Source: Fluviicola sp.
GTDB lineage: Bacteria; Bacteroidota; Bacteroidia; Flavobacteriales_D; Crocinitomicaceae
DNA length: 54,108 bases
NCBI GenBank assembly: GCA_002734065.2
Contig: NVXU02000053.1
Location: 1 to 54,108, forward strand
Direction: 5' to 3'
Part shown: piece by piece, positions 1 to 54,108 of the stretch
Layout: each line of letters starts with the position of its first letter
Position numbering within the stretch: position 1 is the stretch's first letter
The notes under the pieces: generated by a model
What the model saw: the letters and a program-made list of their open reading frames with translations, nothing else
The model's database searches: none
What the model was told of the DNA's origin: nothing
Program-made: the position numbers and the translations under genes

Positions 1-272
1 AATTCAAATCCTACGGAGCTATGATAGCTTTTGACATCAAAGGCGGCGAAAAAGAGGCTTTTGCTTTCTTGGACAGTCTGAAACTCATTAAATTGGCAGT
101 TTCTCTTGGAGGAACCGAAAGTTTAGCCGAGCATCCTCAAACAATGACGCATGCAGACGTTGACCCAGAGGATAAAAAGGTGATGAATATTACAGAGAAA
201 TTAGTGCGGTTGAGTATCGGTGTGGAGAATTACAAAGATATTATTACTGATATTGAGCAAGCACTGGGGTAG
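1..272 (+). CDS. C-terminal end of a trans-sulfuration (Cys/Met metabolism) PLP-dependent enzyme, 5' end outside window
   Basis: The frame is open from base 3, so only the last 89 residues are visible; the internal ATG at 21 is not the start. Seen: SYGAM, then a KGG turn, SLGGTESL, EHPQTMTHA and RLSIGVE close to the C-terminus. These are the classical C-terminal signatures of the family that includes cystathionine gamma-synthase/lyase, methionine gamma-lyase and O-acetylhomoserine sulfhydrylase; the Arg of RLSIGVE normally binds the substrate carboxylate. The enzyme would be a cytoplasmic PLP-dependent beta- or gamma-elimination/replacement enzyme of sulfur amino acid metabolism. Which substrate it uses cannot be decided without the N-terminal part. 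The family assignment is firm. Confidence 0.88.
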   Translation, partial: FKSYGAMIAFDIKGGEKEAFAFLDSLKLIKLAVSLGGTESLAEHPQTMTHADVDPEDKKVMNITEKLVRLSIGVENYKDIITDIEQALG

Positions 273-408
273 AAAATTGAGGAGACGAAACTATCGTAAT
301 TCACTGATAATCAGCTTTTATTCATTCGTAGTGCCGTTTTGAAAATTTACCCCCATATTCTTGTTTTTAAAGCCATAACTTATGATTGTAAATTCTAAAT
401 CTTAAAAA

Positions 409-600
409 ATGGTAGAAAATCAAAAAAAGAGAACAGTGCTTACTTTGGCAGGAATTGACAAAAGATGGGTGCAAGCAGAAAACGGAAGATGGGTGGATGA
501 AGCGACAATGTTTGTTGAAAAATCAATCGATGATAGTGAGCACGACGAGGTTATGGAGAATGAGGTGACGAAGAAGAGGTGGTGGCAGATTTTTAAATAA
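409..600 (+). CDS. small hypothetical protein, 63 aa
   Basis: Not recognised. The product is 63 residues, highly charged and Trp-rich (RWVQAENGRW near residues 19-28, KRWWQIF at the end), without signal peptide or membrane segment, so it is probably cytosolic. It stands alone between the PLP enzyme and the dispersed repeat that begins 10 bases after its stop codon. The ATG follows an A/T-rich leader without a clear Shine-Dalgarno, as is usual in Bacteroidota. It could be a conserved small protein or a chance frame. The repeated RWV(Q/D) pattern and an end just before a repeat found after another gene argue weakly for a real gene. Confidence 0.5.
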   Translation: MVENQKKRTVLTLAGIDKRWVQAENGRWVDEATMFVEKSIDDSEHDEVMENEVTKKRWWQIFK

Positions 601-610
601 ATTTTTTATT

Positions 611-803
611 CCACTTTTTTTTGCCAAAGCAGAAAAAAAAGTTCGCAAAAAAACTGCATTGCGCTGCGATTTTTCCATTTATTCAATCTTTATCAATATT
701 AAGTTAATGCGGCTGAGCTCCTGTGTCGCTAGCCTTTTAACTAAAACATTGATTTCGATTTCACTCTTTGCAAAATCAAGGCGCGGGTTCTCGCTTCGAA
801 AAA
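611..803. repeat. 193-bp dispersed repeat, copy A
   Basis: Starts at a ccac followed by a T-run and ends at ttcgaaaaa. It aligns without any gap to 3277-3469 (constant offset 2666), with about 15 mismatches counted by eye (roughly 92% identity). It begins 10 bases after the stop codon of the 63-aa ORF and lies between that gene and the convergent recJ end. The frame at 659-856 across it is a by-product of the repeat. Confidence 0.85.
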
Positions 804-830
804 TCGCCATTCTTTATCGAATCAATCTAA

Positions 831-2555
831 TTACACCGTTTCGCGGATGTCTTTGATATTCATCTGAACGGTTTCTCGGTCTCGCCAGCGGTTTACTTCT
901 AAGGTGTAAACGACGTCAAAAGGCAATCCTGAGGCAACAATGTCTTTCTTTTCGGCCATGTTGAAGCCAATTCCTTCGATGACTACGTCGAATTCTGGTT
1001 GTGTCATCGTAAGTTTTAAATGCGCATCTTTCAGCACTCTGACATCGGTAGAATATACATTTTTACTGATGAAAACAGGCTTCATATTCTCGGGTCCGTG
1101 TGGTTCAAACTGAGAAATAATTCGTTTTAAACGTGGAACTTTCATCCTGTTTTCTTCTGCTCCAAAAATCTGATTGAACTGCAATTCAATATCGATTATT
1201 TGCTCTTCGACCATCAATTCTTTGGTCAAGCCAGCTGACGCAACCTCTTCAAACTTCTTTTTAAAAGCATCTAAATTTTCTGGCTTCAAGGTCATTCCGG
1301 CGGCAAAAGTATGACCGCCAAATTGCTCCAAAAGATCTTCGCATTTAGACAATCCTTCGTAGATGTCAAATCCTTTTATGGATCTTGCAGAACCCGTAAT
1401 CAAACCGTTGGATTGCGTTAAAACAATGGTCGGTTTGTAGTGTTTTTCAATTATTCTTGATGCAACAATTCCCACGACGCCTTTGTGCCAATTCTCACTG
1501 AAAACGACATTGGAAAAACGTTTTTCGGCAGTCTCATCTTGCTCAATTTGTGCCAAAGCTTCTTCAGTAATTGTCTTGTCCAACTCTCTTCTTTCGAGGT
1601 TGTCTTCATTGATTTCTGTTGCGAGTTGCAGAATCTCATTTCTGTCTTCAGAAATCATTAATTCTACCGAAAACCGTCCAGACCTCAACCTCCCAGCCGC
1701 ATTGATTCTTGGAGCAATGGAAAAAATTACATCGGTTAAGGTTACTGGGAATTCTTTCTTTGCTAAAGTCAGCAGTTCTTTGAACGCCAAACGAGGATGT
1801 TCATTGAGTCTTTTCATGCCGTGATAGCACAAAATTCTATTCTCTCCCGTTACATGCACAATGTCTGCACCTATGCTCAACGCTAATAAATCCAAGGCTT
1901 CGAAGAGACGCTGTGATTCCCAATTGTTCAATTCACACAGACCTTGCAGCAATTTAAAGCCCACTCCGCAACCTGACAATTCTTTGTATGGATAGTCGCA
2001 ATCTGGTCGTTTAGGATCGAGCACAATGGCATCGGGCAAAGCTTCTCCAGGCGTATGATGATCGCAAATAATAAAATCAATGCCGAGTGATTTTGCATAG
2101 GTAACTTCTTCTAAGGATTTAATTCCGCAATCGAGAGAAATAATTAAATCAACCTCGTTTTTCTTTGCCACATCGACACCCGTTTTGCTCAACCCATATC
2201 CTTCTTTGTAACGGTCGGGAATGTAAAAATCAACGGGTAAGGTATCTTTGAGGAAAGAATACATCAGCGCAACAGCGGTAGTTCCATCGACATCGTAATC
2301 TCCGAAAAGCATGACGCGTTGTTGCTCATCGATGGCTGTTTGCAATCGCTCAACGGCTTCTTCCATGTCTTTCATGAGAAAAGGGTCGTGCAAATCGTCT
2401 AAATTGGGTCGAAAAAATGATTGGGCATCGTCAAAAGAAGTGATTTCTCTTTGCAACAATAATTCGGCAACAATTGGGTCCACTTTTAATTCTGAACGGA
2501 AGTCTTCTACAAGTGTACTGTCTTCTGTCGTCTTTACTTGCCATCTTTTTTGCAT
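831..2555 (-). CDS. recJ: single-stranded-DNA-specific 5'-3' exonuclease RecJ
   Basis: 574 residues, the usual RecJ length. RecJ degrades single-stranded DNA 5' to 3' in recombination (RecF pathway), base-excision and mismatch repair, using two metal ions. Seen: the DHH-family motifs DYDVDG (about 86-91), LDCGIK (about 141-146) and CDHH (about 164-167), then the DHHA1 part with the GGHTFAAG glycine-rich motif in the second half, followed by the C-terminal OB-like region. All catalytic Asp/His motifs are intact. It is divergent from the secreted-protein gene at 2614 with only 58 bases between them, so both promoters must share that gap. Its 3' end faces dispersed repeat copy A. Confidence 0.96.
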   Translation of the reverse strand: MQKRWQVKTTEDSTLVEDFRSELKVDPIVAELLLQREITSFDDAQSFFRPNLDDLHDPFLMKDMEEAVERLQTAIDEQQRVMLFGDYDVDGTTAVALMYSFLKDTLPVDFYIPDRYKEGYGLSKTGVDVAKKNEVDLIISLDCGIKSLEEVTYAKSLGIDFIICDHHTPGEALPDAIVLDPKRPDCDYPYKELSGCGVGFKLLQGLCELNNWESQRLFEALDLLALSIGADIVHVTGENRILCYHGMKRLNEHPRLAFKELLTLAKKEFPVTLTDVIFSIAPRINAAGRLRSGRFSVELMISEDRNEILQLATEINEDNLERRELDKTITEEALAQIEQDETAEKRFSNVVFSENWHKGVVGIVASRIIEKHYKPTIVLTQSNGLITGSARSIKGFDIYEGLSKCEDLLEQFGGHTFAAGMTLKPENLDAFKKKFEEVASAGLTKELMVEEQIIDIELQFNQIFGAEENRMKVPRLKRIISQFEPHGPENMKPVFISKNVYSTDVRVLKDAHLKLTMTQPEFDVVIEGIGFNMAEKKDIVASGLPFDVVYTLEVNRWRDRETVQMNIKDIRETV

Positions 2556-2613
2556 GCTTTTGGGTTTTGGTGGTATAGTTATTGTTAATTTAGTGCTTAT
2601 ACATTATTAAGTT

Positions 2614-3264
2614 ATGAAAATAGTTCTCTTAGTTGCAAGTTTTTTGGTGAGTTTTATTACAATTTCTCAAAAGTCGTATTATTTCTCGAATCCTCTTCCT
2701 TTGGAAGAGATAAAATTAACGAAGGTTGCTGCAAAATATTACGGCACCTATTCTTCCATCGAGCAACCGAGTCACTATGAAGTTGATGAGAATGGAATCG
2801 CGCTAGTATCGACAAATATTTCTTCTGTGAGCAGAGAAATGGTCAGAGAATCGTCAAAATACACTATTCGCAACGGTTTTATTCACGGCGTTCTTAAAAA
2901 CGACTCATTGCCTTGCGTTTTAAAGGGAGAATACTACTTTTTTGGTGTTCAGAATCGTGAAATCATCGTTGGAAAAGGAAGTCCAAACGTTTTAAAAGAA
3001 ATTGATACTAACGGAAATTATCTTGTCAATGTCTATGAGAATGGGAGTTATGTTCCGCTCAAAATTTCATTTGATGCTGGCAAATTTTCCATTGCTTATT
3101 TCGATTATGATTTTGAAACGAAGCTTTTTAAGTTCATTGATGATCAAGAAAGCATCCAAGAATCCGAATACGAGCTGGTTATTCTTTCTCCGAGTGAAAA
3201 AGAGGTGAAAAGGTTGTTGAGAGTTGGAATGTTTGGGGAAGAGAGGGAGTTTGAGAAGAAGTAA
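2614..3264 (+). CDS. secreted protein of unknown function, 216 aa
   Basis: Not recognised. The first ~19 residues form a signal peptide (MKIVLLVASFLVSF, then ITISQ), giving an exported, probably periplasmic protein with no further membrane segment. The mature part is rich in beta-prone stretches and charged residues; repeated ENG/NGNYLVN turns resemble the MORN-like or beta-solenoid proteins common in Bacteroidota, but I cannot assign a family. It is divergent from recJ and followed, 12 bases after its stop, by dispersed repeat copy B. The short frames inside it on both strands are shadows. Confidence 0.7.
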   Translation: MKIVLLVASFLVSFITISQKSYYFSNPLPLEEIKLTKVAAKYYGTYSSIEQPSHYEVDENGIALVSTNISSVSREMVRESSKYTIRNGFIHGVLKNDSLPCVLKGEYYFFGVQNREIIVGKGSPNVLKEIDTNGNYLVNVYENGSYVPLKISFDAGKFSIAYFDYDFETKLFKFIDDQESIQESEYELVILSPSEKEVKRLLRVGMFGEEREFEKK

Positions 3265-3276
3265 TCTCACTAACTT

Positions 3277-3469
3277 CCACTTTTTTTTGCCAAAGCAGAA
3301 AAAAAAGTTCGCAAAAAAACTGCATTGCGCTGCGATTTATCCATTCACTCAATCTTCATCAATATTAAGTTAATGCGCCTGAGCTCCTTTGTCGCTAGCC
3401 TTTTAACTAAAATATTAATTTTGATTTCATTCTTTTCAAAATCAAGGCGCTCGACCTCGCTTCGAAAAA
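3277..3469. repeat. 193-bp dispersed repeat, copy B
   Basis: Gap-free partner of 611-803 in the same orientation. Like copy A it starts 10-12 bases after the stop codon of a plus-strand gene and lies in a convergent intergenic space, here between 2614-3264 and the DUF4395 gene. Position and conservation suggest a REP-like element or a bidirectional 3' element; no open reading frame in it is convincing. Confidence 0.85.
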
Positions 3470-3491
3470 ATACATCTCCTTTAAAAAAACG

Positions 3492-4121
3492 CTATTCTAT
3501 AATTATCACCTCTTTTAAATTCTCAAATTTCCAAAATTCTAAGCCGAAATAAAGAAGCACGAAAACGCTTGCAAAGAGCAACAGATAGATTAATTTTCTC
3601 TTTTCGTAGAGGGGTTTACTCTCAATTTCACACACATCGCCAGGGCAGTTTTCTACCTTAATATTTAGCTTTCTGTAGAGGATGCAACCAAGGCAAATGC
3701 CAAAAACCGATTCGACAAAGAGCAAAAACAGGCACAACCAACAAATTGCGAGTCGAATGAGCGAAATTTTATCGAAAAGGATGTAAAAAGTCATAATAGC
3801 ACCTAAAATCAGTCCTAAAATCCATGCGAATTGTTTGGGTCTTGCTTCTACCCAGTCCGGTTGTTGATTGCTGACAATAAGGTTGCCAAGCATCATATAC
3901 GGTGCGTACTTTGGATTAAAAATGACACGGACAATGAATTCAATAATAAAGGTAATGGAGAATAATTCTGCCCAAAAAATGGTTCTCAACAAAAAAACGG
4001 AGAATAAACTGAGCAGCCCCAACAAGAACATTATTCCTGCACTTGCTCTAGCATCGCGCTCGTTCACAACTTTGTAGTCAAAGCCATCAATTGTTTCTCC
4101 GAAATTAAAAAATAGTCCCAT
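3492..4121 (-). CDS. DUF4395-family integral membrane protein
   Basis: 209 residues with about five hydrophobic segments (near 29-46, 49-68, 98-117, 121-149, 178-198). The N-terminal NERDARASAG, the middle KYAPYM and PKQFAW, and the FGICLGC motif near residues 141-147 match the DUF4395 family of small Bacteroidota/Actinobacteria membrane proteins. The paired cysteines at a membrane edge suggest a thiol or metal-linked role, but no function is established. It is the last gene of the minus-strand mer-like operon: its start codon is separated by one base from the stop of the HMA lipoprotein gene, so they are almost certainly co-transcribed. By context it may help metal or thiol handling at the inner membrane (inference). 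Confidence 0.75.
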   Translation of the reverse strand: MGLFFNFGETIDGFDYKVVNERDARASAGIMFLLGLLSLFSVFLLRTIFWAELFSITFIIEFIVRVIFNPKYAPYMMLGNLIVSNQQPDWVEARPKQFAWILGLILGAIMTFYILFDKISLIRLAICWLCLFLLFVESVFGICLGCILYRKLNIKVENCPGDVCEIESKPLYEKRKLIYLLLFASVFVLLYFGLEFWKFENLKEVIIIE

Positions 4122-4122
4122 T

Positions 4123-4437
4123 TTACTTCAAAATTGGTTGATAACCGGCTTTTTCTATCGCTTTTATCAAGGTTTCTTCGTCTGTTCTTGTCTTGTCAAA
4201 AGTGATGGTTGCTTCATCTTTGGACGAAGACGCACTTACTTTTACGACGCCATTCAGTTCTGTCAAATTTTTCTCAAGGGTCACCTCACAACCTACACAG
4301 GTCATGCCTTCTACAGTAATGCAAGTCTCGACCAAGTCAGATTTTTTGACAATCATTGTCTCTTTTTTGCTCGCAGAATTGCATCCTGCAAACAACATCA
4401 AAGTTCCTATGAGAATAATAATTACGTGTTTTTTCAT
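4123..4437 (-). CDS. heavy-metal-associated (HMA/MerP-like) domain lipoprotein
   Basis: 104 residues. Residues 1-19 form a lipoprotein signal ending in LFAGC, so the mature protein is lipid-anchored at Cys19 in the envelope. Residues ~38-104 form one HMA fold with GMTCVGC (Cys47 and Cys50), the metal-binding motif of MerP and copper chaperones, and the usual ending KAIEKAGYQP. It would bind a soft thiophilic metal ion (Hg, Cu, Zn or similar) through the two cysteines and hand it to the MerTP transporter of the same operon. It lies 14 bases after the GDCCVXC gene and one base before the DUF4395 gene. The HMA call is firm; the metal is not determined. Confidence 0.88.
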   Translation of the reverse strand: MKKHVIIILIGTLMLFAGCNSASKKETMIVKKSDLVETCITVEGMTCVGCEVTLEKNLTELNGVVKVSASSSKDEATITFDKTRTDEETLIKAIEKAGYQPILK

Positions 4438-4451
4438 CTATTCGTTTTTTT

Positions 4452-4673
4452 CTAACAGCAGCTCGAATCACCGCAACTTTTATCTTCTTGAATCGGTGGA
4501 CAAGGAACCGTTGCATACGAGCAAAACACACAGCAATCTCCTTCCAAAGCTTTTAAAACAACCTTGCAATTCTCACATTCGTAAAAATATTGACAGGCAT
4601 CTGTTGGCATTTCTTCTGTCTTTTTATGTCCACATTCTGGACAAGTAATCGTTGAGTTTAATTCTATTTTCAT
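4452..4673 (-). CDS. GDCCVXC-type small cysteine-rich protein
   Basis: 73 residues from the ATG at 4673. A longer frame starting at 4733 is possible, but the conserved part begins at this Met (MKIELNSTITCPECG). Eleven or more cysteines: CPEC (11-14), a second Cys pair (about 33 and 36), GDCCVFC (45-51) and a Cys-rich tail with CGDSSCC. The family is commonly found in mer/ars-type operons of Bacteroidota and is thought to bind metal, probably zinc or a soft heavy metal; the biochemistry is not known to me. It lies between merTP and the HMA lipoprotein in a metal-handling operon, which supports a cytosolic metal sequestration or relay role (inference). Confidence 0.8.
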   Translation of the reverse strand: MKIELNSTITCPECGHKKTEEMPTDACQYFYECENCKVVLKALEGDCCVFCSYATVPCPPIQEDKSCGDSSCC

Positions 4674-4703
4674 TTTGTTTGAGAATTTGTAACCGTATAA
4701 CCC

Positions 4704-4774
4704 GAAAAATTCATGAATTTTTCTGACGACCAAGTACTACAACAAATTTGGAGTTTTTCAAACACCCAAATTTG
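4704..4774. promoter_or_regulatory. palindrome and stem-loop between merTP and the GDCCVXC gene
   Basis: 4704-4723 is a perfect 20-bp palindrome (half-site gaaaaattca). 4743-4751 (caaatttgg) pairs perfectly with 4766-4774 across 14 bases. Neither is followed by a U-run on the minus strand, so they look more like a regulatory or processing site inside the operon than a terminator. They occupy the 159-base gap between the two genes. Confidence 0.5.
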
Positions 4775-4832
4775 AGTATTACTAAGTCGGGATTTTCCGC
4801 ATTGCCCCCCCTTTAGCCACTACACATTCATA

Positions 4833-5465
4833 CTATTCGTTACACTCTCGTATGAATAATGCGGTATAACCCGTTGAGTTAATTGCTTTTGTAATTTCTT
4901 TCAATGTTGTTTTAGAATTATCGTATTCTACTTGAGCGTTTTCATTCTCGTAAGAAGATTTCACGTTGATGATTCCTTCTAATGCATTCACCGCATGATC
5001 GATATGTGCCTCACAGGCTTGACAGGTCATTCCTTCAATAATAAAGTCCGTCGTTTCGATGTTGGCTTGATTCACAATGACCACTTCCTTCTTATTATCT
5101 GGATAGAAAATGTGTGCATAATAGGGAAAACTGATTGAAATAACTGCAAACACAGTAATCGCCACTAAGAAGGTCTTCGTTTGGTACCATTTCGGTTTTT
5201 CTATTTCACAACCACAATCATCTTCTTTCTTCGATTTGAAATGGTTGTACCAAGCATATCCTATGGCAATAACTGCCAAGCCAATCAAATAAGGTCTAAA
5301 TGGTTCCATCCAAGACAACGCAGAAGCACTGCCGCCAACACCAGCAATTAATGCAATTACAGGGGGAATGCAACATGAAGATGCTGCTAGGGCTGCCAAC
5401 AAACCTGTATAGGCAGCGTTTTTTGATTTTTTGCCTGCCTTGTCGTTAGAAAGGTCTGTTTTCAT
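4833..5465 (-). CDS. MerTP: mercuric-type transporter fused to an HMA domain
   Basis: 210 residues. The N-terminal MerT-like part has membrane segments near 18-42, 57-73 and 98-118, with the vicinal Cys pair SSCC (Cys31, Cys32) in the first helix and CGC (Cys84, Cys86) in the cytoplasmic loop. The C-terminal part is a MerP-like HMA domain with GMTCQAC (Cys148, Cys151). The fusion would capture a thiophilic metal ion outside and pass it through cysteine pairs to the cytosol, where a reductase normally waits; none is present here. Its start overlaps the stop of the arsR gene by four bases, so translation is coupled. Fused MerTP proteins are known in Bacteroidota. Strong call; Hg as the substrate is inferred. 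Confidence 0.92.
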   Translation of the reverse strand: MKTDLSNDKAGKKSKNAAYTGLLAALAASSCCIPPVIALIAGVGGSASALSWMEPFRPYLIGLAVIAIGYAWYNHFKSKKEDDCGCEIEKPKWYQTKTFLVAITVFAVISISFPYYAHIFYPDNKKEVVIVNQANIETTDFIIEGMTCQACEAHIDHAVNALEGIINVKSSYENENAQVEYDNSKTTLKEITKAINSTGYTALFIRECNE

Positions 5466-5836
5466 ACTGTTTCTAATATTTGATCATTCGCAATCAGTGC
5501 AAAAAATGGTGCAAACAACTGTTCGTACTCTTTGTTGAGCGAATAAAAAATGGTTTGCGCTTTTCTGTTAGGGAGAATGATGTTTCTGTCCTTCAATTTT
5601 CGTAAATGTTGAGAAATCGCCGAAACATTCATGGAAAGAATGTCGCTAAGGTCGCAAACGCATAGTTCCTCTTCTTGAGAAAGCAAAAACAGAATTTGCA
5701 AGCGTACCTTATTGCCCGCTAAATTCAATGCGGTCGCCAATGTTTCTATCGATGCGTCCAATTCCAAAATACGTCCTTTGCACGTTGAAATTTGCTCAAT
5801 ATCGGCTTCAATTCTTATACAACTGTTGTTTTCCAT
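5462..5836 (-). CDS. ArsR/SmtB-family metalloregulator of the mer-like operon
   Basis: 124 residues, a winged-helix repressor. Seen: KVRLQILFLL (helix 2), ELCVCDLSDIL with Cys59 and Cys61 in the classical alpha3 metal site, SAISQHLRKLKD as recognition helix, and the wing around RKAQTIFYSL. Additional cysteines at 6 and 19 could complete the sensor site. Such proteins sit on the operator and leave it when a thiophilic metal binds. It is the first gene of the operon and overlaps merTP by four bases. An imperfect inverted repeat 21 bases upstream of its start (5857-5878) is the likely operator, giving autoregulation. Confidence 0.92.
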   Translation of the reverse strand: MENNSCIRIEADIEQISTCKGRILELDASIETLATALNLAGNKVRLQILFLLSQEEELCVCDLSDILSMNVSAISQHLRKLKDRNIILPNRKAQTIFYSLNKEYEQLFAPFFALIANDQILETV

Positions 5837-5856
5837 AAGGTAAAGGTAGTGATAAA

Positions 5857-5878
5857 TTAGTATTTAAGCAAATGCTAA
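5857..5878 (-). promoter_or_regulatory. candidate ArsR operator
   Basis: Inverted repeat with arms TTAGTATTT (5857-5865) and AAATGCTAA (5870-5878), one mismatch, 4-base spacer, directly upstream of the arsR start. Length and A/T-rich composition are what ArsR/SmtB proteins usually bind. No clean TAnnTTTG box could be placed for this operon. Confidence 0.55.
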
Positions 5879-5899
5879 AATACAGTGGGTAATTTTTTG

Positions 5900-5907
5900 T
5901 ATATTTG
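5900..5907 (+). promoter_or_regulatory. -7 box (TATATTTG) for the 5959 gene
   Basis: Exact match to the Bacteroidota TAnnTTTG consensus, 51 bases before the chosen ATG at 5959. No convincing -33 TTG. The same 15-mer around this box recurs at 6708-6722. Confidence 0.4.
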
Positions 5908-5958
5908 AGGGAACATCTTCGGAACCAGACAAATATTTTGAAGATAATCTATAATTTT

Positions 5959-6621
5959 ATGACTAGTAGAGCCGTTTTTACATTAGTTTTATTAATGTTG
6001 TCTCGTTTTTCTTTCTCCCAGTGCTCCTATAATACCTCTTATGGTAAGACACTGAGCGATACAAATTATTATTGTTTTCGTAATTCCTTTGCAGAGTCAT
6101 TTATTAACTACTATTTTTTTAGTTTTCCTCTGAAGGCAAGAAAGTATGTAATATCAAATACTTTCACACAAACCTATAAAGAACCGTTTAAAAATTCTTC
6201 ATGGGGTGGCGGTTATCCGTCTATTAAGGTAAAATTTGATGTTAAACTTCATAAAACGGATATTGATAACATAAAAACTTCTGACACCTTAAATTTAAGG
6301 TGCTTTTTTACGAAAACTTTATTTACAAATGATTCAAGTATTGTTGATACATTATTTCGTGTAAATTCTCTTTCAATTTATTATACAACAAGTAAGAAGG
6401 TTGAATTTGGATTTTATATTGATGATGTTCACTACAGCGCTCAAATTAAAAGAAAAAACAGGAAACGTGTTGTTAATAGGCTGTATGATACGAACGAGTT
6501 GCCGATTCGATATATAAAAGCTTTTTTTAAAGAGTTTTATGTTTATAACATTACACTCGATATTTCATATGATTACACCTCCGCTGGTTCGAGATTACAT
6601 CTCGGATCTGGGCTGAAATGA
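5959..6621 (+). CDS. secreted protein of unknown function, 220 aa
   Basis: The frame is open from a TTG at 5905, but ATG 5959 starts a good signal peptide (MTSRAVFTLVLLMLSRFSFS, cleavage before QC) and lies at a suitable distance from the promoter box, so I choose it. The mature part is rich in Tyr, Phe, Ser and Asn with alternating beta-type patterns, without recognisable domain, sorting signal or membrane helix; an exported periplasmic or surface protein is likely. It is divergent from the arsR operon and not obviously linked to it. The last codons (about 6578-6620) include a small inverted repeat (gagat/atctc), so the 3' end may overlap a repeat remnant. Confidence 0.6.
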   Translation: MTSRAVFTLVLLMLSRFSFSQCSYNTSYGKTLSDTNYYCFRNSFAESFINYYFFSFPLKARKYVISNTFTQTYKEPFKNSSWGGGYPSIKVKFDVKLHKTDIDNIKTSDTLNLRCFFTKTLFTNDSSIVDTLFRVNSLSIYYTTSKKVEFGFYIDDVHYSAQIKRKNRKRVVNRLYDTNELPIRYIKAFFKEFYVYNITLDISYDYTSAGSRLHLGSGLK

Positions 6622-6763
6622 TGCGATTTTGCTCTTGTTTCAACCAAAAGAATGGCTATTCACCGCAAAATATGCGGAGAATACGGTTTGAGCGTTAAAA
6701 TTCACTGTTTTTTGTATATTTGGGTGTGGAAAATCCCGTAAGAGTGAAATTGCTAGAGGAGGG

Positions 6764-6791
6764 TTGATGATGACTTATTTTACTATATTTG
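6764..6791 (+). promoter_or_regulatory. promoter of the 6864 lipoprotein gene
   Basis: TTG at 6764-6766, 17-base spacer, TATATTTG at 6784-6791: a good match to the Bacteroidota -33/-7 pattern, 72 bases before the ATG. A second TATATTTG at 6715-6722 could be an upstream promoter. Confidence 0.55.
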
Positions 6792-6863
6792 AAAGAAAAA
6801 CACTAGGCGGATAATGCACATATTTGGATTATCATACCGGTTAGTAACCACAGAAAAACAGGA

Positions 6864-7496
6864 ATGAAAAAGCACACAATCATAATTTTAGTTTTATTGA
6901 TAACCTTAGTTTCATGCTCTGAGCCACAAGAGAAATCTGACTTTGATAAGATTCTGGAAAAAATTGAAAATGGAAGCAGTAATGAATCAGATATTAATAA
7001 ATTACTAGAATCTATTTCAGATCAAGAGGGCTCATATGAAGTAAGTTTTCCTGATGCAAAATTCACAATAAAATTTCCAGTAACCAACGTCAAAGAATCT
7101 AGTACAATACAAATAATAGATAATGAAGAAGTTGAAATATTTCACTACACAGCCAATATGCAGGGTAAAGATCATATCAACCTAGCCTATCAACTTGACT
7201 ATGTCTTCTTACCTGAAGTTAAACTTAAAGAAGAAATAGACGACCTATTCAATGAACAAAGGGATTACATTGTTTCGGCTGCAAATTCAGAATTAGAATT
7301 CGAGAAAATTATTGAGAAAAACGACGCCATTGGTCGACATTTATATCTCACCATAGATGAATCTGAAATAAAAACAAACTATAAAATGTATTTTAAAAAT
7401 GGTATTTTTTACAAATTGGCCGTTATAACTGAGGATGGAAAACTATTCAACAAATCAATCGGTCACTTTTTCGATTCCTTTGAGATCACAGAATAA
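6864..7496 (+). CDS. lipoprotein of unknown function, 210 aa
   Basis: Residues 1-18 are a lipoprotein signal peptide ending in LVSC, so the protein is predicted to be lipid-anchored in the envelope. The rest is acidic and lysine-rich without membrane helices; the middle (about 55-200) alternates beta-strand and helix patterns, such as YEVSFPDAKFTIKFPV and MYFKNGIFYKLAV, that look like a single globular domain, but I do not recognise the family. It stands alone with its own promoter and is followed by a convergent helicase gene 80 bases further on. Start and signal peptide are convincing; function is unknown. Confidence 0.7.
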   Translation: MKKHTIIILVLLITLVSCSEPQEKSDFDKILEKIENGSSNESDINKLLESISDQEGSYEVSFPDAKFTIKFPVTNVKESSTIQIIDNEEVEIFHYTANMQGKDHINLAYQLDYVFLPEVKLKEEIDDLFNEQRDYIVSAANSELEFEKIIEKNDAIGRHLYLTIDESEIKTNYKMYFKNGIFYKLAVITEDGKLFNKSIGHFFDSFEITE

Positions 7497-7576
7497 AATA
7501 AGGTTACTAACATCCTGTAAGCAAAATGGGGGGCCGCTACTTCGTGGTGCATCTCGGACCACAAAATTAAACAACC

Positions 7577-9883
7577 CTAAACCAACAAACTCGCTTGATA
7601 CAATTTCAGCTCATCCCAAGAATACTTACTCCCCACTTGTTCTTTCAACGGGCTCAACGAGCCGCCTTCGTATTCATCAAAAATATCAGACAGTGCATTG
7701 ATCATTTTACCGTCCATTACTTGCGTTAATTCCAATTTTTCTTGCTGAATCAATCGTGCGCAATGGGTAGAAATTGTTCCCTTAGAAAACTGACGGATTT
7801 TTGCGATTTCTTCGATCGATTTCCCTTCTTTTAACAAAGCCAATGTTTGTTCGTAAGTAGAAATTTTACTCTTCTTGCGGGTTGCCGAGGAAGCTCTCTT
7901 CTTTGTTTTGGTTTTTAGTTGCACAAAATCCGTGTCGAAATCGAAGGTAGAATTGCTCACGCGCATCTCGTTTTTGACCATTTCTATCTTCGTCAACTTG
8001 TAATTCTTCAATTCTGGTGTCCAAATGGTCGATTTTTCGATAAAACGACCATCTTTTATGGATTGTACCAGAATATTCGTCTTTTTCAACTTTAAAATCA
8101 CTTCTGTTAGTAGCAAATCTAAATCTTCTAATTCTTCGTTGTATTGCTTGGTGTTTCGCTGCGTTTGCAACTCCGCCATCTTCTTTAAATTAGACATCAA
8201 AATGGCATCTAGAACTTTAAAAAAGTAATTATAGCCAGCATCAACGCGTTGGTGGACGTGTTCTAAATCAATTTGCTTTGCATTGAACAATCGTGTCAAC
8301 TCGTTTCTAAATTTTCGCGACGGTTCACTCGTTGCCTGCAACTGACTTACTTGATGCGTTACCCAAGTTCTGTTCACTGCTTTAATTGTCTTAGATCCTT
8401 GGTTTTTATAGGTCGATTCGTGCGAATTCCACGCATTAATAAGGTCCAACCAGTCGTAACTTTTCATTAATTCATCCCAAAGAAACTTGTGCGTAGAACT
8501 GTCTAACTGATTGGTTAAAACTTGCTCATCAACCTTCGTTTTTGAGTATTCTACAACATTTGCATCATTGTTCAAGCCGTTCATTTGTATCGGCTTTAGA
8601 AGAACCATTCCTTCTAAAGAACGCAACCTCGAAAGTGCCACATACGCCTGTCCGGGAACAAAAACTTTCGAGACATCGAGGATTGCCTTGTCAAAAGTCA
8701 AGCCTTGACTCTTGTGGACGGTGATTGCCCACGCTAATTTTAATGGATAATGAACGAAAGTACCTAGTTTTTCTTCATCTACCTCGCCCGTTGTCTGGTC
8801 CAATTTATAACTGATGTTGTCCCATTCATATTTATCAACAGTAATGGTTTTTTTCTCCTGCGGAAAGTTAACCTTGATTTCTTCTTCATCAAGGGCAATA
8901 ATTCTCCCCATTTTGCCATTGTAAAAGTCTTTATTGGGAGAAATGTCGTTCTTAATGAACATTACTTGCGCGCCAATTTTCAATTCCATGTTCTCCTCTA
9001 TGGGGAATAAATGCTCTGGAAATTTGCCTGTAACTTCAGCTGGGTAGAATCGTGAATTGGTCGTTAACCTTCCCAATGCTTCTTTGTTTATTCTATCGGC
9101 ATCGCTGTTATGCGTTGTCAATGTGATGTAATCATCGTGTTTGGTTGCGTCGAAATTCGGTTGCACGTATTGATTCAGAACTTCAAGGTCTGCTTGTGTG
9201 ATTTTGTTGTTTCTGAGATTGTTAAGAATGTCCAAGAATTTTTGATCTTCTTGTCGATATACTTTTTCCAATTCGATATACAAAGGCGGTGCTTCATGAA
9301 CGGAAAGTGCGTTAAAAAAGTAAATTCCGTTGTAATATTTACTCAAAAACGACCATTCCTGAGGTTTAATGACCGGTGGAAGTTGCAATAAATCACCAAT
9401 AAATAAAACTTGCACTCCACCAAAGGGCTTGTTGATTTTGCGAACATTTCTAAGCGTCCAATCGATGGCATCAAGGACATCTGCTCGCAACATACTCACC
9501 TCATCAATGATGAGCAACTCCAAACTTCGCATAATCGCTTTTCGAGTTGCATTCATTCGAAAATGACGCATCAATGTCGATTTCGTTTCCAGTTTTACAT
9601 ACTGCGTAAATTGCGCATCGACATTAAAATCAGGAATAAATCCTCCGAAAGGCAGTTGAAAAAACGAGTGAATGGTCACTCCGCCAGCATTTAGTGCCGC
9701 AATTCCAGTTGGGGCAACAATCACCGCTTGCTTGTAGGTTGACTCTACAATTTTTCGCAAAAGTGTCGTTTTTCCCGTTCCGGCTTTACCCGTAAGAAAA
9801 ATAGAACGATTGGTCTGATTGATAAATCGTTCGGTAAATTCGGCGACAGAATTACTGTCAAAAGTTTGGCTTTTTTGCATCAT
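7577..9883 (-). CDS. Pif1/RecD2-like superfamily 1 DNA helicase with C-terminal helix-turn-helix
   Basis: 768 residues. Walker A GKAGTGKTT at about 33-40, PTGIAALNAGG (motif Ia), LLIIDEVSML (Walker B), QLPPV (motif III) and, near 410-440, VHKSQGLTFD and YVALSRLRSL (motifs V and VI). This is the Pif1-like 5'-3' helicase core. The C-terminal third carries an added domain with an HTH-like stretch (SIEEIAKIRQFSKGTISTH) of the kind seen in bacterial Pif1/RecQ-like helicases, probably for DNA binding. It would unwind DNA in replication or repair. It is a monocistronic minus-strand gene, 64 bases downstream of the ileS end in the same direction. Helicase call firm; precise role inferred. Confidence 0.9.
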   Translation of the reverse strand: MMQKSQTFDSNSVAEFTERFINQTNRSIFLTGKAGTGKTTLLRKIVESTYKQAVIVAPTGIAALNAGGVTIHSFFQLPFGGFIPDFNVDAQFTQYVKLETKSTLMRHFRMNATRKAIMRSLELLIIDEVSMLRADVLDAIDWTLRNVRKINKPFGGVQVLFIGDLLQLPPVIKPQEWSFLSKYYNGIYFFNALSVHEAPPLYIELEKVYRQEDQKFLDILNNLRNNKITQADLEVLNQYVQPNFDATKHDDYITLTTHNSDADRINKEALGRLTTNSRFYPAEVTGKFPEHLFPIEENMELKIGAQVMFIKNDISPNKDFYNGKMGRIIALDEEEIKVNFPQEKKTITVDKYEWDNISYKLDQTTGEVDEEKLGTFVHYPLKLAWAITVHKSQGLTFDKAILDVSKVFVPGQAYVALSRLRSLEGMVLLKPIQMNGLNNDANVVEYSKTKVDEQVLTNQLDSSTHKFLWDELMKSYDWLDLINAWNSHESTYKNQGSKTIKAVNRTWVTHQVSQLQATSEPSRKFRNELTRLFNAKQIDLEHVHQRVDAGYNYFFKVLDAILMSNLKKMAELQTQRNTKQYNEELEDLDLLLTEVILKLKKTNILVQSIKDGRFIEKSTIWTPELKNYKLTKIEMVKNEMRVSNSTFDFDTDFVQLKTKTKKRASSATRKKSKISTYEQTLALLKEGKSIEEIAKIRQFSKGTISTHCARLIQQEKLELTQVMDGKMINALSDIFDEYEGGSLSPLKEQVGSKYSWDELKLYQASLLV

Positions 9884-9947
9884 CTAAATTAAGTTAAGCA
9901 AAAAGTTGGGATAAAGAAGAGTAAAATCGTTTTTTTAACATTCTTTT

Positions 9948-12900
9948 CTACGCCTTCTCTAAACTCAGTTTCGCATCTTCGCTTTCTACCAAATCTGTAA
10001 GCAATGCATTCGCATCCAAGGTTTCAAAAACGACATCATTCGCCAATACTTCGTTGCAAACATAACTTGCGTTTGCTTCAATGGCTTTTCTGATTTCTTC
10101 GTTGGTATCCACCTTCAAAAGAATTCTATCCGTGACTTCTAAACCAGAATCTTTACGTAAATTTTGCACTCTATTCACCAATTCTCTTGCGATGCCTTCT
10201 GCTTTTAATTCTTCAGAAAGTGTGATGTCCAAAGCAACGGTTAATCCCCCTTCAGAATTCACTAACCACCCTGGAATATCCTTTGCAACGATATCAAAGT
10301 CAGTCACATCAAGCGATACAGCGTTGCCATTGATTTCTCCTGACCAACCTTTATTCACTTCAATGTGTGCAATATCATCTGCCGAAAGTTGAGCTACCAT
10401 CCCTGCAATTGCCTTCATGTGCTTACCGTATTTCGGTCCGATTGTCTTGAAATTTGGCTTGATGCTTTTAACCAAAACACTGTTGTCTTCTGCCAATAAT
10501 TCCAATTCTTTTACATTCACTTCAGAAAGAATTAACTCCTTTACGTGGGTGATATTCTCCGCAAATTCTTTGCTTAAAACCGGAACCATTATCTTCTGCA
10601 AAGGTTGTCGAACTCTCAATCGTTCTTTCTTTCTCAGTCCTAAAACCAAGGAAGAAGTTCGCTGAGCAATGTCCATTTGAGCTTCTAATTTCTCATCTAT
10701 AAACGCTTCGTTTGCCACTGGGAATTTTGCCAAGTGAACGGACTCCGAATTGTCTTTTCCAGTTACTTTATTCAAATCTAAGAACAGTTGATCCATGAAG
10801 AATGGTGCAATTGGAGCACTCAAAACCGCAACTGTCTCTAAACACGTGTATAAGGTCTGGTAAGCAGATAATTTATCATTCTTCCCTGCGTCGTCGGTCG
10901 CTTGTTTCCAATAGCGTCTTCTGCACAGTCGTACGTACCAGTTAGAAAGTTGATCTCCTACAAATTCTTGAATCAAGCGTCCTGCTTTTGTTGGTTCGAA
11001 AGAATCATAAGCATCATCGACATTCTTAATCAACGAATTTAATTTCGACAATACCCAACGGTCTATTTCAGGTCTGTTTTCCAAGGCTAAATCCGCTTCA
11101 GAGTAATCAAAATCATCAATATTTGCATACAATGCGAAGAATGAATACGTGTTGTAAAGCGTTCCGAAGAATTTACGCTGTACTTCTTTAATTCCGTCTG
11201 TATCGAACTTCAAATTGTCCCACGGTTGTGCATTGGTAATCATGTACCAACGAGTAGCATCCGCGCCATATTTATCCAAAGTCACAAAAGGATCCACGGC
11301 ATTGCCCAAACGTTTCGACATTTTAACGCCGTTTTTATCCAAAACCAAGCCATTAGAAATTACTGCTTTATACGCAACTGAATCAAAAACCATCGTTGAA
11401 ATTGCATGCATTGTATAGAACCAACCTCTCGTTTGGTCCACACCCTCAGCAATGAAATCAGCAGGATAAGCTTTGTTATTCTCTATTAATTCTTTGTTCT
11501 CAAATGGATAATGCCATTGCGCATAAGGCATAGAGCCAGAGTCAAACCAAACATCAATTAGGTCTGCTTCTCGCGTCATTTTCTTGCCAGAATTGGAAAC
11601 CAAGGTAATTTCGTCCATATAATTCTTGTGCAAATCAATTTGCGCATAATTCTCTTTGGACATATCATTAACTTCAAAAGAAGCCAAAGGATTTTCTGTC
11701 ATTATTCCAGCAGAAACTGCTTTTCCACACTCTTCTTTTAGCTGGGCAACCGAAGAAATGCAAATTCTTTCATCTCCATCTTCTGTTGACCAAATCGGAA
11801 TAGGAATTCCCCAATATCTTGATCGAGAAAGGTTCCAATCGTTCAAATTCTCCAGCCATTTGCCAAAACGACCCGTTCCTGTCGATGCAGGTTTCCAATT
11901 AATGGTTTTGTTCAGTTCCGACATTCTCTTTTTGCCATCCGTTGCTTTGATGAACCAAGAATCGAGCGGATAATACAAAATCGGCTTGTCTGTTCTCCAA
12001 CAATGCGGATAACTGTGGACGTATTTCTCGACTTTAAATGCTTTATTTTCTATCTTTAATTTGATGGCAATTTCAACATCAGCAGATTTCTCTGGCGCTG
12101 TTCCATCATCATAATATTCGTTTTTCACGTATTTCCCTGAGAATTCTCCCATTTCATTTGTGAATCTCCCTTGTAAATCAACCAGCGGTTTCGGTTCATT
12201 TTTCTCATCGAGAACAAGCATTGCCGGTACGCCGGCCTCTGTAGCAACCTTGGCATCATCCGCACCAAAAGTAGGAGCAATATGCACAATTCCTGTCCCG
12301 TCTTCTGTCGTCACAAAGTCACCTAAAATCACTTGAAAGGCGCTTTCTGCACTCTCATAAGGAAGCGCATACGGCAATAATTGCTCGTATTTGATTCCTG
12401 CTAAATCTTTACCTACACATTCTCCAGCAATGAAAAATGGGATTTTTTTACCGCCTTTTTCGTAGGCAGAAAGCTCTTTTTCATCCTCAATTTGAAAAAA
12501 GTTCTTGGAGAACTGATAATTGATCAATTTTTTTGCAACAATGACTTGAATTGGTTCAAAAGTGTATTGATTGAATGATTTTACGAGGACGTATTCTATT
12601 TTTGGACCAACGCACAATGCTGTGTTAGAAGGCAAGGTCCAAGGTGTGGTTGTCCAAGCGATAAAGTGGATACCCTCCCCCTCTTGTCCCCCTCCAAAGG
12701 GGGAAGATTGACCAAGTTTCATTTTGAACTGGGCAACGACTGTAGTGTCAGTCACATCTCTGTAACAACCCGGTTGATTGATTTCGTGAGAAGACAATCC
12801 TGTTCCCGCTTTTGGAGAATAGGGTTGTATCGTATATCCTTTATAAATGAGGTTTTTCTCATACAATTGACCGAGCAACCACCACACAGATTCCATGTAT

Positions 12901-13367
12901 TTCGGGTCGTAAGTCACATAAGGATCTTCCATATCTACCCAGTAGCCCATTTTGTTGGTTAATTCTTTCCAAACGTCTGTATAGCGCATTACTGCTTCTC
13001 TACAAGCTTTGTTGTATTCATCAATTGAGATTTTTTTACCTATATCTTCTTTGGTGATGCCTAATTCTTTTTCAACTCCTAATTCAACAGGTAAACCATG
13101 AGTATCCCATCCTGCTTTACGTTTTACTTGGTAACCTTTTAAGGTCTTGTAACGGCAGAAAATATCCTTAATTGCACGTCCCATCACATGGTGAATTCCC
13201 GGAAGACCATTAGCAGAAGGAGGGCCTTCAAAAAATATGAAAGGTTCTTTTCCCTCGCGTGTATCAATAGATTTTTGGAAGATGTTATCTTTCTCCCATT
13301 GCTCCATAACACGGCTGCTTACTTCTGGTAAATTAAGACCTTTATACGTTGGATATTTTTGACTCAT
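9948..13367 (-). CDS. ileS: isoleucyl-tRNA synthetase
   Basis: 1139 residues from the ATG at 13367 (MSQKYPTYKGLNLP, the usual N-terminus); the frame also runs upstream to 13460, but that part does not look like IleRS. Class I synthetase charging tRNA-Ile. Seen: the HIGH-type motif in PPSANGLPGIHHVMGR, the CP1 editing domain with AWTTTPWTLPSNTAL, the second signature KMSKRLGN (the KMSKR variant typical of the long, eukaryote-like type), and an anticodon-binding C-terminal part with a long tail. Oddity: residues around 219-232 (SSPFGGGQEGEG) are encoded by a GC-rich palindromic repeat inserted in frame at 12673-12711. The reading frame is intact. Confidence 0.97.
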   Translation of the reverse strand: MSQKYPTYKGLNLPEVSSRVMEQWEKDNIFQKSIDTREGKEPFIFFEGPPSANGLPGIHHVMGRAIKDIFCRYKTLKGYQVKRKAGWDTHGLPVELGVEKELGITKEDIGKKISIDEYNKACREAVMRYTDVWKELTNKMGYWVDMEDPYVTYDPKYMESVWWLLGQLYEKNLIYKGYTIQPYSPKAGTGLSSHEINQPGCYRDVTDTTVVAQFKMKLGQSSPFGGGQEGEGIHFIAWTTTPWTLPSNTALCVGPKIEYVLVKSFNQYTFEPIQVIVAKKLINYQFSKNFFQIEDEKELSAYEKGGKKIPFFIAGECVGKDLAGIKYEQLLPYALPYESAESAFQVILGDFVTTEDGTGIVHIAPTFGADDAKVATEAGVPAMLVLDEKNEPKPLVDLQGRFTNEMGEFSGKYVKNEYYDDGTAPEKSADVEIAIKLKIENKAFKVEKYVHSYPHCWRTDKPILYYPLDSWFIKATDGKKRMSELNKTINWKPASTGTGRFGKWLENLNDWNLSRSRYWGIPIPIWSTEDGDERICISSVAQLKEECGKAVSAGIMTENPLASFEVNDMSKENYAQIDLHKNYMDEITLVSNSGKKMTREADLIDVWFDSGSMPYAQWHYPFENKELIENNKAYPADFIAEGVDQTRGWFYTMHAISTMVFDSVAYKAVISNGLVLDKNGVKMSKRLGNAVDPFVTLDKYGADATRWYMITNAQPWDNLKFDTDGIKEVQRKFFGTLYNTYSFFALYANIDDFDYSEADLALENRPEIDRWVLSKLNSLIKNVDDAYDSFEPTKAGRLIQEFVGDQLSNWYVRLCRRRYWKQATDDAGKNDKLSAYQTLYTCLETVAVLSAPIAPFFMDQLFLDLNKVTGKDNSESVHLAKFPVANEAFIDEKLEAQMDIAQRTSSLVLGLRKKERLRVRQPLQKIMVPVLSKEFAENITHVKELILSEVNVKELELLAEDNSVLVKSIKPNFKTIGPKYGKHMKAIAGMVAQLSADDIAHIEVNKGWSGEINGNAVSLDVTDFDIVAKDIPGWLVNSEGGLTVALDITLSEELKAEGIARELVNRVQNLRKDSGLEVTDRILLKVDTNEEIRKAIEANASYVCNEVLANDVVFETLDANALLTDLVESEDAKLSLEKA
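12673..12711 (-). repeat. GC-rich palindromic repeat inserted in frame inside ileS
   Basis: On the coding strand it holds cccccttt followed by ggaggggg (a 6-bp stem CCCCCT/AGGGGG with a 4-base loop) and then a second G-run, agaggggga. This pattern, standing out sharply from the A/T-rich gene, matches a palindromic repeat I recall from Bacteroidota intergenic regions. It adds about 13 residues rich in Gly, Pro, Glu and Gln between an otherwise conserved strand (VVAQFKMK) and AWTTTPWTL. Confidence 0.7.
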
Positions 13368-13489
13368 TCTTCTTGATAATTTGAATACGCGAAGATAAGG
13401 AATTTGAATAGATTTGCTCCATTTTACATCTGAAAATACCAAATAAGGACAATCTTTCAAAGATTCTATCTTTTATCAGAGCTTATTCC

Positions 13490-13497
13490 TACTTTTG
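13490..13497 (+). promoter_or_regulatory. -7 box (TACTTTTG) for the DUF1853 gene
   Basis: Exact TAnnTTTG match ending 6 bases before the ATG at 13504, so transcription would start at or next to the start codon (leaderless mRNA). No clear -33 TTG. Confidence 0.4.
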
Positions 13498-13503
13498 GTA
13501 GAA

Positions 13504-14316
13504 ATGTCAACAGAAAAAGAAATACAAGAACAATTTTCAGGGTTTTTATCGACCCCTTTACTTTGGGAAAATAGAGACCGTTTTGGTCTAGAACAATATG
13601 CCATCATAAATGAACAATCTTCGGTTTTCAAGAGAATAATCAAACCAAATTTACCTCTTGGAAAGCGAGTTGAAGTTTTCCTTTCTCATTTATTACACAA
13701 CGACACAAAACTTAATTCTATCTCTGAAAATATTCAAATTCAGCGTGAAAAAAGAACTTTAGGTGAGTTAGATTTCATTTTTAATGACAATGAATCATCC
13801 ATTCATCTAGAAGTTGTCTATAAGTTTTATTTACTTGACATCAACGCAGGGAAAACTGATTTGGAACAATGGGTCGGTCCAAATAGAAAAGACTCTCTTA
13901 GCTTAAAGATTGAAAAGTTAAGGACTAAACAGCTGCCCCGATTGCACCTTCCCGAAACTGCCTCTTTGCTCCAAGAAAAGGGATTCAACCAAAAGAAAAT
14001 GAAGCAATATGTCCATTTTCAAGCACAATTATTCGTCCCTTTTGGGTTTAAAAAGTCTTCTTTTCAGAATATTAATCCCGAATGCATTAACGGGTTTTAC
14101 ATTTCATTAAATCAACTCCGTGAATTCAGAAACTGCGAGTTTTACATACCTTCTAAGGTCAACTGGTTAATCGATCCAACTCTTGAAAGGGAGTTTATTG
14201 GATATGAAGAGTTTGAAGAAAAAGTAGTTTCATACCTAAATCAAAAAAGGTCACCGTTATGTTGGTTAAAAGACGAAAACAATCATCTTTCAAAATTTTT
14301 CATTGTTTGGTGGTAA
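13504..14316 (+). CDS. DUF1853-family protein
   Basis: 270 residues from ATG 13504; a TTG at 13495 is in frame but lies inside the promoter box. Seen: RVEVFLSHLL near 55-65, then LGELDFIF and IHLEVVYKFYL (about 90-117), WVGPNRKDSL (about 125-134) and the C-terminal half with HFQAQLFVPFG. This D...ExxxK arrangement (GELDF followed by HLEVVYKF) is the core of DUF1853, a family often compared with PD-(D/E)XK nucleases; no activity is established to my knowledge. It is divergent from ileS and transcribed towards dxs, with its own promoter box. Family call good, function open. Confidence 0.75.
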   Translation: MSTEKEIQEQFSGFLSTPLLWENRDRFGLEQYAIINEQSSVFKRIIKPNLPLGKRVEVFLSHLLHNDTKLNSISENIQIQREKRTLGELDFIFNDNESSIHLEVVYKFYLLDINAGKTDLEQWVGPNRKDSLSLKIEKLRTKQLPRLHLPETASLLQEKGFNQKKMKQYVHFQAQLFVPFGFKKSSFQNINPECINGFYISLNQLREFRNCEFYIPSKVNWLIDPTLEREFIGYEEFEEKVVSYLNQKRSPLCWLKDENNHLSKFFIVWW

Positions 14317-14391
14317 CAGCCGTTTTATTGCTAAAATCAAGGCTTAGCAAACGTTAAAATCTCTAAAAATCAAAATAAAGACCGAACATTC

Positions 14392-14422
14392 TTGTTAAGG
14401 TTGTCATAAACAACTAATTTTG
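14392..14422 (+). promoter_or_regulatory. dxs promoter
   Basis: TTG at 14392-14394, 20-base spacer, TAATTTTG at 14415-14422; the predicted start of transcription is only a few bases before the ATG at 14434, giving a very short leader. Confidence 0.5.
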
Positions 14423-14433
14423 TTTACAATACG

Positions 14434-16383
14434 ATGTCAGAATACAAAGCAGGACCCTTTTTAGAACAGATTAACGTTCCCGAAGATCTTCGAAAGAATT
14501 TCTCAATAGATGACTTACCACAAGTCTCTGATGAAGTGCGTCAATACATCATTGATGTTATTTCAGAAATTGGTAACAGTCACTTTGGAGCAAGTCTCGG
14601 CGTTGTTGAAATGACCGTTGCTTTGCATTATGTTTTTAATACTCCGTACGATCAATTGGTTTGGGATGTCGGACATCAAGCGTATGGACATAAAATTCTT
14701 ACAGGGAGAAAAGAGTCTTTTCCAACGAACAGAACGAAAGGCGGAATTTCAGGTTTCCCAAAACGAAGTGAAAGTAAATACGATGCTTTTGGTGTAGGAC
14801 ATTCTTCTACCTCCATTTCTGCTGCACTTGGAATGGCGGTTGCGAACAATTTGAAAGGAGAAAAAGAACGTCAGCACATTGCCGTAATTGGTGATGGCGC
14901 AATGACCGCTGGTTTGGCGTTTGAAGGAATGAATCATGCAGGTTATGAGAAAGATGCCAACTTATTGGTTATTTTAAACGACAATTGCATGTCTATCGAT
15001 CCAAACGTAGGTGCTTTACGTGATTATTTGACAGATATTACAACTTCTCATACTTACAATAAGGTAAAGGATGAAGTTTGGAACTTGCTCGGGAAAATTT
15101 CTAAGTTCGGTCCTGATGCACGATCCGTTGCCTCCAAAATTTCGACGGCATTAAAAGGTTCTATCCTTAAACAAAGCAACTTTTTTGAATCCTTAAACTT
15201 CCGTTATTTCGGCCCTGTTGATGGACATGATGTAATCGGAATGGCAAAAATCATGGAAGATCTTAAAGGTATTCCTGGTCCAAAAATTTTACATTGCATC
15301 ACCAAAAAAGGTGGAGGTTATAAATTTTCTGAAGAAGGAAATCCGACGCAATGGCATGCCCCGGGAGTTTTTAATAAAGATACCGGAGAAATTGTCAAGG
15401 TTGTTCCAAAATCACCTCAACCACCAAAATATCAAGATGTTTTCGGACATACAATTGTAGAATTAGCAGAAAAAAATGATAAAATAATAGGCGTTACTCC
15501 AGCAATGCCATCGGGTTGCTCCATGAACATCATGATGAAGGCAATGCCCGAAAGAACCTTTGATGTTGGCATTGCAGAACAGCACGCCGTAACCTTCTCC
15601 GCGGGAATGGCGACACAAGGATCAATTCCTTTTTGCAATATCTATTCTTCGTTCATGCAGCGTGCTTATGACCAAGTATTACACGATGTTGCTTTACAAA
15701 ATCTAAACGTTGTTTTCTGCTTAGACCGTGGAGGGCTCGTTGGGGCAGACGGAGCTACGCATCACGGTGCTTATGACCTTTCTTTCATGCGTTGCGTGCC
15801 AAATATGACGGTGAGTGCTCCAATGAACGAAGCTGAGTTGAGAAACTTAATGTTCACCGCGCAGCACGAAAATATGGGGCCATTTTCTATCCGTTATCCA
15901 CGTGGAAAAGGGGTAATGACTGAATGGAAAACGACCATGCAAAAAATTAAAGTAGGTACAGGAAGAAAATTAACAAATGGTAACGATATTGCTATTCTTA
16001 CCATCGGTCATCCCGGTAATTTCGCTCAGAAAGCCATTGAAGAATTGAAAGATAGTGGTGCTTCCATTGCTCATTACGACATGCGTTTTGTCAAACCAAT
16101 AGATGAAGTAATGTTGCACGAAGTGTTTTCTAAATTCTCAAAAATAATTACCATTGAAGACGGTTGTTTAATGGGTGGGTTTGGCTCTGCAATTATCGAA
16201 TTTATGTCCGACCAAAAATATTCTGCAGAAGTCGTTCGCTTAGGAATTCCAGATGAATACGTTCATCACGGAACACAAGAAGAATTATGGGCAGATTGTG
16301 GTTTTGACAGCAAATCAATCGTTAAAACAATCAAACTAATGTTAGGTTTAGCGAAGAAAACAACTAAATCAAATGTTGGTTAA
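14434..16383 (+). CDS. dxs: 1-deoxy-D-xylulose-5-phosphate synthase
   Basis: 649 residues, full length. It condenses pyruvate and glyceraldehyde 3-phosphate to DXP, the first step of the MEP isoprenoid pathway and also a precursor for thiamine and pyridoxal. Seen: GNSHFGASLGVVE and WDVGHQAYGHKILTGR in the N-terminal part, the thiamine diphosphate/Mg motif GDGAMTAG...LNDN (about 153-185), the pyrimidine-binding domain with GIAEQHAVTFSAGMA, DRGGLVGADGATHHG, and the C-terminal transketolase domain ending in EDGCLMGGFG. All motifs intact. Monocistronic with its own promoter. Confidence 0.97.
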   Translation: MSEYKAGPFLEQINVPEDLRKNFSIDDLPQVSDEVRQYIIDVISEIGNSHFGASLGVVEMTVALHYVFNTPYDQLVWDVGHQAYGHKILTGRKESFPTNRTKGGISGFPKRSESKYDAFGVGHSSTSISAALGMAVANNLKGEKERQHIAVIGDGAMTAGLAFEGMNHAGYEKDANLLVILNDNCMSIDPNVGALRDYLTDITTSHTYNKVKDEVWNLLGKISKFGPDARSVASKISTALKGSILKQSNFFESLNFRYFGPVDGHDVIGMAKIMEDLKGIPGPKILHCITKKGGGYKFSEEGNPTQWHAPGVFNKDTGEIVKVVPKSPQPPKYQDVFGHTIVELAEKNDKIIGVTPAMPSGCSMNIMMKAMPERTFDVGIAEQHAVTFSAGMATQGSIPFCNIYSSFMQRAYDQVLHDVALQNLNVVFCLDRGGLVGADGATHHGAYDLSFMRCVPNMTVSAPMNEAELRNLMFTAQHENMGPFSIRYPRGKGVMTEWKTTMQKIKVGTGRKLTNGNDIAILTIGHPGNFAQKAIEELKDSGASIAHYDMRFVKPIDEVMLHEVFSKFSKIITIEDGCLMGGFGSAIIEFMSDQKYSAEVVRLGIPDEYVHHGTQEELWADCGFDSKSIVKTIKLMLGLAKKTTKSNVG

Positions 16384-16551
16384 TCTTTCAAAACAAAAAA
16401 AGATTGCTTGGGAAATAGTCCTTCTATAAATTTTATTCCGACTTGTTGAGTAACTATTAATCCTAATAAGGTTTGTTCACTCTACAAAATTATCGTGTAA
16501 ATCAGAACTATTAAATAATTCTCTCTATTTTGTACCATTAAAAAATTTTCC

Positions 16552-18336
16552 ATGACAGATAAGACTTTACAAAAAACAAATTATGGCGCTTTAACCACTT
16601 TAACCACTGTTTTTTTCTTTTGGGGCTTCATTGCCGCGGGAAATAGTGTGTTTATTCCGTTTTGTAAAAGTTATTTCAACTTGGATCAATTTCAAAGTCA
16701 ATTAATAGACTTTGCATTTTACGGAGCATACTACCTTGGTGCGCTGGGCTTATTCATTTTCGGAACTTCGTCTGGCAAAGACTTGGTTGGTTCTTGGGGA
16801 TACAAAAGAAGCATTGTTTACGGATTGCTGTTCTCAGCATTGGGGGCAGGAGCAATGATTATTTCTGTTTACCTAAACCTATTCACAGGAATGTTAATCG
16901 GACTGTTTATCGTTGCTTTAGGATTTTCTTTGCAACAGACGTCAGCTAATCCTTTTATGATTTCTTTAGGAGATGAATCAACAGGAGCAAGTAGAATTAA
17001 CCTTGGTGGCGGCATCAATAGTTTAGGCACAACCATTGGTCCTTTGATTGTTTCATTGGCTCTTTTTGGAACAACAGCGTCGTTAACTGATGAAATGATT
17101 CAGGCATTGAGTTTAACGAAAGTGATTATTCTTTATGCTTGCGTTGGGGCATTGTTTATAGGTGTTGCCGCGTTGTTTGGACTTTCTAAGAAGGTTCCAG
17201 ATGGAAAAACGGAAACCGAATCAAGAGAAAAAGAAAAGGTTACAAAAGCATCTCGTTTGTTACTCATTGTTACAGGATTACTTATTATTTGTTTTGCTCC
17301 TGTTTTTAATAGTTATAATTCCATTGAAGCGAAACAAGTTGAGCAAAACGAAAAAGAAATCGCGATTTTAGAGGAGTCGCTCTTAAGTGGTCAAAAAGAA
17401 ATCGATAATTCTACCTCTCAAACTAAAAAAGTACAACTCGATGTTCAAAAAGAAGTTGATGATCTCATAGTTCAAACAAAAACAATTAAAAAGCCATTGG
17501 AAATGTATCGAATGATGTGGTTAAGTGGTGGACTACTTGTAATTATAATAGGCTTACTATATAGTTACTTCAAAGGAGCAAAAGAAAAAACTGGATGGGG
17601 AGCGATGAAATATCCACAGCTTTCTTTGGGGATGCTTGCCATTTTCATTTACGTTGGAGTTGAGGTTGCGATTGGCTCGAACTTAGCCGAATTACTAAAA
17701 CAACCTGATTTTGGAGGTTATGAAAGTTCGCAAACTGCACCTTTTATTGCTATGTTTTGGGGCAGTTTAATGATTGGTCGTTGGACGGGAGCAATCAGTG
17801 CTTTCAACTTACAAGACAGGACAAAGAAAATTTTGAGGTTTATTGTCCCTCTGATTGCTTTTGGTTTAGTATTGCTCGCTTCCAAACTTGCTGGTTATGA
17901 AATTGCTCCATTTTACTGGTACATTGTCTGTGTTCTTGTTCAAATTGCGGCATTCTACATTTCTCAAGATAAACCTGCAAAAACGTTGGCTATTTATGGA
18001 ACACTTGGTGTTGTTGCGATGTTAATTGGCCTAGCAACTACAGGCCTGGTTGCCGTTTATGCGTTTTTAAGCGCAGGTCTTTTCTGTTCTATTATGTGGC
18101 CTTGTATTTTTTCGCTTTCTCTTGCAGGGCTAGGAAAATATCAAACGCAAGGTTCTGCCTTTTTGGTAATGATGATTTTAGGAGGAGCAATCATACCTCC
18201 TTTACAAGGAAAACTTTCTGATGTGATTGGTATCCAGCCTTCCTTTATCGTTGGTGCGGTTTGTTTTGCCTACCTTGCATTCTTTGCCTGGTTTGTTGGG
18301 AAAACGCTAAAAAAACAAGGAATCGATTTTGAATAA
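16552..18336 (+). CDS. FHS-family (FucP-like) sugar MFS transporter with inserted coiled coil
   Basis: 594 residues, clearly longer than the ~430 of usual FucP/GlcP-type permeases. N-terminal half: FFFWGFIAAGNSVFIPF, then YFGAYYLGAL-like and LGFSLQQTSANPF with RINLGGGINSLGT, typical of fucose/glucose-galactose:H+ symporters. Between the halves there is an extra helix (about 233-250), a charged heptad-like segment (about 252-315, rich in E, K, Q) and another membrane helix (about 322-340). The C-terminal half continues with SQTAPFIAMFWGSLMIGRWTGA. It should import a hexose across the inner membrane. The next gene starts inside its last codons (8-base overlap). Confidence 0.88.
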   Translation: MTDKTLQKTNYGALTTLTTVFFFWGFIAAGNSVFIPFCKSYFNLDQFQSQLIDFAFYGAYYLGALGLFIFGTSSGKDLVGSWGYKRSIVYGLLFSALGAGAMIISVYLNLFTGMLIGLFIVALGFSLQQTSANPFMISLGDESTGASRINLGGGINSLGTTIGPLIVSLALFGTTASLTDEMIQALSLTKVIILYACVGALFIGVAALFGLSKKVPDGKTETESREKEKVTKASRLLLIVTGLLIICFAPVFNSYNSIEAKQVEQNEKEIAILEESLLSGQKEIDNSTSQTKKVQLDVQKEVDDLIVQTKTIKKPLEMYRMMWLSGGLLVIIIGLLYSYFKGAKEKTGWGAMKYPQLSLGMLAIFIYVGVEVAIGSNLAELLKQPDFGGYESSQTAPFIAMFWGSLMIGRWTGAISAFNLQDRTKKILRFIVPLIAFGLVLLASKLAGYEIAPFYWYIVCVLVQIAAFYISQDKPAKTLAIYGTLGVVAMLIGLATTGLVAVYAFLSAGLFCSIMWPCIFSLSLAGLGKYQTQGSAFLVMMILGGAIIPPLQGKLSDVIGIQPSFIVGAVCFAYLAFFAWFVGKTLKKQGIDFE

Positions 18337-20086
18337 ACCGTTTCAAATAGCGCTCCAGTTTATAAAAATCATTGGTGCTGAATTGGGCATCATATTGCTT
18401 TTTTTAGTTGTCATTGATAATTACATTGGAGAAACGGAAGAACATATTGGTTTTGCTGATGGAATGGGCTATTTCGAATACTTACCCTCCACTTTTATAA
18501 GGCATGACATTAATAGAAAGGATTTTAAATTAGAAGAGAATCCTTCTGTCTATGCAAACGTTCAAACGGTTGGTGTGTATAATTATTACAACGATTACAC
18601 CGTAAACAAGTACCCCTGCGGAACCGCAATTTTGCAAAGCCCTTTTTTCTTTTACACTTATTTTACCACAAAAAGAGACGGCACTGCACATGATGGCTAT
18701 CAAGTTTCCTTTCAGAAAACGATTCTCTTTTCAACCTTATTTTACCTTTTCTTGGGACTTTTCTTTCTAAAGAAAATCTTATTGCTATATCAAATAAACA
18801 AAGCAACTATTGTTTTTAGCCAGTTGCTTATCGTGCTTGCAACACCTATCAGTCACTACGCGCACATTGAGGCTTCTATGAGTCATGTTTACTCGTTTTT
18901 TGCAATTTCAGTGTTCGTTTATGTCACAATTCTCTACTTTAAAGAGGTAAAATTGAAATATTTCATTCTCATGAGCCTACTATTAGGTCTCATTTTCACT
19001 ATCCGGCAAGTTAATATTCTCGTTGTTCTCTCTTTACCCTTCCTTGCAGGTTCTTTTTCAAGTCTAAAAACCGGTTTTTTACACGTTTTTCAGAATCCAA
19101 AATGGCTACTTTTAGGAATCGTTGCGTTTTTTAGTATTGTATCGGTTCAACTTCTATTCTGGCATCTTCAAACTGGAGAATTGATTGTTTATTCCTATCA
19201 GAATGAAGGTTTTAATTTTTTCCGCCCAGAATTTTTAAACATTCTGTTTAGTTACAAAAAAGGATTATTTTTGTACACGCCAGTTCTATTCTTTAGCGTT
19301 ATTGGAGTCATCTATTTATTTGTTCAAAAAAAAACATGGTTGGCATTGACTTGGTTATTTTTCTTTATCGTAATAACTTATGTTTTTTCTTCGTGGCACG
19401 CATGGTGGTATGGAGGTAGCTTTGGGTCAAGGCCCTTTATTGATTTTTACGCGCTTTTCTTTATCACTTTTGCACTGCTTTTAAAAGAAGTTAAGCTTTT
19501 TGGAAAAGTAATAATCATTGTTGTTTCCGTACTCTTTCTTTTTGTAAATATTATTCAATCCTACCAGTACAAAGAATACATTCTGCATTCCGTAACAATG
19601 GATAAGGAGAAATACTGGACTGTCTTTTTAAAAACAGAACAGCGATTTAATGGTCTAATTTGGAAAGAATATATTGACGAGGCAGCCTTTAAAGTGAACG
19701 GAGAAGTGAATATTGGTGATTTATCGATTGAAAAAGACCAAAATGAAGTTTTCTTATCTTTTGAAGCGTCTAAAATTCCAAACTTTGAAACTGTGTCAAT
19801 TGTTCAAATAGAATTAGAAAATGATTTCAAAGACGAGAATGATAGTCGAATTTTGGTAAGTATTGATGACTCATCGTCTAATTACTTTTGGCACGAACGA
19901 TCTGTTTTGCATTATTATCAAGAGAGTCTAAACAAATGGCATCTGGGCAAATTCAATTACAAATTTACCCCCGTTAATAGTGAAAATAAAATTGTTGTCA
20001 CGATTCTTTTGAGCAAGGCAAACATTGATTTTGAATTAAAAAATGTGAAAATTCGCTTTTTGAGTAAAAAAGTTTCAACTAATTAA
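18329..20086 (+). CDS. multi-pass membrane protein, possible GT-C-type glycosyltransferase
   Basis: 585 residues starting at a TTG that overlaps the end of the transporter gene by 8 bases; no ATG is available nearby, and coupling explains the start. About ten hydrophobic segments lie between residues 10 and 410, then a soluble ~150-residue C-terminal domain of beta type. An early loop with DGMGYFEYLPS and the general layout (long periplasmic loop after helix 1, Tyr/Asp-rich) resemble lipid-linked-sugar GT-C glycosyltransferases such as the ArnT/PMT group, but I cannot place the catalytic Asp pair with certainty. It probably acts at the inner membrane on envelope glycans. Its stop codon region overlaps the convergent gene by 8 bases. 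Confidence 0.6.
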   Translation: MNKPFQIALQFIKIIGAELGIILLFLVVIDNYIGETEEHIGFADGMGYFEYLPSTFIRHDINRKDFKLEENPSVYANVQTVGVYNYYNDYTVNKYPCGTAILQSPFFFYTYFTTKRDGTAHDGYQVSFQKTILFSTLFYLFLGLFFLKKILLLYQINKATIVFSQLLIVLATPISHYAHIEASMSHVYSFFAISVFVYVTILYFKEVKLKYFILMSLLLGLIFTIRQVNILVVLSLPFLAGSFSSLKTGFLHVFQNPKWLLLGIVAFFSIVSVQLLFWHLQTGELIVYSYQNEGFNFFRPEFLNILFSYKKGLFLYTPVLFFSVIGVIYLFVQKKTWLALTWLFFFIVITYVFSSWHAWWYGGSFGSRPFIDFYALFFITFALLLKEVKLFGKVIIIVVSVLFLFVNIIQSYQYKEYILHSVTMDKEKYWTVFLKTEQRFNGLIWKEYIDEAAFKVNGEVNIGDLSIEKDQNEVFLSFEASKIPNFETVSIVQIELENDFKDENDSRILVSIDDSSSNYFWHERSVLHYYQESLNKWHLGKFNYKFTPVNSENKIVVTILLSKANIDFELKNVKIRFLSKKVSTN

Positions 20087-20378
20087 TTCTATCTATCACA
20101 CTAAACTTTAAGCTTAAATTATCCTGAATAACAGTAACTTTTGAACAATGAGAGGGATAATTCATTGTGAAATTGTCTTCCAAAGAAAATTTTTCTGAAC
20201 AAGTAAACATATTTTCACACTCAAATTTGCCTTTTGGAGAATAGCGTGTGATTCGATAATTATTCTCTGCCTTTTCAAAAACAAACCAAGATCCAGCCCC
20301 TTCTCCCGACAACCATTTTGCATGCTCTGGCAATGATTCTGGAAGCTTTGGTTGAAGTAGAATTTTAGGCAATTTCAT
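20079..20378 (-). CDS. uncharacterised 99-aa protein, last gene of the NRDE operon
   Basis: The frame reaches up to 20432, but the Met at 20378 starts the sensible protein (MKLPKILLQPKLPESLPEHAKW). The product is soluble, with SWFVF, YRITRYSPKGKFEC and a Cys-containing end; it looks like a small beta-rich domain. Its start lies 14 bases inside the preceding gene, in another frame. As I remember, in some flavobacteria the two parts occur as one longer protein (DUF6695-type annotation); this is unverified. It could be a naturally split gene, or the result of a frameshift near 20370. It overlaps the convergent membrane-protein gene by 8 bases. Confidence 0.55.
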   Translation of the reverse strand: MKLPKILLQPKLPESLPEHAKWLSGEGAGSWFVFEKAENNYRITRYSPKGKFECENMFTCSEKFSLEDNFTMNYPSHCSKVTVIQDNLSLKFSVIDRIN

Positions 20379-21000
20379 AAGCTGTATTTGCCTCGGCAAC
20401 TTGAGTTTCTGATGCACAAACATACTCACCAACTTGTTTCACGTTCCACATTGGAGAGGGAGTTAGCATCCATGGAAGTCGTAAAGTAACTTTAAGTTGC
20501 CTCTCGAGTGTTCCTTTTAGTGCGACATCTCTCACAAATCGCGAACAATTGGTGCCGGATTTAATAAAAGGACCGTAAGGAATATAGTCTTGCTCTTGAA
20601 ATGATTGAATATGACTCTTACAGACATCAAAATCTACGGGTGTTGTTCCAGCTCTCAACAATCCATCACCATGACAGGACTTGTTGTTGTTCAATTCATC
20701 AAATAATTGTTCCAGAATTGGAGTTCCGTTTTCTGTAAATTCAACTTTGGTATTCACCAACAAATCATGATCCGTGTTAACTCCTCTAACGCGCCCATGT
20801 CCAAAGGGAGAATGATACCTGCCAAAGTCGTAGTAAAAACAATCTCCAGATGAGTTAACTAGGACAACTGCGGCGTGTCCCACTTGATAATATCCGTTGG
20901 TTCCAAAACCAATCGGTTGAATAACCTTATCGTACCATGCCCCAGCTTGTTTGCAAAGCGTATCGGGCCAGGCAATTATTACAGCAAAACCTTGTTCCAT
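20365..21000 (-). CDS. uncharacterised protein with Cys/His motifs, 211 aa
   Basis: Not firmly recognised. No signal peptide; a cytosolic protein is likely. Visible conserved-looking motifs: AWPDTLCKQAGAWYD (about 10-24), GHAAVVLVN (about 42-50), FYYDFGRYHSPFGHGRVRG, TDHDLL, and near the C-terminus YGPFIKSGTNCSRFVRD. A His in GHAAVVL, later acidic residues and a Cys in GTNCSRFV resemble the His/Cys arrangement of NlpC/P60 or LRAT-like papain-fold hydrolases (inference from pattern only). It overlaps the NRDE gene upstream by 22 bases and the 99-aa gene downstream by 14 bases, so all are translated from one message. Possibly a DUF6695-type protein. Confidence 0.6.
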   Translation of the reverse strand: MEQGFAVIIAWPDTLCKQAGAWYDKVIQPIGFGTNGYYQVGHAAVVLVNSSGDCFYYDFGRYHSPFGHGRVRGVNTDHDLLVNTKVEFTENGTPILEQLFDELNNNKSCHGDGLLRAGTTPVDFDVCKSHIQSFQEQDYIPYGPFIKSGTNCSRFVRDVALKGTLERQLKVTLRLPWMLTPSPMWNVKQVGEYVCASETQVAEANTAYEIA

Positions 21001-21698
21001 TCTTTTTCTACTATTGTTTGTGTTTCTGCTATTAAGTCGTTGTAAATCATCATTCCTTTCAAATTTGACAAAATTAATTGCGTAACACTAACCGTTTCTA
21101 TCCCTCCTCTATCGTTAAGAATGTAGCCATTGCTCTCTTTCGGAGAGCTATGTAGGTGATAAATACTCTTTGCAGAATGTTCAGAACTCGAAGACATAAA
21201 GTTGAAAAACTGTTCTTTTCTTGCTGTTTTAACATCCGAAGAATAAAGCGTTGCAGATGCCCAAAAATGAGGTTCATTGACATTCAAATCAGAAATATGC
21301 CTCTGATTTCCATCCCAAACCAAGAGATTCAACTTGTCCGATACCGAATTGTAAATAATCAAGGTGAATGGTTCAATGTTATCCAGGTCAATCTCTTTTA
21401 GAAATTTTTCGGTAGAATCTGCTCGAAAAACATCCAATAAAATTTGACCTCTGCTTCTTCTATAATTTCCTTTCCACTCGTGTAGTTTAAAACCACCATT
21501 CAGCAGACAGCAGAAGATTCCATTGTCTCCCAAAGCAATCCATGTCCCTCCAGCAATTTCATCTTTTGGAAAAGTCACGCTTTCTTGCCCTATAAGGTAT
21601 GTTTTTGGATGCAAGGTCGCACGATGTGTCTTTTCATCTCGGTTAGAAGTTAATATAACCTCTCCGTTTTTAGATTTTACAAATGTTACTGTGCACAT
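20979..21698 (-). CDS. NRDE (TANGO2-like) family protein
   Basis: 239 residues starting MCTVTFVK with Cys2 at the N-terminus, followed by LTSNRDEK (about 17-24), the NRDE motif that names the family, then the conserved GGTWIALGDNGIFCCLLNGG (about 50-69) and RSRGQILLD. The family belongs to the N-terminal nucleophile-like proteins; the N-terminal Cys would be exposed after Met removal. Its eukaryotic relative TANGO2 is linked to Golgi/mitochondrial lipid and haem handling; the bacterial role is not established. The gene overlaps the DinB-like gene upstream by 13 bases and the 211-aa gene downstream by 22 bases. Confidence 0.88.
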   Translation of the reverse strand: MCTVTFVKSKNGEVILTSNRDEKTHRATLHPKTYLIGQESVTFPKDEIAGGTWIALGDNGIFCCLLNGGFKLHEWKGNYRRSRGQILLDVFRADSTEKFLKEIDLDNIEPFTLIIYNSVSDKLNLLVWDGNQRHISDLNVNEPHFWASATLYSSDVKTARKEQFFNFMSSSSEHSAKSIYHLHSSPKESNGYILNDRGGIETVSVTQLILSNLKGMMIYNDLIAETQTIVEKEWNKVLL

Positions 21699-22195
21699 GC
21701 CTGGTTCCTATGTCTAATGGTTGATGGAGCAACACCAAAATCTTTGTCTAATTTTATATTCTGACGCAAAAATCCGTTTTTTAAGATGGCCAAGTGGTGA
21801 ATTGTGTGATCCATTCCATAAGCTAATTCTCTCAACAAAGAAGTTGGCATCTCAGCTGATTTACTTTCATGATCCGCATAACATGCTTTCAAAATTAAAG
21901 TTTTGTCACTTTCACAAGTTGATAAAAATTGAATGCTTTCGTGAATTTTGTCAATGGCTGTTTGTGTGCTCATCTCAATCGTCAAGTCTCTTTTTCTATC
22001 ATCGTAATTGACTTCTCCAGAGGCAGTACCAACTTGAATTGCTTGATAAAACTCGATGACATGTCGAATATGCTGTCCGATTGTTGCCCCAGAAAGAATC
22101 TCCATAGATTCTGTGAACTGTTGGTCACTTATTCCTTGTAAAACATCCTCAATGCTTTGAAGTAACTCGGTATTTAATAACGCTGTGGTTTTCAT
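21686..22195 (-). CDS. DinB/YfiT-like four-helix-bundle protein
   Basis: 169 residues, mostly helical and soluble. Seen: IGQHIRHVIEFYQAI (about 40-54) and, near 130, GMDHTIHHLAIL; the three histidines spaced over helices 2 and 4 are the metal site of the DinB/YfiT superfamily (putative thiol transferases or metal-dependent hydrolases; substrate unknown). It is the first gene of the four-gene overlapping minus-strand unit and ends 13 bases inside the NRDE gene. The superfamily call is good; a functional role together with NRDE is not known. The divergent neighbour at 22324 is 128 bases away. Confidence 0.82.
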   Translation of the reverse strand: MKTTALLNTELLQSIEDVLQGISDQQFTESMEILSGATIGQHIRHVIEFYQAIQVGTASGEVNYDDRKRDLTIEMSTQTAIDKIHESIQFLSTCESDKTLILKACYADHESKSAEMPTSLLRELAYGMDHTIHHLAILKNGFLRQNIKLDKDFGVAPSTIRHRNQACAQ

Positions 22196-22323
22196 TGATG
22201 CTGTTTTAGTTTGGTCGTATTTAGTTTTAATTGCTTACAAGGTAGGTATTGAAACTTGATTTCGCTGTTAAAAACTATTGTTTTTTGAAAAGGCGTAAAA
22301 AATAAACAAGTACATTTACTCCT

Positions 22324-22842
22324 ATGGATGAACGAACGACAACAATGAGAAAAAATAAACGAGTAATTATTCTTCTCGTTGTCATAATAATTGGCGCTTA
22401 TTCTTTTTACATCACTTATGATATTATTATAACCTTTAGATTCATGTTCAGAAACTTGAGTGCTCACCTCTCGGAGGCACCAATTGTCATAGGGGTTCTA
22501 GCTACCTATGTTTCAATATCGAGTGTGCCATCAGCAATCATGAACTACAATTTAATCAATTATAAAAAAACATACCTTACAGGTGAACTAATAGATGACT
22601 CCTTAATGGATGGCGAGAAAAACAGTAACCTTAACGTGAATAGTTTCTTTTTATTCAGTTACATTTCGTTTGGTATTGCAATTGTTTTATTTGGTTTAAC
22701 GGCTTTAACATATAGACTTATTGATATTTCACATGGATCGCCTGTTCGTCTAATTTCTATTATCATAATTGCTTTCGTGTGTATTTTAGGCACAATTTTT
22801 ATCATTGATTATACTCGATTAAAACGAATCATAAAACATTAA
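22324..22842 (+). CDS. small integral membrane protein, 172 aa
   Basis: Not recognised. Four hydrophobic segments (about 14-34, 51-68, 106-127, 141-160) separated by short charged loops; inner-membrane location predicted. A Met at codon 8 is an alternative start (MRKNKRVIILLVV). The loop after the second helix has SAIMNYNLINYKK. Downstream, 25 bases after the stop, a 52-aa single-span membrane protein is encoded in the same direction, and a terminator for the facing recA follows; the two genes probably form one small operon. Function unknown. Confidence 0.6.
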   Translation: MDERTTTMRKNKRVIILLVVIIIGAYSFYITYDIIITFRFMFRNLSAHLSEAPIVIGVLATYVSISSVPSAIMNYNLINYKKTYLTGELIDDSLMDGEKNSNLNVNSFFLFSYISFGIAIVLFGLTALTYRLIDISHGSPVRLISIIIIAFVCILGTIFIIDYTRLKRIIKH

Positions 22843-22867
22843 CTAATTTTATCAAACTTAGATAAAA

Positions 22868-23026
22868 ATGAGACCAATAGATGATACAAATACTCAGCCG
22901 AAATCATCATTCCTTTCTAAAATCATTACGTTCACAATTATTATAGTCCTTATAGCAGTTACTACATTTATTCTGTTTATACTATTCTGGTTTTTTGGTG
23001 ATTCCGCTGTTAACATATTTACATAA
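22868..23026 (+). CDS. 52-aa single-span membrane protein
   Basis: ATG at 22868, TAA at 23024-23026. The product has a polar N-terminus (MRPIDDTNTQPKSS), one long hydrophobic segment (about 19-43) and a short tail. It starts 25 bases after the previous gene, so it is probably co-transcribed with it. No family recognised; small size limits confidence. Confidence 0.4.
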   Translation: MRPIDDTNTQPKSSFLSKIITFTIIIVLIAVTTFILFILFWFFGDSAVNIFT

Positions 23027-23040
23027 CAGATACAACCTAA

Positions 23041-23068
23041 AAACGGCGCCTCCTAAAAAGCGCCGTTT
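23041..23068. terminator. bidirectional stem-loop terminator after recA
   Basis: Perfect 9-bp stem AAACGGCGC / GCGCCGTTT with a 10-base loop. On the minus strand the stem runs into a U-run (TTTTT), so it is a good recA terminator; on the plus strand it can also serve the small membrane-protein operon. Confidence 0.8.
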
Positions 23069-23090
23069 CATCTACGATATGCAGTTTGTC

Positions 23091-24119
23091 TTAAGCTTCC
23101 AGTTCAACCTCAACCTTCGGATTAAGAGCTTCTTTAATTTTTGCTTCTAGCTCTTCCATTAACTCAGGGTTGTCTTTGATGATTACTTTCACAGCATCTC
23201 TCCCCTGACCCAGTCTTGTTTCTCCGTAAGAAAACCAAGAACCACTTTTATTAATGATGTTCATTTCCACACCGAGGTCTAAAATTTCACCTACTTTAGA
23301 AATCCCTAATCCATACATGATGTCGAATTCTGCTCTTCTAAACGGTGGTGCCACTTTGTTTTTCACAACCTTCACGCGTGTTCTGTTTCCAATTACTTCG
23401 TCTCCATCTTTAATCTGAGAAGATCTTCTGATGTCTATCCTCACCGATGAATAAAACTTCAATGCATTACCTCCTGTTGTCGTTTCCGGGTTTCCGAACA
23501 TTACACCAATTTTTTCTCTCAACTGGTTAATAAAGATACAACATGTGTTGGCCTTGCTAATTGATCCTGTTAACTTACGCAATGCTTTCGACATTAAACG
23601 CGCTTGCAATCCCATTTGAGAATCGCCCATTTCGCCTTCTATCTCCGCTTTTGGTGTTAATGCAGCAACAGAATCGATTACCACGATGTCAATAGCACCA
23701 GAGCGAATAAGATTGTCCGCAATTTCTAGTGCTTGTTCTCCATTGTCAGGTTGAGAAATAATTAGATTTTCAATGTCAACACCCAGTTTTTCTGCGTAAA
23801 ATTGATCAAATGCGTGTTCTGCATCGATAAATGCTGCGATACCTCCCGCTTTTTGACATTCTGCTATTGCGTGAATTGCCAAAGTTGTTTTTCCCGAAGA
23901 TTCTGGCCCATAAATTTCAACGACTCTCCCTTTTGGAAGTCCATTTACACCCAATGCTAAATCAAGTGTTAAAGATCCTGTTGAAATCACATCGATTGCT
24001 TCGTTTGGAGTGTCTCCTAATTTCATAACGGTTCCTTTACCGTAAGTCTTGTCCAACTTATCCATTGTAAGTTGCAAAGCTTTTAACTTTTCTGCGTTTA
24101 CTTCTTTTTTTTCTGCCAT
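23091..24119 (-). CDS. recA: recombinase RecA
   Basis: 342 residues, full length. ATP-dependent DNA strand exchange and SOS co-protease. Seen: GTVMKLGD and ISTGSLTLD in the N-terminal region, the Walker A motif GPESSGKTT (about 70-78), [11 protein letters not shown], the Walker B region [13 protein letters not shown], loop L1 ([19 protein letters not shown]), [20 protein letters not shown] (loop L2) and [10 protein letters not shown]. The C-terminal tail ends acidic (KVEVELEA). The gene is monocistronic, ends in the hairpin at 23041-23068, and shows no LexA-type box that I could recognise upstream. Confidence 0.98.
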
Positions 24120-24254
24120 ATCGTTTTGTTTTTTGTTTGCAAACTTGGTTTATATTTTATGAATGTCTGCCGCTTGCATTATCAAACATTCAATTTCCGT
24201 AATTGTTTCTACAAATATGCTGTTACAAGTACGTAATCTATTTACGTTGTAAAA

Positions 24255-24719
24255 TTATTTGTGATAAATTTCCAATATTTCTCGGGTGTGATCCTTCGTT
24301 TTTGGTTTCTCAATAATTCCAATGATAGTATGTGATTCATCCAAAATGAAGGTTGTTCTATGGATGCCATCATAAATTTTTCCCATAAATTTCTTTTCTC
24401 CCCAAACTCCAAACAAATTGAGTAGTTCTTTTTCTGTGTCTGCTAACAAAGTAAAGGGTAAATCGAATTTTGCAATGAATTTTTGGTGCTTTACCTCATC
24501 GTCTGCGCTAACACCTAAGATAACAATATCTTCTTTGAGAATATTCTCATAGTTGTCACGAATATTACACGCCTGCACCGTACAACCCGGTGTATTGTCT
24601 TTTGGGTAGAAGTAAATCACCACTTTCTTACCTTCGTAATCTGACAAATTTACCTTTTTGCCGTCCTGATCTACCGAAGTAAAAGTTGGAGCTTGGTCAC
24701 CAATTTTTAAATGTTTCAT
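24255..24719 (-). CDS. bcp: thioredoxin-dependent thiol peroxidase (Bcp/PrxQ)
   Basis: 154 residues, full length. It reduces hydrogen peroxide and organic hydroperoxides using thioredoxin. Seen: the peroxidatic Cys46 in DNTPGCTVQAC with the resolving Cys51 five residues later, the arrangement of atypical two-Cys PrxQ enzymes, preceded by VVIYFYPK, and the later GVWGEKKFMGK...RTTFILDE segment. Cytosolic. It has its own promoter (24762-24791) and lies upstream of recA on the same strand, 135 bases away. Confidence 0.95.
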   Translation of the reverse strand: MKHLKIGDQAPTFTSVDQDGKKVNLSDYEGKKVVIYFYPKDNTPGCTVQACNIRDNYENILKEDIVILGVSADDEVKHQKFIAKFDLPFTLLADTEKELLNLFGVWGEKKFMGKIYDGIHRTTFILDESHTIIGIIEKPKTKDHTREILEIYHK

Positions 24720-24761
24720 AGTTTTGATTGAATTTTAATCATTTTTTGACTAATTCTTAAT

Positions 24762-24791
24762 CAAAGATACGTTCAATTCTTTAATGTGCAA
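24762..24791 (-). promoter_or_regulatory. bcp promoter
   Basis: Minus strand: TTG (24791-24789), 19-base spacer, TATCTTTG (24769-24762), both matching the Bacteroidota consensus, 42 bases before the start codon. Confidence 0.55.
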
Positions 24792-24837
24792 GTTTTTTGG
24801 ATATTTTTTTCATAAGATGTCCAATGCTTTATATTAG

Positions 24838-24880
24838 AACACTGATGACGCAGATTCTTATGATTTACGCTGAGCACTCG
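24838..24880. repeat. degenerate dispersed-repeat remnant
   Basis: The stretch around ctgatgacgcagattctt and tgatttacgctga resembles a repeat fragment I recall seeing scattered between bacterial genes; there is one copy here and no coding content. Recognition is from memory only. Confidence 0.25.
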
Positions 24881-24984
24881 TGAATGCGTGATATGATCTA
24901 CATGCAAACAGTCCAAAGCTCTGTGGCTTTCGGTGTAAAAAGTGGGGCTTCTTATACTCTAGAGCTCCAATGCTCGAGCCTTAC

Positions 24985-25644
24985 TTACTTTATTTCAATT
25001 TTCTCTCCCAAAAACTTCGGACTTACACCAAAAATCATATCCAACACAGCCTTTGCTCGGGCAAAAAACTCTCTGATTTGGGTTTTAACTCCGTATAATT
25101 TAGAGACTTTATTAGCGTTAAACCCAACGGCTTCAATACCACTCTTCTCGGCAATGTAAATTGCTCTCTCATTGTGAAATTGTTGCGAAATAATACACAG
25201 TTTCGTTTGTCCAAATACTTTCTTTGCTCGAACTACAGAATCTAACGTTCTAAAGCCCGCATAGTCAAGAAATATTTTTTTTGCGGGGATTCCCCTTACA
25301 ATTAGGTCTTCTTTCATGGTTGTTGGCTCGTCATAATTTTTGGTGCCGTTATCTCCACTAATTAACACGAATTTTATTTTCCCTGCATTAAACAAATCAA
25401 CCGTTGCGTTAATTCTATTCTGATAATATTGATTAATATTTCCTCTTGCCGTGTATTTAGAAGTACCAAGCAACAAGCCTGTTCTCATTTTTGGAATTTC
25501 TTTAATCGAATTATAGCAAAATTTTGACCGCTTTTCTACAATAGAATTAGAAACGAAAGCAAAAATCATTGTCAACACAAAAAACAAGACCCCAAGTTTG
25601 AACAGTTTCTTAAAACTAATTTTAGCTATGACTTTTTTTAACAT
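24985..25644 (-). CDS. SanA/YdcF-like DUF218 envelope protein
   Basis: 219 residues. One N-terminal membrane helix (about 14-34), then a soluble DUF218 domain facing the periplasm. Seen: GLLLGTSKYT (about 55-64), the NQYYQNRINATVDLFNAGK stretch, LISGDNG, the MKEDLIVRGIPAKKIFLDYAGFRT region and ISQQFHNERA near 155, all typical of SanA (vancomycin high-temperature exclusion protein), a membrane-barrier factor. The exact activity is unknown. It lies downstream of the M1 aminopeptidase on the same strand, separated by a 250-base spacer with hairpins. Confidence 0.85.
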   Translation of the reverse strand: MLKKVIAKISFKKLFKLGVLFFVLTMIFAFVSNSIVEKRSKFCYNSIKEIPKMRTGLLLGTSKYTARGNINQYYQNRINATVDLFNAGKIKFVLISGDNGTKNYDEPTTMKEDLIVRGIPAKKIFLDYAGFRTLDSVVRAKKVFGQTKLCIISQQFHNERAIYIAEKSGIEAVGFNANKVSKLYGVKTQIREFFARAKAVLDMIFGVSPKFLGEKIEIK

Positions 25645-25665
25645 CCTCTTTTTTATTAAACATCA

Positions 25666-25830
25666 CACCTTCTAAGAAGGTGGATTTGACTTAGCCCCAT
25701 AGGGGCATCAAAAATCAAACTTTCTCTACTGGGTATCAACTTTTCTTTCTTCTTTTCTTGATACTATACTTACTCATAGTACAAATAATAGGCAAAGCCA
25801 TCAGAACATGACCACGCCCAAAGGACGTGG
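25666..25830. repeat. cluster of short palindromic hairpins (REP-like)
   Basis: Three compact hairpins in a 165-bp intergenic stretch: caccttc-taa-gaaggtg (25666-25682), gcccc-ata-ggggc (25694-25706) and ccacg...cgtgg (25812-25830). The spacing and palindromic nature resemble REP/BIME-type elements. They lie between the aminopeptidase end and the SanA-like gene and may also help to end transcription. Confidence 0.5.
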
Positions 25831-25894
25831 ATTTTTAAGGAAAATTAAATGTATTGACAAATATGAGCATCCTTTGAATCATTCAATCATCTAA

Positions 25895-28528
25895 TCATTC
25901 ATCCATTGTATCAAACTGCTTCTTAACAGCCTCAAACTCTTTGATTTTCTTTCTCGTGTCAGCCGCGTAAGCAACTTTATCATTTTCTTCTTGATCAATG
26001 AGCTCATCGCCCAAAGATAGAATGCGTCCATCGATAAAATCGGACAAATAACTGATATTCTGCGGTAAAAACATTTGCATGTACATCCCTCCTGACTCAG
26101 AAAGGTTCTTGTAAATCGGAATGGATTGAGCAATAACACTTGGCTCTTGCTTGGTTAAATAAACCGTCATGGAGTTCAGTAAGCCTAACTTATCAAAGCC
26201 TTGAATCACGTTTCCATTGAATGCTTTTTCAAAAAACGCAAACTTACTGGCGTCCTTACTGGTCGAATAAAGTTGTGCAATTCCACCTAACATCGAAGAC
26301 GATTTTTCATTCTCTAAACTTTCGGCAATTGTCAATGCTGCCGCTTCGTTGATGGCTCCATACGCTTTTAATGCTGTGCTAACGACTAAATACGATTGAT
26401 CATTCTCTATTCTGTCCTTATATATAGGCTCTAATTCGTCTTCTGATAAAAATTTCTTCAATTTCTTCAATGCACCAGAACGAACCGCCGATTTAGGGTC
26501 ATTGGATGCCATGTCCATGATTTTTTGTTGACCTTGTGTCTTTTTATCGTTTTTTAGCTTCGAAAATTTCGAAATTGCCGTTAAACGAATGTTCCAAAAA
26601 GGATCTGATAAAGCATCTAAAATCATTGTTTGTCCTGCATCACCTCTGTCTCTAGAGCCTTTCTCCAATCCAATTTTTCTTGCTTCAAATTTTTCTCCAT
26701 GATAAAACTGGTAGATGTATTGCTCCAAAGTTTTGTCTTCCATTTTCTTTGCCAACAACATTTGCTGGTCATCATACAGAATTCCTTTAAGCGTGCCTTT
26801 GTAAGAGAATGTAAATTCTTGCTCAACCTTATCAATGACAACCTTGTGCGTATGTTTTCCCTCGTCATCAAAGATGGCCATTTGCACAGGCAACTTAAAA
26901 ATAGGAAATTCATCCAAGTTTTGCGTTTGTTTAACGGCAACAGTAATTGTGTGTGCTGATTCATCGTCTGTTTGTTCAAACTTCAAGGTCGGATGCCCAG
27001 AACCTAAATACCATTGATTGAAGAACCAATTCAAGTCTTCTCCTGAAACTTGTTCAAAAGCCAAACGCAATTGGTGAAATTCTGCCGCTTTAAATTTATT
27101 TTCTTCGAGGTATAAATTCAATGCTGTGAAGAAGGCATCGTCTCCTAAATAATTGCGTAGCATGTGCAAAATCCTCCCGCCTTTGTTGTAAGAATGTCCG
27201 TCAAACATTTGGTCTTTTTGATCATAATCAAACCAAACGAGGTTGTGAAAACCTTGCATTTGCGCCGATTGATAATAACCTTTTCTTTCACCAATAGCAT
27301 TGAAATCGGCCTGGTCTATTCCGTACTTGTGCTCGTCCCATAAGTACTGAGAATAATTGGCAAATGACTCATTCAAAGTTAAATTAGACCATGATTCTGC
27401 CGTTACCAAATCGCCAAACCAATGGTGGAATAATTCATGAGCAATGGTCGAATTGTCGTCACTATCTAACAATTCTCTCTTGTTCTTATAGACAAAATCT
27501 CCAAAAATCACCGCTCCAGTATTTTCCATTGCTCCAGAAACGTAATCTCTCACAACAATTTGGTGGTATTTGTCCCAAGGATACTCAACTCCCATTTTTT
27601 CTGAGAAGAATTTAATCATCTCTGGTGTGTCTCCAAAAATATCCTTTGCAGAAGTTTCCCATTCTGGTTCAACATAATAATTTACCTCCATTTTGGAACC
27701 GTCTTGTCGCGTATAAGAGTCCTTGATGATTTTAAATTCTCCAATCGCCATCATAAATAAGTAAGGTGCGTGCGATAATTCTTGCTTCCAGTGATCTACT
27801 CGTTTTCCGTCTGCAATTTTCTTGCTGGACATTAGTTTACCGTTAGAAAGCGTTGCATATTTATCGTCAACAGTGATGAAAATTTCTTGTGATGTTTTGG
27901 CATTTGGAGAATCAATGGTTGGAAACCAAACCGAACTGGATTCTGTTTCACCTTGCGTCCAGATTTGCGGCATTTTGTTCTTGTCATTTCCTGTCGGGTT
28001 GATAAAATAAAGACCTTTATCAGAGGTAATAGCAGAACCTGTTCCTTCTTGAACTTCTTCTGGTTGCGCAACGTAATCAATGACAACGGTGTGTTTTTCA
28101 TTGCGAGAGAATTCTTTGCCTAAATTGATGGTTAAAAAATCATCCTCGTAATTGTATTGCAAGGTTTTGCCCTTCATAGAAACACTGTTGATTAGCATTG
28201 ATTTTGCATCAAGAATTAACTCGCTGGACGCATAAAAGTGAGGTTTTGCCGTAATTGTTGCTACTCCACTCATTTTTGAATGCTCCCAATCGAAGTTCAC
28301 TTCTAATTTCGTGTGAATTAAATCTGTAAGAACAGTTTCAGTTTCGTTGTATTTTACTCGCTCGGTTGGAGTTTTTTGAACAACAAAATCGTCTTCCGAT
28401 TCTTTTGTATCAATCGATTTTTCGACCTTATCTGTTGTTTTTTCTACAACAATATTTGATGATTCATTCTTTTTACTTGCACAAGCTGCTAAAGCAATTA
28501 ACAAGACACTGACTACTATTTTCTTCAT
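25895..28528 (-). CDS. M1-family zinc aminopeptidase, lipoprotein
   Basis: 877 residues. Lipoprotein signal ending in LAAC (Cys16), then an N-terminal beta domain, the exopeptidase motif GAMENTG and the zinc site HELFHHWFGD (about 364-373, HExxH) with the third ligand in LNESFANY 18 residues later: all catalytic residues intact. The C-terminal ~250 residues are helical HEAT-like repeats. It would release N-terminal amino acids from peptides in the envelope, similar to aminopeptidase N/leukotriene A4 hydrolase relatives. Divergent from the biotin carrier gene. Strong family call; natural substrates unknown. Confidence 0.95.
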   Translation of the reverse strand: MKKIVVSVLLIALAACASKKNESSNIVVEKTTDKVEKSIDTKESEDDFVVQKTPTERVKYNETETVLTDLIHTKLEVNFDWEHSKMSGVATITAKPHFYASSELILDAKSMLINSVSMKGKTLQYNYEDDFLTINLGKEFSRNEKHTVVIDYVAQPEEVQEGTGSAITSDKGLYFINPTGNDKNKMPQIWTQGETESSSVWFPTIDSPNAKTSQEIFITVDDKYATLSNGKLMSSKKIADGKRVDHWKQELSHAPYLFMMAIGEFKIIKDSYTRQDGSKMEVNYYVEPEWETSAKDIFGDTPEMIKFFSEKMGVEYPWDKYHQIVVRDYVSGAMENTGAVIFGDFVYKNKRELLDSDDNSTIAHELFHHWFGDLVTAESWSNLTLNESFANYSQYLWDEHKYGIDQADFNAIGERKGYYQSAQMQGFHNLVWFDYDQKDQMFDGHSYNKGGRILHMLRNYLGDDAFFTALNLYLEENKFKAAEFHQLRLAFEQVSGEDLNWFFNQWYLGSGHPTLKFEQTDDESAHTITVAVKQTQNLDEFPIFKLPVQMAIFDDEGKHTHKVVIDKVEQEFTFSYKGTLKGILYDDQQMLLAKKMEDKTLEQYIYQFYHGEKFEARKIGLEKGSRDRGDAGQTMILDALSDPFWNIRLTAISKFSKLKNDKKTQGQQKIMDMASNDPKSAVRSGALKKLKKFLSEDELEPIYKDRIENDQSYLVVSTALKAYGAINEAAALTIAESLENEKSSSMLGGIAQLYSTSKDASKFAFFEKAFNGNVIQGFDKLGLLNSMTVYLTKQEPSVIAQSIPIYKNLSESGGMYMQMFLPQNISYLSDFIDGRILSLGDELIDQEENDKVAYAADTRKKIKEFEAVKKQFDTMDE

Positions 28529-28610
28529 GTTTATTCTTTCTATGACAACAAATCTGCTAAAATTTATTGAATTGATGCCTAAAAAATACAGTATCGGAGT
28601 GCTATTCTGT

Positions 28611-28618
28611 TATTTTTG
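28611..28618 (+). promoter_or_regulatory. -7 box (TATTTTTG) for the biotin carrier gene
   Basis: Exact TAnnTTTG match, 17 bases before the ATG at 28636, so a short leader is predicted. No good -33 element at the normal distance. Confidence 0.45.
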
Positions 28619-28635
28619 TGTCAAATACGTGATAA

Positions 28636-29103
28636 ATGGCAAATCGAGTTTGGAATTTTGATGGAGAAAAAGTAATTGGAAATGATGGAGCAGTTGTCCG
28701 TTGGGATGATGATACCTTTTTTACACTTTCTTATAATGGGCAAACTTTTACAGGAGAGATTTTGGAAGAAAATACAGAAAGTAATTTCTTGAAGTTAAAA
28801 GTAAACCACCGCGTTTTTGAAATTCGCAAAAAGGGAGAATTGGATGATTTAATTTCAGAATTAGGTCTTGATGTTCCTAAGGTTCGAAAGTTGAAAGAAT
28901 TGGAAGCTCCAATGCCGGGTAGGATAGTCAACATTGCTGTGACAATTGGTCAAGAACTGAATGTTGGAGATGATATTCTTTCTCTCGAAGCGATGAAAAT
29001 GGAAAATGTGCTCAAGGCAGAAGGAATAGGAACTGTAAAAGCGATTAACATCAAAGGCGATGATGTTGTGGAAAAAGGAGCGGTTTTGATAGAGTTTGAA
29101 TGA
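28636..29103 (+). CDS. biotin carboxyl carrier (biotin/lipoyl attachment) protein
   Basis: 155 residues. C-terminal biotinyl domain (about 88-155): APMPGRI, then EAMKMEN with the biotin-accepting Lys121, and the usual GDDV...GAVLIEFE end. The N-terminal half is a small unassigned beta region. It would carry biotin for an acyl-CoA or pyruvate carboxylase; the partner carboxylase subunits are not in the window, so which enzyme it serves (acetyl/propionyl-CoA carboxylase or oxaloacetate-type) is open. It stands alone with its own promoter. Confidence 0.9.
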   Translation: MANRVWNFDGEKVIGNDGAVVRWDDDTFFTLSYNGQTFTGEILEENTESNFLKLKVNHRVFEIRKKGELDDLISELGLDVPKVRKLKELEAPMPGRIVNIAVTIGQELNVGDDILSLEAMKMENVLKAEGIGTVKAINIKGDDVVEKGAVLIEFE

Positions 29104-29338
29104 GTGTTAAATTTTTAGTCAACCTATTTCAAGACGTTACAGCCTTGCGAATTTCTCCCTAAATTATCTTCTTGGTAATTCTTTTAAAATACTCATTTGC
29201 GCTTTTTCTATAAAGAAAGAGAGCAACGTAAACTGTTTACGGTGTGAAACTTAAGTAGGTAACCATAAAAATAGTTTTACCCCCCCCATAATTAAATTTC
29301 TTTACGTTTATATTATTGAACAATTAAATTAAATAACT

Positions 29339-29950
29339 ATGAAACAAATTTTACAAATTATTAGTCGAGAAAAAAACTATTTTTTATTTAGCATTCTACT
29401 TATAAGTTGCTTATCACTTAAAGCTCAATGTGACTCAACATTTACTTTCACGACGGACAGTAGTGGTTACACGCTAAATTTTACCCCTCAAGATCAGTTT
29501 GCTATCGCATATTCTTGGAATTTTGGTGATGGAAACGACTCTAACATATCTTCACCTTCATATAACTACGCGGACACAGGTTCATATAATGTCTGCTTAA
29601 CTGTCACTACTCTTGTACAAGGACAGCAAGTTCAATGTACAAGTTGTCAAAACATTGTTATTACAAGTGGCAGCTCAGGAGATTCAACAGTTAGCATTCA
29701 AGCTAAAAACAATATAAATTATTCCGTTTACCCAAATCCTTTTAGTGATAAAATAATAATTGATGCTAAAAACCATAATATGAATTTATCAATTCAACTA
29801 ATAAGTTCAACTGGCACGATACTTTATCAAGACATTATAAAATCAACAAATCACGAAATTAACACCTTAAAACTTGAAAAAGGGATTTACTTTCTAAAGG
29901 TGTCAACAACAAATGAGGTTCTTTCCATAAAAAAAATTATTAAATACTAA
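29339..29950 (+). CDS. PKD-domain protein with T9SS type A sorting domain
   Basis: 203 residues. A long N-terminal signal peptide (hydrophobic core about 15-28, cleavage near KAQC), one PKD domain (about 40-105, with SWNFGDGN and YADTGSYNVCLTV), a short Ser/Gly linker and a T9SS type A C-terminal domain starting at YSVYPNPFSDK and ending in GIYFLKVST...IKKIIKY. It is therefore exported by Sec, crosses the outer membrane by T9SS and is anchored or released at the cell surface. It is the first gene of a plus-strand series; the ECF sigma gene starts 43 bases later. A structural or binding surface protein; ligand unknown. Confidence 0.88.
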   Translation: MKQILQIISREKNYFLFSILLISCLSLKAQCDSTFTFTTDSSGYTLNFTPQDQFAIAYSWNFGDGNDSNISSPSYNYADTGSYNVCLTVTTLVQGQQVQCTSCQNIVITSGSSGDSTVSIQAKNNINYSVYPNPFSDKIIIDAKNHNMNLSIQLISSTGTILYQDIIKSTNHEINTLKLEKGIYFLKVSTTNEVLSIKKIIKY

Positions 29951-29993
29951 GCTTATCCTCCATAAAAAGCATCCTCCATATTTGAAATGTTAA

Positions 29994-30560
29994 ATGGTTA
30001 TAGACAATAAAATTATAAAAGCTATAAAGAAAAATAACCGACGAACTATATTTCAGTTATACGATTATTCGTTTTCTACAATAATGAAAGTCACAGTTCG
30101 ATATTTTATAAATGAAGAGGATAGAATGTCAGTTGTCAACAACAGCTTTATTAAAATAATAGATAAAATTGAACATTTTAAACAAGGAACAAATTACAAT
30201 GCATGGATAAAACGCATTACATATAACGAGGTTATTAATTTTTACCGAAAAGAAAAAAAGTATAAATCTTTTTTAGATTTTGAAATTTATGACTCCAAGA
30301 TAGAAACTCACTCAAATACAGAGGAAGATTATAATGCTAGTTTACTTGAAGAAAGTGAAATACTTAAGCTAATTCATCAACTACCAAGTGCTACAAGAAT
30401 TGTTTTTGATATGTACATTATAGAAGGTGGTTTTTCGTATAAAGACATTTCTAAAACTTTAAATATTTCAACTGAAACTGTAAAATGGCACTTGAAACAA
30501 GCTAGAAAACAGTTGAAAGAAAAAATAAATAAATATGAACTCCGAAGACAAACAAATTGA
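29994..30560 (+). CDS. ECF-type RNA polymerase sigma factor
   Basis: 188 residues. Sigma region 2 (about 18-85) with EEDRMSVVNNSFIKI and KIEHFKQGTNYNAWIKRITYN, region 4 (about 122-175) with LPSATRIVFDMYIIEG, YKDISKTLNIS and ETVKWHLKQARKQL (helix-turn-helix). It directs RNA polymerase to its own promoter set, probably envelope-related genes. Its last 26 bases overlap the start of the next gene, which has an inner-membrane helix; this is the normal sigma/anti-sigma arrangement. Family call firm; regulon unknown. Confidence 0.92.
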   Translation: MVIDNKIIKAIKKNNRRTIFQLYDYSFSTIMKVTVRYFINEEDRMSVVNNSFIKIIDKIEHFKQGTNYNAWIKRITYNEVINFYRKEKKYKSFLDFEIYDSKIETHSNTEEDYNASLLEESEILKLIHQLPSATRIVFDMYIIEGGFSYKDISKTLNISTETVKWHLKQARKQLKEKINKYELRRQTN

Positions 30561-31941
30561 TATATTATTTAAAGAAGGTTTTTCTAAGCAGAAATTCGAA
30601 ATTCCTGAGGAGTATAAAGCTGATCTAAAAAAAAGACTAGCCAAACGAAAGAAAAGAATAATACTATTCTGGTTTTCTATTATTGGTGTTTCTGTTACTG
30701 TACTTATTAGTTTATTACATCTTCCTACAAAGAATAACACGGAATTATATAATTCAAAAAGCCCATTACAATCTGCAGATAATCATGTAAAAGAGGAAAC
30801 AATTTTAGTTTCAACTAAAGACACTAAATCAATGAATGAAATCGAAACAAGTTCTTTTGAAAACAACAAAAAGAAGAATGTTGAAGTAAAAAACTACAAA
30901 AAAAACAAATTAAATAATCAGGATAAAATTTTCAATCATAAAGAAAAAACCCGAGAAAAATATATTAGTAATTCTCAGCAAAAAAATGTTCAATCAGTTC
31001 TCGAGCGAAAGGAAAATCTTAATCTAATTAGCAAAGATGCCGGAACTCCATCTCTCGATAATTTTAACAAAAATAAAATTAAAACGAACTACTTAATCGA
31101 TTATCTCTCAGTAAAAAAACTTGAGCTTGAATCAAATTTAATTAACAAACAGTTTATAACATATCAAAAAGATAAAGATGATATTGCTGGAAAAAATAAT
31201 TTAAAGAAAGAAAGAGTTATCAATTTATTATTGTCCCTTGGAATAACATCTTCATTTAATAAAGTAAAATACTTGGGTAATGAATTTGAATATTATTTAA
31301 GCAATACGAAAGAAAGAACAACAATCAACTACGATTTCAACGCTAACGTTTTAGTGAAAAACAAATTCATCTTTGGCACTGGAATTGGCTTGAACCAACA
31401 TCGATATGATTATGATTTTAACACTATTAATATAGGGTTTGACACAACTATAACCTTAGATTCTACGTATGTTTTTCAATATTACATCTATCAACAAGGT
31501 GTTGTAGTTGATTCAGTATATTATTACACTTACAATAATATTACCTCTATAGACTCGACATTAAACACCACTAATTATTCAAATTCAACCATTAGTAAAT
31601 ACTATAGCATTCCTTTAAACATTGGGTACAATGTAAATTATAACAAATTTATGTTCAATGTAATTTTCTCCATTAACTATAATAGGCTATATGATGTTGA
31701 AGGGGGGTATTATTCTAATAATTCCTTTGAATTGATTAATAAATCTAACAACACCATATTTAAAAATTCTTATTTTTCTTATCATTTTAGAGCCAACATT
31801 TCCTACAACTTATTTAAAAACTTCTATATAAATTCGTCTTTCGGATTCTCTCCTTATTCTAGCAATTTAGTTAACGACCCTAACTTAGAAAGAAAAATAC
31901 AGCGAATGGATTTAGGTATAGGCCTAATGTATAAATTATAA
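30535..31941 (+). CDS. anti-sigma-like membrane protein with C-terminal outer-membrane beta-barrel domain
   Basis: 468 residues. Residues 1-40 are cytosolic and charged (MNSEDKQIDILF, EIPEEYKADLKKRL), 41-62 a membrane helix, about 65-230 a low-complexity Lys/Asn/Ser-rich linker, and 231-468 repeated amphipathic strands (GTGIGLNQHRYDY, YYSIPLNIGYNVNY, ending in IGLMYKL) typical of a small beta-barrel of the OMP_b-brl type. A protein spanning inner membrane, periplasm and outer membrane could sense surface state and hold the sigma factor. Overlaps the sigma gene by 26 bases; the adhesin gene starts 3 bases after its stop. Signalling role is inference. Confidence 0.72.
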   Translation: MNSEDKQIDILFKEGFSKQKFEIPEEYKADLKKRLAKRKKRIILFWFSIIGVSVTVLISLLHLPTKNNTELYNSKSPLQSADNHVKEETILVSTKDTKSMNEIETSSFENNKKKNVEVKNYKKNKLNNQDKIFNHKEKTREKYISNSQQKNVQSVLERKENLNLISKDAGTPSLDNFNKNKIKTNYLIDYLSVKKLELESNLINKQFITYQKDKDDIAGKNNLKKERVINLLLSLGITSSFNKVKYLGNEFEYYLSNTKERTTINYDFNANVLVKNKFIFGTGIGLNQHRYDYDFNTINIGFDTTITLDSTYVFQYYIYQQGVVVDSVYYYTYNNITSIDSTLNTTNYSNSTISKYYSIPLNIGYNVNYNKFMFNVIFSINYNRLYDVEGGYYSNNSFELINKSNNTIFKNSYFSYHFRANISYNLFKNFYINSSFGFSPYSSNLVNDPNLERKIQRMDLGIGLMYKL

Positions 31942-31944
31942 ACT

Positions 31945-34900
31945 ATGAAATATTTATTACTCTTCTTACAAATTTCAATTTCTCTGTTCTCTTTTGCTCA
32001 AAATGAGCCTAATAAAGGGACAGAAGCTTCTCTAAAATTTCAAAAAAATGAAGGACAATGGAATAAGAAAGTGTTTTTCAAATCTGAATTAGGTCATGGA
32101 GCTGTTTTTTTAGAAAAAAACAAATTCACTTATCTTCAAATGCTCGAAAAAGATTTTGACAAACACCATCATTATATGCATGAAAAAAATAGTGATTTTG
32201 AAAACTCTCACTTTCACGGACATGCTTGGGAAGTCTCATTCCTTGAATCAAATACCCCTAAATCAATTTCTGGAGAAATTGAATGTACAGAAAAATACAA
32301 CTATTTTATTGGAAATGATGCTTCTAAATGGGCAGGAAACGTTTCTGCATATTATGCAATCACTTACAAAGAATTGTATGATGGAATCAACCTTAAAGTG
32401 TATAGTGAATCCGGAAATTTTAAATATGATTTCATAATATCCCCTGATAGTTCACCAGCTCAAATAAAATTAAATTATAATGGTTTAGATAAAATTAAAA
32501 TTAAAAACAATAAGCTCATCCTCCAAACCTCTATAGGTAATTTCACCGAATTAGAACCATATTCTTACCAAATTATTAACGGTAAGAAAAAACAAGTAAA
32601 GTGTAAATATGTTTTAAAAAATAGCATTGTTTCATTTGTTTTCCCTGAAGGTTACAACTCAAATTATGAACTTATTATTGATCCTATTCTTGTGGCAGCA
32701 ACTTTGTCAGGAAGCACTACCGAAAATTACGGACATACTGCAACATATGATAATAATGGAAATATTTACACTGGAGCTATTGCTTTTGGTTCTGGATATC
32801 CTACCACTATAGGAGCTTTTCAAACTAGTTTTACAGCTTTTTGGCATAATATAGCTATTAGTAAATTTTCACCCGATGGTTCTACTTTAATTTATGCTAC
32901 ATATATTGGTGGTAGTACTGGAGAAAATCCACATAGTTTAATTGTAAATGATAATGAAGAACTTTTTATTTTAGGCACAACAGATTCAAATGACTATCCA
33001 GTTACAACTACCTCGTATGATAACACATATAATGGTGGAAATGATATTGTTTTAACACATTTAAATTCAACTGGAAGCAGTTTAATTGGATCAACTTATA
33101 TAGGCGGAACCTCAGATGATGGTTTAAATACGTTAACATTTAATTATGGCGATCAGTATAGAGGGGAAATTATTTTAGATAATTTAGGCAACTGCTACAT
33201 AGCTTCTTTTTCCCAATCAATCGATTTTCCTACCACAACTGGAGCATATCAAAACACTTTTGGTGGAGGTGTAGATGGTGTTATTTTTTCAATGACTCCA
33301 GACTTATCTACTCTTAATTGGTCAACTTATATAGGTGGTACAGGTGATGAGGTTACCTTGGGTTTAAGAATTTCATCTACTGGAGAAATTTTTATTTGTG
33401 GTGCTACTGATAATCAATTCATTACACCAACTGGCTATCAAACTTCTTTTCAAGGTGGTAATACAGACTCTTTCATTATTAAGTTAAATCCACTGGGTAA
33501 CTCTATTTTGAACAGTACTTTTTGGGGAACAACCTCAAACGATGAAGCCTTTTTTATTGATTTAGACATTAATGACGATGTATACATCTACGGTTTATCT
33601 GACGGAGGCACATCTCCTGTTACCCCAACTGTTTACTCAAATCCAAATTCTTCAGCTTACATTGCTAAGTTTGATAATTCTTTATCATCATTATTATTAT
33701 CAACTGTCATAGGAGATAACACACCTACCCCTCCATTTGTTCCTATTGCATTTATGGTTGATAATTGTGACTATATATATATATCTGGACATTCTGCCGT
33801 TTCTGGTTTAAACACCACATCTAATGCCCTTCAATCTTGGGGTGGTTTTTATATTGCTGTTTTTGAGCCAAACTTAACTGCTCTTAATTATGCTACTTAT
33901 TATGGAGGAGGACATGTTGATGGAGGTACGAGTAGGTTTGATCCTAAAGGTGTAATTTATCAAGCAGTTTGTACATTGAGTTCTTTTAATACAACTCCAG
34001 GAGCTTATTCTTCTTTTTACCCTTCAGGATTATGGGATATTGGAGTTTTTAAAATTGATTTTGAAACAATAGCTTTAAGTGCTTCAGCTACTGTTACTCC
34101 TTCAGATACGGGGTGTGCACCTTTTACAGTTAATTTTATAAATGGGAGTAATGGTAATTTTTATGAGTGGGATTTTGGAGATGGTTCAGCCATTTCTAAT
34201 TCTTTCGAGCCTTCACATACTTATACTTCTCCAGGTTCTTATAATGTTACACTGATTGCACATGATAGCGCATCTTGTACCTTGAGTGACACATCATATT
34301 TAAACATAACTGTTCTTCCATCTTTTAATCTGGATTTAGGTAATGACACTTCTTTTTGTAATGGAACAATGGTTTTAAATGCTTCAAATACAGGATTAAA
34401 TTATACTTGGCAGGATGGTTCAACAAATCAAACATTTACAGTTACCAATTCCGGAATTTATTTTGTCGAGGTTGATAATGGATATTGTTCTATCATTGAT
34501 TCGATTCATGTAGTTATCGAAAGTCCAACTGTAGATCTTGGTCCAGATATAACTACTTGTGATTCTATAGTCATTTTAGATGCAGGAAATATTGGAGCAA
34601 CTTATTTGTGGCATGACAACAGTACAAACCAACAAGTAAATGTAAACACTCCAGGTACATACTGGGTTGAGGTAACTTCTAATAATTGTACAAATTCAGA
34701 TACTATTGAAATTTTTCAAGATTCGTTAATTTTAAATTTACCCAATGACACCTTGCTTTGCAATAACACATCACTAAACCTAGATGCTCAAAATGTGGGA
34801 GTTAATTATAACTGGTCAACAGGTGAAAATACCCAAACGATAACTATTGATAATGAAGGTGAATTTTGGGTATCTATTAATCAAGGAGTTTGCTCTGCTA

Positions 34901-35712
34901 CAGACACTATTAAAATTGAATACTACACACCTATTGCTAACTTTACATATAATGATACTGCAGTTTGCGGTCCTGTCGAAATCAACTTTACGGATCTTTC
35001 AACATCTATCCCCTCTGATTCTATAACTATGTGGAATTGGTCTTTGGAGAATATTCCTTTTTCTTCTAATCAAAATGCAAATTACATTTTTACCAATAGC
35101 GGAACATATAATGTTACCTTACAAGTAACTACAAATTTAGGTTGTCAAGCGACCTATTCTAACCTGATTGCTGTTACGTCTTACCCTCAACCTATTGCCG
35201 ACTTTACCTTTTCTCCATCAATTATATACGAGGGAGACGAAATTACCTTTAACAACCTTTCAATAAATGCTAATAATTGGTTTTGGGATTTTGGAGACAG
35301 CACTTTTTCTTCCTCTCAAAATCCTGCTCACACCTTTAATCAAAGTGGTCAATATACTATTACATTACTTGTCGCTAATGAATTCTGTAGTGATTCTACC
35401 TCTAAAACAATTTCACTCGAGCAAGAGTTGTTTTTCTATGTTCCAAACACATTCACACCTGATGGTGATGAGTTTAATAATGTATTTATACCCATTTTTG
35501 TTGATGGAATAGATGTTTTCGATTTTAAAATGATAATCTTTAATCGATGGGGCGAAACTATATTTGAAACTTACGATTTATATCAAGGTTGGGATGGTAC
35601 TTATCGAGGTAAAATAGTTCAAGATGGCACATACACTTGGAATATTCAATTTGGTTTACTTAACTCAAGTAAAAAACACAAAATTACAGGACATATCAAT
35701 AAAATTAATTAA
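31945..35712 (+). CDS. large surface adhesin: DUF7948, SBBP repeats, PKD and Ig-like domains, T9SS type B sorting domain
   Basis: 1255 residues. Signal peptide 1-19; DUF7948-like N-terminal region with QKNEGQWNKKV (about 25-245); SBBP-type beta-propeller repeats (about 245-690, e.g. STYIGG motifs); PKD (about 712-790); three Ig-like units of type LGNDTSFCNGT, about 70 residues each (794-995); two more PKD units (996-1160); C-terminal gliding-motility-associated CHU_C domain (about 1164-1255) with VPNTFTPDGDEFN and FNRWGETIFET. It is exported through T9SS and attached at the surface, probably for adhesion or gliding. Last gene of the sigma operon by spacing. Confidence 0.9.
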   Translation: MKYLLLFLQISISLFSFAQNEPNKGTEASLKFQKNEGQWNKKVFFKSELGHGAVFLEKNKFTYLQMLEKDFDKHHHYMHEKNSDFENSHFHGHAWEVSFLESNTPKSISGEIECTEKYNYFIGNDASKWAGNVSAYYAITYKELYDGINLKVYSESGNFKYDFIISPDSSPAQIKLNYNGLDKIKIKNNKLILQTSIGNFTELEPYSYQIINGKKKQVKCKYVLKNSIVSFVFPEGYNSNYELIIDPILVAATLSGSTTENYGHTATYDNNGNIYTGAIAFGSGYPTTIGAFQTSFTAFWHNIAISKFSPDGSTLIYATYIGGSTGENPHSLIVNDNEELFILGTTDSNDYPVTTTSYDNTYNGGNDIVLTHLNSTGSSLIGSTYIGGTSDDGLNTLTFNYGDQYRGEIILDNLGNCYIASFSQSIDFPTTTGAYQNTFGGGVDGVIFSMTPDLSTLNWSTYIGGTGDEVTLGLRISSTGEIFICGATDNQFITPTGYQTSFQGGNTDSFIIKLNPLGNSILNSTFWGTTSNDEAFFIDLDINDDVYIYGLSDGGTSPVTPTVYSNPNSSAYIAKFDNSLSSLLLSTVIGDNTPTPPFVPIAFMVDNCDYIYISGHSAVSGLNTTSNALQSWGGFYIAVFEPNLTALNYATYYGGGHVDGGTSRFDPKGVIYQAVCTLSSFNTTPGAYSSFYPSGLWDIGVFKIDFETIALSASATVTPSDTGCAPFTVNFINGSNGNFYEWDFGDGSAISNSFEPSHTYTSPGSYNVTLIAHDSASCTLSDTSYLNITVLPSFNLDLGNDTSFCNGTMVLNASNTGLNYTWQDGSTNQTFTVTNSGIYFVEVDNGYCSIIDSIHVVIESPTVDLGPDITTCDSIVILDAGNIGATYLWHDNSTNQQVNVNTPGTYWVEVTSNNCTNSDTIEIFQDSLILNLPNDTLLCNNTSLNLDAQNVGVNYNWSTGENTQTITIDNEGEFWVSINQGVCSATDTIKIEYYTPIANFTYNDTAVCGPVEINFTDLSTSIPSDSITMWNWSLENIPFSSNQNANYIFTNSGTYNVTLQVTTNLGCQATYSNLIAVTSYPQPIADFTFSPSIIYEGDEITFNNLSINANNWFWDFGDSTFSSSQNPAHTFNQSGQYTITLLVANEFCSDSTSKTISLEQELFFYVPNTFTPDGDEFNNVFIPIFVDGIDVFDFKMIIFNRWGETIFETYDLYQGWDGTYRGKIVQDGTYTWNIQFGLLNSSKKHKITGHINKIN

Positions 35713-35764
35713 CTATATAGATCTATAATTGATGTCATCTAATTAACTTTACAATAAAGATAAC

Positions 35765-38131
35765 ATGAAAAAAATATCCTTTTTACTTTTCTTTTCAATT
35801 TTATTCAGTAGTTGTCCTGTTGATGCGCAAAACTATCAATGGGCATATCGTGTGAAAGGATTTTATGATCAGCAGACGCGTTCTGTCACAACAGACAATA
35901 GTAGTGGTGCAATATATACAACCGGTCTTTTTATTTGGAACACCGACTTTGAGAGCGCTTCACCTCTTGTTAGCCTTTGGGGGGGGCATGATATTTTTAT
36001 ACAAAAATTTGACCAAGCTGGAAATCAAATTTGGGTTAAAAAAGTTGGAACTTCTAGTGTAGATTCAGGAATGTCTATTAATGTTGATTCTAATGGGGAT
36101 ATCTTAATATCTGGGTATTTCTCAGGTACAGCTGATTTTGATCCAGGCGTAGCTGTCTATAACCTTACATCTGCAAACGGAATGGATATTTTTATTTTAA
36201 AACTTGATTCTAATGGAGATTTCATTTGGGCAAGAAGCTTATCAGGAGCAACTGGAGATGATTACTCTAGGTCAGTAACTACTGATATTGCTAATAACGT
36301 TTATCTAACAGGAGTATTTACAGGGACAATAGACTTTGACCCTGGTGTTGGTGTAACTAACCTCACATCGTTAGGGGGAAATGATATTTTCGTTCTTAAA
36401 TTAGATTCAAATGGTAATTTTTCATGGGCAGTAAGTTATGGTGGAGCACAAGATGATGAAGCCTATTCCTTAGCAGTTGATGACTCGCAGAATGTTTTTA
36501 TTACGGGAAATTATAATGGAACTGTAGATTTCGATCCTTCCCCTAATATCTACAACATCACCTCATCAGGGCAAAACGATATTTTTATTCAAAAATTAGA
36601 TATTAATGGTTCATTTGTTTGGACAGAAAGTTTTGGAGCTTCTCTTGATGATTCTGGGAAATCTTTAACCGTTGACCCTCTTGGAAATATATACATTACT
36701 GGGGATTTTAGAGGCCCTGTTGATTTTGATCCAAGTGCTTCATCATACATTCTAGATGCAGGTTTCTATACAGATGTGTTTATTTTGAAACTAAACACAA
36801 ATGGAGATTATTTATGGGCAAACAATTTAACTGGAGATAATCATATTTATTCTTTTGGTATTGATTTAGATACTAATAATAGTCCATATATAACAGGTAA
36901 TTTTTCTGGAACAGCTGATTTTGACCCAAGTGTTAATGTATCAAATCATTCTTCTTTTGGTGATGCTGATATTTTTATCTCAAAAATGGACTCCAATGGT
37001 CTGTTTTCTTGGTCTAGAAGTATTGGAGGAATTGATTTTGACAATGGAAGAGATATTAATGTTGATTTATCAGGGAATTGTTTTATAGTTGGCTCTTTTC
37101 AACAATCTGTTGATTTCGACCCTAATTCTGGAACTCAATATTTAGCATCAAATGGAGTTTACGATGGTTTCATTCTTAAATTATCTCCCCCTTGCACTCC
37201 AATAAACACAAATGATGTACAAATAGCTTGCAATTCTTACACTTGGATAGATGGAAACACCTACACATCTGACAATAATACTGCAACATATACGCTACAA
37301 AATGTTAATGGCTGTGATAGCATTATAACTCTAAATCTGACAATAAATAATACTACTGTAGGAATAGACACACAAATAGCTTGCAATTCTTACACTTGGA
37401 TTGATGGAAATACCTACACATCTGACAATAACACTGCTACATATACGCTACAAAATGTTAATGGCTGTGATAGCATTGTAACTCTAAATCTGACGATAAA
37501 TAATACTACAGTAGGAATAGACACACAAACTGCATGTGATTCTTACACATGGATTGATGGTAACACATATAATAATTCTAATACAACTGCTGCTTATACT
37601 CTTACCAATAGTAATGGTTGTGATAGCATTGTAACTCTAAATCTAACAATAACCTCAATTGATACATCAATAACAGCTAACGGAGCTACATTAACTGCAA
37701 ATCTATCGAGTGGTAATTATCAATGGTTAGATTGTGATAACGGGTTCAATCCAATCACAGGAGCAACTAATCAAAGTTATACAGCTACAACTAATGGGAG
37801 TTATGCTGTTACTATTTCATCAAATGGTTGCACAGATACTTCTTCTTGCGTTATGGTTTCTACAGTTAATATAGAAGACATTATTTTTGAGTCTGATATA
37901 ATGGTTTATCCCAATCCTACATCAGATTTAATAACAGTAGAATTTGGGGATTTAAAAGATGTACAAATAACAATAACTGACTTAACAGGAAAAATAGTTT
38001 ATAAAACACATCAAGTGGAAAAACAGAAAGTAAACGTATCCCTTGAAAATCTAAAAGAAGGTAACTATATCATAACAATTAACTCAAATAAAATAAGTAA
38101 ACGGTTTAAATTTATTAAACTAAATCATTAG
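35765..38131 (+). CDS. T9SS type A surface protein with DFDP propeller repeats and C-terminal tandem repeats
   Basis: 788 residues. Signal peptide 1-22; about seven repeats, each with a DFDP motif (TADFDPGV, TIDFDPGVG and so on) and a D(I/V)FI(L/Q)KLD strand, forming a beta-propeller-like region (about 30-475); then three repeats of type SYTWIDGNTY...GCDSI(I/V)TLNLTI (486-536, 537-587, 588-~631), an Ig-like unit with CTDTSSCV, and a T9SS type A end from MVYPNPTSD to RFKFIKLN. Exported and surface-located; binding function unknown. Start 52 bases after the adhesin stop. Confidence 0.88.
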   Translation: MKKISFLLFFSILFSSCPVDAQNYQWAYRVKGFYDQQTRSVTTDNSSGAIYTTGLFIWNTDFESASPLVSLWGGHDIFIQKFDQAGNQIWVKKVGTSSVDSGMSINVDSNGDILISGYFSGTADFDPGVAVYNLTSANGMDIFILKLDSNGDFIWARSLSGATGDDYSRSVTTDIANNVYLTGVFTGTIDFDPGVGVTNLTSLGGNDIFVLKLDSNGNFSWAVSYGGAQDDEAYSLAVDDSQNVFITGNYNGTVDFDPSPNIYNITSSGQNDIFIQKLDINGSFVWTESFGASLDDSGKSLTVDPLGNIYITGDFRGPVDFDPSASSYILDAGFYTDVFILKLNTNGDYLWANNLTGDNHIYSFGIDLDTNNSPYITGNFSGTADFDPSVNVSNHSSFGDADIFISKMDSNGLFSWSRSIGGIDFDNGRDINVDLSGNCFIVGSFQQSVDFDPNSGTQYLASNGVYDGFILKLSPPCTPINTNDVQIACNSYTWIDGNTYTSDNNTATYTLQNVNGCDSIITLNLTINNTTVGIDTQIACNSYTWIDGNTYTSDNNTATYTLQNVNGCDSIVTLNLTINNTTVGIDTQTACDSYTWIDGNTYNNSNTTAAYTLTNSNGCDSIVTLNLTITSIDTSITANGATLTANLSSGNYQWLDCDNGFNPITGATNQSYTATTNGSYAVTISSNGCTDTSSCVMVSTVNIEDIIFESDIMVYPNPTSDLITVEFGDLKDVQITITDLTGKIVYKTHQVEKQKVNVSLENLKEGNYIITINSNKISKRFKFIKLNH
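37220..37660 (+). repeat. 153-bp tandem repeats within the surface protein gene
   Basis: Unit 37220-37372 is followed by a near-identical unit 37373-37525 (a few substitutions only) and by a diverged third from 37526 to about 37660. The unit is 51 codons, so copy-number changes keep the frame. Confidence 0.85.
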
Positions 38132-38238
38132 TATACTAAACGAATTTCTAATTCTCAATTCTGTTGAAAACCGTTTTTTAAATAACTACTAACCGAGTAA
38201 AATTTTAATTTAACTGAAAAGTTTATACTAAACAGCAC

Positions 38239-38451
38239 TTAAGGCACCCTTACTAAAGTCAACTGCTTTTTTGCAAATGCTTTACTAATAATTTTCGGAT
38301 ATTTCGCGCCAAATTCTACGATGCACCATTCTTGAAATCTTTTAACTTCTTCAGCATCGGTTAACCATTTTAAAGCTTTCCCTAATTCTTTTTGAAACAA
38401 TTGCTTGTCGAAACTGACTGCTCTGAGGATTTTTTGTGCGAATTCTATCAT
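38239..38451 (-). CDS. small conserved-looking protein, 70 aa
   Basis: 70 residues, soluble, with a helical pattern: FAQKILRAVSFD, LFQKELGKALKWL, FQEWCIVEFGAKY and ISKAF. I do not recognise a named family, though the Trp/Cys spacing looks conserved rather than random. It stands alone on the minus strand between the 788-aa surface protein and cysQ; no promoter box was found. Function unknown. Confidence 0.5.
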   Translation of the reverse strand: MIEFAQKILRAVSFDKQLFQKELGKALKWLTDAEEVKRFQEWCIVEFGAKYPKIISKAFAKKQLTLVRVP

Positions 38452-38620
38452 AAATGTCTAGTTTGAATGTTATGAATTTAACGAAAATTTCGATACAATC
38501 TTGCATTAAGAAGTGTTAAATTTTGCAAACACCCACCCTTGTTGATGTTGAACGGGCTAAAAAGTTTTCAACAATGATTACATCTAATTTTACTATCTTT
38601 ATGCTTGTTCCGAAAAGACA

Positions 38621-39430
38621 TTGAAAGCGTTTAACGAAATATATCATACAGCCATTGCCGCAGCCATTGATGCTTCTGCAAAAATCATTGCTATCTATCA
38701 GCAAGAGGTTGAAATCACAATAAAAAATGACGGGTCTCCCGTAACACAAGCTGACTTAGCCTCCTCTAAAATTATATCTTCTCATCTGCAGTCGACCGGT
38801 ATTCCTGTGATGGGCGAAGAACTCAAAAATAAAAGTTTTGCGGAAAGAAAGGGTTGGGAAAGTCAATGGTGCGTTGATCCTTTGGATGGTACCAAGATGT
38901 TCATTCTCAAAAATGATGAATTTGCCGTAAACATTGCACACGTTAAGGATGGAATTGCCATTTTTGGACTCATAGCCGACCCTGTGAAAGAAAAAATAAT
39001 TATTGGTGTTAAAAACGGAGGAGTTTTTACCTTCTCATTTTCCGAATCAACAGACCAAAGTAAATGGAAAAAGATTTTGCCTTGCCATCAGCGGAACAGT
39101 CCAGTCGTGGTTGCTTGCTCTAGAGGTTTTGGGTCAAAAAGCAATGGAACGAAGGTTTTTGGCTATGAAAACGAACTTTCTGAACAATATGGAGAACTGG
39201 ACTACCTAAAAATGGGGAGTGCACTCAAGTTTTTTGAACTGGCAGAAGGTCGAGCAGATATTTACATCCGATTAGGTCCAACAATGGAGTGGGACATCGC
39301 CGCAGGTCAGGCAATCATGGAAGAATTAGGAGGAACTATTACTTCGATAGAAGATGGAAAAACCTTGGTTTATAATAAGGAAAGTTTGTTTAATCCTCCA
39401 TTTATTGCAAAAACCAAAGCTATTTTGTGA
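38621..39430 (+). CDS. cysQ: 3'(2'),5'-bisphosphate nucleotidase, inositol-monophosphatase family
   Basis: 269 residues from TTG 38621; the only ATG just upstream (38601) is in another frame, so TTG is the likely start. The IMPase-like metal phosphatase motifs are present: the GEE motif (about residue 66), WCVDPLDGTK (about 85-94, metal and phosphate binding) and EWDIAAGQAI near 225. It would remove 3'-phosphate from PAP/PAPS, sparing the sulfate assimilation and RNA-decay machinery from PAP. Cytosolic or membrane-associated. It is followed immediately by the RemB/Wzi-like gene (start within 3 bases of its stop), so they are co-transcribed. Confidence 0.88.
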   Translation: MKAFNEIYHTAIAAAIDASAKIIAIYQQEVEITIKNDGSPVTQADLASSKIISSHLQSTGIPVMGEELKNKSFAERKGWESQWCVDPLDGTKMFILKNDEFAVNIAHVKDGIAIFGLIADPVKEKIIIGVKNGGVFTFSFSESTDQSKWKKILPCHQRNSPVVVACSRGFGSKSNGTKVFGYENELSEQYGELDYLKMGSALKFFELAEGRADIYIRLGPTMEWDIAAGQAIMEELGGTITSIEDGKTLVYNKESLFNPPFIAKTKAIL

Positions 39431-39432
39431 GA

Positions 39433-40983
39433 ATGAGAATCCTTTCAATCATACTATTTTGCACGTTTTACCTAAGTGTTTTTAGTCAACAGAACCTCCT
39501 CCCTTTGCATTCGTTTTACAAGGATCAAATCTTTGCCAATAAGTTGTCAAAACCTTACAACGGTGGCTCGTTTTTCCCCGTAAGAGAATCACAATACGAC
39601 CTCATCCCCGCAATCAACGATTCAAGCAAACAATACTATGATTTTACGTACGTCTTGTTTCAAAAGCATTTAATTGAGGTTTCCGGAAAGGATTTTCACT
39701 TCACTATTGACCCTGCCATTGATTTTTCGATGGGAAGAAATTTAAGCGACACGATTCTTCGGAATTTGTTTCAAAATACTCGTGGATTTCATGTAGAAGG
39801 CGACTTTTTTAAGAATTTCTCATTCTCCACAACTCTTTACGAAAATCAAGCGCGATTTAACAACTATGAATCTGCTTATTATTCTTCTGTGGGGGAATTG
39901 TATCCTCGTCCAGATTCTACTTATCTTACTCAAAATGCCGTAGTTCCAGGAGGCGGAAGAACGAAACCATTCAAGGGCGATGCTTTTGATTATTCTTCGG
40001 CGGTCGGATATTTTGTCTATGCGCCCATTAAAAACATTGCGGTGACTGTTGGTAATAATATGCAATTCGTGGGGGACGGTTATCGGTCTTTATTGCTCTC
40101 CGATAATTCTTTTAATGCTCCTTATTTTCGGGTTGACTGGGCCTTGCATCCAAAATTTAACTTTACTTATTTGCGTTCTCGCCAACTCAACCTGATGCGA
40201 AGACCTGCCAGCGGTTCTGTGGAGGCTTACTACGAAGCAAAGGGTTATTCAGTCAACTATTTTACGTACAAACCCAACGAAAAAATCAGTCTTAGTTTTT
40301 TTGAAAGCGGAAATTGGAACCGAGGAGATTCTATCACCAGTCGTTCTGCAAATCCGATGTTTTATAATCCTCTTCCCTTTCTTTCTGGTTTAGTTCTGAA
40401 GAACAAAAACGAGGTTGTTTCATTGCTCGGGTTGAACCTTAGTTATCAGTTAGCGCAGAATCACCGACTGTATGGTCAGTTCGCTTTAAATGATTACGAC
40501 GCTCGGAAAACAGCCTTCCAATTGGGTTATAGAGGTTACGATTACTTTGGTGTAGGTGATTTTATGCTGCAAGTAGAATACAATTATGTCGCAAACGCAA
40601 CCTACGAAACCAGAAATAGAAGGTTGAATAATATTCAATACAACCTGCCTGTTGCGCATGTTAAAGGCAACGGTTTTCAAGAATTCTTAGTCAGAACAAA
40701 CTACGAATTGAAACGCGTTTACATTGATTTAACGATGGTTTATTACCTCACGGACAACTATTCTGCGACTGCGTTACTATCTATTTATGATGTTATGCCG
40801 AGAAGTTCAAATGCTATCTTTTATGAGAATTTGGAAGTCGGTTATCGCTTTAATCGCAAGATGAACTTAATGCTTTTTGGTAGCTGGACCTACAGAACGG
40901 AAACAAACACTTCCTTTTTGGGCACTAATTCCTTCTCTTTTGGATTAAAAACAGGTCTGCGGAATAATTACAAAGATTTTTAA
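39433..40983 (+). CDS. outer-membrane Wzi/RemB-like protein, copy 1
   Basis: 516 residues from ATG 39433 (a GTG at 39427 is in frame but poorer). Signal peptide (MRILSIILFCTFYLSVFSQ). The mature part has many amphipathic strands with the landmark NNMQFVGDGYRSLLLSDNS (about 208-226), the capsule-assembly Wzi-like signature, and GDSITSRSANPMF later. This is also the pattern I know from flavobacterial proteins annotated as gliding motility protein RemB; I did not verify this, so no symbol is given. It should be an outer-membrane beta-barrel linked to surface polysaccharide or gliding adhesion. Co-transcribed with cysQ and the next paralogue. Confidence 0.78.
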   Translation: MRILSIILFCTFYLSVFSQQNLLPLHSFYKDQIFANKLSKPYNGGSFFPVRESQYDLIPAINDSSKQYYDFTYVLFQKHLIEVSGKDFHFTIDPAIDFSMGRNLSDTILRNLFQNTRGFHVEGDFFKNFSFSTTLYENQARFNNYESAYYSSVGELYPRPDSTYLTQNAVVPGGGRTKPFKGDAFDYSSAVGYFVYAPIKNIAVTVGNNMQFVGDGYRSLLLSDNSFNAPYFRVDWALHPKFNFTYLRSRQLNLMRRPASGSVEAYYEAKGYSVNYFTYKPNEKISLSFFESGNWNRGDSITSRSANPMFYNPLPFLSGLVLKNKNEVVSLLGLNLSYQLAQNHRLYGQFALNDYDARKTAFQLGYRGYDYFGVGDFMLQVEYNYVANATYETRNRRLNNIQYNLPVAHVKGNGFQEFLVRTNYELKRVYIDLTMVYYLTDNYSATALLSIYDVMPRSSNAIFYENLEVGYRFNRKMNLMLFGSWTYRTETNTSFLGTNSFSFGLKTGLRNNYKDF

Positions 40984-42404
40984 TGAGAATTATACTTATC
41001 ATATCGTTATTTTGGTCCTTATCAGGATTTGGTCAGGGAGAAGTTGGTTACATCCTTGATGATTTGCCCACTGATTCTTTGGCGCAAAGAACGGTAAAAA
41101 CGCACAGCAGTGTAAAACCATTGATTCGTCAATCGGGTGTTTTCGACCCTAAAAGAGCAACCCTTCAAGTCAGCGGTTTAGCAGACCTCAATTACATTCA
41201 GAATGCCAATTCTTCTTTCAAAACAGGACTTGGACTGTCTTTAGAAGGCGCGATTAACGATAAACTATACTTTCGATTGGCCGGAATCGAAGGAATTAGC
41301 CAAACGGACAACTTTTATTATCCAAAAACCTTTATCGGAGATTCAATTGGGCAAGTTTCATTGTATTCCGACATTCACGCGCGGGTTTCTTACACGCCCA
41401 ACCATATTTTCAACTTTCAGGTCGGAATCGACAATAATTTCATCGGAGAAGGTTCTCGGTCCATGTTTTTGAGTGATTACGGTGCTTCTTATCCTTTTGG
41501 GCAGATTAGAATGCGTTTTTGGAGGTTAGAATACACCGTTCTCTACCAATTTTTGAGAGAAAAAGAAGGCAACACTACTAATTGGGAAAGCAAGTTTGCA
41601 TCCAGTCATCACATCTCATTTAACGCGGCAAAATGGTTGAATTTTGGGTTGTTTGAGGCGGTTATTTTTCAACCAAGAGATACTTTGTTGAATAGAGGTT
41701 TTGATGCGGAATATTTGAATCCTTTTATCATGTACCGCCCACAAGAATACTCTTTAGGTTCTTCCGATAACGTGCTTATTGGTTTTGAATTAAATGCTTA
41801 TTGGAAAAAGCACACCTTTTATTCTCAATTTATTTTGGACGAGTTTGTTTTGGCAGAAATAAGAGCAAAAAGTAAGTGGTGGGCAAATAAATACGGCGGA
41901 CAGTTTGGAGTAAAAGGAAGATTTGCCAAAGGAGAGAATAAATTTTTCTACCGTGTAGAATACAACTTTGCAAGACCGTTTACTTATTCTCACCTATCTC
42001 CAGAACTTAATTATGGAAACCAAGGTGTTGCTCTTGCACATCCTTATGGTGCGAGTTTTATGGAGCTCTTGGGGGAGGTTAAATGGCAAAACAAACGCTT
42101 TTTTGCGCAAGTTTTTGCTAACTATTACCTTCGGGGAGGTAGTAAAGATGGTTTTAATTACGGCGAAGACATCTACATTCCTTACATCAACAAGCCTTTT
42201 GAATATGGCTTCACTATTGGGAATGGAGGAGGAATGAATGGAACGAAAGTTGTTTTAACCTTGGGGTACCAAGTGGCAAAACATGGAAAATTAAATGCTT
42301 TTGTAGAGAATCATTTCAACGCAACAACCCTCAATTCTACAGTGAACTATACGCTCGTTGTTGGTCTAAGAAGTATGTTGTGGAACGATAGAAGAAATTA
42401 TTAG
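40983..42404 (+). CDS. outer-membrane Wzi/RemB-like protein, copy 2
   Basis: 473 residues. Start ATG overlaps the stop of the previous gene (TAATG). Signal peptide (MRIILIISLFWSLSGFGQ). The motif GIDNNFIGEGSRSMFLSDYG (about 152-171) parallels the copy-1 motif, and the remaining strands show the same barrel pattern, so the two are probably paralogues from an old duplication. Expected in the outer membrane, in surface polysaccharide attachment or gliding-related processes. The gene ends before a strong hairpin that serves the facing gene. Confidence 0.75.
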   Translation: MRIILIISLFWSLSGFGQGEVGYILDDLPTDSLAQRTVKTHSSVKPLIRQSGVFDPKRATLQVSGLADLNYIQNANSSFKTGLGLSLEGAINDKLYFRLAGIEGISQTDNFYYPKTFIGDSIGQVSLYSDIHARVSYTPNHIFNFQVGIDNNFIGEGSRSMFLSDYGASYPFGQIRMRFWRLEYTVLYQFLREKEGNTTNWESKFASSHHISFNAAKWLNFGLFEAVIFQPRDTLLNRGFDAEYLNPFIMYRPQEYSLGSSDNVLIGFELNAYWKKHTFYSQFILDEFVLAEIRAKSKWWANKYGGQFGVKGRFAKGENKFFYRVEYNFARPFTYSHLSPELNYGNQGVALAHPYGASFMELLGEVKWQNKRFFAQVFANYYLRGGSKDGFNYGEDIYIPYINKPFEYGFTIGNGGGMNGTKVVLTLGYQVAKHGKLNAFVENHFNATTLNSTVNYTLVVGLRSMLWNDRRNY

Positions 42405-42406
42405 GA

Positions 42407-42453
42407 CAAAAAAAATTGCCTTTGCTTTTTTTTACACTGAGAGCAAAGGCAAT
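42407..42453 (-). terminator. rho-independent terminator of the 42492-43973 gene
   Basis: Perfect 12-bp stem attgcctttgct (42415-42426) / agcaaaggcaat (42442-42453) with a 15-base loop. On the minus strand it is followed by a run of eight or nine U, a classical terminator; on the plus strand no U-run follows. Confidence 0.85.
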
Positions 42454-42491
42454 ATATATGAAACAATTATTACTCAGAATATTTTTTTATT

Positions 42492-43973
42492 TCAATTAAC
42501 ATTTCCACAGTCAATGTCTTTTTCAAGCTTCCAAATTCCGCCAAGTGTAGATGTGCTGCTGTATTTTCCTCCTTCTAAGTATTCTTGATAAATGGAAGGG
42601 TAAAAGATTGTACAGAACCCATTTTTGTCTTTTGTAACCACTGCTACATTGATTTCTCTTTGCAGAATGTTACCATAAAACTTATCTTTAACCGGGCGCC
42701 ATGCTCTTTCTAAAATAATCACCTTTATCGGTGTTTGAACCCATCCCGCATCAATGATTGCTTGTTTTATACTCGCTTCAGCTGCACTGTTGCTCATTAA
42801 GGCTGTCGGAAGTTTTACATTCTTTAGCTTTTTTGCACGATAAGCAGCAACCATTTTTACAAACTTGCTTCTTCCTGCTGCGCTTGTGTTGTCGAACTTA
42901 AATTCAACTTCTCCCAATGTATTTGCCAAGCTCAATCCTATTTTTTGATAAGCAATGACCAGCTTTACATTGTGAATTCCAGGTTCAAGCAACACTAACT
43001 GCCTGGTTAGAATGTATGCTTCTTCCGCATATTTAAGGTTGCTAATTGACGGTGCCATTGGCACATCAAAGACCTTTCCCTGCTTCGAAACGTCAGAAGA
43101 CGCCATGTTCCACTCATATTTAGAAACATTTTCGCCATCCACGTAAATCATTTCTCTAATTTTGAGCTTGTATCCACCTCCTGCACTTTCGCTGAAATCC
43201 TCATTCATGAATATTTTAGCGTAAATCGGATCTCCCGCTTTTATCGTCTGAATCTCTGACGGTGCTACAGGTTGAGAACCTACAGGAGAAGTTGAAAGAG
43301 CCATAAAATTAGGCACCTCAACTGCTTCAGGTGTATTATCAACTTCTGAACCCGAAACTTTGATGTAATCAATTTCTACTTCTGATTTTCCTGAAAGGAC
43401 AATGCATAACTTCCGGTATGTAGTGTCTATCTTAATTCCTGGTTGCTCCCCTGCCTCTACACCATCTAAATAAAACGTCATAGCCATACTATTAGAAGGA
43501 CCTGAAACAATTTTAGATTCAATTTTAAAGTTTACTGTTCTTTTAGAAGAATTGAACTTGTCCATGTTTGCTCTGTAACCGTAAATCTTACTTCCCGACA
43601 TCGGTTTACCACCGAAATAGATCGCTTTGCTAAATCCACCATCGATTCCCATTCCATACATGACGTCCTTCGTGCTTTTAAAGTTTGATATTGCATAAAC
43701 GAGGCCTTCTCTACTTGAATAGTTTAGTTGAAATTCAACTGTAAACTCCTTGGTTATATCATAGTCTAAAGGAAGAACGAAATACGAATAATTGCCCGTA
43801 AAGTTTTTTAATACATATTTTCCGTTTTTTATACTGCAACTGAAATCTGCCGTTCTAGCTATTTCCCAGTTGTTGGAGTTATTGTCAAATTTCTCGTCGA
43901 GAATGACTGTTTTGTTTTGTCCAAAAGATAGACTCGCAACTAATGCAAACCAAATAAATGCTACTTTTTTCAT
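42492..43973 (-). CDS. secreted protein with LamG-like N-terminal domain, unknown function
   Basis: 493 residues. Signal peptide MKKVAFIWFALVASLSFGQ. Residues ~22-200 show the strand pattern of a concanavalin/LamG-like domain (LDEKFDNNSNNWEIAR, GKYVLKNFTGNYSYF, later YIKVSGSE). The remainder (about 240-493) is beta-rich with ILERAWRPVKDKFYGNIL near 430, unassigned. No sorting domain, so it is probably periplasmic or outer-membrane associated. It lies 18 bases downstream of the lipoprotein gene at 43992-44543 on the same strand and is followed by its own strong terminator; the two likely form one operon. Function unknown. Confidence 0.72.
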   Translation of the reverse strand: MKKVAFIWFALVASLSFGQNKTVILDEKFDNNSNNWEIARTADFSCSIKNGKYVLKNFTGNYSYFVLPLDYDITKEFTVEFQLNYSSREGLVYAISNFKSTKDVMYGMGIDGGFSKAIYFGGKPMSGSKIYGYRANMDKFNSSKRTVNFKIESKIVSGPSNSMAMTFYLDGVEAGEQPGIKIDTTYRKLCIVLSGKSEVEIDYIKVSGSEVDNTPEAVEVPNFMALSTSPVGSQPVAPSEIQTIKAGDPIYAKIFMNEDFSESAGGGYKLKIREMIYVDGENVSKYEWNMASSDVSKQGKVFDVPMAPSISNLKYAEEAYILTRQLVLLEPGIHNVKLVIAYQKIGLSLANTLGEVEFKFDNTSAAGRSKFVKMVAAYRAKKLKNVKLPTALMSNSAAEASIKQAIIDAGWVQTPIKVIILERAWRPVKDKFYGNILQREINVAVVTKDKNGFCTIFYPSIYQEYLEGGKYSSTSTLGGIWKLEKDIDCGNVN

Positions 43974-43991
43974 AATTTTTAGTTTTTCTAA

Positions 43992-44543
43992 TTAATAATC
44001 TGTTTGCTTAATAATTTTCGCTCCTCTAAGCTCTATTTTTGAGTTACTATAAGGAACAATACTGTCCCCATTAATTTCAATGTTTATGGTTTTTCTTAAA
44101 ACATTAACCTTCACTCCATCAACATCGATAGATTCTCTGTCTCCCAGTTTAAACTCGTCTTCTGAAGTGGCGTTTATAAGATGAAAAACAAATTCATAAC
44201 CATTTAACGAGTTCTCATAATTCAACTGTGTCCCATTTATCATCATTCTCCCTGGTGTGGTAACACTTGTCTCGTTAAATCCAATTCCGTAGGTGAAAGC
44301 TAAATCACCAAAAACAGGTGCAATGTTGTTGATGAAAACGGTGCGCCCCTTTAGTCTGTCTAGAAATTTTGGGTCTCTATTATAGCTCGTTAAAACGTCA
44401 TAGGCCGTAAAATAAATAGGCTCCTTCTTTTCGCTAACTGTTGCTTCGCTCGTAGATTCTGCTTGAGCATCCTCTTTATTTTCTTGTTGGCTGCATGATG
44501 CTACTAAAGCAACTATGCTCATTGATACTAATAACTTGTTCAT
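43992..44543 (-). CDS. lipoprotein, possible OB-fold (tRNA_anti-like)
   Basis: 183 residues from the Met at 44543; a frame from 44570 exists, but the lipoprotein signal (MNKLLVSMSIVALVASC, lipid on Cys17) starts here. After an acidic Ser/Glu linker the domain (about 45-183) shows YNRDPKFLDRLKGRTVFINNI and a later VNVLRKTINIEINGD strand pattern, which resembles the OB-fold tRNA_anti-like lipoproteins of Bacteroidota; this is low-confidence pattern matching. It is upstream of the LamG-type gene with an 18-base gap and probably shares its message. Confidence 0.6.
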   Translation of the reverse strand: MNKLLVSMSIVALVASCSQQENKEDAQAESTSEATVSEKKEPIYFTAYDVLTSYNRDPKFLDRLKGRTVFINNIAPVFGDLAFTYGIGFNETSVTTPGRMMINGTQLNYENSLNGYEFVFHLINATSEDEFKLGDRESIDVDGVKVNVLRKTINIEINGDSIVPYSNSKIELRGAKIIKQTDY

Positions 44544-44672
44544 ATATTTTATTTTAATTGTTCGGGTCAAAAGTATGAACGAGTCTTCTCTTAGCTAAAA
44601 AAAGTCAGTGAACGACCATTATTATCAGTCAAGGACCTATTTTATCGTTTTTTAATCCAAGAAAGGGGAATA

Positions 44673-46115
44673 TTAGTGCTTTTCGCCGCCTATTTCGATT
44701 TCTAATAAGAGCTTAAAAGAAAATTGCTTCGCTGAGGCATCGAAACCTCCGTAACCAATCAGTCCATTTTGAACCGTTGGAGTTTTAAAATCAAGGACGC
44801 GGTAATACGGTGTCTTTGGAGAGAACCCGTATTCAAAACCAACGGTGTATTTTTTATTTTTCTTGTTTAGATGAACTAAGCCCATGGATAAATGGTAGAG
44901 GTTCCATTTACTTGATTCAACACCAACTCGTCTGAAATCATAATACGGTCTTTCATTGAATAGAAAGTCTGTTCTTGCCCCTAAATATAAGTCCCATCGC
45001 TTAGCAATCTTTGTTTCAAGCCCAATTCCAATGTTCGTTCTTGCTTCACTTTCTTCTCCATAAGCCAGAAAATTTTGATCTCCAAAATAACGATAGGTCG
45101 TACTGTCGGCAATTGTTGTTGGGTACACACTTGGTGATTGTTCAGGGTTAAACAATAAATAGTACTTGCCTCCGAAGAATGTTTCATTGGTGAAGTGCAA
45201 CCATGCTTTTTTGCCCAATCTCCAACTTACACCAATTGCCAAAGAGCCATTTTCTTTGTGAATCGCTTTTACTCCGTCAGCTCTGTCAATGAATGTGACA
45301 TCTGTTCCTATGAGTTCATCCAAATTAATGATAGAATAATCCCTATAAATACTGGCTTTGCCCATAATGTTAAACGAAGGTAAGGTTGCGACGATTCCGA
45401 ACTTGAAATTTTCCACACTTAGCGCAATTGACGGCTTAAAAACGCCTTTTACGTTCCAATAATTAAAAGTGATGTTTGTTGATACTGAAGCGACATCTCC
45501 TGTAGATCCATCATTAGGCAAAACGGAGGTTGAATGAGCAATGGTGTTCTTCACGTCTCTATAAATCCCATAATGTGCCAATCCAATGGACCAAGAATCA
45601 GAAAGTCGGTATGAAATTCCAAATCCAGCCCAATATTCACTCAATTGATACTGATAATTGTAAGATGCCACAAAATTTTCTTCCCCTACAGTTGTACTCA
45701 AAATGTCATACGACGCTTGATAAAGGTTGTCAAACTTTCCAGAAAATGACCGTCTTGTGATAACGGCATAACCTAATCGCAAGCGTTTTCTTTTCTTTAA
45801 CTCTACGATTCCTGCGATTAAATTCGGAGCTGTTGAGAATTGTGTGTTTTTTAAGTTAATTCCATCACCAAGTGCATCCGTTAACTTTAAATTTCTTACT
45901 CGGTAAGCATTGACTGAAATGGACATGGAAGGATTCTCTACAAACGTCATGGCGGCGGCATTGTAATAGACCGTTGCGTTGTCTCCAAGACCTGCAGAAG
46001 CCGCTCCGCCAAGCAAAGATGCTCTTGCTCCAAAATGTTCGGACCATTGATTGTAATCTTGGGCATTAATTATGGAGGATAATGCAACGCAAAATAAAAG
46101 AAGTCTTGTTTTCAT
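44673..46115 (-). CDS. FadL/OmpP1-like outer-membrane beta-barrel protein
   Basis: 480 residues from the Met at 46115 (signal MKTRLLLFCVALSSIINAQ); the longer frame up to 46184 lacks a signal. After cleavage: HFGARASLLGGAASAGLGDNATVYYNAAAM (about 27-56), which is the OmpP1/FadL N-terminal plug-like start, then alternating amphipathic strands to the C-terminal LLLEIEIGGEKH. It should form an outer-membrane channel for hydrophobic compounds. Monocistronic between the 43992 lipoprotein gene and the ssb cluster; the perfect hairpin at 46162-46195 upstream terminates the ssb genes. Confidence 0.82.
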   Translation of the reverse strand: MKTRLLLFCVALSSIINAQDYNQWSEHFGARASLLGGAASAGLGDNATVYYNAAAMTFVENPSMSISVNAYRVRNLKLTDALGDGINLKNTQFSTAPNLIAGIVELKKRKRLRLGYAVITRRSFSGKFDNLYQASYDILSTTVGEENFVASYNYQYQLSEYWAGFGISYRLSDSWSIGLAHYGIYRDVKNTIAHSTSVLPNDGSTGDVASVSTNITFNYWNVKGVFKPSIALSVENFKFGIVATLPSFNIMGKASIYRDYSIINLDELIGTDVTFIDRADGVKAIHKENGSLAIGVSWRLGKKAWLHFTNETFFGGKYYLLFNPEQSPSVYPTTIADSTTYRYFGDQNFLAYGEESEARTNIGIGLETKIAKRWDLYLGARTDFLFNERPYYDFRRVGVESSKWNLYHLSMGLVHLNKKNKKYTVGFEYGFSPKTPYYRVLDFKTPTVQNGLIGYGGFDASAKQFSFKLLLEIEIGGEKH

Positions 46116-46161
46116 AGTAAGCCCATTTGGAGAATCAAGGTTACGAAAACTTTCGGACATA

Positions 46162-46195
46162 AAAAAGGCAAGTTGATTTCTCAACTTGCCTTTTT
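46162..46195. terminator. perfect stem-loop terminator after the ssb cluster
   Basis: 15-bp stem aaaaaggcaagttga / tcaacttgccttttt with a 4-base loop. A/U-rich at the base, so it is bidirectional; on the minus strand it ends the ssb genes. Confidence 0.85.
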
Positions 46196-46235
46196 GCGTT
46201 ATCGCGGTTGTATTAACTGGTTAGGTTATACGAAA

Positions 46236-46553
46236 CTACAATCCGATAACATGTTTCACTTCTACTTCCGTGATTTTTCGTGGTTCTCCATTCTTTGCAA
46301 GATACGTGCGATTGACTAAGCGTCCATGTATTGCTAACTGTTTGCCCTTCTCGCCGTAACTCTCAATAAACTTCGCCAAGTTGCCCCAAGCGAAAACTCG
46401 GTGCCATTCTGCGTCGTCTTTTTTGTTTTTACCTGCATATTTATTCGTAGCAATGGTAAATCGAGCCACTTTCCCCCCGTTTTCGAAGTTTGTGATTTGA
46501 GCATCTGCGCCCATGTTTCCTATTAATGTAATGTGATTTCTAACTGCTTGCAT
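46236..46553 (-). CDS. short single-stranded DNA-binding protein (ssb paralogue 1)
   Basis: 105 residues, one OB-fold: NHITLIGNMGAD (about 6-17), ARFTIATNKY, EWHRVFAWGNLAKF (about 50-63) and a beta strand end VEVKHVIGL. All landmarks of bacterial SSB OB-folds, but no Gln/Gly linker and no acidic DDDIPF-type C-terminal tip, so interactions with other replication proteins through that tip are not expected. Last gene of a three-gene ssb cluster, 11 bases after paralogue 2, ended by a strong hairpin. Confidence 0.85.
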   Translation of the reverse strand: MQAVRNHITLIGNMGADAQITNFENGGKVARFTIATNKYAGKNKKDDAEWHRVFAWGNLAKFIESYGEKGKQLAIHGRLVNRTYLAKNGEPRKITEVEVKHVIGL

Positions 46554-46564
46554 ATCGTTTAATT

Positions 46565-46876
46565 TTAAAGAATTATTAAGTCATTTACTTCTACTTCTGA
46601 AACAAATTGTTTGCTCCCATCTCGCTGATAAAACCGAGAAATTAATTTCCCTTCTACGGCAACTTCAAGGCCTTCTTCACCGAGTTCTTCCAACACTTGC
46701 ACCCATCTGCCCCATGCCGCCATTCTGTGCCAGTGGCTTTTCTTTTTTGTTTCCCCTTTTTCATCAAGGAACGTTTCTTTTGTTGCCATTGTGAATTGAG
46801 CAATTTTTCGACCATTCGGTAATTCATAAAAGCGAGGTTGTGCGGTTATTTTTCCAATTAAGTTTACGTGATTCAT
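46565..46876 (-). CDS. short single-stranded DNA-binding protein (ssb paralogue 2)
   Basis: 103 residues from the Met at 46876 (MNHVNLIGKITAQPRF); the frame to 46927 is non-homologous. OB-fold landmarks: LIGKI, KIAQFTMATKETF, SHWHRMAAWGRWVQVLEELGEEG (about 48-70), VAVEGKLISRFYQ and end VNDLIIL. Like the other two it stops at the end of the OB-fold without the acidic tail. It is diverged from the neighbours at a level suggesting old duplication. 11 bases before paralogue 1 and 58 bases after paralogue 3 on the same strand. Confidence 0.85.
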   Translation of the reverse strand: MNHVNLIGKITAQPRFYELPNGRKIAQFTMATKETFLDEKGETKKKSHWHRMAAWGRWVQVLEELGEEGLEVAVEGKLISRFYQRDGSKQFVSEVEVNDLIIL

Positions 46877-46934
46877 GTGTTTTCTTTTTAAGTGAATAAA
46901 AAAGGGAGACAAATCAATGCCTCCCAATTTGTGG

Positions 46935-47285
46935 TTAGGCTGTCTTTTCAGCTTTTGGTGATAGGATTAAAAAATCTTTCATTACAATTTCGGTTGAGAA
47001 TCTTTTCTCGCCTTCTTTTGTTTGGTAAGAATTGTTGACCAACTTCCCGTCGATGGCAACTTCAACACCTGTGTCTAACACTTTCGCAACAAGCTCTGCG
47101 TTTTTACCCCACACTTGGACTTTATGCCATTGTGTATTCTCTACCCACTCGCCTTCTTTGTTTTTGTAACTTTCGTTCGTTGCGATACTTAATTTCGCAA
47201 GCGATCTTCCTTTTTCAAATTTCACAACTTCTGGCTTCGCTCCTAAGCGACCAATCAAACTAACTTTGTTTCTTAATGCGTTCAT
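46935..47285 (-). CDS. short single-stranded DNA-binding protein (ssb paralogue 3)
   Basis: 116 residues, MNALRNKVSLIGRLG start, LAKLSIATNESY, NTQWHKVQVWGKNAELV (about 50-66), VAIDGKLVNNSYQ and end FLILSPKAEKTA: an SSB OB-fold with a short basic tail instead of the usual acidic tip. First gene of the cluster. The upstream region (47286-47709) has no gene and an unusual G-run composition. The cluster may be accessory SSBs tied to a mobile element or natural transformation (inference); the housekeeping ssb is not in the window. Confidence 0.85.
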   Translation of the reverse strand: MNALRNKVSLIGRLGAKPEVVKFEKGRSLAKLSIATNESYKNKEGEWVENTQWHKVQVWGKNAELVAKVLDTGVEVAIDGKLVNNSYQTKEGEKRFSTEIVMKDFLILSPKAEKTA

Positions 47286-47709
47286 GTCTTTTGTTTTTGA
47301 ACTTAATAAAAATTGTTTTTGTCCTGTATCAAATCAATTGTTTGACATCGACAGTGCAAAGGTGGGGTGCTATCAAAACTTTATTCGATGATTAAACAAT
47401 TACTGTCGAATGTCTTTCGTTTGTAAGTGGTTATAATTGTTTTTGTTGTTAAAAATCAAATAGTTAAGATTATTTATTGTTTTGAAGAAAATTTAAAATA
47501 AATGGGGGTTTTTGATTTTTTTTGGATTTAAGGGGGGAAATGATGGAGGGAAAGGGGGTTTTTAGGAGAAATTGATGAGTTTTGTTGTTTTTTAGAGGAG
47601 AATGGGTAATTTTAGAGAGAAACATCAAGCGGCTATAGTTCATTAAACGGTTTATTAACTATATTGACTTGTTATGAGTAATTGATAACTGCTATTCAGA
47701 AGAAACATT
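47286..47709. other. 424-base gene-free spacer with G-runs
   Basis: No ORF or RNA gene recognised. Contains G-runs of 5, 6, 3 and 5 (47504-47508, 47532-47537, 47548-47550, 47554-47558) on the plus strand, a plus-strand purine/T skew, and at 47634-47663 the inverted repeat listed below. It holds the promoters of the divergent ssb cluster and HEPN-RES pair. Confidence 0.6.
47634..47663 (+). promoter_or_regulatory. inverted repeat upstream of the HEPN-RES pair
   Basis: Arms tatagtt (47634-47640) and aactata (47657-47663) separated by 16 bases; extra internal pairing (ttaaa/ttta). Overlaps a TATATTG box, 47 bases before the HEPN start. Candidate autoregulatory operator. Confidence 0.4.
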
Positions 47710-48651
47710 ATGAAGTATCGCTTTTTAACATGTCTGCATAACATGAAGCTAGAAAAATCAGTTGACAAAATTGATTTAAAATCGAGCGGAATCATTAGCA
47801 CTGAAACAAGTGTTCTAGATGAATCGTTTAAAAATGAAATGGCTTATATCACCATAGGCGCACATGATATTGATGAGTTTTACAATAGACCATTCTATTA
47901 CTTAGATTGGAATTCAAATGAAAAAACTAAAGATTTCAACGGATATCGATGTACATATGCAATACTAAGGTCTATTCAAGACTTCATCTTTGATCTTTGG
48001 CAAATTAAAGACAATAATATTTATGTTTTCTCTGGATTCTTATTCGAATACGATAAGGTGATTTCCGATGGCTCAACTTTTAAAGGCACCGTCACGGCAA
48101 CAATGTCAAAGTCCAAATTAGAGAAATCAGGAACTCTATTCACTGAAGTAGAACTTAAGCCTGCAATTGAAGAGATGTCGCCTATCGTTATAAACGAACT
48201 TTTAGAGCAAGATTCTGATTACTTTACCCCCACTAGTGATCATTTCTTCAAGTCAAGTGGTATAGATAGAATTGGTCGAGCATCATATTTTGTCCTAGAA
48301 GCACGTAGCCGTCATACATTCCCAACTAAAATTGTTTCATACATTACTGCAATTGAGTGTTTGTTTACGACAAGTCAAACTGAATTGAGCCATAGAGCAT
48401 CTGAGCGAGTAGCTACTCTTAAAGGAGGCACAAAGGAGAGTAAATTAGAAACTTATAGGTTACTGAAAAAGGCATATGATGTGCGATCTAAAGTCGTCCA
48501 TGGGGCAATATTAAAGGGGCAAAATGAGGAATTGAAAGAAATATCAACTGGTCTTGACCAACTACTACGTGAGTTTTTATCAGAGAAAAACGAAATATTC
48601 ACAAAATCAAATGAGCAAATAGATAGTTACTTTTTGAATCAACTTTTTTAA
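47710..48651 (+). CDS. Apea-type HEPN domain protein
   Basis: 313 residues, no signal or membrane segment. The N-terminal ~200 residues are beta-rich and unassigned. The C-terminal part (about 205-295) reads as an Apea-like HEPN helical bundle: YITAIECLF, a cluster with SHRASERVATL, and YDVRSKVVHG with Arg259 and His264, the R-x4-H motif that forms the active site of HEPN RNases. HEPN proteins are often toxins or abortive-infection effectors. The RES gene starts 5 bases after its stop, so the two are co-expressed. Catalytic residues present; RNase activity inferred. Confidence 0.75.
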   Translation: MKYRFLTCLHNMKLEKSVDKIDLKSSGIISTETSVLDESFKNEMAYITIGAHDIDEFYNRPFYYLDWNSNEKTKDFNGYRCTYAILRSIQDFIFDLWQIKDNNIYVFSGFLFEYDKVISDGSTFKGTVTATMSKSKLEKSGTLFTEVELKPAIEEMSPIVINELLEQDSDYFTPTSDHFFKSSGIDRIGRASYFVLEARSRHTFPTKIVSYITAIECLFTTSQTELSHRASERVATLKGGTKESKLETYRLLKKAYDVRSKVVHGAILKGQNEELKEISTGLDQLLREFLSEKNEIFTKSNEQIDSYFLNQLF

Positions 48652-48656
48652 AATTG

Positions 48657-49706
48657 ATGACCACAAAACAGAATTTCATACTTTGTTCTAATTGCTTTCA
48701 TGATGAAGGACTTTCTCTCGCTGCCTTTAAAATTGGGACTGAGTCCGACTCGATTTGTCCAAGTTGCTTATCAACAAATGGGAAAAAGTTAAACGAGGCT
48801 TTAACTGAGTCTCTTTCACACGGATTCTTTGTAAGAGGCTCTCTCCATAAATCTGATTATGGAGCTATTCCAATAATTCAAGCTAATAAGTTGACAAAAA
48901 CAGAAGTGGAATTCAATGAACTTCTACTTCACGACACGAAACTTTTGGAGAAATCCATTGGTGTTGGCTTCTTTTATTACGGACCTAGAATGTGGATGGT
49001 AGGAGAAATAGAACCACTGAAAGACCTACAAACGAATGAAAATAGATTACAAACTATCGAGAAAATAATTGAGGCATATACTTCAAAATTGATGACCATC
49101 AATGACAAATTTTATAGATTAAGAAAGAACCCGAGTAAACCTAATGAACTTAGTCAATATGATAGTCCTCCGAGATCAGGAAATGGACGATTGGATTCTG
49201 AAAAAGAGAGTGTTCTTTATGGTTCTCAAGATCTTGAAATTTGCATCCATGAGTGTCGGTCAACTGTAGAAGATAATTTGTTTATTGCTACTTTAAAACC
49301 TACTCGTGAACTTAAACTACTTGATCTTTCTGTATTGATTGAAGAAGAAAATACTGAGTTTGAAAGTTTAGACTTGACAGTTCAAATGTTATTCTTTGCG
49401 GGAAATCATTCTTATGAAATTTCTCGTGAAATTGCAATTCAAATTAAACAGAAAGGCTTTGATGGCTTGATATATCCTTCATATTATAGCACTATAAGAA
49501 CTGGTGCTATGCCTTTTGATACTGAGATGGGAATTTCAATTCGTAAACTGCCATTATACTCGGACTATGCAAATACCCAGGTCATACCCAATATTGCACT
49601 CTTTGGAACCCCTATTAAAGACGGTAAAGTCGTGGTTAAATGTATAAACAAAGTTATTTTAAATCAAGTTAAATATGATATTCAATTTGGACCTGCTGAA
49701 TATTAA
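48657..49706 (+). CDS. RES-domain protein with N-terminal zinc-binding region
   Basis: 349 residues from ATG 48657; a TTG at 48654 is in frame but not needed. Residues 10-37 carry CSNC (Cys10, Cys13) and CPSC (Cys34, Cys37), a likely zinc ribbon, similar to HEPN/RES N-terminal domains. The RES domain (about 150-300) has FYRLR (Arg154), GRLDSEKESVLYGSQDLE with Tyr188, HECR with Glu199, and GLIYPSYYS with Ser275: the conserved Arg, Tyr, Glu, Ser set of NAD-degrading RES toxins. Second gene of the HEPN-RES pair; a group II intron lies 11 bases downstream on the opposite strand. NAD-consuming activity is inferred. Confidence 0.78.
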   Translation: MTTKQNFILCSNCFHDEGLSLAAFKIGTESDSICPSCLSTNGKKLNEALTESLSHGFFVRGSLHKSDYGAIPIIQANKLTKTEVEFNELLLHDTKLLEKSIGVGFFYYGPRMWMVGEIEPLKDLQTNENRLQTIEKIIEAYTSKLMTINDKFYRLRKNPSKPNELSQYDSPPRSGNGRLDSEKESVLYGSQDLEICIHECRSTVEDNLFIATLKPTRELKLLDLSVLIEEENTEFESLDLTVQMLFFAGNHSYEISREIAIQIKQKGFDGLIYPSYYSTIRTGAMPFDTEMGISIRKLPLYSDYANTQVIPNIALFGTPIKDGKVVVKCINKVILNQVKYDIQFGPAEY

Positions 49707-49717
49707 ATGATACTCAT

Positions 49718-50316
49718 AATCGAGTAGACGGCTCCGCTCCTAATTGAGCGGAGTGCGCCTCTCACACCACCAAGCGTACGGGTCTCGTACTTGGCGGTTC
49801 GCTAACCATCTCAACAGTCGCTCTTTACACCAACTGAAGCTATTTCCTACTTTATAAATGAGCTAAGTTGAAACTTTCTCATTTTAATTTCAGAAAAATT
49901 AACGTTCAGTCCTTCCTTAGTTGTGAGACCTTCTACCTCTAACGGCAGCTCGTTTCCCCTAAGTACTATGACCTCTGCTGACTTCTTTACTTAACCAACT
50001 CGTGGTTGTAAAGACCTCCCTCGGTAAGATAAACACCCTCTAGTTGATGTCTGCTGAATCTACTATTTCGGTTATCCTTGAATTAATCAAGGTTTTGGAC
50101 TTCGTAAAGATGTACTTACTCATCCAACCTTATAGCCTCAATATTCAGTTTCTGTTCGTCAGAACCAACTACGCAGTCTGGCTTACTTCAGTTCTATCTT
50201 CACAGATAACAACCTTGCCACTTGCTTCACTTAGAGTCGTTAGTCTCTCGTGTTCGGGACTTTAACCCTTGGGGATTCTATTTATAAGAACTATATTTAC
50301 CATTCAAGGCACACAC
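49718..50316 (-). mobile_element. ORF-less group II intron (about 599 nt)
   Basis: Minus strand. 5' end GTGTGTGCC (50316 or, with GTGTGCC, 50314), 3' end ...CTACTCGATT (49718). Domain V is at 49766-49798: stem ACCGCCAAG/CTTGGTGGT with an inner TACG/CGTA helix and a 2-base bulge on the 3' side. Domain VI is at 49718-49753: 8-bp stem gagcggag/ctccgctc with the bulged-A type end CTACTCGAT. The upstream ribozyme region has GTCAGCAGAGGTCATAGT and GGAAGGACTGAACGTT as in RT-containing bacterial introns I recall, but there is no reverse transcriptase. The frames inside it (e.g. 50044-50265 plus) are spurious. Splicing competence untested. Confidence 0.85.
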
Positions 50317-50319
50317 AAT

Positions 50320-50426
50320 GTATATAGTTAATGGCTGCATTGTGCTAATATTAAGCATTTTACATCAAATAAAATTTTTGCTAAACTGAAAGTTTTGTGC
50401 TTTGAAATCAGCCACTAACCATATAC
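50320..50426. repeat. attC-like imperfect inverted repeat beside the intron
   Basis: Arms 50320-50337 and 50409-50426 pair at 16 of 18 positions (GTATAT, GTTA, TGGCTG in common) across 71 bases. The arm begins 4 bases from the intron end. This resembles the stem of an integron attC-type recombination site, but no exact core consensus could be confirmed. Beyond it, 50427-50563 is an A/C-rich spacer in which I see no gene. Confidence 0.45.
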
Positions 50427-50563
50427 TAACCGTTACCCACCTTTGCAAAAAAATCCAACCACACATTTTACTCATTTATTTTTTGTCATCACACAAACCC
50501 AACCATAAAAAAATAAAAGAGTAAAATTCTAAAAAAAAATCATGCTAATAAAATAATTAGTTC

Positions 50564-50602
50564 TATATTTGGACATTATTAGTCTAAAACAAAGTTGTCC
50601 AA
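50564..50602 (+). promoter_or_regulatory. promoter and operator of the 50602 XRE gene
   Basis: -7 box TATATTTG at 50564-50571 (no clear -33). Inverted repeat TTGGACA (50569-50575) / TGTCCAA (50596-50602), 20-base spacer, overlapping the box and the start codon, with an internal half-site AGTC. Candidate autoregulation. Confidence 0.5.
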
Positions 50603-51144
50603 TGAAATCATTAGGAAATATTTTAAAAGTTGCACGAGAAGAAAAGGAAATGATACTGAGAAAAGTATCCGCAGAAGTTGATATTGACCAATCTTTGATA
50701 AGTAAATTCGAGAAAAACGAAAGAAAACCTACCAAAGAACAACTAATTAGACTTGCAAAGTTCTACAATCTTTCAGAGCAACAACTAATTATTAATTGGT
50801 ATTCTGAAAAAATAGCAGAAGATTTAAAATACACACAAGGAACAACTGAAATTTTAAGAGTTGCAGAAGAAAAAATTAATTATTACAAGTCTCAAGAAAA
50901 TAAGAAATTGAATTCATCTGAAATATTAAGTAAATTAAAAATTAAACCTGTAGTTGGTTTACAATTAACTAAAAGAAAAGGATTACTAAATTCTACTTGG
51001 ATAATTTATTTAAAAAATGGCTTTTATTATTTCTTTGATATTTCAGAAAAAATAACCTTTGATAAAAAACATAGATACTCAAAAGAACAATTTATAAAAG
51101 ATTACGAAAATTCATATTTTGAAATTGATTGTGAATGCTTTTAA
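50602..51144 (+). CDS. XRE-family helix-turn-helix regulator, R-M associated type
   Basis: 180 residues from ATG 50602 (the frame to 50569 is outside the homologous part). N-terminal HTH (about 1-60): LGNILKVAREEKEMILRKVS, then DQSLISKFEKNERKPTKEQL and LAKFYNLSE. The rest (about 90-180) is an uncharacterised alpha/beta region with NSTWIIYLKNGFYYFFDI. Such longer XRE proteins occur next to DNA methyltransferases and restriction enzymes in Bacteroidota. It would regulate a restriction-modification operon, but the methyltransferase is absent. Its 3' end abuts the convergent endonuclease-like gene without a gap. Confidence 0.8.
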   Translation: MKSLGNILKVAREEKEMILRKVSAEVDIDQSLISKFEKNERKPTKEQLIRLAKFYNLSEQQLIINWYSEKIAEDLKYTQGTTEILRVAEEKINYYKSQENKKLNSSEILSKLKIKPVVGLQLTKRKGLLNSTWIIYLKNGFYYFFDISEKITFDKKHRYSKEQFIKDYENSYFEIDCECF

Positions 51145-51615
51145 TTACAAATTGATTTGATATTGAATACGCTTATTCCTTATGATTTTTTCAAGTTCAT
51201 CAATTGAAAGCAGAACAAAGGAAGGTGCTTTTTCATTTAAAGTTACAAAGCAGAATAAAAATTTATCTTTAAGTATTTTCCCAAAATTAAATTCATTTTC
51301 TGTTGCACCAAAGAAGAAACCTTTTGGGTTATCTGGCAAATACTTTTTTGTGGTTTTTAGTTCCACAAAAATTATATCTTCTAAATATGTTTTTAAAAAA
51401 TCAGAATCAATCGTTTTTCCGACCATTTCAGGAACATAAATTAAATCAAACGATTGTAAATACCTTCTTCCTATTTTTAATAAATCGAGTAATTCTTTTT
51501 TCGTATCTAAATCAATTTTAAAAAATCCTGTATGATTATTCAAAAGAAAAAGAACTCCTTCTTTTTCTGTAATATTATTTGATAACGTCAATGTAAATGA
51601 ATGCTTTCTTGACAT
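51145..51615 (-). CDS. small PD-(D/E)XK-like nuclease candidate, 156 aa
   Basis: 156 residues, no signal. Visible core: DSDFLK, then EDIIFVELKTTKKYL (about 84-98), an E-x-K arrangement typical of PD-(D/E)XK nucleases (compare Mrr- and DUF3883-like proteins), followed by NPKGFFFGATENEF and a C-terminal LSIDELEKIIRNKR. I cannot name a specific enzyme family. Translationally coupled to the upstream XRE gene (TAATG, 1-base overlap at 51615), as in controller-endonuclease pairs, but with no methyltransferase. Function inferred only from residues and context. Confidence 0.6.
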   Translation of the reverse strand: MSRKHSFTLTLSNNITEKEGVLFLLNNHTGFFKIDLDTKKELLDLLKIGRRYLQSFDLIYVPEMVGKTIDSDFLKTYLEDIIFVELKTTKKYLPDNPKGFFFGATENEFNFGKILKDKFLFCFVTLNEKAPSFVLLSIDELEKIIRNKRIQYQINL

Positions 51616-51875
51616 TAGTTTTGAGTTTTAGTTTCGTACTTTTTAAATGAATTTAGTACTTTAAAATCAAGTAATTCTGAAAGGTTTAATTCAAATACTT
51701 TAGCAAAAACCGCCATGTTTGTAAGCGAAATATTTCGTTCGCCTCTTTCAATCATCCCAATATATGTTCGATGAAAACCAGTTGCAAAAGAAAGTTTTTC
51801 TTGACTCAATTGTTTTTCTTCACGTAGCTCTCTTACCCGTAATCCAAAGCCTTTAATCAAATGCTTATTTATCAT
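51615..51875 (-). CDS. small XRE-family (controller-protein-like) regulator
   Basis: 86 residues: one HTH_3 domain, IKGFGLRVRELREEKQLSQEKLSFATGF, then HRTYIGMIERGERNISLTNM and FAKVFELNLSELLDF. Size and gene context are those of a restriction-modification controller protein. First gene of the two-gene minus-strand unit; it overlaps the next gene by one base. Its promoter and an 11-bp perfect inverted repeat lie directly upstream (51880-51924), giving autoregulation and probably a leaderless mRNA. Confidence 0.82.
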   Translation of the reverse strand: MINKHLIKGFGLRVRELREEKQLSQEKLSFATGFHRTYIGMIERGERNISLTNMAVFAKVFELNLSELLDFKVLNSFKKYETKTQN

Positions 51876-51879
51876 ACCG

Positions 51880-51924
51880 CAAAACTATACAGATTGTATG
51901 TCAAGATCAACCGACAATCTGTAT
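51880..51924 (-). promoter_or_regulatory. promoter and perfect inverted-repeat operator of the XRE/nuclease unit
   Basis: Minus strand: TTG (51910-51908), 20-base spacer, TAGTTTTG (51887-51880). Inverted repeat ATACAGATTGT (51887-51897) and ACAATCTGTAT (51914-51924), perfect over 11 bp with a 16-base spacer, touching the -7 box and bracketing the -33 element. The transcript would begin at about the start codon (51875). Confidence 0.65.
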
Positions 51925-51964
51925 CATTAAACTTGTTGACGATTGGAAGTACCCAAATCAAGAT

Positions 51965-52915
51965 TTGTTAATCATAAAGCAAGATTGGGAAACTATTAAC
52001 CAAAAAATTAAGAACGGAAAAGCACACGAATTATCAGAAGGAGACACCTTTTATTTAGGAGCTTGCACCAAAGGCTCAACGGCAGAAAAATCATTAAGAG
52101 ACCAACCGTTTAATAAAGTTCAAGCAAAGCAAAGAGCATATTCTTTAAAACAAGGGTATGTAAACCACATAATTGCAAATATTGCCCAGGAAGAAAAAGG
52201 AGTTTATGGGAAAATTCTGACCCAAGAAACAATATTTGAACACTTGCCATCAATTGAAGAAATAGTAGCTTCTAAATTTGAGCCTTTTTACGGAAAAACA
52301 TCAATTGAAATCGAAGGGCATTTCAATCTGGAATTAAACAGAACTGCTAAGAGTTATTTTGCAAATCTAACCAAAGCAATTTTAGGAATTGGCCTAAACA
52401 AAAAAATTGAAGAATTTGAAAAAGCAGATATTCAGGTAAAAACCATCCGACTAAAAGAAAATAATTTGCCTAAAGAGGATATTTCCTTTCCAAATTTTAA
52501 ATATGAGGAAATTATTAACTTGGATTGGGAAGAAAGTGAATTTAAGCACATTTTAGAGCAAAAGTTCTTTTTTGTTTTTTACCAATTTGAAAACGACATC
52601 TTAACATTGAAAAAAGTGAAGTTTTGGAATATGCCCTATCCTGACATAGAGGAAGCCAAGCAAGTTTGGGACAAAACAGTAGAAACAATTGAAAAAGGAA
52701 AAATAATTAGCGAAATAACAGATAAAGGAATACGAAAAACGTATTTTCCTAAAAAAACAGAAAATAGAATTAGTCACGTAAGACCACACGCAAGAGACAA
52801 GGTCGATTGCTACGATTTACCTGTAAAAGACAAATTGACAAATGCAACAGAATATACCAAGCACTGTTTTTGGCTAAATGCAAGTTACGTGAAAAATGAA
52901 ATTTATATGAAATAG
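51965..52915 (+). pseudogene. N-terminally truncated Sau3AI/MutH-type restriction endonuclease
   Basis: 316 residues counted from TTG 51965. It contains the Sau3AI-family middle and C-terminal signatures KAHELSEGDTFYLGACTKG, RDQPFNKVQAKQRAYSLKQGYV, HVRPHARDK and HCFWLNASYV. Full Sau3AI-type enzymes are about 490 residues with the MutH-like catalytic domain in the first ~200; that part is missing here. The frame stays open upstream, and VDDWKYPNQDLLIIKQDW (from about 51938) still looks homologous, so the gene was cut near 51935 and now abuts the XRE promoter region. It is probably non-catalytic, keeping the DNA-binding half. No methyltransferase is near. Confidence 0.75.
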
Positions 52916-52966
52916 GCAACGCTTAAAGTCATACACATTGCCAAGTCGCTCAAAAGCATACCCCCC

Positions 52967-53992
52967 TCACTCCCCAAACATCAAAACCACAACCTTCCCG
53001 CTTTCCGTAATATACCCTCTAAACATCCCAGCAGTATTAAACGGCATTGCAACGTTTCCGTCTTTGTCAAGAGCAATTACTCCTCCTGCGCCGCCTAATT
53101 CTGTTTGTTTTTTGATTACTTCGGCTGTCGCTTCTTTTACGGATATCTCTTTGTACAACATCAATGCACAAACATCATAAGCGACTACATTTCGAATGAA
53201 ATATTCTCCATGGCCCGTGCATGAAACTCCACAAGCATTATTGTCAGCATAAGTTCCGGCGCCAATGATTGGTGAATCCCCCACTCGGTTGTATCGCTTA
53301 TTGGTCATGCCGCCTGTTGAAGTGCCCGCGGCTAGATTATTTTCTTTGTCTAAAGCAACTGCTCCCACAGTTCCATATTTCTTGTCGAGGACATCCATTT
53401 TCAATTCCTCATCAACCGGCTCTAGATTTCCATGGTCGTTTTCTTCTGCCTTTATTCGCTTTAAGTTCTCTAACCTTCGCTCACTTTTAAAATAAGACGA
53501 ATCGACAATCTCGACACCATTCTTAGCCGCGAACTCCACTGCCCCTTCTCCTGTTAATAAAACATGTTCGGACAAATTCATTACAGCAATCGCCGCGTTG
53601 ATAGGATTTTTGATAGTTCCAACTCCTGCAACTGCTCCCGCATTTTTAGTTTTTCCATCCATGATAGAAGCATCCATTTGTTGCGTTTCATCGTGGGCGT
53701 AAACTGCTCCTTTCCCAGCATTGAACAATGGAGAATCTTCCATGATATTTATCGCTGCTTGCACGGCCAAAATACTTGTTCCTCCACTCTCGATAACTGC
53801 ATAACCCGCTTGAAGTGCTTCCGTCATCTTTTCTGTATAGGCCGCCTCTTTTTCTGGAGATAAATGCTTTTTCATAATCGTTCCAGCTCCTCCATGAATT
53901 ACAAGAACGACTCGTTCAGTTGTGTCTGCTTGAGAAAAAGAATGAAAAGAAATAAAAAGAAATAATGCGAATAGAAAATTGAAAACTTTCAT
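52967..53992 (-). CDS. isoaspartyl peptidase / L-asparaginase (Ntn hydrolase)
   Basis: 341 residues. Signal peptide MKVFNFLFALFLFISFHSFSQ, so exported to the periplasm. Seen: VIHGGAGT (about 31-38), GKGAVY, DASIMDGKT (about 107-115), and the autocleavage site KKYGTVGAVALD with the nucleophile Thr208, GTSTGGMTNKR and GTYADNNACGVSCTGHGE. All active-site residues are intact; the precursor should cleave itself before Thr208 into two subunits and hydrolyse beta-aspartyl peptides and asparagine. Monocistronic, 51 bases from the end of the truncated Sau3AI gene. Confidence 0.95.
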   Translation of the reverse strand: MKVFNFLFALFLFISFHSFSQADTTERVVLVIHGGAGTIMKKHLSPEKEAAYTEKMTEALQAGYAVIESGGTSILAVQAAINIMEDSPLFNAGKGAVYAHDETQQMDASIMDGKTKNAGAVAGVGTIKNPINAAIAVMNLSEHVLLTGEGAVEFAAKNGVEIVDSSYFKSERRLENLKRIKAEENDHGNLEPVDEELKMDVLDKKYGTVGAVALDKENNLAAGTSTGGMTNKRYNRVGDSPIIGAGTYADNNACGVSCTGHGEYFIRNVVAYDVCALMLYKEISVKEATAEVIKKQTELGGAGGVIALDKDGNVAMPFNTAGMFRGYITESGKVVVLMFGE

Positions 53993-54050
53993 AAAAACTA
54001 GTTTAATTATTCTATAAAATTAACATAATTTTCAAAAAGGTCAAAACACC

Positions 54051-54108
54051 CCAAAACGCTTATTTTTCGCAAAATTCAATTGAATTTTGCGAAAAATAAG
54101 CGTTTTGG
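54051..54108. repeat. perfect 58-bp palindrome at the window end
   Basis: 29-base arms without spacer (centre caattg), every position checked. It ends exactly on the last base given, so the true inverted repeat may be longer. Could be a contig-end fold-back artefact or a real terminal or regulatory palindrome. Confidence 0.9.

Follow-up and report, generated by a model that had tools for sequence, protein, structure and literature searches.

A candidate controller protein–nuclease cassette in place of the central part of a Sau3AI-type restriction-modification operon in Fluviicola sp.

The 54,108-nucleotide stretch of Fluviicola sp. DNA analyzed here (the window) contains a Sau3AI-type restriction-modification (R-M) operon that lacks the methyltransferase gene and the first approximately 136 codons of the endonuclease gene, and that carries an inverted pair of genes for a controller (C) protein and a nuclease instead. 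All parts of the locus described below were observed in the open reading frames (ORFs) and letters of the window. We consider it probable that a mobile cassette, comprising a C protein and a small PD-(D/E)XK nuclease, overwrote the middle of the operon; this cassette often carries a small exchangeable third gene. In the intact relatives (loci L097 and L098), the operon encodes an XRE regulator (108 aa), a C5 methyltransferase (428 aa), and Sau3AI (461 aa), and the methyltransferase and Sau3AI genes overlap by 17 bp. Comparison with these relatives bore out the claim of a preliminary description that the 5′ part of the Sau3AI gene had been replaced and that the methyltransferase was missing; no methyltransferase was found among the ORFs of the locus in the window. 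It also showed that the predicted cassette occupies the place of the methyltransferase gene and the Sau3AI 5′ part both in the window and at 17 other loci. The arrangement is not due to chance, in view of the low E-values and of its recurrence at these 17 of 80 other loci.

The endonuclease is represented by a 3′ remnant (51923..52915, plus strand) corresponding to about residues 136–461 of the intact protein, as determined with the NCBIfam model NF040973, tblastn, and the Sau3AI structure (PDB ID: 4pxg). NF040973 aligned with the remnant over positions 138–474 of 475 in one search (E = 1e-111) and over positions 129–474 in another, in which the score of 378 bits exceeded the cut-off of 300 bits for membership in the Sau3AI family; 4pxg matched from chain residue 163 onward. 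The remnant was the only Sau3AI-family match in the genome. Its reading frame is open from 51857, and tblastn with the intact relatives placed the beginning of the homology at approximately 51923, immediately after the last position of the C-box (51889–51922). Homology thus ran upstream past the TTG at 51965, the first start codon within the homologous part, as had been described, but it began near 51923 rather than at 51938. The N-terminal catalytic region (D-ExK) was absent from the remnant of the window, whose homology started at about residue 136 of 461. The catalytic residues presumably lie within the motif EADFxxxGMELK of the intact relatives. Alignment with full-length Sau3AI relatives showed that the intact proteins possess the catalytic domain, refuting the alternative that these relatives naturally lack it.

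On the other side of the cassette, the 5′ gene of the former operon was retained. This gene, XREL (50602..50907, plus strand), encodes a 102-aa regulator identified by Pfam (HTH_3, 4e-10) and by its homologues. Its identity was 37% with the 108-aa XREL encoded by the intact L097 operon, 77–88% with those of L009, L014, L036, L037, and L039, and 35–46% with those of most other overwritten operons. The region 50602–51144 had been described as one long XRE regulator. The ORF exists, with an ATG at 50602 and its end at 51144 (the ORF list begins at the TTG at 50569), but its predicted 180-aa product is a chimera of the operon's regulator of about 102 aa and a 78-aa protein fused to it in frame. 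This 78-aa "slot" protein (cluster 4; 50908..51144, plus strand) was recognized by homology to a separate 78-aa protein of L009 (73% identity), and at 13 other loci, with 12 of the 13 separate ORFs aligned, it is an ORF of its own, convergent with the nuclease gene. The TTG at 50908 could be an alternative start for the slot protein itself. Two or more unrelated protein families occupy the slot place. We infer that XREL and the Sau3AI 3′ piece are left-overs of the replaced operon.

Between these flanks lay the previously described inverted pair of XRE and PD-(D/E)XK-like genes (51615–51875 and 51145–51615, both on the minus strand), in which the stop codon of the first gene and the start codon of the second share one base (TAATG). 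The first gene of this two-gene operon (51615..51875) encodes an 86-aa protein that matched the PADLOC profile Control_protein (8e-21). In a profile search of the PDB, the top matches of profile A4 were C.BclI (7e-18), C.AhdI (5e-17), and the R-M controller protein 3clc (5e-10), which we take to be C.Esp1396I. These matches identify the inner XRE protein as a predicted R-M controller (C) protein, distinct from the outer chimera. Directly upstream of the C gene, a mismatch scan located a C-box (51889..51922) of two near-palindromic operators with centers 21 bp apart and 4 mismatches of 26. C-boxes with up to 6 of 26 mismatches were predicted across phyla in 41 of 47 upstream regions, including that of the window, and in 0 of 940 shuffles; as the pattern was derived from the same sequences in which it was counted, the figure of 41 of 47 is descriptive.

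An overlapping two-gene operon with palindromic operators in front, scattered in its distribution and found also beside housekeeping genes, could also be read as a Type II toxin-antitoxin system, in which an XRE antitoxin would bind and silence a nuclease toxin. We regard this as quite improbable, because the first three solved relatives of the regulator are R-M controller proteins, because a tandem box with two operators is typical of C proteins (PMC3115060), and because the nuclease had zero matches in the plasmid collection, the phage collection, and the viral contigs.

The second gene of the pair (NUC; 51145..51615) encodes a 156-aa predicted PD-(D/E)XK nuclease, as judged from its ORF, an alignment of 75 sequences, and AlphaFold2 and Foldseek. 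Residues E17, D57, and E85-x-K87 were invariant in the 75 aligned sequences, and the D + ExK motif of PD-(D/E)XK enzymes (D57, E85, and K87) is thereby conserved in the family. Foldseek analysis of the AlphaFold2 model (pLDDT 86) ranked SPARDA complexes first to sixth (best E = 5e-3), followed by Hjc resolvases and HincII (0.14), with the unrelated human Rep15 in seventh place (0.036); no match fell below E = 1e-3, though the leading ones were PD-(D/E)XK nucleases. The nuclease of the window gave nothing over the cut-off in Pfam or NCBIfam and nothing at E ≤ 1 in PADLOC. Its score against NOV_C (PF13020) was 17.5 bits, below the Pfam cut-off of 22.1 bits, and the top score among ten others detailed was 21.7 bits. 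Matches to NOV_C at E ≤ 0.1 were obtained for 64 of the 75 family members, the best of which (E = 5e-5) probably exceeds the cut-off, and a distant kinship between the two families is likely. The dN/dS ratio between the nucleases of the window and L009 was 0.045. The predicted nuclease has thus kept its putative catalytic residues, and purifying selection acts on it.

To survey other genomes, we scanned for the locus with patterns built from four sequences, which yielded 97 places, of which 80 were kept and 17 dropped. The C gene lay directly upstream of the nuclease gene at 46 of the 80 loci, with the two genes overlapping or nearly touching; it was not found at the other 34, mostly divergent copies, 4 of which were too near a contig end. 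The suggestion that the Sau3AI remnant and the nested pair form a new two-gene system therefore stands in part: regulator and nuclease are a real unit elsewhere, but membership of the remnant in it is not supported, since its first codons are variable and operon remnants are missing at 63 of the 80 loci. The 17 nested loci, which exclude L032, L044, and L070 with only a divergent match (34–36%) to the Sau3AI C-terminal part nearby, agreed with the window in sides and strands. Sau3AI pieces were present at 16 of the 17, and the C5 methyltransferase gene was truncated at 13 and not found at 4; neither gene was intact at any of them. This recurring replacement at the same place in related bacteria suggests an exchangeable defence module without a neighboring protective enzyme.

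The break points of the cassette differed among the nested loci, and the first codons of the Sau3AI remnants differed widely between genomes. Among the 11 remnants listed, TTG was the first start in 8, and in 7 of these the nearest downstream ATG was 88 or more codons away. The remnants of L014, L024, L030, L037, and L039 keep the region of the catalytic residues and have lost only 32–48 N-terminal residues, which counts against the overwriting reading. With such variable break points and TTG first starts, a role of the remnant as a working protein is doubtful. In L018 and L022, which share both junctions, dN/dS was 0.08 for the Sau3AI pieces and 0.12 for the methyltransferase pieces; such low values are not expected of dead left-overs and count against the remnant being debris, and recombination with intact alleles could account for them. 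That the whole locus arose by random insertion followed by decay, with nothing functional remaining, is highly improbable: the Sau3AI piece with its frequent TTG start and the XREL fusion do resemble debris, but strong conservation marks both the C protein and the nuclease, and the C-box is kept across phyla.

Identity between L018 and L020 formed a mosaic that favors the overwriting reading: it was 93–99% from nuclease position 100 across the slot gene and the junction repeat as far as the beginning of the methyltransferase piece, 92 and 89% in the direction of the C gene, and 71–84% farther out on both sides, where the operon pieces align. REP-like junction repeats of approximately 90 bp flanked the cassette as an inverted pair in L020, L030, L036, L037, and L039; a single side carried the repeat in L018, L022, L024, L026, and L038, and L009, L031, and L051 gave partial matches only. 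They were not found in the window or in L014, L015, L017, and L035, and are thus not required as a general means of movement.

A further reading takes the pair as the C and R components of an ordinary Type II system that has lost its methyltransferase gene or carries it at an unlinked place. Its architecture resembles that of PvuII, with small overlapping C and R genes. The genome of the window encodes C5, D12, and N6_Mtase-family methyltransferases elsewhere, and in L009, L033, and L041 the C/nuclease pair has a full-length D12 (m6A-type) methyltransferase gene on its upstream side, in divergent orientation. N6_Mtase matches over the cut-off in 8 of 8 genomes tested leave room for an unlinked enzyme, and separated R-M systems exist, with a predicted distant methyltransferase for 57 of 272 solitary endonucleases (PMC3488263). 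We nevertheless judge this reading unlikely. A search by C5 cluster and motifs detected no methyltransferase within 3 kb at 52–53 of the 63 non-nested loci; the remaining 10–11 had one, cognate or otherwise (7 C5 of cluster 2 and 3–4 ORFs with amino-methyltransferase motifs). Pfam analysis of 135 of 175 close neighbors gave at least three C5 and at least two D12 among the 25 families listed of 143. C5 matches occurred in only 21 and D12 matches in only 11 of 28 nuclease genomes, so neither family is common to all of them, and the other C5 and D12 loci in the genome of the window both adjoin endonuclease-like genes of their own, as read from the ORFs.

Two narrower pairings were rejected. The nuclease is not readily the cognate endonuclease of a neighboring C5 methyltransferase, because, among one or two neighbor genes inspected at each of six loci, another endonuclease was recognized beside the intact C5 gene at three (L027, L055, and L057); no endonuclease match was found at L059, L066, and L067. 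Nor does it appear to be an isoschizomer using the resident methyltransferase, whose gene is truncated or not found at all 17 nested loci and missing from the window.

The loss of this gene at the nested loci would suit a different alternative, namely a DpnI-like allele in which the nuclease cuts GATC bearing the m5C of the Sau3AI-type methyltransferase, so that cassette and operon would be mutually exclusive. In pneumococcus, DpnI, DpnII, and DpnIII share one genomic location and all act at GATC, and the DpnIII methyltransferase makes GATm5C (PMC6265443, PMC3573125). An intact methyltransferase of the Sau3AI-operon type was found in 0 of 48 nuclease genomes (truncated copies in 13), and none of the 5 genomes whose Sau3AI operon is intact contained the nuclease; the D12 gene beside the cassette, by comparison, stays full length in the three loci named above. 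The zero co-occurrence is weak evidence because few genomes (5 of 240) have an intact operon, and chance alone would give only about one co-occurrence in 48. No domain of the methyl-reading kind was found, and the same nuclease occurs at 88–93% identity in Sulfurimonas, where no neighboring piece of a Sau3AI operon was detected. DpnI is not known to have a C protein. This alternative is therefore also unlikely, and we regard as likewise unlikely its elaboration that a C-protein-timed nuclease cutting GATm5C mirrors the Sau3AI/DpnIII operon, with the alleles swapped via shared ends and the slot gene as an exchangeable accessory. General m5C dependence of the nuclease is unlikely, given some C5 methyltransferase match in 21 of 28 nuclease genomes.

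Under the preferred reading of an overwriting cassette, the C protein would bind its own promoter, first activating and then limiting the C–nuclease operon, so that the nuclease would be made late and in small amounts. The cassette's entry into intact Sau3AI operons would occur by homologous recombination between the operon ends common to both. Methyltransferase and endonuclease genes would be removed together, since loss of the methyltransferase only should be lethal. The nuclease may then act as a stand-alone DNA-restricting enzyme in hosts whose genome lacks its target.

Without a protecting methyltransferase, an endonuclease should be lethal to the host that makes it, and why such enzymes exist is a standing question in the field. 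The present family comprises predicted methyltransferase-free nucleases from several phyla, the closer half of which has a dedicated controller protein and operator. Its repeated overwriting of Sau3AI operons shows a way in which a loss-resistant restriction system can be displaced, with methyltransferase and endonuclease leaving together. The compact protein pair is directly testable, with dependence on GATm5C as a clear prediction. The titles and abstract openings of the literature searched contained neither a C-protein-controlled endonuclease family without a methyltransferase nor a cassette inside Sau3AI operons.

Among known systems, the cassette resembles C-controlled Type IIP systems (AhdI, BclI, Esp1396I, and PvuII) in its C protein, in its tandem-palindrome C-box, and in a leading C gene that overlaps a small endonuclease-like gene, but differs in having no linked methyltransferase. 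It shares with solitary restriction endonucleases (Ershova et al., 2012; PMC3488263) an endonuclease-like gene without a cognate methyltransferase. In that study, 21 Type II solitary enzymes without a nearby methyltransferase fragment group with endonucleases of annotated R-M systems, whereas the family described here has no methyltransferase demonstrable as its own; the terms "C-protein", "control protein", and "controller" are absent from its main text. The pneumococcal DpnI/DpnII/DpnIII loci are alike in that different GATC systems displace one another at a single chromosomal site, but here the flanks are operon remnants of variable length. Finally, the locus has the flanks of a Sau3AI/DpnIII-type operon (GATC, m5C), namely XREL and the Sau3AI 3′ part, and differs from it in that another nuclease has replaced the methyltransferase and the catalytic 5′ part of Sau3AI.

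Positions 50602–52915 of the window carry what is left of a Sau3AI-type operon. The intact operons L097 and L098, found in the same bacterial family (Crocinitomicaceae), encode in order an XRE regulator (108 aa), a C5 methyltransferase (428 aa), and Sau3AI (461 aa), with the latter two genes overlapping by 17 bp. The window retains the operon regulator XREL (50602–50907) and a Sau3AI remnant that starts at 51923, about residue 136 of the intact protein, and the methyltransferase gene is missing. Between these two pieces, the opposite strand encodes an 86-aa controller (C) protein and a 156-aa nuclease, and a 78-aa protein is fused to the regulator. The genome assembly comprises 3.49 Mb in 62 contigs, with a completeness of 99.98%. 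The contig ends in a perfect 58-bp palindrome (54051–54108), at which the assembly may have stopped.

This arrangement recurred at other loci. One genome per species was scanned, which yielded 97 places with the nuclease; 80 of them were kept, and remnants of the same operon surrounded the cassette at 17 of these (16 among the first 37). These nested loci contained Sau3AI pieces in 16 cases and methyltransferase pieces in 13, on identical sides and strands (tblastn E ≤ 1e-4). No methyltransferase match extended past residue 336 of 428, and the Sau3AI pieces began at residue 33 or later. Only short Sau3AI pieces were found at L026, L031, L035, L038, and L051; the catalytic region was kept in five others (L014, L024, L030, L037, and L039), which lacked only 32–48 residues. 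Near the nuclease copies L032, L044, and L070, small proteins resembled only the C-terminal part of Sau3AI (34–36% identity). At L009, L018, and L041, the cassette was enclosed by a D12 methyltransferase and a possible endonuclease of 203–229 aa (cluster 12), a set that also included Sau3AI operon pieces at L009 and L018; the cluster 12 copy of L041 had no PADLOC match.

Genome-wide, truncated copies of the operon methyltransferase were detected in 13 of 48 nuclease genomes (66–91% identity) and an intact one in none of the 48, the remaining matches being at most 45% identical. The nuclease was found in none of the five genomes with full-length Sau3AI (G101, G115, G157, G168, and G228), nor in G276, which carries a Sau3AI fragment. 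Because intact operons are rare (5/240 genomes), this mutual exclusion is suggestive only.

The single long XRE regulator of the preliminary description resolved into two proteins. Residues 1–102 of the fused protein matched XREL of Sau3AI operons, and residues 103–180 matched an ORF that is separate at 13 other loci, where it is convergent with the nuclease (12/13 aligned). These separate ORFs were mostly 78–89 aa long, and two calls (112 and 120 aa) began further upstream. Since the first codon of the 78-aa protein in the window is TTG (50908), its separate translation is possible. An unrelated protein of 83–117 aa (cluster 5) occupied this slot at eight other loci, and L024 and L026 carried other small ORFs. 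Between L036 and L039, identity was 82–95% in both flanks and 51–69% across the slot. The third gene is thus exchangeable, as slot contents differ while the flanks stay alike.

Identity between L018 and L020 was 93–99% over a stretch that begins at nuclease position 100, spans the slot gene and junction repeat, and reaches into the first part of the methyltransferase piece. It was 92 and 89% towards the C gene and 71–84% in the more distal parts of the operon pieces on either side. In this alignment, the pattern looks like a transferred tract with its ends within the operon remnants. Identities of the nuclease correlated with those of Sau3AI (Spearman 0.64, 11 loci, 0/2000 permutations) and not with those of XREL (0.04, 12 loci, 618/2000 permutations). 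Inverted REP-like repeats lay between the cassette and the operon pieces on at least one side in 10 of 17 nested loci and on both in five (L020, L030, L036, L037, and L039; about 90 bp); the window had no such junction repeat. The L018 and L022 pieces have both junctions in common, yet showed dN/dS values of 0.08 (Sau3AI) and 0.12 (methyltransferase), which would be unexplained without either refreshing by recombination or continued function. TTG starts suggest that the Sau3AI pieces are untranslated; if this holds for L018 and L022, their pieces would have been refreshed by exchange with intact alleles.

Just upstream of the window locus lie group II intron pieces (49909–50209, minus strand; Rfam RF02001, 90 bits, over the gathering score; RF01998, 43 bits), and the minus strand from 49707 to 50528 contained no ORF of ≥50 aa. 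On the plus strand at 47710–49706, a 313-aa protein that matched neither Pfam nor NCBIfam precedes a RES-domain protein of 350 aa (Pfam RES 1e-10); the two may form a further toxin or defence pair. Three consecutive small genes at 46236–47285 (minus strand; 105, 120, and 116 aa) read like single-stranded-DNA-binding proteins.

Residues N13, E17, D57, E85, K87, the GFFFGAT motif, and Q151 were invariant in 75 nuclease sequences, and the window and L009 copies differed with a dN of 0.027 and a dS of 0.602. The structural model (pLDDT 86) showed weak fold resemblance to PD-(D/E)XK enzymes: SPARDA complexes occupied ranks 1–6 (best E 5e-3), the unrelated human Rep15 rank 7, and further matches included Hjc resolvases (0.04–0.5), HincII (0.14), and SwaI (0.40). 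Of the 75 sequences, 64 matched NOV_C with E ≤ 0.1 (best 5e-5), the window nuclease falling below the cut-off.

Dependence of the nuclease on one conserved methyltransferase was assessed from its neighbourhood and its host genomes. Within 3 kb, a cluster 2 C5 methyltransferase occurred at seven of 63 non-nested loci (L027, L055, L057, L059, L065, L066, and L067), and an other-family endonuclease was present at three of six C5 loci inspected. ORFs with amino-methyltransferase motifs occurred within the same distance at three (L010, L033, and L041), with L042 a doubtful fourth. When 135 of the 175 close neighbour ORFs were scanned with Pfam, at least three C5, two D12, and three Vsr matches stood among the first 25 of 143 families listed. 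Among 28 nuclease genomes, C5 matches occurred in 21 and D12 in 11; of eight tested further, N6_N4 exceeded the cut-off in two and N6_Mtase in all, with weak matches only in G280 and G290 (best 7.5e-8 and 3.5e-5), which may be relatives outside DNA methylation. This uneven distribution makes dependence on a single methyltransferase unlikely. Elsewhere in the window's genome are a single C5 enzyme, a pair of D12 enzymes, and two matches to N6_Mtase; judged by reading the ORFs rather than by family match, the D12 pair and the C5 enzyme adjoin endonuclease-like genes.

A C gene lay directly upstream of the nuclease at 46 of 80 loci; the 34 loci without a detected one were mostly divergent copies, and four were too close to a contig end to tell. 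The first PDB matches to the C-protein profile were C.BclI (7e-18), C.AhdI (5e-17), and the R-M controller protein 3clc (5e-10). In the regions upstream of the C gene at 46 loci and in the window, 47 in all, we searched for a C-box with spacing of 20–22 bp and at most 6/26 mismatches. Two 13-bp palindromes with centres 21 or 22 bp apart preceded the C gene in 41, a descriptive count, as the pattern was derived from the same 47 sequences (shuffles, 0/940); they ranged from Flavobacteria through Sulfurimonas to Acidobacteria. This predicted box agrees in form with published C-boxes, which are described as sites of about 35 bp that contain two quasi-palindromic operators (PMC3115060).

The C protein would most likely time and limit expression of a nuclease acting alone. 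Sau3AI operons may have been displaced through a tolerated exchange that took out methyltransferase and endonuclease together; a Type II endonuclease that lacks its methyltransferase is described as highly toxic, and solitary endonucleases are already known (PMC3488263). The portions of openly licensed papers covered by our literature search described no C-protein-controlled, methyltransferase-less family with an exchangeable third gene that repeatedly overwrites one R-M operon. A parallel to cassette versus Sau3AI operon is offered by DpnI, DpnII, and DpnIII, described in PMC6265443 as GATC systems that occur as alternatives at a single location in pneumococcus. By analogy with these systems, the cassette nuclease might be directed at GATm5C, a target that we consider rather improbable.
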